Shown: in pieces, positions 1-40,446 of the stretch
How the letters are laid out: every line of letters begins with the position of its first letter
Position numbering within the stretch: the stretch's first letter is position 1
Assembly (NCBI GenBank): GCA_002897955.1
Contig: BDTY01000081.1
Coordinates: 1-40,446 of the forward strand
Origin: an archaeon BMS3Bbin15
GTDB lineage: Archaea; Hydrothermarchaeota; Hydrothermarchaeia; Hydrothermarchaeales; BMS3B
Direction: 5' to 3'
DNA length: 40,446 nt
Made by a program: the position numbers and the translations under genes
The notes under the pieces: generated by a model
Seen by the model: only the letters and a program-made list of their open reading frames with translations
Told to the model about the DNA's origin: nothing
The model's database searches: none

Positions 1-99
1 CCTAAATTGTTTTCCCAGCTTACCAGAGCTGGAGTCGCTGTAAACCAGCTCTTCCGTCCAGATGACAGGGTTCTCAGTGGTGCTGTGCACTATACTTAA
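1..99 (+). CDS. C-terminal end of an unidentified gene (partial)
   Basis: Frame 1 is open from the window edge to a TAA at 97-99 and gives 32 residues ending in SGAVHYT. The other two forward frames hit stops sooner. The residue mix (NQLFRPDDR) looks protein-like, but I do not recognise the family, and 33 open codons could occur by chance. It may be the 3' end of a gene lying upstream of truD. Confidence 0.3.
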   Translation, partial: PKLFSQLTRAGVAVNQLFRPDDRVLSGAVHYT

Positions 100-119
100 C
101 CTCAGATGGAAAGCTCCTT

Positions 120-247
120 CCTAACGGCAGACTGTGTGAAAACCCTATATTTTGTGAATTTTCTACCCCCTTTTGTGATTTCATGGACATATATTACTTA
201 TTTTTCATGCAAACATGAGTTTTCACACAACCTGACGGTAGTTAGGG
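120..247. repeat. Imperfect inverted repeat flanking a 128-bp segment (possible MITE or IS relic)
   Basis: The left arm (120-144) reads CCTAAC..GGCAG..TGTGTGAAAAC. The right arm (about 219-247), read on the minus strand, gives CCTAAC, a 4-nt insertion, GTCAG, then TGTGTGAAAAC. The arms therefore match over about 22 positions with small gaps. The AT-rich interior has no gene. Terminal inverted repeats of this size are typical of small non-autonomous elements, but no transposase or target duplication was identified. Confidence 0.4.
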
Positions 248-346
248 GGAGTAGTTTACTGAGAGTTTAATTCCTGCAATAATAAATAAAGTTAACTAAT
301 ATTGCAGGTGTTACCTTCGGGTTATGAATTCCTAAGGAGAGGAAAA

Positions 347-1537
347 ATGATAAGTCCTTTTGAACTCGACAGGCTTCTCGGATTGAATTACTTTATCAGT
401 AATACTCCTGGAGTAAAGGGTAAACTCAGGCAAGTTGTAGATGATTTCTCTGTTGATGAAGTATTTGAGGATTCAAGACAGGATGATGAAGGGGAATATC
501 TTCATTTAATCATGGAAAAGAGGAACTGGGACACTATGAGGGCTGTAGGCAATATTTCCAGAGCCCTGCATATATCGAGAAAGCGCTTTGGTTATGCTGG
601 TACAAAGGATAAGAGAGCAGTAACAAAGCAGAGAATGTCTGTCTGGAATATTGAAAAAGAAAATCTCGGAGTTCTGAATTTGAAGGATATTAAACTTTAT
701 AATTTTATTAGAAGTGACGAAAGGGTGAACCTCGGAGACCTTCTGGGAAATAAGTTTAAAATCACCATCAGAAAGACTGAAGGAGATATAAGTCATATTA
801 AAGAGGTTATGCAGGAGACTGTGAGCCAGCTTTCTCTGGGAGGTGTGCCAAACTACTTCGGATATCAGAGGTTTGGTACAGTGAGACCCAACACTCATCT
901 GGTGGGAAAGAAGATTATCCAGGGTGACCTTGATGGTGCTGTGATGCAGTACCTTGCCAGACCCTATCCGGGAGAAAGAGAGGACGCCAGAGATGCCAGA
1001 GAGACGCTCTCTGAAACGGGCGACTTTAAAAAAGCACTTGAGGTATATCCCGGTAGATTGAACTACGAGAGGAATATGCTCGATGCCCTTGTAAAGAATC
1101 CCAGGGATTTTGCAGGTGCCCTGCGAAGGCTACCAAAAAAATTGAGAAAAATGCTTGTACATGCTTGCCAGAGCCATATCTTCAATGAGGTGCTGAGCGG
1201 GGCTATAGCTGAAGGTATAAATATCAGAAACGAAAATATAAAGCTCCTTGGTTATAAAAGCGGTTTTTCTCAGGATGAAATAGGCAGGATCGAAAAAGAA
1301 GTTTTAGAGAGAGAGGGTTTAACTATGGAGCAGTTTAAGATAAACAGTATGCCCGAAGTTTCTGTGACCGGAGAGGACAGAAGGGCAAGTATAAACACTA
1401 AAATTTCTTTTGATGTCGAGGAGGATGAATTAAATCCAAGTTTGATAAAGGTAAGCTTCAGCTTTTTCCTTCCCCCAGGCAGCTATGCAACAACTGTGCT
1501 CAGGGAATTCATGAAAACCGACCCTCTCAACTATTGA
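347..1537 (+). CDS. truD: tRNA pseudouridine synthase TruD
   Basis: This enzyme converts U13 of tRNA to pseudouridine. The protein is 396 aa, usual for archaeal TruD. The family signature GYAGTKDKRA lies at about residues 82-91 and Asp88 is the expected nucleophile. NYFGYQRFG and the substrate-loop region follow, and the N-terminal 'FxVxEx'-like segment (DDFSVDEVFED) is at about 32-42. I chose ATG 347 because AAGGAGAGG ends 4 nt before it; a TTG at 302 is in frame but has no ribosome site. The gene stands alone on this strand and is followed by a convergent small membrane-protein gene. Confidence 0.96.
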   Translation: MISPFELDRLLGLNYFISNTPGVKGKLRQVVDDFSVDEVFEDSRQDDEGEYLHLIMEKRNWDTMRAVGNISRALHISRKRFGYAGTKDKRAVTKQRMSVWNIEKENLGVLNLKDIKLYNFIRSDERVNLGDLLGNKFKITIRKTEGDISHIKEVMQETVSQLSLGGVPNYFGYQRFGTVRPNTHLVGKKIIQGDLDGAVMQYLARPYPGEREDARDARETLSETGDFKKALEVYPGRLNYERNMLDALVKNPRDFAGALRRLPKKLRKMLVHACQSHIFNEVLSGAIAEGINIRNENIKLLGYKSGFSQDEIGRIEKEVLEREGLTMEQFKINSMPEVSVTGEDRRASINTKISFDVEEDELNPSLIKVSFSFFLPPGSYATTVLREFMKTDPLNY

Positions 1538-1545
1538 CTTAATAT

Positions 1546-1743
1546 TCAAATTAGAAATTTCTTCCTGAAACTCATCACAATAAAAATGAGTACAACATAA
1601 AATGCCAAAATTATAAGAGTACTGGCCAGAAGGCTAATTTTCCCCATATATATGAGAAGCGATATTGCAAATATTATCACACCCATTGCAATAATCAGCA
1701 GTATATATTTAACTTCTCCAGTGACTGAAAGCTCTTCGACCAC
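1546..1743 (-). CDS. Small two-helix membrane protein
   Basis: 65 aa with two predicted membrane helices (about residues 12-32 and 38-58) and a basic tail ending RKKFLI. A start at 1743 gives MVEELSVTG. An AT-rich stretch upstream (about 1765-1775 on the minus strand, TTTTTATTATT) could be its TATA box. It converges on truD with 8 nt between the stops. No function can be named. The clean amphipathic architecture argues for a real gene rather than a shadow. Confidence 0.6.
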   Translation of the reverse strand: MVEELSVTGEVKYILLIIAMGVIIFAISLLIYMGKISLLASTLIILAFYVVLIFIVMSFRKKFLI

Positions 1744-2116
1744 ATTGAAATATTAAGTTAAGAATAATAAAAAGGTTTCTGTTTTGGCGTAGCTGGCAAA
1801 GACTGTATCATCAACTGGATTCCAGAAGTATTATTAACAAAAAACATATATGATTCTTTCCATCCTCACTGAAACATTTTAAATCTGATTCAGGTTTCAA
1901 CTTCTCAGGTTCATACATATACAAACAGGATAAATATAAAATGCTTATAACTAAACTTTATACTTTTACACTCACAATTTCTTTACATAAAATAGTGTTT
2001 AGCCAAAATTTTCTTTAACAAAAAAACTTTTTTTAAACACGATATGTCATACAAAATGTTTTTAAGCTGCCTTATAAAGAAACTTTTTTATATCTGTTGT
2101 TAATTATGTAATAATC
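1744..2116. other. 373-bp AT-rich intergenic region
   Basis: No coding frame of note in either direction. It holds the divergent promoters of the small membrane protein and the Cys-rich protein. The rest is low-complexity A/T runs, and I see no clear inverted repeats or RNA fold. Confidence 0.6.
2085..2093 (+). promoter_or_regulatory. TATA box of the Cys-rich exported protein gene
   Basis: TTTTTATAT is centred about 27 nt before the ATG at 2117, the usual distance from an archaeal TATA box to the transcription start. This suggests a leaderless or near-leaderless mRNA. A second TATA-like match (CTTATAAAG) lies at about 2071-2079. Confidence 0.5.
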
Positions 2117-2701
2117 ATGAAAATCAAGAATATAAATTATTATTTTATAATAGGAATCTTTATTGTTGTCTTTGCAGGAATCATATTCTCTTATTCCAAT
2201 TTTAAAAACACAAATCCAACTTCCATAAGCATGTCTACGCAAAATTTAGAAGCCAGATTTATATCCCTAAATGAATCACCAGTAACAGGTAGTTGTGGAG
2301 GTCTAAGTCAGTTATCCGACGGGCAATTTCTTCAGGGTGCTTGCTGTGGCAAAATGGAACTTTCAAGATATAAGAAGCAGGTGATTTATCTGGAAAGATA
2401 CAAAGATATTAAAGAGATACCCAAGGACCCCTGGAATGTATCTGTTTCACGGGCAAATAAACTGATAGAGTATGATAATACAATCAAACTTACAGCTGAC
2501 CAACAGATAACTTTTAATAAAGCACTGACTATTTTTGACGAAGGTCCCTGCTGCTGCAAATGCTGGAGATGGTATACCTTTGAAGGATTGGCAAAATATC
2601 TTATTCAAGAACATAAATTCAATTCTCAACAAATAGCAGAGCTATGGGCCGCTGAAGATGTTTGTGGAGATAAGAATCCATTCGAAGAAATAAAAGTATA
2701 A
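2117..2701 (+). CDS. Cys-rich membrane-anchored or exported protein, unknown function
   Basis: 194 aa. One hydrophobic helix at residues about 9-26 acts as a signal anchor or signal peptide with no lipobox. The outer part has eight cysteines: GSCGG, QGACCGKM, PCCCKCWRW and the last in DVCGD. The CCCKCWRWY..EGLAKYLI block resembles what I recall of a conserved uncharacterised protein family found in archaea and bacteria, but I cannot give it a name. The clustered cysteines suggest metal binding or disulfides outside the membrane; this is inference. It is a single-gene unit with its own promoter. Confidence 0.75.
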   Translation: MKIKNINYYFIIGIFIVVFAGIIFSYSNFKNTNPTSISMSTQNLEARFISLNESPVTGSCGGLSQLSDGQFLQGACCGKMELSRYKKQVIYLERYKDIKEIPKDPWNVSVSRANKLIEYDNTIKLTADQQITFNKALTIFDEGPCCCKCWRWYTFEGLAKYLIQEHKFNSQQIAELWAAEDVCGDKNPFEEIKV

Positions 2702-2951
2702 TGATGGGCAGATTGCTCACACTGAAAATTTCTTTAGTTTGAACTTCATATAGTCCATGCGTTTATGAGGTTTCGGCTAACGCCTCCACCCAAATTGAAA
2801 TTGAATATTTCAACTTTTGAATTACTTAATTGAAAAAAGGAGGGTTTCTAAGTAGTTTAGCCCAATTCATGCATCCTTTCAAGATTAAATCCAGAGATGA
2901 ATCTTTTTTATCTTCTGTTTTTGTCTCATTTGAAGAAGCATGATATGAAGT

Positions 2952-3215
2952 TCACTCAGCAGGTCTTGCATTATATATAGTGTTTTTGAGTATAACCACA
3001 TCGCTAATTGCCCGTACACCCTTGAAAGGTATGCTCAGTCCTCTCACATCTTCAAGAGATAGCTTCTTGAAAAACTCCTTACCCACATCTTTTATCAGAA
3101 TTGCCAGTACCTTCCCCGTCAGAGGGTCAATGGTTATATCCTTAAGAGCACCGACATGCTCACCCTCCTCTGTGAAAACATCCTTTCCTGCCAGTTCAGT
3201 TAATTTCGAGACCAT
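2952..3215 (-). CDS. PRC-barrel domain protein
   Basis: 87 aa that are almost entirely one PRC-barrel: the start LAGKDVFTEEGEHVG, then DITIDPLTGKVLAILIKD, then a strand ending DVVIL. Stand-alone PRC-barrels of about 80 aa are common in euryarchaea. The fold is known from photosynthetic reaction centre H subunits and RimM, and serves protein or RNA contacts; the role of the archaeal single-domain forms is not established. It has no operon partner, with more than 100 bp empty on each side. Confidence 0.85.
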   Translation of the reverse strand: MVSKLTELAGKDVFTEEGEHVGALKDITIDPLTGKVLAILIKDVGKEFFKKLSLEDVRGLSIPFKGVRAISDVVILKNTIYNARPAE

Positions 3216-3360
3216 AAGACCACCTGATATTAAGGTGTTAATGCTGATATATAAAATTATCTAGACATTTCTGATTTTTCTTATCAGAAATATATATGAT
3301 TATCGTCTTCCCTGAAAGATGCTGGATTTCATGCTAAGATTTGTTAGATACTCCTTTAAA

Positions 3361-4158
3361 TTATCCCAAAAGCATTATTGTTAAGGCATCCCTCAGACCA
3401 GGTGCAAAACCAAGAATAAAGAAGGCAAGATACCAGTAGTTCCTCTGTTCCTTTTCAACCATAGAATCGATTATATAAATTATTATTACAAGCACAACAA
3501 GCTTCAGAGGATATATGATATAGGCAGTATGTGTAAGATTTATAAGCCAATTTCCAAAAACATGCTCCTCAAAGAAGCTATAGTATGTTACACCAACAAT
3601 AGTGGCAGTGGCATCAAGAAGATGCCCTCCAAAAACAGCCTTCACCCACGGGTTTTTCAGCCGGGAGTAACCCAGTCTTTCAAAACCATACATAAAGATT
3701 AAAATTGAAAATAAAAGAAGAAAAGAAATCTGTATAAAGGGTTTCCAGTAAGATATGGATGTAAAAACTTTGTAGATAGGATATATGGTAAAAATAGAAC
3801 CAAGAGCAAACATGGTTTTATGATACTCTATCCCCCGCTTCTGAAGCCCCAGAGACACAATAAGAGAGAAGAATGCCAGAAAAGCCGTGGTTATGAATAT
3901 CCCGGGTGTTATTAAAAGTGCTGTTCTGGGAAATATTGAGGCATCTACAAGACTTCTCGATGTGGAAGCAAAGACAAGAAAAGGTAAAAGAGCTATAAAA
4001 AATCTGTAGTCAACCTTTATTCTGAGTTTTATCAGAAGTTTTTCCACTAAAATTATTCCTACACCAAGAACAAGACCGTAGACAACAGTATTATAAATAT
4101 TGTAACCTTCACCATTATATATCGGCTGGATAAAGTATCTGCTGATAAAATCAAGAAT
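3361..4158 (-). CDS. DUF63 family membrane protein, apparent ATT start
   Basis: The reading frame encodes a polytopic membrane protein of about 265 aa with the DUF63 hallmarks: near the N terminus YFIQPIYNGEGYNIYNT, and later GHLLDATAT. The first in-frame ATG/GTG (GTG at 4047) would cut off this conserved N terminus. The frame is open back through the stop of the preceding flavoredoxin-like gene, and the only plausible starts are CTG (4164, overlapping that TGA) or ATT (4158). ATT sits 7-8 nt after AGGAGGG, so I prefer it. The two genes are probably co-translated. The function of DUF63 is unknown. Confidence 0.8.
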   Translation of the reverse strand: MLDFISRYFIQPIYNGEGYNIYNTVVYGLVLGVGIILVEKLLIKLRIKVDYRFFIALLPFLVFASTSRSLVDASIFPRTALLITPGIFITTAFLAFFSLIVSLGLQKRGIEYHKTMFALGSIFTIYPIYKVFTSISYWKPFIQISFLLLFSILIFMYGFERLGYSRLKNPWVKAVFGGHLLDATATIVGVTYYSFFEEHVFGNWLINLTHTAYIIYPLKLVVLVIIIYIIDSMVEKEQRNYWYLAFFILGFAPGLRDALTIMLLG

Positions 4159-4160
4159 AC

Positions 4161-4700
4161 TCAGGCCCTCCTGAATTCTTCCAGTTTGGGCACTGCAAAA
4201 TATTTACCTGAAATATGGAGTAAAGTCCTGCATTTTTCTGGATTGAGAGCTTTATCGAAGCATTTATCCTTCACATCAACCTTAACCACCTCGCCTGTAA
4301 TCCAGACGTGGTCCCCCAGCTCCCTGGCATCATACAGCCTGCATTCAAGCCAGGCATAAGCTTCCTTTATTCTCGGAGGTGATACCTCTGTTGAAGACAC
4401 TTCAGTTAAGCCAGCCTCTTTAATTTCACTTACCTCATAGGGAAAGTCCTTTTCTAGTATATGCATCAGATTACCAAAGCTTTCGTCAACAAAATTCACA
4501 ACGAATTCTTTATTTTCATTAATATTCCTCCAAGTATCGTGTCCTGGCTGAGAGGATATGCCAAATAGTGGGGGTGAAAAGCTTATAGGCGAGTTAAAAC
4601 TGAAAGGGGCAGCATTACTTATGCCTCTTTCTGATACAGTTGTAATAACAACACAGCTTCTGACATTCAATTTATAGAAATTTACCTGGTCCAGCTCCAT
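4161..4700 (-). CDS. Flavoredoxin-like FMN-binding split-barrel protein
   Basis: 179 aa of the flavin-reductase-like family (flavoredoxin type). It has the N-terminal VNFYKLNVR, then NAAPFSFNSPISFSPPLFGIS and DTWRNINENKEFVVNFV, which form the FMN site in relatives. Such proteins bind FMN and pass electrons in anaerobes; the partner is unknown. The frame extends 68 codons upstream, but ATG 4700 with AGGTG upstream fits the family start. Its stop overlaps the start region of the DUF63 gene, so the two likely form a transcript. Confidence 0.88.
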   Translation of the reverse strand: MELDQVNFYKLNVRSCVVITTVSERGISNAAPFSFNSPISFSPPLFGISSQPGHDTWRNINENKEFVVNFVDESFGNLMHILEKDFPYEVSEIKEAGLTEVSSTEVSPPRIKEAYAWLECRLYDARELGDHVWITGEVVKVDVKDKCFDKALNPEKCRTLLHISGKYFAVPKLEEFRRA

Positions 4701-4763
4701 AAAAACACCTCTGTTATAATTACACTTTAAGCTTATAAAATTAGCTATATATGGTTTTATGAA

Positions 4764-5254
4764 TTGAAGGAAGAGCTGACAGCAAGAAAGTACAGCAGGA
4801 AAACAATAAAGCTTTACCTGCATTACAATGAAGATTTTTTGAAATTTGCTAAGAAAACCCCTTACACGATTTCCAATAGCGACGTGAGGGATTATCTGTA
4901 TCACTTGGCAGAAAAGAAGAATTGTTCGGCATCCACGTTAAACACAAAGTAATATTGATGCTTATATATTCCGCTGGATTGATGTGAGTGAGGTAGTGAA
5001 GTTAAAGCCAGAAGGATATTGATGCTGAGAGGGGACTGATTCACATAAAAGGAGCAAAAGGTAAGAAGGGAAGGCATACGATGCTTTCTGATGTAGCGTT
5101 GGAGATATTGAGAGAATACCAGAGGGGATATAAACCCCAAACATGGCTATTTCCAGGAGCAAATCAAGGACAGTACATAACTACGAGAACAGTTCAGGCA
5201 GTTTTTGAGCAGGCCCGTAAAAAAGCAAAGATTGGAGGGTCGTATTTTGGATAA
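4764..5254 (+). pseudogene. Decayed tyrosine recombinase (phage-integrase/XerC-D type)
   Basis: The first piece (4764-4952) is the SAM-like N-terminal domain (YSRKTIKLYLHYNEDFLKF, then DVRDYLYHLAE). After TAA at 4950 the homology continues in broken frames: VILMLIYSAGLM at about 4950-4985, then SEVVKLKPE after a one-base shift, then from about 5010 DIDAERGLIHIKGAKGKKGR and LFPGANQGQ through to TAA 5252-5254. At least two frameshifts and one stop are needed, part of the middle is missing, and the C-terminal catalytic His-x-x-Arg and Tyr box is absent. It is dead, and marks past integration next to the DUF1611/racemase pair. Confidence 0.85.
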
Positions 5255-5278
5255 CTCAACGGAGAACATCCAATTCTT

Positions 5279-5494
5279 TTGATTTCAGAAAAACCTTTAA
5301 CAGGAATACAAGAAGATGAGATTTTCGCTAGAGTATATATTCATGATGCAAAAGATGTCTCTTTTGAATTTTCTAATGATAAGTTCTATTTTGAGCTTCT
5401 AGAAGCTATTGTGGAACTATTTTCGCAGATTTTAAGCGATAAAATAAAAATTGAGGAAACAATACATGAAAGCAAAGGCAATAGTATATTGTGA
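5279..5494 (+). CDS. Small acidic protein or C-terminal gene fragment
   Basis: 71 aa from a TTG, acidic, with an aromatic central part (VSFEFSNDKFYFELLEAIVELF). The frame is the same as the last recombinase fragment, separated from it by the TAA at 5252, and is open from 5255. It overlaps the next gene by 29 nt and has no convincing ribosome site. I read it as the tail of a gene truncated by the rearrangement that left the recombinase remnant; a short real gene is possible. No family recognised. Confidence 0.35.
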   Translation: MISEKPLTGIQEDEIFARVYIHDAKDVSFEFSNDKFYFELLEAIVELFSQILSDKIKIEETIHESKGNSIL

Positions 5495-6539
5495 AAAAGA
5501 ATTTGGGAAGATGGATGGGAAGACTGCAAATGGACTTGTCAGGCACTCTGAAAAGTACGAGATCGCCTGTGTTATCGACAGTACAAAGGCTGGTATGGAT
5601 GCTGGAGAATATCTCGATGGAGTAAAAAATGGGATACCTATATTCCATGATTTCGATGATGCCGTTGAGAGACTAAAAGAGATTCCAAACTATTTCATAT
5701 ACGGTGTTGCACCTCTTGATGCATTTCTTAAGGAGGAGCAGAGGAAGATATTACTTGAGGCGATGGAAAAGGGGATGAACATAGTAAACGGCCTTCATGA
5801 GTTCTTTACCGATGACGAAGAGTTTACACAGAAGGCAGAGGAGTGTGGGGTCAAGATATACGATGTCAGAAAACCTCTCGCAAAAAAGGAGTTGCATATT
5901 TTCTCTGGGCGCATTCTGAAGGTCAACATACCAATAGTGGCCGTACTTGGCACAGACAGCGCAGTTGGCAAGAGAACCACATCGATTATCCTTGTGGAAG
6001 CATTGAGGAAAGTGGGGTTGAACGTTGCGTTCGTGGCAACTGGACAGACAGGATTAATTCAAGGCGCAAAGTATGGCGTTGCAGTGGATGCCATTGTTGA
6101 AGAGTTTATGACAGGGGAAATTGAAAATGCAGTTATGAAAGCATATGACACGGAGCATCCCGACATAATTATAGTTGAAGGCCAGGGCGCCATTAGCCAT
6201 CCTGCATACCTTAGCCCATGTGCTATTGTACGGGGTGCAAAGCCGAAGGCTATTATAGTTCAGCACTCTCCGAAAAGAAAGAACCTTGGAGATTTCCCAT
6301 ATATACCAATGCCAACCCTGAAAAGTGAGATAGAGATGATAGAAATCTTTTCGAGATCGGAGGTAATCGCCATCACAATCAACCACGAAGATATGACCGA
6401 CGAGGAAATCAAAGAGGTTATAACAGAGTATGAAAAGATGTTTCAATTACTGACGACGGATGTTCTAAAGTATGGATGCGAAAAACTTGTCAAAGGTATA
6501 TTCAAAGCGTTTCCAGAACTACCAAAAAATAGTGATTGA
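5466..6539 (+). CDS. DUF1611 family P-loop protein (DgcN-like)
   Basis: 357 aa. An N-terminal Rossmann-like half (about 1-150) is followed by a P-loop half with GTDSAVGKRTT at 162-172, then IIIVEGQGAISHPAY and QHSPKRKNLGD, all typical of DUF1611. Bacterial members named DgcN act with the epimerase DgcA in D-glutamate breakdown, so D-amino-acid or N-acyl-amino-acid metabolism is the best guess. ATG 5466 is preferred over TTG 5451. The stop is one base before the ATG of the racemase-like gene, so the two are an operon. Confidence 0.85.
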   Translation: MKAKAIVYCEKEFGKMDGKTANGLVRHSEKYEIACVIDSTKAGMDAGEYLDGVKNGIPIFHDFDDAVERLKEIPNYFIYGVAPLDAFLKEEQRKILLEAMEKGMNIVNGLHEFFTDDEEFTQKAEECGVKIYDVRKPLAKKELHIFSGRILKVNIPIVAVLGTDSAVGKRTTSIILVEALRKVGLNVAFVATGQTGLIQGAKYGVAVDAIVEEFMTGEIENAVMKAYDTEHPDIIIVEGQGAISHPAYLSPCAIVRGAKPKAIIVQHSPKRKNLGDFPYIPMPTLKSEIEMIEIFSRSEVIAITINHEDMTDEEIKEVITEYEKMFQLLTTDVLKYGCEKLVKGIFKAFPELPKNSD

Positions 6540-6540
6540 T

Positions 6541-7608
6541 ATGACAACACCCAGAATAGAGATAAACCTTGCAAAAATCGCACATAATGCTAAAAATTTG
6601 AAGGGACTATATGGTTCAAAAGGCATCGGCGTAATTGGCGTCACAAAAGTGGTTTGCGGAGACCCCAGTATTGCTGATGCCCTGGTAAAAAGCGGAATAA
6701 ATACACTTGCCGATTCAAGGATAACCAACATCAAGAGGATGCGTGAGGCAGGCATACAGGCACAGTTTGTCCTATTGAGAACACCCATCCCTAGCCAGGC
6801 TGAATCAGTAGTAAAGTATGCCGACATTAGTCTTAATTCGGAGCTATCAGTAGTCAAAAGACTCTCAAAGTTTGCCGTGAACAGTAATACCACACATAAA
6901 ATAATTTTAATGGTGGAGCTGGGTGATTTAAGGGAGGGATTGATGCCTTCGGATTTAGAGGACACAGTTAAAGAGGTAATGTCGCTGGAAGGAATCGAGC
7001 TTGCAGGTATAGGAACAAATCTGGCCTGTTTCGGGGGAATCAAACCGGACGAGGAGAAAATGGGGTACCTGTCCTCACTTGCTGGAGACATTGAAGAGAG
7101 GTTCGGACTGACATTGGAGTTTGTTTCTGGTGGGAATTCAGCCAATTATACCTGGTTCGTGTCCACAGAGGATGTTGGAAGGGTCAATAACTTAAGATTG
7201 GGTGAATCTATCTATTTAGGGTGTGAAACCCTCTATAGAACGCCTATCCCCGGGTTATACACAGATGCATTCACACTGATTGCAGAGGTAATTGAATCGA
7301 AGATAAAACCATCTATACCTTATGGAAAGGTTTGTCAAGACGCATTTGGAAATATTCCCGAGTTTCAAGATTGTGGCCAGATGAGAAGAGTGATGCTTGG
7401 AGTTGGATTACAGGATGTTCTGGTTTCTGGACTAACCCCCAGATTGGATATCGATATCCTGGGGGCGAGTAGTGACCATATCATAGTATCTGCAAAACAG
7501 GTAGACTTAAAAGTAGGAGATGAAGTGGTTTTCAATCTCAATTATGGGGCTTTACTTTCAGTTATGACTTCTCCTTATGTAATGAAAAGATATGTGAATG
7601 GTCTATAG
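6541..7608 (+). CDS. PLP-dependent amino-acid racemase, ornithine/alanine racemase family
   Basis: 355 aa of the alanine racemase N-terminal TIM-barrel type. The start PRIEINLAKIAHNAKNL leads into GVTKVVCGD, whose Lys is the expected PLP lysine, then LADSRITNIKRM, DISLNSELSVVK and GGNSANYTWF. These match the ornithine-racemase branch rather than cell-wall alanine racemase. ATG 6541 follows the DUF1611 stop by one base. Pairing with a DgcN-like protein suggests a pathway that makes or consumes a D-amino acid. Substrate unknown; ornithine is only the closest named relative. Confidence 0.85.
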   Translation: MTTPRIEINLAKIAHNAKNLKGLYGSKGIGVIGVTKVVCGDPSIADALVKSGINTLADSRITNIKRMREAGIQAQFVLLRTPIPSQAESVVKYADISLNSELSVVKRLSKFAVNSNTTHKIILMVELGDLREGLMPSDLEDTVKEVMSLEGIELAGIGTNLACFGGIKPDEEKMGYLSSLAGDIEERFGLTLEFVSGGNSANYTWFVSTEDVGRVNNLRLGESIYLGCETLYRTPIPGLYTDAFTLIAEVIESKIKPSIPYGKVCQDAFGNIPEFQDCGQMRRVMLGVGLQDVLVSGLTPRLDIDILGASSDHIIVSAKQVDLKVGDEVVFNLNYGALLSVMTSPYVMKRYVNGL

Positions 7609-7776
7609 ACTCATTCCTTCAAACATCGTTTCGAGGCTTTTATTATCCATTGCTCTTTTCACGGATGCCTTGAATATTTCGAAAGGAAGCCAACCAGATT
7701 CTGGGTAGAAAACTAAAGCAAAATTAATTGATATGTGTGGATTTATGGATAGACAGTAACGGGGCTCTGAATTTAC
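7603..7776 (-). pseudogene. Possible remnant of a gene C terminus
   Basis: The minus strand is open for 57 codons ending at a stop in 7603-7605. It reads as a sensible protein piece (INPHISINFALVFYPESG, then FEIFKASVKRAMDN) but has no ATG, GTG or TTG that would give a full start. It overlaps the racemase stop. Family not recognised; it could be a chance frame. Confidence 0.3.
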
Positions 7777-7967
7777 TCAAGCCACGGCGAGCTCTCACTC
7801 CACTTCGTTTCGCGTAAACGTCATATATCCCTAACGTTAAGTGGAACCCATTTTTATCTCATCTCAAGATTTAAAGGTTAAAATTTAAAGAATTACCAAC
7901 TATTCTGCAACACCTTTAAATACAACAGAATCCAACATATAAAATTTTAAAAACAGAAAATGGGTTT
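7609..7967. other. 359-bp intergenic region beside the island
   Basis: It contains the possible gene remnant on the minus strand (7603-7776). The stretch around 7771-7820 is more GC-rich than the rest (CAAGCCACGGCGAGC, then TTTCGCGTAAACG) and looks like debris of a mobile or rearranged segment. No tRNA fold was found there. The last 100 bases are AT-rich and lie downstream of the convergent GYD gene. Confidence 0.5.
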
Positions 7968-8252
7968 CTACTTAAGTTTCTCCAGCATTTCATCCACAGG
8001 CATGGCAGGGAGTGTCATTGTCCTCACTGTCCCTCTGGATGCGAGTTCAATCATAGCCCTTGCTATGACTGTATTATCCTCTGCCTCAACAATATTTACA
8101 AAGTCGAATTTTCCGAGAGTAAGATACTGACTCAAAACCTTTACTCCCATTTTCTCAAGCTCATGATTAACTTCTTTCACTCTCTCAGGCTTTAACTTAA
8201 GAGTTTTTGCTCCCTCATCTGTCAATTTGGATAGAACAACATATAAACCCAT
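7968..8252 (-). CDS. GYD domain protein
   Basis: 94 aa that fit the small GYD family: MGLYVVLSKLTDEGAKTLK at the start, the central TLGKFDFVNIVEAED in place of the G-Y-D motif, and RGTVRTMTLPAM near the end. These alpha/beta single-domain proteins resemble dimeric ferredoxin-like folds; their function is unknown. The start is well placed 72 nt from the divergent neighbour, so the two genes share a promoter region. Confidence 0.85.
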   Translation of the reverse strand: MGLYVVLSKLTDEGAKTLKLKPERVKEVNHELEKMGVKVLSQYLTLGKFDFVNIVEAEDNTVIARAMIELASRGTVRTMTLPAMPVDEMLEKLK

Positions 8253-8324
8253 ACTTCCACCTCAATAGTTATATTGAACTTCCTGATATAAAAAATTAGA
8301 GGTGTTACTTTTCACACATAGCCC

Positions 8325-8873
8325 ATGAGAAAAGTTATTGATGAAAGTTTTGAGATTCTCCAGCAGAAGTGGCTGGCAAACTTTGATATGCTTATTGAAA
8401 TAAACAGAAATAAATTTTCTGTTCCCAGAGCTTCTGAGCTTCTCAGGAATGTAAAATCAATGATAAATGAGGCAGTTATGAACAAAACTGCTGATAATAA
8501 GTTTCTTGCTATAACAGATAGTCTGCTTGACGAGGTAAATATAGAAATTTTCTCTGCTGCCGAACCTCTGGGCAGTGAATTTACTGAGCGATGGGAAAAG
8601 GTTTTCAGAAAGATTGTGGCAGGAGAGAAGTATGGTGAGTATATTCTCAATTCATCCAGATTCTACCCCCACCTGCCAAGAGGCAAATACTGGGTGAGGT
8701 TGAAGCAGCCGGCCGGGACAACACCAGAAAGATTGAGAGAAATCGCCAGAGAATACAATGTTTTTATCAAGAGGCACCAGAAGGAGCATATTGTCATCAC
8801 TGGCGATAAGGAAAAAGTGAAAGAGGCTCTTCGGGAGCTGGCAGTATATTTAAAAAGAAGTGACACTATTTAG
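8325..8873 (+). CDS. Conserved archaeal protein of unknown function (DUF2096-like)
   Basis: 182 aa, soluble. The N-terminal half is helical (FEILQQKWLANFDMLIEINRN) and the C-terminal part is an alpha/beta domain from about 110 (PRGKYWVRLKQPA, then HIVITGDKEKVKEALRELA) that looks like a small nucleic-acid-binding or KH-like fold. It resembles the archaea-only family DUF2096 from memory; I am not certain. Its TAG is 4 nt before the ATG of the amidohydrolase, implying one transcript. Confidence 0.65.
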   Translation: MRKVIDESFEILQQKWLANFDMLIEINRNKFSVPRASELLRNVKSMINEAVMNKTADNKFLAITDSLLDEVNIEIFSAAEPLGSEFTERWEKVFRKIVAGEKYGEYILNSSRFYPHLPRGKYWVRLKQPAGTTPERLREIAREYNVFIKRHQKEHIVITGDKEKVKEALRELAVYLKRSDTI

Positions 8874-8877
8874 AATT

Positions 8878-9621
8878 ATGATAATAGATGCCCATATCCA
8901 TAATGTAAAAGCCTTTAAATGGAAGAACCTTTACAGAGGGTGTCTCATACCAAAACCTGAGAGTTTCAATGATGTGGATATTGAAAATCTGAATAACCTT
9001 ATAAAGCAGGAAATCTCGGGCAGGGATGAGATTATAGGCTTTGCTTCAGTCAATCCAGAGACTGGAGTGCCTGAAGCGGACAGAGCAATGGAAGAGCTTG
9101 GATTTAAAGGTTTGGCCCTTGATACGGAGGCGAATTTCAAATTTTCTCATGATGCTATATGGAGGCTTTTCGAGGAGATTCATGAACTTGACGTACCCGT
9201 TTTTGTTCATTCGGAACCTGACAGAACTAATTTTGATTTAGATGAGGTTAATGAGGTAATAATAAGTTTTCCTGATGTAAATTTCATATTTGCACACCTT
9301 GGAATAAGAAAAGGAGAGGACTTTATCAGGATTATTCCAGAGACAAATGTCTTCTTTGAAACCTCTACTATCAGCGGTGATTTTATCACAGAAACCCTTG
9401 AAAGTATAACCTGTGACAGGCTTGTTTTTGGTTCAAATGCAGAGAGAGATTATCCTCTTGAGGAGATACACAAAATAAATTCTCTGCCAATGAGTGAAGA
9501 TGACAAACATAAGATACTCTTTTCAAATATGGCAGATATTCTCAACCTGAAGCTACCCGAAGATAACCCGAAAGAAAAATTTGAAAGTTTTGTCTCAAGA
9601 TTTATTACGAAATTTCAGTAA
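8878..9621 (+). CDS. Amidohydrolase-2 family metal-dependent hydrolase
   Basis: 247 aa TIM-barrel hydrolase. Metal ligands appear as DAHIH (His6, His8), VFVHSEP, IFAHLG and the late FGSNAERDYP, whose Asp is the usual last ligand position. GFASVNPETG and GFKGLALD match the amidohydrolase-2 (PF04909) pattern. The substrate is unknown. ATG 8878 is chosen over GTG 8860 because it opens directly into the IIDAHIH strand. The 3' end overlaps the convergent prenyl synthase gene by 7 nt. Confidence 0.85.
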   Translation: MIIDAHIHNVKAFKWKNLYRGCLIPKPESFNDVDIENLNNLIKQEISGRDEIIGFASVNPETGVPEADRAMEELGFKGLALDTEANFKFSHDAIWRLFEEIHELDVPVFVHSEPDRTNFDLDEVNEVIISFPDVNFIFAHLGIRKGEDFIRIIPETNVFFETSTISGDFITETLESITCDRLVFGSNAERDYPLEEIHKINSLPMSEDDKHKILFSNMADILNLKLPEDNPKEKFESFVSRFITKFQ

Positions 9622-10643
9622 CTTCTTGTTATAAGGAATTTTGAAAGTGATATTATTTTTTCAATTGAAGGATTTTTTATTCCAAGAGAATCGAACTCCT
9701 GCAGGGCACTGACTTCATATTTACGTGCTGTTTTGATTGAAAATTCCCTGGCCTTAACCTTTTCAAGTAAAGCAAGCACTTCTTCAACCTCTTTGTCTGA
9801 CAGAATCTCCTTTTTTGAATATATTCTCTGAATAAATGCTCTATCTTCTCTGGAAGCCTTACTAATAGCATAGATTACCGGGAGGGTTTTCTTTTTATTT
9901 CTTATGTCACTTGCCCTGGGTTTTCCTGTTTTGCTGCTCCATATCCCTATTATATCATCAACTATCTGGAAGGCTATACCAATATTCCTTCCGAAACTTC
10001 TGAAATGCCCAATTTTCACCTCATTATCCGTTGCGAGCATTGCCCCTATCCAGAAGGAAGCCTCAATCAGAGCTGCTGTCTTCCTGTAAACCATCTTGAG
10101 GTAAAGGTCAATATCAACATCCATTTTATTTTCGAATCCCATATCAAGATATTGCCCCTCGCATAGCTCCATTACCGTATTGTTGAGAATTTTAAGCACA
10201 TTTATTATCTTGGCATCTGCCACATTTACCTCTTGAAGCCTGAGAGCTGCAAGATTGGCAAGTACATGCATTCCATCACCCGCATTTATTGCATGCTCCA
10301 CACCAAAGTGCTTCCATACAGTAGGCTTACCTCTTCTTGTTTCATCTCTGTCTTCAATATCATCGTGAATAAGAGAAAAGTTGTGTATAAGCTCAATGGA
10401 GGCTGCAGCAGGAAGTGCCTTGTCGTATACTCCTGCCAGACTGTGATAAGCAAGAAGACACATGGTTGGGCGGAAGCGCTTTCCTTTGTATCTCTCAACA
10501 GGTTCAAGGTTTTCATCAACCCAGCCCAGGTGATATTTCATCATATCATATAGTTCCCGGGGAAAATCTCTGCCCTCGAAAACCTTTTTTATTTCTCTGT
10601 CTATAATGTCTATGTGTTCTTCCAAAATGCTCTCTGCATTCAT
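9615..10643 (-). CDS. Isoprenyl (geranylgeranyl-type) diphosphate synthase
   Basis: 342 aa polyprenyl synthetase. The first Asp-rich motif DDIEDRDETRRG starts at residue 94; the second is QIVDDIIGIW. KGKRFRPTMCLL and the region before the first motif are as in chain-elongating trans-prenyltransferases. It makes C15-C20 or longer prenyl diphosphates for archaeal lipids or for a quinone side chain; the nearby mqn genes make the latter worth considering. ATG 10643 is preferred, with GTG 10652 possible. It is divergent from cobT with a 141-bp shared regulatory gap. Confidence 0.92.
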   Translation of the reverse strand: MNAESILEEHIDIIDREIKKVFEGRDFPRELYDMMKYHLGWVDENLEPVERYKGKRFRPTMCLLAYHSLAGVYDKALPAAASIELIHNFSLIHDDIEDRDETRRGKPTVWKHFGVEHAINAGDGMHVLANLAALRLQEVNVADAKIINVLKILNNTVMELCEGQYLDMGFENKMDVDIDLYLKMVYRKTAALIEASFWIGAMLATDNEVKIGHFRSFGRNIGIAFQIVDDIIGIWSSKTGKPRASDIRNKKKTLPVIYAISKASREDRAFIQRIYSKKEILSDKEVEEVLALLEKVKAREFSIKTARKYEVSALQEFDSLGIKNPSIEKIISLSKFLITRSY

Positions 10644-10784
10644 GACAATCACTTAAGGAAGTTTACTAATAACTACTTAAAATTTTCCAATCTGATAACC
10701 TGAACGTTATAAAGAGCTCATGCTAAAGTGAAATTTCAGGCAAATTTTAAATAATTCATTTTCCACTTATATCTGGTGATATTT

Positions 10785-11837
10785 ATGGAGCTTCTTAAAG
10801 ACACTATCAAAAGAATTGAACCTGTTGACTCTGAAGCTATGGAGAAGGCAAGGGAGAGGCAGGATGATTTGACAAAACCCCGGGGTAGCCTGGGAAAGCT
10901 TGAGGATATCAGTATCAAGCTTGCCGGTATTCAGGGCAATGCTATTCCCGAAATTAAAAATAAGGTTGTTTTCACATTTGCCGGTGACCATGGCATTGTA
11001 GAAGAGGGTATAAGTGCATATCCCGGCGAAGTCACAAAGCAGATGGTTCTTAATTTTCTTAATGGCGGAGCTGCCATAAATGTGCTTGCCAGGCATGTGA
11101 ATGCAAGAGTTGTCGTTGCAGACCTTGGTATCTCAGGTGATATAGAGGCACCAGGGCTAATTGTAAAGAAGGTAGGTTACGGAACAAGGAACTTTGCCAG
11201 AGAGCCTGCCATGACAAGAGCACAGGCCGTAGAAGCAATTGAAGCGGGAATTGAAATTTTCAATGAGCAATTCAGAGGTGCAGAGCTTATTGCACTGGGT
11301 GATATGGGTATAGGTAATACAACCTCAAGTTCTGCAATATGCAGTGCCATAACAGGCAGAACACCTGAAGAGGTTACCGGCAGGGGCACTGGTATAGGAG
11401 AAGAGGCTTACAGAAAAAAGGTGACAATTATAGAGAAGGCTCTGGAGCTTCATAAACCAGAGGGTAAAGATGCTATAGATGTTCTGAGCAAGGTGGGAGG
11501 CTTTGAAATTGCAGGCCTGGCCGGCGTTACTTTAGCTGCAGCCTCAAACAGAGTTGCTGTTGTCAGCGATGGCTTTATTTCCACTACAGGAGCACTTATA
11601 GCTCATACTTTAAACCCGGATGTGAGTGATTATATATTTGCTGCTCACAGAAGTGTCGAAAGAGGACACAAAATAATACTTGAGCATATGAAACTTGAAC
11701 CTGTACTTGACCTCAATCTCAGGCTGGGAGAAGGCACAGGTGCAGCACTTGCCATGAGTATTATAGAGGCAGGTGTAAAAATACTGAGAGAGATGGCAAC
11801 TTTCTCGGGCGCAGGCGTAAGCAAAACTGTAGAGTGA
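10785..11837 (+). CDS. cobT: Nicotinate-nucleotide:base phosphoribosyltransferase CobT
   Basis: 350 aa, close to the bacterial CobT length. KPRGSLGKLEDISIKLAGIQ and FAGDHGIVEEGISAYP are the N-terminal signatures, GDMGIGNTTSSSAI the central one, and LNLRLGEGTGAALAM carries the catalytic Glu. The enzyme moves phosphoribose from nicotinate mononucleotide to the lower base of cobamides (dimethylbenzimidazole, or adenine in pseudo-B12 makers). ATG 10785 has GGTGAT just upstream. Only 6 nt separate its stop from mqnE, so it heads the menaquinone gene run. Confidence 0.92.
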   Translation: MELLKDTIKRIEPVDSEAMEKARERQDDLTKPRGSLGKLEDISIKLAGIQGNAIPEIKNKVVFTFAGDHGIVEEGISAYPGEVTKQMVLNFLNGGAAINVLARHVNARVVVADLGISGDIEAPGLIVKKVGYGTRNFAREPAMTRAQAVEAIEAGIEIFNEQFRGAELIALGDMGIGNTTSSSAICSAITGRTPEEVTGRGTGIGEEAYRKKVTIIEKALELHKPEGKDAIDVLSKVGGFEIAGLAGVTLAAASNRVAVVSDGFISTTGALIAHTLNPDVSDYIFAAHRSVERGHKIILEHMKLEPVLDLNLRLGEGTGAALAMSIIEAGVKILREMATFSGAGVSKTVE

Positions 11838-11843
11838 ATACAT

Positions 11844-13004
11844 ATGCTAAGGGCTAAATTTAAATATTCAGAAGAGAAGCTAAACTGGATGTCTGGCTTT
11901 GACCAAATACTTAAGAGTTCAAAAGATAAATCAACTGAAATAATTCAGGGCATTCTATCCGGGGAGAAGCTAACAGAGAAGGATGCCTCTAAACTTTTTA
12001 AATCAGACCTCCACCTGGTTACAGGCTTTGCAGACTACCTGAGGGAGAAACAGGCAGGCGATTATGCCAGCTTTGTAATAAACAGACAGATTAATTATTC
12101 AAATATATGCATAAGCAGGTGTAAATTCTGTGCCTTTTACAGAAAAGCTGGAGAAGAAGGAGCCTATACTATGAGCAGTGAAGAAATTCTCAATAAAGCT
12201 TCTGAGGCAGTTGCAATGGGTGCAACTGAACTGCATATTGTTGGCTCCCACAATCCTGACATACCATTTGAGTACTATGAAGGTACTCTCAGGCAAATTA
12301 AAAAGAAGTTTCCAGACATATCTATTAAAGGCTTTACAGCTACAGAAATTCACTTTTTCTCTAATAATTTCAGAATGTCTACCAGAGAGGTTCTCGAAAG
12401 GTTAAAGGAGGCAGGTTTAGGCTTCATGCCAGGCGGAGGTGCAGAGATTCTTGATGATTCCATAAGAAAAAAGCTATGTCCAGCCAAGGCTTCCTCAAGA
12501 GAATGGCTTGATGTCATGAAAACTGCACACGAGCTTGGAATTAAGAGTAATGCCACAATGCTCTTCGGGCATATTGAAAAACCTGAGCAGAGAGTAAAGC
12601 ACATGTTCAGGCTTATGAAACTTCAGGAAGAGACAGGCGGGTTTTTAAGCTTCATACCTCTTGTTTATCATCCTGAGAATAACCCTCTCGGCAGAGAGAT
12701 TGGAATGAAGACGAGCGGTGTTGATATTCTGAAAACCATAGCTATTTCAAGGATAGTGCTGGGAGAAAGTTTCATAAACATAAGGGCTTACTGGATTATG
12801 CTTGGTAAGAAGCTTGCCCAGGTTGCCCTGCGCTCGGGAGCAAATGATATAGACGGAACAGTTATAGAGGAAAAAGTCGCCCATGAAGCTGGTGCAACCA
12901 CATCAAAATCTGCAACTGTTGAAGAGCTTCTGGCAATGATAAGAAAGGCAGGTTTAAAACCTGTGCAGAGAAGCACGGATTACAGTATAATCAGAAAGTG
13001 GTAA
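11844..13004 (+). CDS. mqnE: Aminofutalosine synthase MqnE (radical SAM)
   Basis: 386 aa. The radical-SAM CxxxCxxC is Cys89, Cys93, Cys96 (SNICISRCKFCAFYR). MqnE-like features are HIVGSHNPDIPFEYY, FTATEIHFFS, GGGAEILDDSIRKKLCP and SNATMLFGHIE. The enzyme joins SAM to the enolpyruvate product of MqnA to form aminofutalosine, the first adenine-bearing intermediate of the futalosine menaquinone route. It shares architecture with MqnC two genes downstream, but GFTATEIH and TMLFGHIE are diagnostic for MqnE. Confidence 0.92.
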   Translation: MLRAKFKYSEEKLNWMSGFDQILKSSKDKSTEIIQGILSGEKLTEKDASKLFKSDLHLVTGFADYLREKQAGDYASFVINRQINYSNICISRCKFCAFYRKAGEEGAYTMSSEEILNKASEAVAMGATELHIVGSHNPDIPFEYYEGTLRQIKKKFPDISIKGFTATEIHFFSNNFRMSTREVLERLKEAGLGFMPGGGAEILDDSIRKKLCPAKASSREWLDVMKTAHELGIKSNATMLFGHIEKPEQRVKHMFRLMKLQEETGGFLSFIPLVYHPENNPLGREIGMKTSGVDILKTIAISRIVLGESFINIRAYWIMLGKKLAQVALRSGANDIDGTVIEEKVAHEAGATTSKSATVEELLAMIRKAGLKPVQRSTDYSIIRKW

Positions 13005-13005
13005 A

Positions 13006-13815
13006 GTGAAAATAGGCGAAACCTTTTTCAAGAACACAGATTTCATATATTATGGCATAAGGGAGGGTAAAGTTAAGCTTGAAGCTGAAGCCAGCTTTGT
13101 CAGAGCTCATCCTCCAGAACTGGGAAAAATGCTTATTAAGGGGGATGTGGATATTGCTCCAGCCTCTTCAATAATCTATGCAAAGCACTTCAGACAGCTA
13201 TATATTTTACCTGATTTCTCTATCTCTGCAAAAGGAGAAACAGGAAGTATTCTCATATTTTCAGAAGCTTCAGAGCTTGAGGAGCTTTCAGGAAAAACAA
13301 TAGCAACGCCAGCAACAAGTGCCAGCTCCGTAGCATTACTGGAGATTATTTTGAAGGAGAAGGGTATAGATGCCGAGATTGTCAGAGGGGTTGAACCTGA
13401 TTTAAAGAAAATGCTCTCCCACTACGAAGCAGCCCTTCTTATCGGAGACGATGCTCTTAAAGAGGCTTATAATAAACCCGAGCTTCTGCTACTTGACCTT
13501 GGAACAGTCTGGTATGAGTTGACAGGAAAGAAGATGGTGTATGCTCTGTGGCTTCTGAATTCTCCAGAAGCAGGAAAGATATATAATGCTCTTAATGAGT
13601 CAAGAAGATATGCTAAAAAGAATTTTGACAGAGTTGTCGGAGACCTGGCTGAAAAAGCCTCTCTTCCACAGGAATATCTTTCGGCACATCTCAGGAAGCT
13701 CGAGTTCAATCTCAATGAAGATGCTCTTGAAGGGCTTGAGGAGTATTTCATTCTTGCAGAGAAACATGGAATTATCAATGAGATTCCTGACCTCAGGTTC
13801 GCAGAGGTGCTCTGA
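13006..13815 (+). CDS. mqnA: Chorismate dehydratase MqnA
   Basis: 269 aa periplasmic-binding-protein-like fold without a signal peptide. GDVDIAPASSIIYAKH, TPATSASSVALLEIIL, AALLIGDDAL and LDLGTVWYELTGKKMVYALW are the MqnA/D pattern, and the position beside mqnE and mqnC points to MqnA. It removes water from chorismate to give 3-[(1-carboxyvinyl)oxy]benzoate. The start is GTG one base after the mqnE stop. The stop overlaps the mqnC ATG (TGATG), implying translational coupling. Confidence 0.9.
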   Translation: MKIGETFFKNTDFIYYGIREGKVKLEAEASFVRAHPPELGKMLIKGDVDIAPASSIIYAKHFRQLYILPDFSISAKGETGSILIFSEASELEELSGKTIATPATSASSVALLEIILKEKGIDAEIVRGVEPDLKKMLSHYEAALLIGDDALKEAYNKPELLLLDLGTVWYELTGKKMVYALWLLNSPEAGKIYNALNESRRYAKKNFDRVVGDLAEKASLPQEYLSAHLRKLEFNLNEDALEGLEEYFILAEKHGIINEIPDLRFAEVL

Positions 13816-14888
13816 TGGAGGGGATTGAAAAAGCAATAGCAGGAGAAAAGCTGGGAATAAAGGAGGCTGAAGAACTTTTCACTGCAGACTTCAATCTTCT
13901 CGGTTATTCTGCCAATTCTCTGAGAAAAAAAATCTGCGGAGAGACTGTTACCTTTGTGGTAGACACAAATATAAATTATACCAATATATGCACAAGCAGA
14001 TGCAGCTTCTGTGCCTTCTACAGGACAGGCGAGAGCAGCGAAGCCTATGTGCTGAGTCCGGAGGAGATTTTAAAGAAGATTGAAAGTGCTGTAAGACTCG
14101 GTACAACCCAGGTTCTTATGCAGGGTGGCCTGAATCCCGAGCTTGAAATCGAATATTATGAGGATATATGCAGAACAGTAAAGGAGAAATTTCCAGGTGT
14201 TCAGACACATTTCTTTTCACCAAGTGAAATTTCGAATATTGCAAAAGTCTCTAACCTGAGTGTTAAAGAGACCCTTATCAGGCTAAGAGAAGCTGGCCTT
14301 GATAGCATACCAGGCGGAGGTGCAGAAATTCTTGTTGACAGGGTCAGAAAAAAAGTAAGTCCCGGGAAAATAACCTGGAAAGAATGGGCGAAAGTTATGG
14401 AGATTGCACATTCCCTTGACATTCCAACAACTGCCACTATGGTCTTTGGTATGGGAGAAAGCAGCAGAGAGAGAACAGAGCATATCTTAAAGCTAAGGAA
14501 GCTTCAGGAAAAGAGCGGAGGCTTTACAGCCTTTATACCCTGGAGTTTTCAGCCAGGAAAGACAGCTCTGGGCAGGAAGCTTGACTACGGTGCTCTTGCC
14601 ACAGGTATTGACTATCTAAAGGTTATAGCGGTTTCAAGACTTATTTTTCAGGAGGCCATACAGAATATCCAGTGCTCCTGGATAACCCAGGGAAAAAGAA
14701 TTGCTCAGGTGGCACTGAACTATGGAGCCAATGACTTCGGAGGAACCATGATTGAGGAGAATGTTGTCAGAGCCACAGGAAAAGATATTAATTATATGCC
14801 AAAAAAAGAGATTGTGGCACTCATCAAGCAGATAGACAGACCAGCTGCTATGAGAGATACCATGTACAGAATACTAAAAAGATACTGA
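13815..14888 (+). CDS. mqnC: Cyclic dehypoxanthinyl futalosine synthase MqnC (radical SAM)
   Basis: 357 aa. The radical-SAM cluster ligands are Cys59, Cys63, Cys66 (TNICTSRCSFCAFYR). TQVLMQGGLNPELEIEYYED, THFFSPSEI, SIPGGGAEIL, TATMVFGMGESS and AFIPWSFQPG are MqnC hallmarks. It closes the ring of dehypoxanthinyl futalosine on the way to menaquinone. The hydrolase that removes the base (MqnB or MTAN, with or without a deaminase) and MqnD are not in this window and must lie elsewhere. Confidence 0.93.
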   Translation: MEGIEKAIAGEKLGIKEAEELFTADFNLLGYSANSLRKKICGETVTFVVDTNINYTNICTSRCSFCAFYRTGESSEAYVLSPEEILKKIESAVRLGTTQVLMQGGLNPELEIEYYEDICRTVKEKFPGVQTHFFSPSEISNIAKVSNLSVKETLIRLREAGLDSIPGGGAEILVDRVRKKVSPGKITWKEWAKVMEIAHSLDIPTTATMVFGMGESSRERTEHILKLRKLQEKSGGFTAFIPWSFQPGKTALGRKLDYGALATGIDYLKVIAVSRLIFQEAIQNIQCSWITQGKRIAQVALNYGANDFGGTMIEENVVRATGKDINYMPKKEIVALIKQIDRPAAMRDTMYRILKRY

Positions 14889-14889
14889 C

Positions 14890-15123
14890 TCAGCCTTCAG
14901 AATAACCTTCAGGGTCGATATAGGATTTATTTTTAAATATTGCCAGCATATATATAAAAAAGAAACTGAAACCAGCCATAGTCATATACCCAATAAACCA
15001 TGACGCAAATCTTCCATCTGGCATAATACTATTTATTGGCAGAATAAAAATCAGGGAAGCAAGAAAAACACCCCAGATTGCCAGAGCCTTTACAGTATCA
15101 GCAACACTGTGTTCAATTTTCAT
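14890..15123 (-). CDS. Small two-helix membrane protein
   Basis: 77 aa with two hydrophobic helices at about 10-30 and 40-63 and an acidic end (IDPEGYSEG). It converges on mqnC with one base between the stops. No family recognised. A T-rich stretch and a TATA-like TTATAAAAT lie upstream near 15150-15165 on the minus strand. Probably real, given its clean membrane pattern and promoter. Confidence 0.6.
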   Translation of the reverse strand: MKIEHSVADTVKALAIWGVFLASLIFILPINSIMPDGRFASWFIGYMTMAGFSFFFIYMLAIFKNKSYIDPEGYSEG

Positions 15124-15277
15124 AAATTATCACCGTTTAGACATTATCTCCGTTATAAAATATGAAGTTTTAGTTATAAAAATAGTTATAAAAATCGAAA
15201 CTTAAACATCCTGAAAAATCCTTTCTCTAGATAAACGGCAGTATTTATTTACAATGGGAAAGCTTCTTTTATATAAT

Positions 15278-16606
15278 ATGGCACTTGAGAAGCTGGGAGA
15301 CAACCTGAGTGGTGTTCTCAGGAAGATTTCCAGAGCAGGGATAATTGATGAGAGACTTGTTAAGGAAGTAATAAAAGATATTCAGAGAGCTTTACTCAGT
15401 GCAGATGTCAACGTTAAGCTGGTAATGAAGATTTCAAAAAGAATACAGGAGAGAGCACTTAAAGAGAAGCCAAAAGCAGGACTGGGAAGGAAGGAACATG
15501 TAATAACAATTCTCTATGAAGAACTCTCAAATCTCCTTGGCTCAGGTAAAAGCTACTCCCTGCCCAATAAGTCGAGAATACTCATGGTGGGTCTTCAGGG
15601 CTCGGGCAAGACCACAACAACTGTAAAGCTGGCAAGATATTTTTCAAAGAGAGGGTTGAGCACATCAATAATAGCAGCGGATACATACAGACCTGCTGCC
15701 TATGAACAGCTTTTCCAGCTTGCTGAACCATTTAAAATAAAGATTTACGGAGAGCCTGAAAATAAAAATGCTATTGAAATTGTGAAGCATGGTCTTCAGG
15801 AGCTTAATACAAGTATTGTTATTTTAGACACAGCAGGAAGGCACAGAAAGGAGGAGGACCTCTTCAAAGAGATGAGGGAAATAAATAAAATATTCAAACC
15901 TGATGAGAAATTCCTTGTTATAGATTCAAATATAGGGCAGCAGGCAGGTGCTCAGGCTAAAGCTTTTCATGAATCCATAGACATAACCGGGGTTATTCTT
16001 ACAAAACTCGATGGCTCAGCCAGAGGAGGCGGAGCTCTAAGCGCTGTGGCGGAAACCGGTGCACCTGTGTGTTTCATAGGCGTGGGAGAAAAGATGGGTG
16101 ACCTGGAAGTGTTCAATCCAGAACGCTTTATTTCAAGAATTCTGGGTATGGGTGACCTTCAAACTCTCCTCGAAAAGGCAAAAGATGTCCTGGATGAAAA
16201 GAAGGCCAGAGAGATGCTCAAAGGAGATTTTACTCTCGACGACCTCTATGAACAGCTTCAGAGTATCAGGAAGATGGGCCCCCTCAGTTCTGTGATGAGT
16301 ATGATACCTGGAATGGGAATGTCTCTGCCCAAAGAAGCTTCGAATGTTACAGAGGAGAAGTTCAAAAAGTTCTTAATTATTATGGATTCAATGACAGTGC
16401 AGGAGAGGGCAAAGCCAAAGATTATCAATGCCTCAAGAATGAAGAGAGTTGCCAGAGGTGCCGGTTCGGAACCTGAGGATGTGAAGGAGCTGATGAACTA
16501 TTATAAGCTGATGCATAATGCTTTTAAGGGTTTCGGAAAGAGAGGGATGAAGAGAGGCTTTTCTCCGGGTGCTCTCACCAAAATAATGAAAGGAATGAAG
16601 TTCTGA
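15278..16606 (+). CDS. srp54: Signal recognition particle protein SRP54
   Basis: 442 aa. N domain 1-85, G domain with GLQGSGKT (105-112), [27 protein letters not shown], then the Met-rich M domain with [11 protein letters not shown] and [16 protein letters not shown]. It binds SRP RNA and signal sequences and works with FtsY in membrane targeting. I start at MALEKLGD (15278) because archaeal SRP54 begins there; an ATG at 15254 adds eight residues. A TTATTTA element about 30 nt upstream could be the promoter. Single-gene unit. Confidence 0.95.
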
Positions 16607-16618
16607 GCATTTTATTAG

Positions 16619-17617
16619 TTAAAGGAAAAATTCAAGTGACCCATCCTTAGCCCTGGTGTATATTCTATCCATATTCTCACCCAGTCTTCTGCCCGTAAAC
16701 CTTACCTCTTTTTTACTCAGCTTCTCCCTGAACTTTTCATCATCAAGAAGCTTTATTATGGCCTCTGCCAGAGCAGAGGGATTTTCCTTTTCCACAAGTA
16801 TGGCTCTACCCTCAAGAATCTCGGGCAGACCTCCCACCCTGCTGGCAACTACAGGTATGCCAAGAGCCATAGCTTCAAGAGCAACCAGACTCAGACCCTC
16901 TTCTCTTGATGGTATAACAACCACCTCAGCCCTGGAATAGAATTCATCAAGCTTCTCTCTGAATCCCAGAAAGCTCACACCACTGGCTACTTCCTCCTTC
17001 ATACCCCCGCCAACAACAGAAAGCTTCGCCCATGGTATTCTCTTCCTCACAATTTTGAAAGCATCAAGAAGAACGTCCAGACCCTTCTGCCTTACAGAGC
17101 TTCCGACAAAGAGAATCTCACCCTTCTCCGGCTTTCTATCCTTCAGAGACTCAGTGCCCGGTGCACCATAAACAACTTCCACTTTATTCTCATCTGCTCC
17201 CAGCTTAACTGCCTCCCTCTTTAAATGCTCACTCACAGCACAGATGTAATCACTGTGCCTCAGAACAAAGCTCACAAGAGGTTTACCCAACCTTGACCTT
17301 CCCAGAACATTTATATCGCTTCCATGAAGTGTGAGCACAAGAGGAATACCAAGAACTCTGCTCAGAAGGAATCCAAGAAAACCCTGAGGAAATGCATAGT
17401 GAGCATGAACCACATCAAATTTTTTTCTTCCTGATAATATAACAGCCCTGAAAAAACCATAAATGATATAACCAAAAGCCCTGAAAACAGGAAGATTTAG
17501 AGCTTCAGGATATCCTATAACTGTGAAATCATTCTTTGAGTTCTCAATAATTTTTTCCACATGGGTTACAACACCACCTCTGGATGGCTTCCAGATACTC
17601 AGAAGGAGTACCCTCAT
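16619..17617 (-). CDS. Family 4 glycosyltransferase
   Basis: 332 aa GT-B enzyme. The N-terminal acceptor domain has WKPSRGGVVTHVEKI, and HGSDINVLGRS follows. The C-terminal donor domain starts near 160 (GEILFVGSSVRQKGLDVL) and carries IPSREEGLSLVALEAMALG with the E-x7-E motif, then PVVASRVGGLPEIL. It adds a sugar from a nucleotide-sugar to a lipid-linked or surface glycan; the sugar is not predictable. The start overlaps the stop of the Wzy-like gene by 4 nt, so they are co-translated. Confidence 0.92.
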   Translation of the reverse strand: MRVLLLSIWKPSRGGVVTHVEKIIENSKNDFTVIGYPEALNLPVFRAFGYIIYGFFRAVILSGRKKFDVVHAHYAFPQGFLGFLLSRVLGIPLVLTLHGSDINVLGRSRLGKPLVSFVLRHSDYICAVSEHLKREAVKLGADENKVEVVYGAPGTESLKDRKPEKGEILFVGSSVRQKGLDVLLDAFKIVRKRIPWAKLSVVGGGMKEEVASGVSFLGFREKLDEFYSRAEVVVIPSREEGLSLVALEAMALGIPVVASRVGGLPEILEGRAILVEKENPSALAEAIIKLLDDEKFREKLSKKEVRFTGRRLGENMDRIYTRAKDGSLEFFL

Positions 17618-18966
17618 CTTTTCCTCCCCTCTGCCATATATGCTATGGAAATAAAAAGAGAAACTGAAAATAGCACAAAAACATTGAAATCCACAAGGCC
17701 AGTTTCAATACCTACAAGGAGATAGGCAAAGAGTATAGAAAAGAAGGCTGTAGCCAGGGGAGAAGCTGTTGCTATGGAATTCTTAAAGGCAAGCCCTATT
17801 ATAACTCCAAGAATAAATAAAAATAAAATACTTCCAATGAGTCCAAGGTCAAGAGAAACAGGACCCAGAAGAGTTGATGTAAGAGTTACGCCTGTAACCC
17901 CAAATTCTCTTGCCACAATCGTTCTTGGACCAAGACTGGGGCCAGGAATAAAACTGAGAAAGGATGAGAAAGTTGCAATAGCTATTCTGCCGTGGTAAAC
18001 ACCTGTAAGAAGAACATTGTAACCAGAGAAGTGGCTCACATAGAAGAGGTTATTGACAATATAATTATAAATACTGAGAGTTACACCCACCCTCTTGCCT
18101 ATAACGTGAGAGATTCCAAGAGCGTAGCCAATCCTGATAGCCCTGTAGGCTCCCAGAGCAGAAATTGCCAGAAGTCCCGAAGCCATAGCTGATATAATTT
18201 CAAAATTGCCTATAAGAGCGTAGCGATACATAACAAATGTAAAGCCTAAAAGGGAAACAAGAGTCTGGGTTCTGAAGCCAAGTAAAGTTACAAGGAAGGT
18301 TGTGGTAAGAGCCAGTGCAAACACCTTAACCCTGGCATCACTCCTATTTCTTCTGCCATTATAGTACTCCCATGCAATATAGGAAGCAATTATGAGCCCT
18401 GCAAGCACAATAAAAGTTGAAGTATAGGTGAGAAGTACACTGAGCTTCTTTCTTGCAATAGGCTCGAGAAGTGGAATCTCCCTGACATAATAGATATCAA
18501 GCATAAGGCATAGAAGAGAGAAGAGATAGAGAAGAACACCAGCCTTAAGAGATGCTGATTCAAAATCAGCTCTCGTGAAACTCACCCTTCTTGCGAGAGT
18601 AAAGCCAAAAACAAAGAAAACTAAAGTGACAAGAAGAAAGACAAGAGCCTTCAGAGATATGGTATAGCTGCTCACAAGAATAAAAGAAGCATAGGCAAGA
18701 ATAAATATTCTATCAGGCTTAAGAAGATTGAAATTTAACCTTGAATTTAACCTGTCAATAAATCCCCATAACCTGGCAGGATAAAATAAACTATTCACAA
18801 ACCTTCTCAGGCATGAAATTGAATATATATTAATTATCTTTTCTGCAGTAAATGATAGTAAAGCAACAAACCTGCTACGTCTGAGTGAATTTATAGAGAA
18901 GGTTACAAGGCTAAAAATTATGGATACAAATCTGCTGTACCTAAAGGAGTTTTTCAACAGATACAT
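17614..18966 (-). CDS. Polytopic membrane protein, Wzy-like oligosaccharide repeat-unit polymerase
   Basis: 450 aa with about ten to twelve membrane helices, starting after a basic N-terminal stretch of about 80 residues. The layout, with a long central loop holding YHGRIAIATFSSFLSFIPGP and a late acidic patch, is like O-antigen/oligosaccharide polymerases, and the neighbour is a GT4 enzyme. Such sequences diverge strongly, so the call rests on topology and context. It overlaps the DUF4330 gene by 26 nt upstream and the GT by 4 nt downstream. It could instead be a flippase-like or purely structural membrane protein. Confidence 0.65.
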   Translation of the reverse strand: MYLLKNSFRYSRFVSIIFSLVTFSINSLRRSRFVALLSFTAEKIINIYSISCLRRFVNSLFYPARLWGFIDRLNSRLNFNLLKPDRIFILAYASFILVSSYTISLKALVFLLVTLVFFVFGFTLARRVSFTRADFESASLKAGVLLYLFSLLCLMLDIYYVREIPLLEPIARKKLSVLLTYTSTFIVLAGLIIASYIAWEYYNGRRNRSDARVKVFALALTTTFLVTLLGFRTQTLVSLLGFTFVMYRYALIGNFEIISAMASGLLAISALGAYRAIRIGYALGISHVIGKRVGVTLSIYNYIVNNLFYVSHFSGYNVLLTGVYHGRIAIATFSSFLSFIPGPSLGPRTIVAREFGVTGVTLTSTLLGPVSLDLGLIGSILFLFILGVIIGLAFKNSIATASPLATAFFSILFAYLLVGIETGLVDFNVFVLFSVSLFISIAYMAEGRKR

Positions 18967-19768
18967 AAGTTGCCTCTCTTCTATCTCTTAAAATACCATC
19001 TGCCTCAAGATAACTATAAAGCCTGTCAAGCTTCTCCTCTTTCAGCTTTCCAGAAAAACCGAGATAAACTTTAAAGTTTTTCAGAGTAACCTTTCCGGAA
19101 CTTAAATTCAGCCTTTCAACCTCGCTCAAATCAACAAGATAATAATTTAATGAGTAGAAGTTAATATCCAGTTTCTGGGCTTTACTTCTTACACAGGTGA
19201 AACATTTTTCAGCATTATTCTTGAATACAGGAAAATCAATTTTAGGGTTCTGAATTAAAACATTGCCACTCAATACAACATTCACAGCACCACTTTCTTT
19301 TTTAATATCCTTTAAAGTATCAATAAAGTTACTAAAATTAGAAAATTCTTTCCTCGATGGGTAAAAAGATACAGAACTGTCATAAAGAGGCCTTAGTTCA
19401 ACTTTCTTTGCTGCAAAATCTTCGAGATAGCTCATACTACCTCCAACAGTCGTCTTATCATCATATTTATTCTTAAGAACAAGAGTGCCGCCATAAGCAT
19501 TCACAACCATCCCCTGCTTTACTATTTCACTGCCAAAGGGGTCTCCTATATTCCTTCCTGTGACTGTCGCTTCCACAAGAAAGCCCTTCATCTCCAGCTT
19601 ATTGACTGCCTTCACTGCCTGATAAACCTCCTCGCCATTATAAACCAGCTTATTCTGAAAGACTGTAGAAATAGTAATAAAACCGAGAAACAGAAAAACA
19701 GCTATGACAAGAAAATCAATAGCATTTATTCCAAATATTTTTCCTTTTTTCCTGTCAATCAGCTTCAT
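18941..19768 (-). CDS. DUF4330 family single-pass membrane protein
   Basis: 275 aa. The N terminus MKLIDRKKGKIFGINAIDFLV followed by one membrane helix (about 16-37) is the DUF4330 pattern. The rest is an extracytoplasmic beta-rich domain with one CFTC pair near residue 190. DUF4330 genes often sit in exopolysaccharide clusters (established by context only, role unknown). I take ATG 19768, the second start in the frame, because the family begins at MKLID. It overlaps its neighbours on both sides (14 nt with the small membrane protein, 26 nt with the polymerase). Confidence 0.75.
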   Translation of the reverse strand: MKLIDRKKGKIFGINAIDFLVIAVFLFLGFITISTVFQNKLVYNGEEVYQAVKAVNKLEMKGFLVEATVTGRNIGDPFGSEIVKQGMVVNAYGGTLVLKNKYDDKTTVGGSMSYLEDFAAKKVELRPLYDSSVSFYPSRKEFSNFSNFIDTLKDIKKESGAVNVVLSGNVLIQNPKIDFPVFKNNAEKCFTCVRSKAQKLDINFYSLNYYLVDLSEVERLNLSSGKVTLKNFKVYLGFSGKLKEEKLDRLYSYLEADGILRDRREATYVSVEKLL

Positions 19769-20084
19769 TTTTTTTCTCCACACTTCTATATACAAAGTAA
19801 ATAATGTTCAGAAGAAAGAGAATAAAGAACATCCTCATAAACATACCATAAAAAACAGGATTGCTTAAAATTGAGTTACCGAAAATTTTGCCATAAACAG
19901 AAATCAGAGCCTGATAGAAGTAGTTGTATAAGAAGAAGTAGTGGTCATATAAATGGCGATAGCTCTCAAAAAAAGTTATCCTGAAAACAAAGTAAACAAA
20001 CAGAATTTGAATGGCCGAGAAAATCACAGAATAGCCAAGAATCTCAAGTGCATTTTCAACTCTGATTTTCAGTTTCGTTACCAT
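19755..20084 (-). CDS. Small membrane protein of the envelope cluster
   Basis: 109 aa with two hydrophobic helices (about 14-36 and 82-100) and a Tyr/Phe/His-rich loop between them. No family recognised. It is first in the overlapping run leading to DUF4330, polymerase and GT4, so it probably helps export or assembly of the same surface polymer. Promoter not obvious. Confidence 0.65.
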   Translation of the reverse strand: MVTKLKIRVENALEILGYSVIFSAIQILFVYFVFRITFFESYRHLYDHYFFLYNYFYQALISVYGKIFGNSILSNPVFYGMFMRMFFILFLLNIIYFVYRSVEKKNEAD

Positions 20085-20106
20085 GACTATAAAATCTTCC
20101 CATGAG

Positions 20107-20406
20107 TTAAAAAAGCTTTTGCTGTTTACACCTGCATGGTACTGAGTTACAGTAGTAGCATGCCCCCGGATATTTTTTAATCATAGCTTCCTCGAGGTCT
20201 ATACCCTCAAGATTGGCAAAACTTGGCCCAGGCTATATAATATCTGCAAGCTCCTCAGCTACGCCCTCCCTATCACCCTTCCTGTAAGCTTCATAAAGTT
20301 CGCCAAGTCCCTCGCCCAGCCACAGAAGAGTTGAAGATTTTCCTCTGTTTTTATCTTTCTCAAAGTAAATTTTTCTTATTAACTCCTGAAACTCTATAAT
20401 TTCCAT
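20107..20406 (-). pseudogene. MazG-like nucleotide pyrophosphohydrolase interrupted by TAG
   Basis: From ATG 20406 the frame reads MEIIEFQELIRKIYF, then WLGEGLGELYEAYRKGD and EELADII: the MazG helices with the E-x-x-E metal site. A TAG follows at 20233-20235. Beyond it the same frame resumes MazG-type sequence (SFANLEGIDLEEAMIKKYPG) and the archaeal C-terminal Cys cluster CYYCNSVPCRC, to a TAA at 20107. Between, the +1 frame spells IAWAKF, which fits the missing piece better. So either two compensating indels broke the gene or TAG is read through. Homologues cleave NTPs to clean the pool. Confidence 0.75.
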
Positions 20407-20467
20407 GGTCTCAACCTTCATGAGTTTTTATGAATATATCAAGATGTTAATTTAAATATATTTTTAC

Positions 20468-20761
20468 ATGAGGTGTAGCTTCTGCTCCAGGGAGGCTTCA
20501 GAACTCATAACAGAGTTTGAATTGGGTTTGTGCAGTACCCATATGAAGAAGTTCAAGAAGTTTCTCCTTATAAAAAATGATGCAAAGACTTCCATAGTAG
20601 AGGAAATGCGCGTGATTGAGCGTCTTGTAAAGGATAACTCCGGCATTATCATCTGTCCCAGCTGTGGCTCTTCAAGCATGGAAGTACATCACTGGGAGAA
20701 GGAAGGCAGCAAAGAGAGAGTGCCTGTCTTCAAGTGCAAAACCTGTGACTTTAAAGGTTGA
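20468..20761 (+). CDS. Small zinc-ribbon protein
   Basis: 97 aa. Two zinc-site halves: N-terminal CSFC (3-6) with a later CSTH, and C-terminal CPSCGSSSMEVHHW with CKTCDFKG, giving two ribbon-like sites around a helical middle. Nucleic-acid or protein binding is likely, but nothing specific can be said. Its last 11 nt overlap the convergent purE. Confidence 0.7.
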   Translation: MRCSFCSREASELITEFELGLCSTHMKKFKKFLLIKNDAKTSIVEEMRVIERLVKDNSGIIICPSCGSSSMEVHHWEKEGSKERVPVFKCKTCDFKG

Positions 20762-21182
20762 GTCTGTACTCTGCCAGCTTATTTTTAAGCTTTTCATCTT
20801 TAATTGCAAGAATTTCCACAGCCAGCAGGGCAGCATTTTTTGCATTGTCTATGCCAACAGTTGCCACTGGAACTCCAGGAGGCATCTGAGCTATTGATAA
20901 CAGAGAATCAAGACCCAGAACTTTTACGTCTCTTGGAATACCTATTACTGGCTTTAAAGTGTGAGAAGCTATTACACCAGGTAAAGCAGCACTCAGACCT
21001 GCAATACCTATAAAAACATCCGCATTGCTTTCTTTGACTATTTTCCTAAGCTTGTCTGGATGTCTGTGAGCTGAAGCGATATAAGTTTCAAAACTAACTT
21101 TAAAGTCTTCCAGAAGCTTTTCCACATTCTCCGCAAGCCCCCTGTCAGAGGGACTTCCAGAAATTATTGTAACCTGTGGCAT
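20751..21182 (-). CDS. purE: PurE, phosphoribosylaminoimidazole carboxylase catalytic subunit type
   Basis: 143 aa. SGSPSDRGLAENV at the N terminus binds the phosphate, SAHRHPDKL carries the active-site His, and AGLSAALPGVIASHTLKPVIG and PPGVPVATVGIDNAKNAA complete the family pattern. The enzyme makes CAIR in purine synthesis, either from N5-CAIR (class I) or directly from AIR and CO2 (class II); I do not assign the class. ATG 21182 is preferred to TTG 21191 (GGAG lies 10 nt upstream). Confidence 0.93.
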   Translation of the reverse strand: MPQVTIISGSPSDRGLAENVEKLLEDFKVSFETYIASAHRHPDKLRKIVKESNADVFIGIAGLSAALPGVIASHTLKPVIGIPRDVKVLGLDSLLSIAQMPPGVPVATVGIDNAKNAALLAVEILAIKDEKLKNKLAEYRLNL

Positions 21183-21246
21183 GGTGAGCAATCTCCATAA
21201 TATAGTTTAAGGTTTTTGACAAGAATAATAAAATAGAGGGATAAAT

Positions 21247-22359
21247 CTATTCGACCTTCTCAAATCGGTCGGATAGCTCCTTGAGTACACCTGGCAATGT
21301 TGTATACTCCATATCCTCCATTGGCAGGCGGTGAGGCTCAAAGGGTCCATGCCTGCGCATATACTCTGTAACTTTCTGAGCCTTCCTCCTGGTATAATCC
21401 CACACAGGGTCATCAAAGAGGTCTGACGGCCCAACCAGTTTTTCTGATATCTGGAAACCGGCAGCAGCAACTCTTGGAGGGCCATCAAAACGCGTGCATC
21501 TTGCATCCTTAAAGCTAACCGGCATAAGTGGTCCATTATGACTTCCTCGCATCCATCCGCTCACCAGGTGAGGGAATGCAAAGGGTTCAAGAACCTCTCC
21601 AAGAGCAGGCAGCCCTGACTGAGCTCTAACGAGAGCCACCGGGTCATCCTTACCCACATACTCACCAGCTATCTGGTATAGCTTCTCTGTGCTAACAACA
21701 GCAACTGCCTCATCAGCGGGAAGCTTACTGCCCTTCTTTGGAAAAACCCTCTTTATAACATATCTGGACTTGGCACCTATCAAAGCCAGAAGGTCATAGG
21801 TCTCTTCAGGTGTACTCATAAAAACTCTTTTATGTTCATATATATCCCATACCTCAAAAACAAAACCATCATGAATACTGGGGTCAATTACAAGACCTGC
21901 CGTGTTAAAAGGGTCAGCAAAAATCCTGTATATTGGCAGGTTGAAGGCTCCCGGCTCTGTTTTATCCATCATAAACGCAACAAGGGGGTCAGACCCTCGC
22001 TCAGTAAACTCCAGTTCTGCCACCCCTGGACCCATGCCTTTGATATTACCTGAGAAGGCATCTTTGAGTAAATCCTGCCCTGCACCATAGAGTTTCAGCT
22101 CTTTTGCCACATCTGTTGCAGCCTCAAAAGATTTCCAGGCAAGAGAATGAACCTCCTCATTGTCAGTACCACGATTATGGTTCATAATGAGCTCCAAATC
22201 ATCACCAGCAGCAAGAACTCTGAAGTCTCTAATGACTTCAGTTTCAACACCCTGACTTAAAATCTCTTCCGCCTTTTTTATCAAACTCTCATGTACAGAA
22301 GCATGTCCCGGATATCCTCCTACATCCGCCTTTATCAAACTTACAGTTATCTTAGCCAT
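21247..22359 (-). CDS. fbp: Bifunctional fructose-1,6-bisphosphate aldolase/phosphatase
   Basis: 370 aa, the archaeal class V enzyme. ITVSLIKADVGGYPGHASVH binds Mg (Asp12, His19); GDDLELIMNHNRG, GAGQDLLKDAFSGN, DKTEPGAFNLP, GWMRGSHNGPLMP and the late YMRRHGPFEPHRLP are all present. It makes fructose-6-phosphate straight from triose phosphates, the pacemaker of gluconeogenesis in archaea. Length and motifs are complete. It lies 12 nt downstream of pyrK on the same strand and may be in one transcript with it. Confidence 0.96.
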   Translation of the reverse strand: MAKITVSLIKADVGGYPGHASVHESLIKKAEEILSQGVETEVIRDFRVLAAGDDLELIMNHNRGTDNEEVHSLAWKSFEAATDVAKELKLYGAGQDLLKDAFSGNIKGMGPGVAELEFTERGSDPLVAFMMDKTEPGAFNLPIYRIFADPFNTAGLVIDPSIHDGFVFEVWDIYEHKRVFMSTPEETYDLLALIGAKSRYVIKRVFPKKGSKLPADEAVAVVSTEKLYQIAGEYVGKDDPVALVRAQSGLPALGEVLEPFAFPHLVSGWMRGSHNGPLMPVSFKDARCTRFDGPPRVAAAGFQISEKLVGPSDLFDDPVWDYTRRKAQKVTEYMRRHGPFEPHRLPMEDMEYTTLPGVLKELSDRFEKVE

Positions 22360-22371
22360 TTTTAAATCCTC

Positions 22372-23169
22372 CTACTTTTTAACTCCAAAATAGATTTTCT
22401 GTCCTGCAGCATTTCTCCAGTAATAACCAAACTCATGGCTCTTTCTGAGCTCCTTATCTCTGAAAGTTGGTCCTTCCTTGCATACTCTCAAACCTGTGCC
22501 GTCAAGCACACAGTGCCCGCATATACCTATCCCACATTTAAAATATCTGTGGAGAGAAGCCTGAGTCGGTATTTTCTTATCTTCAGTTATATTCAAAACC
22601 TTGAACATCATAATTTCAGGGCCACAGGTGAAACACTGGTCAAATGTCTCTTTCTGCAAAAGCTCCTGAAGCACATCCGTTGTAAAGCCCTTATGTCCTG
22701 CCGTTCCATCATCGGTTGAAACAAAAACCCTTGCCCCTGCCTTCTCCAGCCTTTCAACAAAGAGAAGCTCCTTTGCTGTTATTGCACCAATTATTGCTGT
22801 TACTTCCTTCCCGTCTTTTATGGCATCTTCAGCAAGGGGGGCGAGAGGCGCCATTCCAACACCTCCGCCAACAAGGAGAAGCCTGTCACCATAAACTTTA
22901 AAACCCCTTCCCATGGGACCCCTTATACCAACTTTATCTCCAACCTTAAGCTCACACAACCGCCTTGTAAAATCTCCAAGCTCCAGAATGGTTATACCCA
23001 TGTCACCACAGGTATAGGATACACTCATAGGCTTCTCATCAACATCTGGAAGCCATACCATGACAAACTGCCCCGGAATAGCACTCACATCAATGTCAAG
23101 AATAAAAGTCTTGATTCTCTGTGTCTCCTTTACCACCCTCTTTATTTCTGCTATCTCCATGATATTCAT
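22372..23169 (-). CDS. pyrK: Dihydroorotate dehydrogenase electron-transfer subunit PyrK
   Basis: 265 aa of the ferredoxin-reductase type. The FAD domain has IPGQFVMVWLP and RGPMGRGF; the NAD domain has LLVGGGVGMAPLAPL; and the 2Fe-2S cluster Cys are in FKCGIGICGHCVLDGTGLRVCKEGP. It passes electrons between the PyrD FMN and NAD. ATG 23169 has GAGG with a 7-nt spacer that overlaps the pyrD stop region; ATG 23160 is second best. Confidence 0.94.
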   Translation of the reverse strand: MNIMEIAEIKRVVKETQRIKTFILDIDVSAIPGQFVMVWLPDVDEKPMSVSYTCGDMGITILELGDFTRRLCELKVGDKVGIRGPMGRGFKVYGDRLLLVGGGVGMAPLAPLAEDAIKDGKEVTAIIGAITAKELLFVERLEKAGARVFVSTDDGTAGHKGFTTDVLQELLQKETFDQCFTCGPEIMMFKVLNITEDKKIPTQASLHRYFKCGIGICGHCVLDGTGLRVCKEGPTFRDKELRKSHEFGYYWRNAAGQKIYFGVKK

Positions 23170-23178
23170 ACTAAAACC

Positions 23179-24081
23179 TCACAGGGCAAGACCAATTATC
23201 TCATCAATACCTGAGTATCCATTCTCTTTCATATACTCTTTAATCTCAAGGGATACTTTCTTGAAAATTGTTATTCCTCTACTTAAAATACCTGTGCCAA
23301 TCTGCACAGCATTTGCACCTGCCATGAAATATTCAATGGCATCTTCTCCAGTTGTTATGCCGCCACACCCAATCACAGGTATTGAAACCTCCCTTGAAAT
23401 CTCATAAACACAGCGCACCGCTATAGGCTTTAGGCAGCTTCCCGAGAGCCCTCCCATCTTATTTCCAAGTACAGGTCTTCCAGTTTCTATATCAATCTTC
23501 ATTGCCCTCAGAGAACCTATAGCAGTTATTCCATCCGCTCCTGCATCCTCACATGCCTTTGCTATTGCAACAATATCACCTGCCCCTGCCGTGAGTTTTG
23601 CTATTACCGGAAGATTTACCTCCTTTTTAACCTCTTCCACAACCTCATGCGCAAGCTCTTCACTGTAACCATAGAAGGCACCTGCCTTGCCAACATTCGG
23701 ATAAGAAAGGTTTAGCTCTATGGCATCCACACCATAGCCTCCCATAACCCTCGCAACCTCAACATACTCCCTGAAGGAAAAACCATACACACTGGCGATT
23801 ATCGGCACATTACCAGCCTTTGCCACATCAATCTCTTCTTCAAACTCAATATAGCCAGGGTTGGCCAGACCTATGGCACTTAAATATCCGTTATCCAGCT
23901 CAACAAAGGTGGGATTTCTATGTCCCTCCCGTGGTGTCATGCCTATTGATTTTGTGACTATGGCACCTGCACCACCGCTTAGAGCAACACGCTTAAGAGA
24001 TACCCCACTGACTCCAAGGATACCCGAGGCCAGCATTAGAGGGTTTTTAAGTTCCATCCCGAAAAGCTCTATATCCAGCAA
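23179..24081 (-). CDS. pyrD: Dihydroorotate dehydrogenase B catalytic subunit PyrD
   Basis: 300 aa FMN barrel, class 1B by its pyrK partner. NPLMLASGILGVSG, GAIVTKSIG, PVIAKLTAG, CGGITTGEDAIEYFMAGANAVQIGTG are present. It oxidises dihydroorotate to orotate in pyrimidine synthesis. The active-site loop reads NLSYPNVGKAG, with Tyr where class 1 enzymes normally have the catalytic Cys (NxSCPN). The codon is TAT, one base from TGT. The rest of the gene is intact. PyrD and PyrK are 9 nt apart. Confidence 0.9.
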   Translation of the reverse strand: MLDIELFGMELKNPLMLASGILGVSGVSLKRVALSGGAGAIVTKSIGMTPREGHRNPTFVELDNGYLSAIGLANPGYIEFEEEIDVAKAGNVPIIASVYGFSFREYVEVARVMGGYGVDAIELNLSYPNVGKAGAFYGYSEELAHEVVEEVKKEVNLPVIAKLTAGAGDIVAIAKACEDAGADGITAIGSLRAMKIDIETGRPVLGNKMGGLSGSCLKPIAVRCVYEISREVSIPVIGCGGITTGEDAIEYFMAGANAVQIGTGILSRGITIFKKVSLEIKEYMKENGYSGIDEIIGLAL

Positions 24082-24091
24082 AATACCACCA

Positions 24092-25105
24092 TTATTCTGA
24101 GCTTATATAGAGACTTAAATCAACCATACGGTTGCTGAAACCCCACTCGTTATCATACCATGCAAAGACCTTGCCAAAATTCCCTGTTTCACCGATTACA
24201 TTTGTCAGAAGGCCATCAACAATGCTTGAATTTGGGTTTCCTATAATATCAGTGCTTACTAAAGGTTCCTCTGAATATTCAAGTATTCCCTTCAGCTCGC
24301 CCATAGAAGCCTTCTTCAATGCAGAGTTTATGTCATCTCTGCTCACCTCACTTTCAAGTTCAAATGTGAAATCTGTAATGCTGCCATCAGCCACAGGCAC
24401 TCTGAGGGAAGTTCCATCAAGCTTTCCCTTAAGCTCCGGCAGCACAAGACCTGTAGCCTTTGCAGCACCCGTGGTTGAAGGTATTATATTCAAGGCCGCA
24501 GCTCTTGCACGTCTCAAATCTGTTGACTGAACATCCAGAAGACGTTGAGTTGCAGTATATGCATGGCAGGTAGTCATCAAACCTTTCTTAATTCCAAAAT
24601 TCTCATGAAGAACTTTTGCAACAGGAGCAAGGCTGTTTGTTGTGCAGGAAGCATTGGAAATTATATTATGCCTCTCTCTGTCATATTTCTTATGATTCAC
24701 ACCCATAACAATAGTTATGTCAGGTTCATTAGCCGGTGCAGAGATTATAACCTTTCCGGCCCCTGCAGTGATATGCTTCTGAGCCTTATCCCTGTCCCTG
24801 AAAAAACCTGTGCACTCGAGAACAATTTCAACGCCAAGCTCTCCCCATGGGAGATTGGCCGGTTCTCTATCTGAGAGTACCTTTATCTCGTGCCCATCAA
24901 TAATAATAGCATGTTCGTCAGCCTCAACTTCAGCTTCAAAGCGGCCGTGTACAGAATCGTGCTTTAGAAGATGAGCCAGTGTGCTTGCATCGGTTAAATC
25001 GTTAATTGCAACAACTTCAAAGCTATCCATCACTCCTTTTTCATAAGCAGCCCGGAGGATATTCCTGCCTATCCTTCCAAAGCCATTAAGCGCAATATTT
25101 ACCAT
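24092..25105 (-). CDS. gap: Class I glyceraldehyde-3-phosphate dehydrogenase (bacterial type)
   Basis: 337 aa. NGFGRIGRNILRAA starts the NAD domain, INDLTDASTLAHLLKHDSVHG follows, catalytic Cys154 is in NASCTTNSLAPVAKVL, HAYTATQRLLD holds the His, and WYDNEWGFSNRMVDL ends the family pattern. This is the bacterial/eukaryal class I enzyme, not the class II archaeal form. INDLTD at the cofactor loop favours NAD over NADP. It works in glycolysis or gluconeogenesis; the FBP aldolase/phosphatase gene is nearby. Likely acquired by transfer. It lies 10 nt upstream of pyrD on the same strand. Confidence 0.94.
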   Translation of the reverse strand: MVNIALNGFGRIGRNILRAAYEKGVMDSFEVVAINDLTDASTLAHLLKHDSVHGRFEAEVEADEHAIIIDGHEIKVLSDREPANLPWGELGVEIVLECTGFFRDRDKAQKHITAGAGKVIISAPANEPDITIVMGVNHKKYDRERHNIISNASCTTNSLAPVAKVLHENFGIKKGLMTTCHAYTATQRLLDVQSTDLRRARAAALNIIPSTTGAAKATGLVLPELKGKLDGTSLRVPVADGSITDFTFELESEVSRDDINSALKKASMGELKGILEYSEEPLVSTDIIGNPNSSIVDGLLTNVIGETGNFGKVFAWYDNEWGFSNRMVDLSLYISSE

Positions 25106-25203
25106 TAAAAACCTCCTAACTTAAAGTTGTATTAAGATAATAAAAACTTAACTGCTTGATGCACTATCTTTTTATCTGGCAGTTTCTGTGGCATAACGAT
25201 AAA

Positions 25204-25213
25204 ATATATATAA
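25204..25213 (+). promoter_or_regulatory. TATA box of the COG1361 surface protein gene
   Basis: TATATATAAG is centred about 26 nt before ATG 25234, the standard archaeal spacing for a leaderless transcript. It decides the start: the ATG at 25156, which lies upstream of this TATA box, is unlikely. Confidence 0.6.
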
Positions 25214-25233
25214 GTTATGGGAAAGCTATAATT

Positions 25234-26451
25234 ATGAAGAAATACTTTCTCTTCTCACTCCTCCTGCTAATATCTCTCCCTGCTGCTCAGGCAACAGTGA
25301 ATTTCTATATAGTCAAGGTAGAACCTGTAAACCTCGAACCTGGTGAAGTTGCATTGATGAATATTACCATAAAGAATTTTGGCTCCGACTATGCCACAAA
25401 CTTCAGGGCGATTTTTGACCCTTATGCAAAAAGTCCTCTCATGCCTGTAGGAGCCCAGAAAATTTTTCTTTCAAAGAAGGTTGAAAAAGGTTTTCCCACA
25501 ACATATTTTGGCAACGTACTGCAGGGCAGAGAGGTAACTTTGAGCTTACCTGTCACTGTATCAAGGAATGCTGCCTTTGGCAACTATCTTATCCCTGTCG
25601 AACTTCTCTACAGAAATCCAGAACAGCAGAGCCTGAAGGATACAGTATACTTCGGGGTTAAAATAGCTGGCACAGCAGAAATAAATATTGGCGGCCTCAA
25701 CACTTCTCCTTCAAGAGTTTATCAGGACGAAGATTTCACACTTTATCTGAATCTGGAAAACTCGGGCACAGGAAATGCAAAAAATATTAAGCTGAACCTT
25801 GAACTCCCACAGGGGATTTCCGGGCAGAAAACTGTAGAGCTGGGCACTGTTGACAGAGAGGGTAAAACCCGGGCTATCTTCAATTTAAAATCATCAAGTA
25901 ATATATCCACAGGTAGCCACAGAGCTTATGCTATACTGAATTATACGGAAGAAAACTCTGTCAAGAGACAGGTTAAGCTTCCATTTGATGTTTTTATATC
26001 ACAGAGAGGGAAAATCGATATGGAAATTGCAGGGCTGGACACCTCACCCAAGAGCCTGTATCCAGGAGAGAGCTTTACCCTATCCATTCAGATTCAGAAC
26101 GTAGGTAAACAGGATGCCACAGCTGTTAAAGTTGATATATCCCCTGAAAGCTCAATTACAGGCGAGTTAACATCCTATCTCGGAAATCTTAAGCAGGACG
26201 ACACTTCGACTGCTATTTTTGACCTGCAGGTTGAACCTTCTGCACATGAAGGAAATATAAAGGTCCCAATGAAGATAATCTACAAGGATGAAACAGGCAG
26301 GATTGGCGAAGTGGCCAAGGAAGTATATTTAAATGTCTCATCCGGACAGAGTGGTACATCTAAGGTATATCTGATTATTGTCGGGTTGGTTGTTATTGGT
26401 GCCCTTTTCCTCTGGAGGCGCAGAAGAAAAACAACAGAGGAAGAGATTTAG
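25234..26451 (+). CDS. COG1361-type surface protein with repeated CARDB/NEW3-like domains
   Basis: 405 aa. Signal peptide MKKYFLFSLLLLISLPAAQA, then three beta-sandwich repeats of about 125 aa beginning VNFYIVKVEPVNLEPGE, INIGGLNTSPSRVYQDED and MEIAGLDTSPKSLYPGE, each with a 'NxG..A..' strand. A C-terminal helix (about 376-393) is followed by RRRRK, giving an outside-facing, membrane-tethered protein. In other archaea these domains sit next to ABC transporters of the MacB/LolD type, as here. The function is likely adhesion or export support. Confidence 0.82.
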   Translation: MKKYFLFSLLLLISLPAAQATVNFYIVKVEPVNLEPGEVALMNITIKNFGSDYATNFRAIFDPYAKSPLMPVGAQKIFLSKKVEKGFPTTYFGNVLQGREVTLSLPVTVSRNAAFGNYLIPVELLYRNPEQQSLKDTVYFGVKIAGTAEINIGGLNTSPSRVYQDEDFTLYLNLENSGTGNAKNIKLNLELPQGISGQKTVELGTVDREGKTRAIFNLKSSSNISTGSHRAYAILNYTEENSVKRQVKLPFDVFISQRGKIDMEIAGLDTSPKSLYPGESFTLSIQIQNVGKQDATAVKVDISPESSITGELTSYLGNLKQDDTSTAIFDLQVEPSAHEGNIKVPMKIIYKDETGRIGEVAKEVYLNVSSGQSGTSKVYLIIVGLVVIGALFLWRRRRKTTEEEI

Positions 26452-26472
26452 GGGGTTTATGCTCTGGAGGAG

Positions 26473-27186
26473 ATTATAAAGCTTGAAGAAGTAAAAAAAA
26501 CCTACCTTATGGGTAAAGTTAAAGTAAAAGCCCTGAGAGGTGTGAACCTGACAATTAACAGGGGAGACTATGTGTCAATAATGGGTCCTTCAGGCTCTGG
26601 AAAAAGTACTCTCCTTCATCTTATGGGGGCACTGGATAAGCCTTCCTCAGGAAAAATATTGATAGATGGGATTGACATCTCAAGGCTTAAAAGTAACAGG
26701 CTTGCTCTTCTTAGGAGGAAGAAAATAGGCTTTGTGTTTCAACAGTTCCATCTCCTTCAAAGGTTAACCGCTCTTGAAAATGTTGAGCTTCCTCTATGGT
26801 TTGCTGGGGTAAGTAAGACCATGAGGACGAGGCGTGCCAAAAAACTTCTGGAACGTGTTGGCCTGGGTGATGGGATTTATCATCGGCCCGGTGAGCTATC
26901 TGGCGGTGAGATGCAGATGGTCAGCATAGCCAGGGCTCTTGCCAACAAACCTGAGATTATTCTTGCAGATGAACCGACTGGAGATATGGACTCTGTCTCA
27001 GGTAAAAAGACAATGGAGATGCTTGAAGAACTCAATTCAGGAGGTAAGACACTGGTGGTAGTTACCCATGACAGGGAGTTTGGTGCGAGGGCAAAACGTA
27101 AAATTAAAATCATGGATGGAATAATAGAACAGGAAGACAGTGAATCTTTATCCTCTCCAGGCAGAAAACCAGCAGGGAGGGAGTAA
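26473..27186 (+). CDS. ABC transporter ATPase, LolD/MacB family, apparent ATT start
   Basis: 237 aa if started at ATT 26473 (MIKLEEVKKTYLMG); the first ATG (26509) would remove the conserved first strand. GGAGG lies 2 nt before the ATT, and 5 nt before the following ATA. Walker A GPSGSGKST is at 38-46, the Q-loop in FVFQQFHLL, the signature LSGGEMQMVSIARAL, Walker B EIILADEPTGDMDS and VVVTHD. No FtsX/MacB permease follows; radA comes next on the other strand. It is 21 nt after the COG1361 gene, so they probably form an operon with a permease encoded elsewhere. Confidence 0.88.
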   Translation: MIKLEEVKKTYLMGKVKVKALRGVNLTINRGDYVSIMGPSGSGKSTLLHLMGALDKPSSGKILIDGIDISRLKSNRLALLRRKKIGFVFQQFHLLQRLTALENVELPLWFAGVSKTMRTRRAKKLLERVGLGDGIYHRPGELSGGEMQMVSIARALANKPEIILADEPTGDMDSVSGKKTMEMLEELNSGGKTLVVVTHDREFGARAKRKIKIMDGIIEQEDSESLSSPGRKPAGRE

Positions 27187-27244
27187 TTCACCTGCTGTTA
27201 TGGCACAAAAAAACATGAGAGGTATTTAAGGAATTTAGAATAAC

Positions 27245-28174
27245 TCAGTCCCTTATACCCTCTTTTGTCACTGTGAATATTGCTTCCCCTTCAGGCAGAT
27301 TTGGTGAATCAATAAGCCTTGCCACTCTCTTCCCTCCCTTTGACTTTCTGAAGTATACTCTGAAGGTGGAGCAGTGGCCAACAATATGCCCGCCTATTGG
27401 TGTGGTGGGGTCACCGAAGAAGAAATCAGGCCTCGACATAACCTGATTTGTGACAATTACTGTCAGATTATGAATATCACTTATCCTCTGGAGAGTGTGC
27501 ATATGCCTGTTGAGCTTCTGCTGTCTATCACTCAGCATACCTCTCCCAGCATAGTCGCTTCTGAAGTGAGAGGTCAGGGAGTCAACCACTATCAAACCTA
27601 TATCCTTCTCCTTTATTATTTCCTCAGCCTTCTCTGTAAGAAGCATCTGATGGTCACTGTTATATGCTCTTGCCACAACTATATTCCCAAGAATCTTTTC
27701 CGTGTCTAAATCAAGACCCTCTGCCATCTGTATTATCCTCTCAGGCCTGAAGGTATTTTCTGTGTCAAGGTAGAAGACTGTCTTTTCCAGACCACCCTTA
27801 TCAACAGGGAGCTGGGCACTCACAGCAAGCTGATGACATATCTGGGTTTTTCCACATCCGAATTCACCAAATACCTCAGTTATTGCCTGGGTCTCAATTC
27901 CACCGCCAAGAAGTTCATTCAATGCATTGCTGCCTGTGGTTATCTTCTTAAGAGCCTTTCTCTTCTCAAGAACCTCCAGTCCGGTCATAAAACCCATCTG
28001 AAGCGAATCCCTTGCAGCATTTATAATCTTAATGGCTGAACTTTCTCCTATACCTGTTGCCTCTTTGATTTCTGCAGGAGCAGCTATGGCAATTGACTCT
28101 ATACCTTTATATCCCGCATCTCTCAGCTTTTCAGCTGTTACGTCACCAACACCGGGTAAATCTTCAAGCTCCAT
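27245..28174 (-). CDS. radA: DNA repair and recombination protein RadA
   Basis: 309 aa archaeal recombinase. Helix-hairpin-helix DNA-binding domain in residues 1-60 ([16 protein letters not shown]), Walker A GEFGCGKT (103-110, with Cys at the usual Ser), then [34 protein letters not shown] and [17 protein letters not shown]. It makes the strand-exchange filament on ssDNA. ATG 28174 has AGGTGA with a 5-nt spacer; a TTG at 28201 is in frame but would add ten residues before the domain. It overlaps the RPA gene by 11 nt. Confidence 0.96.
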
Positions 28175-29477
28175 AATTCTCACCTTTTCTGGCTTCTTCA
28201 AGCAATGTTTTTATCTCCTCTCTGGGGTCAGGGTTGAGATTCAGGTCTCTGGCTACAAGTTCAAGTTTGCCTGTGAAATCACTCGTCTTAACCTTTGCAG
28301 TTACAACAACTTCCTTTCCAAGTAGCTTCTTCCTTCTCTCTTCCAGTTTCTCATGATAATCTCCACCTACAAGAAGTTGAGTGGGCATGTCCAGAAGAGT
28401 TTCTGCAAGAGCATCATAGAAGGCAGTACGCATATTTGCAGTGCCATCATCAATTATAGCATTTATAACAACACCCTTTCCAGAATCCCTGTCAAAAATT
28501 TTTGGTTCTTCGGATATATCAACCAGAGCACCCCTCACCATTATTACCTCACCGTCATTGGCCTCAGCGAGAGATTTTTTTGTAGCAGCACTATAGGAAC
28601 TTTCAATAGCATTGTCGAGAGTAATACCCGAAGGATTTATATTTACGGTGCTGTACCTTCCCACATTCACATCAGCCATCTCATTTCTAACCTTCACATA
28701 TCCCCTTGTTACTTCAAGAATATCTCCTTCCTTAATCCCATCCACAATGTCAGTATTCTCATCCCATAGTGTTACTCTTGCCACTCCGGTTTCATCACTT
28801 ACAAGCAGATTAACCACCTTTCCTGTGTTTCCATCACTTCTTTCAAACTCTCTGAGTCCGAAAATTCTGAGAACCTTACATACTATATCCACATCCTGCA
28901 TACCATGGCTGAGCTGGGATATCTTCATCCTCCTGTTCTCAATATCCGGGAAATCCTCTGGATTCACTCCGTTCGGGTTTACTATTATTCTTGTTCTCAT
29001 GCCTATATGGAGCTCAGGTTCGCTATTTAGATTCTCTTTTGAGTAGGCTCCTTTAATCTTCAGAATATCTCCTTCCTCAAGCTCTTCAAGCTTCTGAACA
29101 TCACCATCCCAGAATACAACCCTTACTTTTCCAGTATCATCTCCAATAACAACACTTCCCACCTTCCCTTTTCCTCCGTCCTTCTTTTTAAATTCCCTGA
29201 CATTGAAAATTTGCATCACCTTTCCTGTGATGTCAACATTCTTCATACCTGAGAATATACTCTCAATTTTCAGACTGCTCTGTGCATCTGGAGTGGCAGA
29301 TTGCAGAGTTACACCAAGCTCTTTGGCAATAAGGTGAGCAGCACCCATCTCACCTATAAGGCCACCGAGTTCTTCTATTTTCGCATTCATCTTCTCCTCT
29401 ATTTCTGCTTCACTTACGCCACTCGCTTCATGGATGACTTTTATTAATTGTTTAATATCAGTTTCAGTCAACTTCAC
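28164..29477 (-). CDS. rpa: Replication protein A (ssDNA-binding, three OB folds)
   Basis: 437 aa. After a helical N terminus (about 1-65) come three OB folds: about 70-170 ([21 protein letters not shown]), 185-275 ([21 protein letters not shown]) and 300-420. The first two share the 'GKV..IFxxREF' pattern, so they are duplicates. It coats ssDNA in replication and repair and supports RadA loading; the overlap with radA fits this. There is no obvious zinc finger between the last OB and the C terminus. Confidence 0.88.
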
Positions 29478-29578
29478 ACCTCATTTATATATGGTCTTAC
29501 TAGTTTAAAAAGTTTAACAGAGCACCGGAAAAGTGAAATATAGGGAAGTTTTTTTAAGTTATCTCTTTCTGAAGAAGC

Positions 29579-30583
29579 ATGCTTGTTGATGACTTTGACT
29601 ACCATCTACCAGAGAATTTGATTGCCCAGAAACCTCTGGAGGAAAGAGACACCTCCAGGTTAATGGTGCTTGATGGTAGAGATATTATCCATAAACACTT
29701 CAGAGACCTCGAGAATTACATGAATAAAGGTGATGTGCTGGTTGTGAACAACTCAAGAGTAATTCCTGCAAGATTGAGAGGAAGAAAGAGCACAGGTGGT
29801 AAGATTGAGGTTCTTTTAATCAGAGAGCTTGCCACTGGCTGGGAGTGCCTTCTCAGAGGGAGAGCTGGTGCAGGCAGCGAGCTTTTTTTTGATGGTAATC
29901 TTAAAGCAAGAGTTCTGGAAAGACATAACGAGATGGCTGTTCTGAGCTTTAATGCTGGAAGCGGACTGAGAAGCATAATTGAGAGTATAGGTGAGGTTCC
30001 AACTCCGCCTTACATAAAGACAAAGCTTGAAGACAGTGAAAGGTACCAGACAATCTACTCAAAATATGAGGGTAGTGTGGCTGCACCAACTGCAGGCTTC
30101 CACTTCTCTGAAAAGCTTCTGAAAAAGCTAAAAAATAAAGGCGTGGAGATTGCTGAGATTACTCTTCATGTCGGCCCTGGAACCTTTATGCCTGTAAAGG
30201 TTAAACAAATTGAAAAACATAAAATGCACAGTGAGTTCTTCACAATTGAAGCAGGCGAGGCTGAAAAGATAAATCTTGCTCTGGAAGAGGGGAAAGGGGT
30301 GGTTGCTGTAGGTACAACCTCTGTAAGAGCGCTTGAAAGTGCTACAGGAGAGGGAAGGGTTATCCCCAAAAGTTCATATACTGATATCTTTATCTACCCT
30401 GGCTATAAGTTTAAACTAGAGTATATGGGTATGATTACAAATTTCCATCTTCCAAAATCCACTCTTCTCATGCTTGTGTGCGCCTTTGAAGGAAAGGAGA
30501 GAATTTTCAGGGCTTATGAAGAGGCTATAAAGCAGAGGTACAGATTCTACAGTTTTGGCGATGCTATGCTATTGCTGAGGTAG
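29579..30583 (+). CDS. queA: S-adenosylmethionine:tRNA ribosyltransferase-isomerase QueA
   Basis: 334 aa. DFDYHLPENLIAQKPLEERD, VNNSRVIPARL, GEVPTPPYI, SVAAPTAGFHFSEKLL, EITLHVGPGTFMPVK, VGTTSVRALES and NFHLPKSTLLMLV are all standard QueA blocks. It turns the preQ1 base in tRNA into epoxyqueuosine using SAM. QueA is bacterial; archaea normally make archaeosine and have no need of it. It is 4 nt upstream of a bacterial-type tgt, so the two form an operon probably obtained from a bacterium. Confidence 0.96.
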   Translation: MLVDDFDYHLPENLIAQKPLEERDTSRLMVLDGRDIIHKHFRDLENYMNKGDVLVVNNSRVIPARLRGRKSTGGKIEVLLIRELATGWECLLRGRAGAGSELFFDGNLKARVLERHNEMAVLSFNAGSGLRSIIESIGEVPTPPYIKTKLEDSERYQTIYSKYEGSVAAPTAGFHFSEKLLKKLKNKGVEIAEITLHVGPGTFMPVKVKQIEKHKMHSEFFTIEAGEAEKINLALEEGKGVVAVGTTSVRALESATGEGRVIPKSSYTDIFIYPGYKFKLEYMGMITNFHLPKSTLLMLVCAFEGKERIFRAYEEAIKQRYRFYSFGDAMLLLR

Positions 30584-30587
30584 TATT

Positions 30588-31688
30588 ATGTTTGAAATCG
30601 AAGCAAAGGACGGAAAAACAGAGGCAAGAGCTGGAGTTCTTCAAACAGAAAATTACAGGGTTAAAACCCCTGCATTCATGCCTGTGGCAACCAAAGGAAG
30701 TGTGAAAACACTGTCAAACCACGAACTTGCCGGTGCTGGAGTGGAAGCCCTTATTTCAAATGCCCTTCTTCTTTACCTGAAGCCAGGGATAGATGTGATT
30801 TCAGGTGCTGGAGGACTGCACAGATTTATGAAATGGAAAAGGGCAATATTTACTGACAATGGTGGTTTCCAGGCTATAAGGGAGGAGTTCTCTCCGGTTT
30901 TTTCAAAGAAAGGGATAACATTTTCCTCTCCCTTTGACAGCTCAAGACACCTTATAACTCCTGAAAAGATAATAGGTATTCAGGAAGTTCTTGGAAGCGA
31001 TGTTGCCCTTGCCCTGGATGACTGTCCAAGCTATGGCACAGGCTATAACAGGGCAGAAGATAGTGTTAAGAGAACAACAGAATGGGCAAAAAGGAGTCTT
31101 GAAGTTAAAAGCAGAGAAGGACAGCTTCTCTTCTGTATAGCCCAGGGTGGTGTTTTTCCTGAACTCAGAATAAGAAGTGCGGCGGAGCTGGCAGAGTTTA
31201 ATTTTGATGGCTATGCAATAGGAGGGCTCAGTATAGGTGAGCCAAAGAAAGTCATGATAGAAATGATTAAGATTAGTATTAAAGCTATCCCCCAGGAGAA
31301 GCCCAGATATCTTATGGGTGTGGGCTCACCTATCGAAGTTCTTGATGCAATAGCCATGGGTGTGGATATATTTGATTCAGCTTTTCCAACAAGAAATGCG
31401 AGGCATAATGCAGTGTACACAGAAAAGGGTAAGTACAATATAGCCAAGGCAAAAAATCTAATGCTCTTCGAGCCTCTTGAAGAAGGGTGCAACTGCTATG
31501 CCTGCAGGCACTACACAAGAGCCTATATAAGCCATCTTATGCGCGTATATGAAGCTCTGGGCATGCGCCTAGTCACACTCCACAACATTCATTTTACGGA
31601 GAGACTGATGAGGAATGCAAGGGAAGCTATTGTTGCAGGCGAATTTGAGGAATTCAGAGAGATGTTTAAAAACTCTTTCCTTTCATAA
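30588..31688 (+). CDS. tgt: Queuine tRNA-ribosyltransferase, bacterial type
   Basis: 366 aa, the bacterial length (archaeal TGT is longer, with PUA-linked domains). DNGGFQAIREEFSP, SDVALALDDCPSYG, GYAIGGLSIGEPK, GVDIFDSAFPTRNARHNA with the catalytic Asp, and the zinc site CNCYACRHYTRAYISHL are all in order. It swaps guanine-34 of tRNA for preQ1. No PUA domain is present. With queA beside it, this is a queuosine branch rather than archaeosine. Confidence 0.92.
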   Translation: MFEIEAKDGKTEARAGVLQTENYRVKTPAFMPVATKGSVKTLSNHELAGAGVEALISNALLLYLKPGIDVISGAGGLHRFMKWKRAIFTDNGGFQAIREEFSPVFSKKGITFSSPFDSSRHLITPEKIIGIQEVLGSDVALALDDCPSYGTGYNRAEDSVKRTTEWAKRSLEVKSREGQLLFCIAQGGVFPELRIRSAAELAEFNFDGYAIGGLSIGEPKKVMIEMIKISIKAIPQEKPRYLMGVGSPIEVLDAIAMGVDIFDSAFPTRNARHNAVYTEKGKYNIAKAKNLMLFEPLEEGCNCYACRHYTRAYISHLMRVYEALGMRLVTLHNIHFTERLMRNAREAIVAGEFEEFREMFKNSFLS

Positions 31689-31935
31689 CCTGTTTTGATT
31701 TCAGCCATTTTCCCACCTTTTCTCTGGAAGCTATAAAGAAAAGATGCCCTTTAATTTCTTCTATAACAGAGCCATGGAGTTTTCTTACTCGTTTGAAAAT
31801 AATGGTAAAATAAACAGGGAAGACGGTTAGAGAGATGACAATCAACACCTTCCTTTTATAGTATTCAGCCAGAGCAAAAGAGTATAAATCCTTGATAAGA
31901 AGAAAGAGGTATAGGCTACAACCCAATGATTTCAA
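31666..31935 (-). CDS. Possible small membrane protein
   Basis: The minus strand is open across the whole gap between tgt and the acylphosphatase. A TTG at 31935 would give 89 aa with a hydrophobic helix (VLIVISLTVFPVYFTIIF) and a very basic C terminus. There is no ATG in the gap and no ribosome site, so the frame could be chance. It would overlap the tgt stop by 23 nt. Confidence 0.25.
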   Translation of the reverse strand: MKSLGCSLYLFLLIKDLYSFALAEYYKRKVLIVISLTVFPVYFTIIFKRVRKLHGSVIEEIKGHLFFIASREKVGKWLKSKQVMKGKSF

Positions 31936-31974
31936 TGATTTGTAATGCGAACTTAATGGAGGTGAAAGAGCAAA

Positions 31975-32340
31975 ATGAAAACAAAAATCGTTATCACTGG
32001 CGAAAAAGTTCATGGGGTGGGCTACAGATTCTTTCTGGCTGATTCTGCCAATGCATACGGTATATACAATTTCAGGGCTTACAATACCACTGTAAATAAC
32101 CTTCAGGCTGTGGTGGTTGTGGCAGAAGGCGAGAAAGAAGATGTTAAAAGCTATCTCGGGTTCGTGAAGGAGAATTTCCCAGAACATGCCGGTGTAAAGG
32201 AAGTGGCTGTGAAGGAGTATACAGGTCATATACCCACTATTGATTCATTCCTTCTGACATTTATGGCGGGTCTGCTTAATAAGGGCGTACAAGCTATTCT
32301 CAGAATAGATGAAAAGCAGGAAAAGATGCTGGAAAAATAG
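31975..32340 (+). CDS. Acylphosphatase-family protein with C-terminal helix
   Basis: 121 aa. The acylphosphatase core spans about 1-80: KVHGVGYRFF with the phosphate-binding Arg, and AYNTTVNN, which could supply the catalytic Asn. It differs from the usual GWVRN, so activity is uncertain. A further 40 residues form a charged helix (AILRIDEKQEKMLEK). Acylphosphatases hydrolyse carboxyl-phosphate bonds. GGAGGTGA at 31958-31965 is a strong ribosome site, 9 nt before the ATG. Confidence 0.78.
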   Translation: MKTKIVITGEKVHGVGYRFFLADSANAYGIYNFRAYNTTVNNLQAVVVVAEGEKEDVKSYLGFVKENFPEHAGVKEVAVKEYTGHIPTIDSFLLTFMAGLLNKGVQAILRIDEKQEKMLEK

Positions 32341-32397
32341 GATGAGACTATTGCAGTTACTAAGGAATAATTCAGAAGACAAGAGATACTCTGATTG

Positions 32398-32507
32398 AAG
32401 AGGCTGTCCGACAATTACTCCCAGTAATATAAAGATTGCTTATTTTAGACAATAAAGGCTAAATTTAGCTTATTTCTTGTAGTATTTTTGATTACGGGAC
32501 AGCCTCT
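32398..32507. mobile_element. 110-bp MITE-like element with 12-bp perfect terminal inverted repeats
   Basis: AAGAGGCTGTCC at 32398-32409 is the exact reverse complement of GGACAGCCTCTT at 32496-32507. The interior is AT-rich with no coding frame. The GGCTGTCC end is common at the tips of IS elements. No target-site duplication is obvious, so the borders may be eroded or the element may be a solo relic. It sits between the acylphosphatase and aspartate dehydrogenase genes and may also act as a two-way terminator. Confidence 0.65.
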
Positions 32508-32540
32508 TTAGTCGTGGGTAGTTCACGGTGAAATCTACAC

Positions 32541-33338
32541 TCATGTTCCAATCTTCAATCTTGAAGAAATCCTCCTCAGAGTTGCAACTGCAGACAGTGC
32601 GGCCAGATAAGAGGTCCTGGGATTCCGGGGTGATGGAAGATTTTCAACTTTGAAGTAAAGACTTCCAAAGGCGCCTCTGGCATAAATCTCATGCATATTC
32701 AGCTCAGCCTCAGGGTCCGCAAATACCTTAACTTTTGTTTTCTCCACTCCTATACCTGAAAGGCTAATCGCAATGGCGACATTGACATTCTGAGGAAAGA
32801 CTTTAATAGCTTCTCCGGCATTGCCTTCGAACAGAAGAGTTTTCTCTTCTATCTCCTCTAAATTCACATCCATAAGCGCCCCCCTCAGTGCCTGCACAGG
32901 TTTTGTCGTTATTAGAGTTACCTCCTCAAGGCCAGCTTCTCTGGCAGATTTTAAAGCATCAAGTGCGCCCACCGCTCCAGAAGGCAGGTATATCCTTGAA
33001 TTTCCCTTCTCTGCAAGAAGAAAAGCTTCCTCCAGAAAACTCATATCTGCAAGAGCACCTGTACTCATAAGAAGAACACTTTTACCTGTGGGCAGCGTCA
33101 TTTTCAAAATATCCTGTGCAGCCTTTATACTGGCAGCTTCAATAACAAGGTCAACATCTGAATTTAAAATCTCGTCAAAACTTGAAGCTATTCTGCTTTT
33201 AACCTTTGCTGCAAGTGCATCAGCTCTCTGCCTATCAACATCATAAATATATGAAATTTCAGCCTCAATTCTTCCATCTGCTATAGCTTCAGCTATAAAG
33301 CTGCCTATAGCACCGCATCCTATTACAGCAACCTTCAT
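32541..33338 (-). CDS. nadX: L-aspartate dehydrogenase NadX
   Basis: 265 aa. GCGAIGSFIAEAI binds NAD(P), VIEAASIKAAQDI and STGALADMSFL follow, PSGAVGALDALKSA lies at the active site, and TTKPVQALRGALM leads to the substrate domain. It oxidises aspartate to iminoaspartate, feeding NadA in NAD synthesis. Divergent from the nicotinate phosphoribosyltransferase with a 47-bp gap, so the two NAD genes may share a control region. Confidence 0.92.
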   Translation of the reverse strand: MKVAVIGCGAIGSFIAEAIADGRIEAEISYIYDVDRQRADALAAKVKSRIASSFDEILNSDVDLVIEAASIKAAQDILKMTLPTGKSVLLMSTGALADMSFLEEAFLLAEKGNSRIYLPSGAVGALDALKSAREAGLEEVTLITTKPVQALRGALMDVNLEEIEEKTLLFEGNAGEAIKVFPQNVNVAIAISLSGIGVEKTKVKVFADPEAELNMHEIYARGAFGSLYFKVENLPSPRNPRTSYLAALSAVATLRRISSRLKIGT

Positions 33339-33385
33339 GCGAAAATATTAAACTTTCCTACCTTTAAACTATTCCGGTGATTCTG

Positions 33386-34534
33386 ATGTTTCATACTGCC
33401 ACTGAAGAAGAAATAAAGAGAGGATATACCACAGACATATACTTCAGAAGGACAAAAGAAGTGGTAAAAAGAAAAAATCTGGACAGGAAGGTTATAGCCG
33501 AAGTTTCTGTTAGCTCCCTTCCCGAGGGCTATACATGGGGTATTCTGGCAGGAATTGAAGAAGTTGCAAAACTTCTCGAGGAATATAATATCAATGTTTA
33601 CTCTATGCCGGAAGGGAGTATATTTTACGAGAGAGAGCCTGTTCTGAGAATAGAAGGTTACTACTCCGAATTCTGCGAACTTGAAACTCCTATCCTCGGG
33701 CTGATATGCCAGGCCTCAGGAATAGCCACAAAAGCAGCCAGATTCAAAAAACTTGCAGGAGAAAAACCATTACTGAGTTTTGGAATAAGAAGAATGCACC
33801 CTGCAATATCACCAATGATAGACAGAAGCGCCTATATAGGCGGATGCGATGGTTTCTCTGGCATTGCTGCAGAAAAGCTGCTAAATGAAAAGGCAAGTGG
33901 AACCATGCCACATGCTTTTATAATAATAGTCGGGGACCAGAAACTCGCCTGGACATACTATGACAAAGCTCTTCCAGAGAATATTCCGAGAATCGCCCTT
34001 GTTGACACCTACTGCGATGAAAAAATGGAGGCTGTATGGGCTGCAGAAACAATAAAAGACCTCAATGGTGTGCGTATAGATACACCCGGGTCGAGAAGAG
34101 GAGACATAAGAAAGATTGTGGAAGAGGTAAGGTGGGAGCTTGACATAAGAGGTTACAAAAATGTGAAAATTTTTGTATCTGGAGGAATAAAGGAGGAGGA
34201 TATTGTTAACCTTAAACTTGTTGACGGGTTTGGAGTTGGAACAAGCATAAGTGCAGCATCAACAATAGACTTTGCTCTTGACATTGTTGAAATTGACGGC
34301 ATGCCTGTGGCCAAGCGAGGAAAGCTGGGAGGAAAAAAGCTTGTATACAGATGTTCGGCATGCCTCACCGGACAGGTAATCCATGACAAGGAAAAAGAAA
34401 AACCAGTCTGCAATAAATGCTCAAATACCATGGAGGAGATACTTCTACCCCTAATCAAAAACGGAAAACTGGTTGCAGAACTACCGGAAGCAGAGAAAAT
34501 AAGGGAAAAGGTTCTGGAGCAACTGAAAATTTAA
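33386..34534 (+). CDS. pncB: Nicotinate phosphoribosyltransferase (archaeal zinc-ribbon type)
   Basis: 382 aa. YTTDIYFRRTKEVV at the start, FGIRRMHPAISPMIDRSAYIGG carrying the phosphate/base site, VDTYCDEKMEA, IDTPGSRRGDIRKIVEEV and FVSGGIKEEDIV, then a C-terminal zinc ribbon CSACLTGQVI..CNKCSNTM. This matches the Thermoplasma acidophilum-type enzyme. It makes nicotinate mononucleotide from nicotinate; that product is also the CobT co-substrate. ATG 33386 has GGTGA 5 nt upstream; a GTG at 33377 is in frame. Confidence 0.9.
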   Translation: MFHTATEEEIKRGYTTDIYFRRTKEVVKRKNLDRKVIAEVSVSSLPEGYTWGILAGIEEVAKLLEEYNINVYSMPEGSIFYEREPVLRIEGYYSEFCELETPILGLICQASGIATKAARFKKLAGEKPLLSFGIRRMHPAISPMIDRSAYIGGCDGFSGIAAEKLLNEKASGTMPHAFIIIVGDQKLAWTYYDKALPENIPRIALVDTYCDEKMEAVWAAETIKDLNGVRIDTPGSRRGDIRKIVEEVRWELDIRGYKNVKIFVSGGIKEEDIVNLKLVDGFGVGTSISAASTIDFALDIVEIDGMPVAKRGKLGGKKLVYRCSACLTGQVIHDKEKEKPVCNKCSNTMEEILLPLIKNGKLVAELPEAEKIREKVLEQLKI

Positions 34535-35484
34535 AACGTTCCAAGCATTCCGGGCATGAAAGTCTTAATCACATAAAAAATTAAATAAGCAATTAGAGCC
34601 ATAGGAGGAGCGAATTTAAGCCCTTTGCGCATATCTCCGTACATAACAACACCTATCATCAGAGCCGCAGCCACTGCCTGAGCCACAACATAAAAGCTCA
34701 GTGCCTGGACAATCTCTGCCAGCTGTTTAAGGGGATACTGGGCTGCCAGTGCAGAGTTTCCCACAGCTGCTTTCATGATAGTCGGAAGCGAAGCAGCAAC
34801 TCCCATAACAAAAGGACCTGCCATGAGTGAAGCTATAACAACAAAAGATATCTGCTGCATGGTCAGGGACCTCCTCTCCCTCTGAATAACTCTCACAGCC
34901 CTTATATCCTCTGCCACCTCCTCCAGAACATCACTTATAGGTCCTCCCACCTCAATACCCTCAACAAGAAGTCTTATTGCTCTCTCAATCTGCTTGCTCC
35001 CTGTACGCTTTGAAAATGCAAGAAGAGCTTCCTTCAAAGGTCTCCCTCTTCTCATCTCAAGCACAATCTTCGAAAACTCATCACTCAGTGCACCATAGTC
35101 CGAGTCAGAAATCTCCTGAATAACAGCATCGAGCACCAGTCCTGTCTTTATTGAAACAGACATGTGATGAAGGGCATCAGGCAGAAAATCCTCAACCTGA
35201 GCCATTCTCTTATTTGCCTGCATCACAGGGTACATGTACATTATAGCCATTATCATACCAAATGCGCCCAGTCCAGCCAGAATATTTACAAGAAAGCTGA
35301 CAATGATAAAGATAGGAATTCCAAGAGCTGTGAAAATTCCAATCCATTCGGTAGCTGAAAAAGTTATATAGGCTTTAACAAGAAGAAGCTCCATTCTTGC
35401 CAGAAACTTCTTTGGAATGAGTCTTCTCGGTATTCTTACCCTCTTCGCAAGCCTCTGGAATAACTTTTCCTCTTCTTCTACCAT
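34531..35484 (-). CDS. Type II/IV secretion membrane protein (TadC/FlaJ-like), second copy
   Basis: 317 aa. A T2SSF-type core (about 95-225) with MSVSIKTGLVLDAVIQEISDSDYG and RRGRPLKEALLAFSKRTGS, flanked by membrane helices at about 45-85 and three near 215-315. It sits in the membrane and couples to the ATPase two genes upstream. It converges on pncB with a 4-nt overlap and starts 2 nt after the preceding TadC-like gene. It has less N-terminal extension than its neighbour. Confidence 0.88.
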   Translation of the reverse strand: MVEEEEKLFQRLAKRVRIPRRLIPKKFLARMELLLVKAYITFSATEWIGIFTALGIPIFIIVSFLVNILAGLGAFGMIMAIMYMYPVMQANKRMAQVEDFLPDALHHMSVSIKTGLVLDAVIQEISDSDYGALSDEFSKIVLEMRRGRPLKEALLAFSKRTGSKQIERAIRLLVEGIEVGGPISDVLEEVAEDIRAVRVIQRERRSLTMQQISFVVIASLMAGPFVMGVAASLPTIMKAAVGNSALAAQYPLKQLAEIVQALSFYVVAQAVAAALMIGVVMYGDMRKGLKFAPPMALIAYLIFYVIKTFMPGMLGTF

Positions 35485-35486
35485 AA

Positions 35487-36620
35487 CTACACCTTCGGTT
35501 CAAATTTCTTTATCATTACTGACATATAAACCGCTGCCCCAAAGAATACAAAATAAACCACCCACATCATCATGGGCGGGATAAGAACACCTCTTATTGC
35601 AAAACTCATTGCTATAACAAGTATTGTTATGAGCACCGGAGCTACCACTGTAAGAAACATATACATAAGAGAAAGAGTGTTCAGCACCTGAATGAAGTCC
35701 TTCAGCTTCATCCTCATCTCAGTGGCGGTTTCCTCTGCAATAACCTTGAGAGTATTGGCAAGATTACCCCCTGTTTTAAGAGTAGAAATTATCTGCCTGG
35801 TTGCTTTCTTAAAGCCAGCAGAATCAATTCTCAGATTAATTCTGTCATAAGCCTCTTCTATAGTTGCACCCCTCTCAATCTCCATCATAGCTCTCTCAAA
35901 TTCCTCACTGAGCACTCCATATTCGCTATTTGATATACTCCGCATAGTTTCAAGAAGGCCTGAACCAGAGCTGAGCATGGTTGCCATGTGTCGCAGAGCA
36001 AAGGGTAACTCTCTGCTGAAGTCATCGCTTCTCGCCTTCACCTTCTTTCTTGGATATATCCTTGAATACATAAAAGCAAACATTCCAAGTATAGGGCCTA
36101 TTACAAAACCCAGCAGAGTACCTATACTACCGAGCATTAAACCGCCAACCACACTCACTAAAATACCGGAAATTATAGCCAGAATAACGCTGATGCCTAT
36201 AGCCAGACCAACATACTTTGAGGCTGGCATAATTATATTTGCCCTGTAGAGGTCTTCCTGTATATTCTTAAAAAAAGAGCCAGGCATAGAGGAGTATTTT
36301 GAGAAGAAATCGGAAATTATAGTAGCAACTCTAACCGAAAAAGGAATTTTTAACTCTTCCCTTTCAGAAATAAGATTCAGTCCATCCTCCTCCGGGAGGT
36401 CTTCATAGGTCACCTCCTCCTTCAGCTTCATCAGCTTATCTTCAATAAGTTTCTTTCTCTCCTCCTTTTCCCTGACTCTCCTCTCCATGATGGCCCTTGC
36501 TGCATCATCCTGTTCCTGGAGAGCCATAGACACCTCCTTTGCCCTCTTCAGAGTAACCTCGGCACCTGTAACTGTCTTTTCTCCTATCTTTTCAATCAGC
36601 CTTATCAATATGTTTGACAT
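35487..36620 (-). CDS. Type II/IV secretion membrane protein (TadC/FlaJ-like), first copy
   Basis: 377 aa. A charged N-terminal coiled region (about 30-85, MERRVREKEERKKLIEDKLM) precedes the membrane part. The core has MLSSGSGLLETMRSISNSEYGVLSEEF and TLKTGGNLANTLKVIAEETATEMR, the paired T2SSF motifs. Helix pairs lie at about 135-190 and 310-370. With the next gene it forms a pair of platform proteins, as in archaeal pilus and Tad systems. 5 nt separate it from the ATPase gene. Confidence 0.88.
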   Translation of the reverse strand: MSNILIRLIEKIGEKTVTGAEVTLKRAKEVSMALQEQDDAARAIMERRVREKEERKKLIEDKLMKLKEEVTYEDLPEEDGLNLISEREELKIPFSVRVATIISDFFSKYSSMPGSFFKNIQEDLYRANIIMPASKYVGLAIGISVILAIISGILVSVVGGLMLGSIGTLLGFVIGPILGMFAFMYSRIYPRKKVKARSDDFSRELPFALRHMATMLSSGSGLLETMRSISNSEYGVLSEEFERAMMEIERGATIEEAYDRINLRIDSAGFKKATRQIISTLKTGGNLANTLKVIAEETATEMRMKLKDFIQVLNTLSLMYMFLTVVAPVLITILVIAMSFAIRGVLIPPMMMWVVYFVFFGAAVYMSVMIKKFEPKV

Positions 36621-36625
36621 CTTCT

Positions 36626-39600
36626 CTACCTGTTAAGAGTGTGTATCTCAACCTCTTCAAGTAAGGTTTTGGAGTCAGCATAATATCTGTTGATAATCTT
36701 TGACACATCTTCAATCTTTACAATATTATTTTCAGTCATCCATCTTAAAATCTTCTCCCTGCCTTTTAAATCCTCTTCCAGCTCTTTTACTGTTATCCCT
36801 CTGAGTTTTGAAAGCTTCTGTTTTAATATTGAAGGCTGCCCTGTCAGTACAAGGCGGTCATCCTTTGGTTCATATATGTAAACATAATTTAGACTTATAC
36901 TGCCTTCCTCATCCTCTGTAACAACCTCAGCAACCTCAGTAATTCTTCTAAGGATTTTACTATCTTCACTGTAAATTTTATTCTGCATGAGAATTAGATT
37001 AAGGGCAGGTAGCATAATTTTAGGTACATTCATAGGTGGATTTGTAAGCCTGATTATAGTTTCCTTGGCAGAGTTGCTGTGCAGTGTACCCATACAGCCG
37101 TCATGCCCTGTATTCATAGCTGTGAATAGTGTCCTTGCCTCCGCACCTCTGACCTCACCAACAATTATTCTGTCCGGGCGCATTCTCAGAGTGTTTTTGA
37201 CCAGGTCATCCATTGTAATCTCACCCACTCCCTCGACATTGGGTGGCTTCGTTTCAAATCTAACAACATGCTCAATAGGCAAAGTAAGCTCTGCAGTATC
37301 TTCAATAGTTATAACCCTCTCTGTTGTCGGTATAAAGCTGCCGAGAACATTCAGAGTTGTCGTTTTACCCGAGCCCGCACCTCCCGCTGTGAGAATATTC
37401 CCTGGCTTTATTCCAAGACCTTCCACAATCATCCAGAGATAGGCAGAAACCTCAATACTCAAGGTTCTGTAATCTATGAGATTTACAACTGTCAGAGGGT
37501 CTGCCTTGAACTTTCTTATGGTTATTGTGGGGCCATCAATAGAAATTGGCGGAACTGTGGCATTTACTCTTGAACCATCCGGAAGGCGAGCATCAAGAAG
37601 AGGTGAAGACTTGTCAATTCTCCTTCCCACTGAAGCAGCAATTTTCTCAACAATCCTTATGGCATCTTCATCAGTTTCAAACTTAAGATTGGTTATGCAG
37701 CTTCCATAGTTACTGTGAATAACATATATGGGCTTGCCAGTGCCAATCACCATTATCTCCTCAAGCTGTTCGTCATCAAGAAGAAAATCAAGCAAGCCAT
37801 AACCAACCATATTATTCACCACAAGCCTTGCAATATCCTTTCGCTTTGAGAAGGGAAGCTCTGAAAATCTCCTCTCGATTATTTCAACTACTTTCCTGAA
37901 CAGAATCCTCCTTACCTCTTCCTTGTCCTCAAAGTTATCAGGGTCAATCTCAACCTCTTTTATGGCCAGATTTTCAAGTTCCCTCATTATTTTCATTTCT
38001 CTCTTTCTGAGAGGGGGTATTCTCACAACATATTTTGGATTCTTCAGGGTCTTAACCTTTACAATCTTCTTTTCGTCATCCTTATAGAGAATCTCACCTT
38101 CCTCTTCTTTCTCGGACATAAGGGTATAGGTTGTCCTCTTTAAAGCTGGTTTTACCTTCTGTTTTAATGGATAACCTTCTATCTCCATGAGAAGCTCATC
38201 AGGATTAATATAATATTCATTTATAATCCTATCAACATTTTTCAGCCCCTTAACATTGTTTTCCTTCATATAATTTATAACCTTAACTCTTCGCTCTATC
38301 TCAGCTTCCACACCTTCAAAAGAAACTCCCCTCAACTCAGCTATCTTCCTCAGAAGCACACAGGGTGTACCGGTAGGCTTTACCTTATCATCCTTGGGGT
38401 CCCATTCGTAAATAATATTCACCTTTGGCATATTGTCTTCATTCGCAATTACCTCAGCAATCTCACTAATTCTCCTGACAGTTTTGCCCATGTAGGAGAA
38501 ACGGTTCTGCATGAATATAAAATCAAGAGAAGGAATCATTATCTCAGGAACACTCATTGGCTCGGAATTAAGCCTCGTAATAGTTTCTTTGGCTGTATTT
38601 GCATGAACTGTTCCAAGGCATCCGTTCTGCCCTGTGTTCATGGCTGCAAGAAGTGTCATAGCCTCCTTACCTCTGACCTCACCAACAATTATTCTATCGG
38701 GACGCATTCTCAGAACATTTTTTAGAAGAATCTCCATACTTATCTCGCCCCTTCCCTCAACATTTGTAGGTCTCGTCTCCAGTCTTATCCAGTGCTCAAG
38801 TGGTAGCTGAAGCTCTGCAGTATCCTCAATGGAAATCACCCTATCCACCCGTGGTATGAAGCTGCCAAGACAGTTGAGAGTTGTGGTTTTTCCAGAACTT
38901 GTACCTCCGCTTACAAGGAAATTAGCAGGCTTAACACCATAACCTTCCACAACAAACCATAGAAAGCCAAGAAGCTCTGGCGTCATGGTGCCAAAGTTCA
39001 TTATGTCCACTATAGTTAAGGGGTCTACCTTAAACTTTCTTATAGTCAGAGAAGGGCCATCAATGGAAACAGGAGGTATTGTGGCATTAACTCTTGAACC
39101 ATCCGGAAGGCGAGCATCAAGAAGAGGCGATGTTAAATCAACCCTTCTTGCAATACTTCTTGCTATCCGGTTTATAATATTCATTATTTCCTCTTCATCT
39201 TCAAAAATCACATTGGTTCTGCACATTCCATACGTTCTATGGTAAACATATACACTTTTGCCTGTGCCTATAACCATGACCTCTTCAAGATTATCATCAT
39301 TCAGCATAGGTTCAAGCAGACCATAACCCACCATATTCTGGACTATAAGTTCAGCAAAGGCATACCTCTTATTTTTTGGAATCTCTGAATAATGGAGGTC
39401 TATCAGAGCGGTTACCTCCTTCATGAAGGTATCCCATCTCTTCGTCCTGCTGGAAATATTGTCAGGGTCTATATTTATTTCAGCTATTGCACGTTGTTCA
39501 ATAGCATTTATCTTTTCTCTGTCTTCATCCGAGAGGTCAGGAAGAAATATGATATAGTAGGGCAGTTTCTCCCCAGTTTTTCTTACAATTCTGTACCTTT

Positions 39601-40024
39601 CTGTTTCCTTGAGCACTTCACCAACAATTTCCTCGCTGAGACTTTTTATCCTGTCAAATGTCCCAAAATGGTCTGATGTCCTGCTCATTGATTTTTCTTT
39701 ATAAATAGAACCTAGAATTCCCCCCATCTGACTTCCCCCTCTTTCCTCCTCACCCTGTCTTTCTACTGCTTCTGTATTTTTCAATTCACCAAGACTGGAA
39801 GTGGGTTCACTATCAACTTTCTTTTTCATGGCAGAAACTTTTTTCAGATCAAATTTAATGCTCTTTTTTTTATGTCCCCCTTGTTCCCCTCTAAGTATAT
39901 CAGCACTTTTTTTTGTTTTGATTTTAGATATGAGCTCATCTATGGCATCATCACTGTCATTTTCACTTCTACTATTACTTTCCTTTTTTTTCTTATCAAA
40001 AAACTCTATGGGCATAACTACCAT
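36626..40024 (-). CDS. Tandem-duplicated TadA/GspE/VirB11-type secretion ATPase
   Basis: 1132 aa, about twice the usual 450-550. After a charged disordered head (1-130) two full ATPase modules follow. Module 1 (about 130-620) has Walker A GGTSSGKTTT near 370, the Asp-box RIIVGEVRGKEAMTLLAAMNTG and GTVHANTAKETITRL. Module 2 (about 640-1132) has GGAGSGKTTT near 884, RIIVGEVRGAEARTLFTAMNTG and GTLHSNSAKETIIRL. Both share SPLLDARLPDGSRVNAT and look active. It powers a pilus or secretion machine with the two TadC-like proteins downstream. ATG 40024 is used, 40015 possible; no pilin gene is visible here. Confidence 0.93.
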   Translation of the reverse strand: MVVMPIEFFDKKKKESNSRSENDSDDAIDELISKIKTKKSADILRGEQGGHKKKSIKFDLKKVSAMKKKVDSEPTSSLGELKNTEAVERQGEEERGGSQMGGILGSIYKEKSMSRTSDHFGTFDRIKSLSEEIVGEVLKETERYRIVRKTGEKLPYYIIFLPDLSDEDREKINAIEQRAIAEINIDPDNISSRTKRWDTFMKEVTALIDLHYSEIPKNKRYAFAELIVQNMVGYGLLEPMLNDDNLEEVMVIGTGKSVYVYHRTYGMCRTNVIFEDEEEIMNIINRIARSIARRVDLTSPLLDARLPDGSRVNATIPPVSIDGPSLTIRKFKVDPLTIVDIMNFGTMTPELLGFLWFVVEGYGVKPANFLVSGGTSSGKTTTLNCLGSFIPRVDRVISIEDTAELQLPLEHWIRLETRPTNVEGRGEISMEILLKNVLRMRPDRIIVGEVRGKEAMTLLAAMNTGQNGCLGTVHANTAKETITRLNSEPMSVPEIMIPSLDFIFMQNRFSYMGKTVRRISEIAEVIANEDNMPKVNIIYEWDPKDDKVKPTGTPCVLLRKIAELRGVSFEGVEAEIERRVKVINYMKENNVKGLKNVDRIINEYYINPDELLMEIEGYPLKQKVKPALKRTTYTLMSEKEEEGEILYKDDEKKIVKVKTLKNPKYVVRIPPLRKREMKIMRELENLAIKEVEIDPDNFEDKEEVRRILFRKVVEIIERRFSELPFSKRKDIARLVVNNMVGYGLLDFLLDDEQLEEIMVIGTGKPIYVIHSNYGSCITNLKFETDEDAIRIVEKIAASVGRRIDKSSPLLDARLPDGSRVNATVPPISIDGPTITIRKFKADPLTVVNLIDYRTLSIEVSAYLWMIVEGLGIKPGNILTAGGAGSGKTTTLNVLGSFIPTTERVITIEDTAELTLPIEHVVRFETKPPNVEGVGEITMDDLVKNTLRMRPDRIIVGEVRGAEARTLFTAMNTGHDGCMGTLHSNSAKETIIRLTNPPMNVPKIMLPALNLILMQNKIYSEDSKILRRITEVAEVVTEDEEGSISLNYVYIYEPKDDRLVLTGQPSILKQKLSKLRGITVKELEEDLKGREKILRWMTENNIVKIEDVSKIINRYYADSKTLLEEVEIHTLNR

Positions 40025-40091
40025 TTTTATATAATTTCCCAGCTTACTTATAGCTTACTGTAACACTAGAGACCATCCAATTAGACCTTTT

Positions 40092-40100
40092 CCTTATAAA
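40092..40100 (-). promoter_or_regulatory. Candidate TATA box for the secretion operon
   Basis: On the minus strand GGAAAGGTTTATAAGGA fits a purine-rich BRE plus TATA box. The start would fall near 40070, giving a leader of about 45 nt. A closer TATA-like run at 40027-40034 is too near the ATG to serve this gene. Confidence 0.4.
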
Positions 40101-40168
40101 CCTTTCCCTTTTTTCCCGATATCCTGAGATTATTAAAATCAAGACAATGAATAAAGCATAAATCTCTA

Positions 40169-40183
40169 CGAAAGGTTTATATA
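40169..40183 (+). promoter_or_regulatory. BRE and TATA box of the transposase gene
   Basis: CGAAAGG followed by TTTATATA is centred about 22 nt before ATG 40202. This is a near-consensus archaeal promoter with a leaderless start. No ribosome site precedes the ATG. Confidence 0.65.
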
Positions 40184-40201
40184 GTAGAAAAAATCTGCCA
40201 T

Positions 40202-40446
40202 ATGCTTAAAATAAGTTCGTTTAACTTTGACAGGATTGATTATATTGACGACTTGAGGAATTACACTCATTCGGGAAATATTTCTATCTGCAAGTTTTTA
40301 TACTTTTTTGACATCAGTGATATTGCCAGAGAAGTAGAGCGGAAATATTATGTCGCAGGCAAGGAACACCTTCGGTATCCTGTGGATTCCATGCTAAAGT
40401 TCTGCATTGTCAAGCAGTTCCGTAAATTATCATTTGAGAAGGTTGT
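40202..40446 (+). CDS. Probable transposase N terminus (partial, runs off the window)
   Basis: 81 codons without a stop, from the ATG just after a strong promoter. FLYFFDISDIAREVERKYYVAG followed by YPVDSMLKFCIVKQFRKLSFEKV matches the N-terminal helical region of IS4/IS5-type DDE transposases ('P..ML......L..LSd.e'). The catalytic part is beyond the window, so the family is not fixed. Whether the gene is intact cannot be seen. Confidence 0.6.
   Translation, partial: MLKISSFNFDRIDYIDDLRNYTHSGNISICKFLYFFDISDIAREVERKYYVAGKEHLRYPVDSMLKFCIVKQFRKLSFEKV

Follow-up and report, generated by a model that had tools for sequence, protein, structure and literature searches.

A phylum-specific secretion ATPase with two modules in one chain in the Hydrothermarchaeota, most likely the motor of an EppA-type pilus

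Proteins of the T2SSE family of secretion ATPases normally form homohexamers and carry one module per chain as a rule, and this rule is broken by a tandem ATPase of the archaeon BMS3Bbin15, which has two per chain. Its gene lies in a window (the whole stretch of DNA that was analysed, 40,446 nt) that spans contig C81 from end to end, in a genome of 1.74 Mb (G000). The tandem form is a phylum-specific new variant of a known family of secretion-ATPase motors, and none of the open-access papers searched describes a secretion ATPase in tandem form. We consider it fairly probable that the protein is the motor of an Epd pilus, that it arose by an ancient duplication and in-frame fusion, and that three of its chains close a ring of six domains.

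The tandem ATPase is encoded by one uninterrupted open reading frame (36626-40024, minus strand, as are all features of the gene given below), which opens with an ATG and specifies 1132 aa. The start codon used by its relatives aligns with the ATG at window position 40015, and the true start is therefore probably located three codons downstream. Two T2SSE matches (Pfam, E 6.7e-94 overall) are found in the protein, with PilB3_C at the C-terminus. A charged, probably disordered head (residues 1-132, 39629..40024, 39% charged) is followed by module 1 (residues 133-620, 38165..39628), which comprises a three-helix bundle, an N-terminal domain, an ATPase domain and C-terminal helices. A linker of about residues 621-642 (38099..38164), across which the spacing from Y605 to Y665 ranges from 26 to 97 residues among relatives, leads to module 2 (residues 643-1132, 36629..38098), with the same domain order plus the PilB3_C terminus. 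The modules are 51% identical across 490 aligned residues, and the DNA copies that encode them lie 1524 nt apart, with 71-72% identity. The first-pass annotation had described two complete modules in one chain, and each indeed has its own Walker A, Asp-box Glu, Walker B and His box. In module 1 these include the Walker A GGTSSGKT (residues 373-380, 38885..38908; GGTxSGKT is invariant in module 1s, and K379 corresponds to CpaF K287), the Walker B RIIVGEVRG (residues 444-452, 38669..38695; E449 corresponds to CpaF E357 and is invariant) and the His box GTVHANTAKE (residues 471-480, 38585..38614; H474 corresponds to CpaF H382 and is invariant). The counterparts in module 2 are GGAGSGKT (residues 881-888, 37361..37384), RIIVGEVRG (residues 952-960, 37145..37171) and GTLHSNSAKE (residues 979-988, 37061..37090), in which K887, E957 and H982 are invariant. 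An AlphaFold2 model of module 2 alone (10 sequences, pLDDT 68) can be aligned over its full length with GspE (2OAP) and FlaI (4IHQ), and with a TM score of only ~0.5 it lends support to the fold alone; that of the whole tandem (5 sequences, pLDDT 42, pTM 0.29) was unusable.

The head had also been singled out as unusual. The head is real, yet it is neither conserved nor unusual: among tandem relatives 38-158 aa precede module 1, the single-module protein of G026 has 146 aa ahead of the corresponding point, and a disordered head is also present in C. crescentus CpaF and in CpaF class II (PMC12019362). It is also the part under the weakest constraint, with dN/dS of up to 0.59 versus 0.02-0.18 for the modules.

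The tandem gene is kept in 20 of the 23 species-level genomes of Hydrothermarchaeota, all of one class, and is distributed over eight family-level groups. Both modules lie within one open reading frame in 19 of the 20; in G009 the gene is split across two contig ends, where the matches overlap slightly in the profile. The genomes without a tandem are G015, which is 62% complete, and G020 and G022, both members of family f9. Two adjacent but separate ATPase genes on contig C8 of G015 (L027:3585-6398) were set aside, as they belong to another paralogue clade; the second of them looks interrupted, with 100-aa and 366-aa open reading frames abutting at 4682. A search with the tandem profile of 1034 genomes from six other archaeal phyla (115 + 345 + 5 + 19 + 152 + 398) found no genuine tandem, two of these searches being weak, i.e. 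that of the phylum of G028, run at a strict threshold with zero matches, and that of the phylum of G024, with two candidates scored per genome. Two kinds of candidate were discarded. The apparent tandem in G154 (L056, region G154:C29:1401-4643), from the phylum of G026, is 100% identical over 6143 nt to the locus of the hydrothermarchaeote G002, and is thus contamination on a misbinned contig; frames of 816-1234 aa in the phylum of G026 match only the N-terminal part of one module and were read as inteins. In many species of that phylum and not in others, the single-module ATPase appears to carry a long insert (e.g. G066:C1:1082943-1084004), probably the known KlbA intein. The count of single versus double forms proposed in the first-pass annotation hence gives the double form for 20 of the 23 species-level genomes within the phylum, and single-module proteins only, apart from the misbinned G154, in the 1034 others.

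The two modules also have separate histories. In a quick tree covering the order, 19 module 1s form one clade (support 100) and 18 module 2s another (99); in a more careful tree the module 1 clade (100/99) and the module 2 clade (96/95) were recovered again, with the species grouped similarly in both. Such separation had been put forward as the test of an old fusion, and from it we conclude that the duplication and fusion, as traced by module sequences, are older than the order. For the tandem of G021, which belongs to another order, a shared and a separate origin fare alike in the AU test (p 0.2 for each). An imperfect 1.5-kb repeat inside a metagenome-assembled genome could also be the mark of an assembly artefact, a chimera or a recent duplication of one gene, a reading to which we give almost no credence, as the copies, 71-72% identical and 1524 nt apart, are too distant for assembly collapse, the same gene occurs in independent assemblies of 19 other species of the phylum, and module 1s and module 2s fall in separate clades. 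Separate genes in a second assembly, or a very recent duplication, had been named beforehand as grounds for giving up the fusion; what was found is the tandem gene in 19 other assemblies, and a DNA identity of 72% between the copies.

Two platform genes follow the ATPase gene on the same strand. Platform protein A (377 aa, 35487..36620, minus strand) begins 5 nt downstream of the ATPase stop and has one T2SSF domain (E 6.9e-21); platform protein B (317 aa, 34531..35484, minus strand) begins 2 nt downstream of platform A, and also has one (E 1.5e-18). Both are adjacent in relatives. Platform A weakly matches the N-terminal half of the FlaJ of the same genome, and platform B matches its C-terminal T2SSF region. 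Epd and Tad systems have been reported to carry a pair of platform genes as standard, through fission of a two-domain ancestor (PMC6668835). The proposal that the two TadC-like genes echo the doubling of the modules does not hold, since the same A/B pair also stands behind the single-module ATPases of G026, G029, G030 and G024: the genes are the halves of a split platform gene, and are paired there too because of that split.

The order ATPase, platform A, platform B is kept in the relatives and is then followed by short class III pilin genes, such as a 68-aa product in G012 (AQGAIEYILLAGG); such genes follow the operon in G002, G004, G008, G010, G014 and G017 as well, and in several relatives they come immediately after platform B. 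Upstream of the operon, MinD-type ATPases and phosphoglycerate kinase are encoded in several relatives. A class III pilin signal was obtained from each of the 20 tandem genomes (PF04021, above or near the cut-off) and from G015, and none was found in G020 or G022, the family f9 genomes without the tandem. The first-pass annotation had proposed a look for class III pilin genes outside the window, and they are present elsewhere in G000, i.e. a 62-aa pilin on contig C117, and pilin-like genes on contig C34 beside a prepilin peptidase (Peptidase_A24), which matches Arc_PepC better than Arc_PepC_II. Contig C117 also carries, at L061:7567-8656, a gene pair (products of 70 aa and 80-85 aa) that is tandemly repeated ~540 bp apart. 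The reported hallmarks of the clade 1 or Epd systems are two TadC genes, class III pilins, a FleN/MinD ATPase and EppA (PMC4858521; PMC6668835). Two contiguous single-T2SSF platform genes stand beside the ATPase here, as in Epd systems, and modules 1 and 2 group with the single-module proteins of G026 and G029, apart from the C20-type paralogues (95/92, a value that bears on the grouping and not on the branching order). Taken together, the split platform, the MinD context and the class III pilins, which are present in every tandem genome and in neither genome of family f9, indicate that the tandem ATPase most likely drives an EppA-type (Epd, 'clade 1') pilus and is not the archaellum motor FlaI.

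The name FlaI is what the NCBI model NF058587 would give, as the whole protein scores 625 bits over a cut-off of 550; this cut-off is passed because two domains are summed, and each module alone, with 321 bits, stays well under it. Furthermore, the genome has a separate locus in archaellum order on contig C57, which encodes a KaiC-type ATPase, an ATPase of 553 aa and a two-part platform of 554 aa, and an archaellum role is thus highly improbable. The Tad ATPase model TIGR03819 (cut-off 373) behaves in the same way, with 255 and 243 bits for the modules and 494 only as a sum, and the other summed NCBIfam scores are 329 for TrbB (cut-off 305) and 310 for VirB11 (cut-off 250); each module alone falls below all four cut-offs. 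Automatic annotation would therefore misname the tandem ATPase. Interruption by an intein, as in KlbA, is not seen, both modules being contiguous and complete. Several other loci were noted in passing. On contig C120 of G000 (L052:4608-6177) a further secretion ATPase extends over two overlapping frames (395 and 179 aa), reflecting a frameshift, a pseudogene or an assembly error. Loci L035, L037, L041, L049 and L050 encode single-module ATPases related to the tandem modules, with no platform gene detected beside them, and L037 and L041 adjoin KaiC-like ATPase genes. Within the window, the bacterial-type queuosine genes queA and tgt are direct neighbours (29579-31688) in this archaeal genome.

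Both modules look catalytic from their residues, as the first-pass annotation had suggested. In an alignment of 18 species with CpaF as the reference, the equivalents of CpaF K287, T288, E312, R347, R217, R223, D215, E357 and H382 do not vary in any of the 18 module 1s or the 18 module 2s, and this includes the arginine fingers (R217, R223 and R347); the exception at the R217 position is a lysine, seen only in module 2 of G021. Both modules are under similar purifying selection, with dN/dS of 0.02-0.15 for module 1 and 0.03-0.18 for module 2. In CpaF, one arginine finger acts on the nucleotide of the neighbouring chain (PMC12019362), and with the fingers and active-site residues kept, each module appears able to hydrolyse ATP and to complete the site of its neighbour. 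The platform contacts of CpaF have been predicted in loop 8 and the pore loop (G204, R205, R206, D208, E331 and G334; PMC12019362), and the equivalents of these residues are kept in both modules. Consistent differences between the modules are seen among relatives at the pore-loop tip (Lys/Arg at 425 in module 1 versus mostly Glu at 933 in module 2) and in loop 8 (hydrophobic at 297 versus Lys/Arg at 805), which are suggestive of specialisation. Residues that distinguish the modules showed no significant excess at the positions predicted to contact the platform (p = 0.21; circular-shift p = 0.26), and the sequence thus gives no demonstration of module-platform matching. Charge pairs at alternating interfaces (563/603 in module 1 versus 1073/1113 in module 2, with opposite fixed charges) were dropped as candidates, the single-module relatives and G001 breaking the pattern.

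In published models, three platforms sit above six ATPase units, and each platform has two cytoplasmic domains that touch successive ATPase subunits (PMC10790770; PMC10191384), and the CpaF model places the ATPase units under three CpaG/CpaH pairs (PMC12019362). A two-module chain fits this 6:3 repeat exactly, with three chains, six ATPase domains and three A/B pairs. The three-chain ring is the most plausible geometry and the best supported, in which the chain number, the register and any specialisation of the modules are what we infer. An ancient duplication and in-frame fusion would have joined two ATPase units into one chain, and three such chains would close one ring in the order M1-M2-M1-M2-M1-M2, with two subunit kinds fixed in alternation and a maximum symmetry of C3. 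Each platform A/B pair would have one M1-M2 chain beneath it, and ATP turnover would drive a platform of three such pairs; the covalent partition would then be inverted relative to single-module motors, with the ATPase units joined in pairs and the platform split in two. C3 structures have been reported for FlaI and archaeal GspE2 (PMC5424180), and the PDB titles of PilT and PilU rings contain 'C3ocococ', which we read as alternating open and closed subunits. The solved hexamers of CpaF (PMC12019362) and PilB have C2 symmetry, which counts against the three-chain model, as a ring of alternating M1 and M2 cannot have exact C2.

Six chains might instead build a motor of two rings, with the module 1s in one and the module 2s stacked on it, an arrangement that we consider unlikely. 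AAA+ tandem ATPases such as p97 do stack, tandem ATPases of the KaiC kind form stacked rings, and a linker of ~20 residues would permit it; but only one of two rings could face the platform, and the predicted contact residues are kept in both modules, which argues for a single ring. Moreover, the modules are under similar constraint, and in G021 the modules are separated by fewer residues than the tails of typical single ATPases add up to. Labour might also be divided within one ring, one module serving mainly extension and the other retraction or regulation; the charge differences at the pore-loop tip and in loop 8 agree with this, and it would supply a dedicated reversing function in archaea, which have been reported to be without PilT (PMC4858521). 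This seems decidedly unlikely to us, since the active sites of both modules appear fully competent and under equal constraint, CpaF extends and retracts with identical subunits (PMC12019362), and the residues that differ show no concentration at the platform surface.

Among known systems, the clade 1 or Epd ATPase of Thermococci and methanogens ('KlbA') provides the single-module relatives that score highest outside the phylum (54% identity to each module, G026) and shares the order ATPase, platform A, platform B, the class III pilins and MinD-type ATPases in its loci, and the charged head; it differs in having one module per chain, with an apparent intein in many Thermococcus-like genomes and no tandem form found. 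The Tad ATPase CpaF/TadA is similar in domain order, arginine fingers, split platform (TadB/TadC) and an optional disordered head, but it has one module, and its solved homohexamers are C2-symmetric (PMC12019362). The best solved-structure matches over whole modules are archaeal GspE (afGspE, 2OAP) and FlaI (4IHQ, 4II7), which differ in having one module; their identical chains adopt two conformations, whereas the tandem has two kinds of subunit fixed by a covalent link. KaiC, p97 and ClpB have two ATPase modules per chain, but are from other ATPase families and form stacked rings.

The tandem ATPase is a marker at the level of the phylum, and its covalently paired subunits would fix the register in the motor. 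How pilus ATPases are matched to their platforms, and whether they cycle with C2 or C3 symmetry, is unsettled, as both symmetries occur among solved rings and the stoichiometry is described as unclear in a review. Either module of the tandem could be inactivated separately, so that exactly alternate sites of the ring would be dead, which homohexamers do not readily permit. More tentatively, the tandem ATPase, platform A and platform B may form a natural C3 motor of 3:3:3, with module 1 always working on one half of the platform and module 2 on the opposite half, a possibility to which we give a little over one chance in three. If true, this motor would be the inverse of the usual six ATPases to three two-domain platforms, and a strict C2 rotary cycle of opposite identical subunits would be ruled out by its construction.
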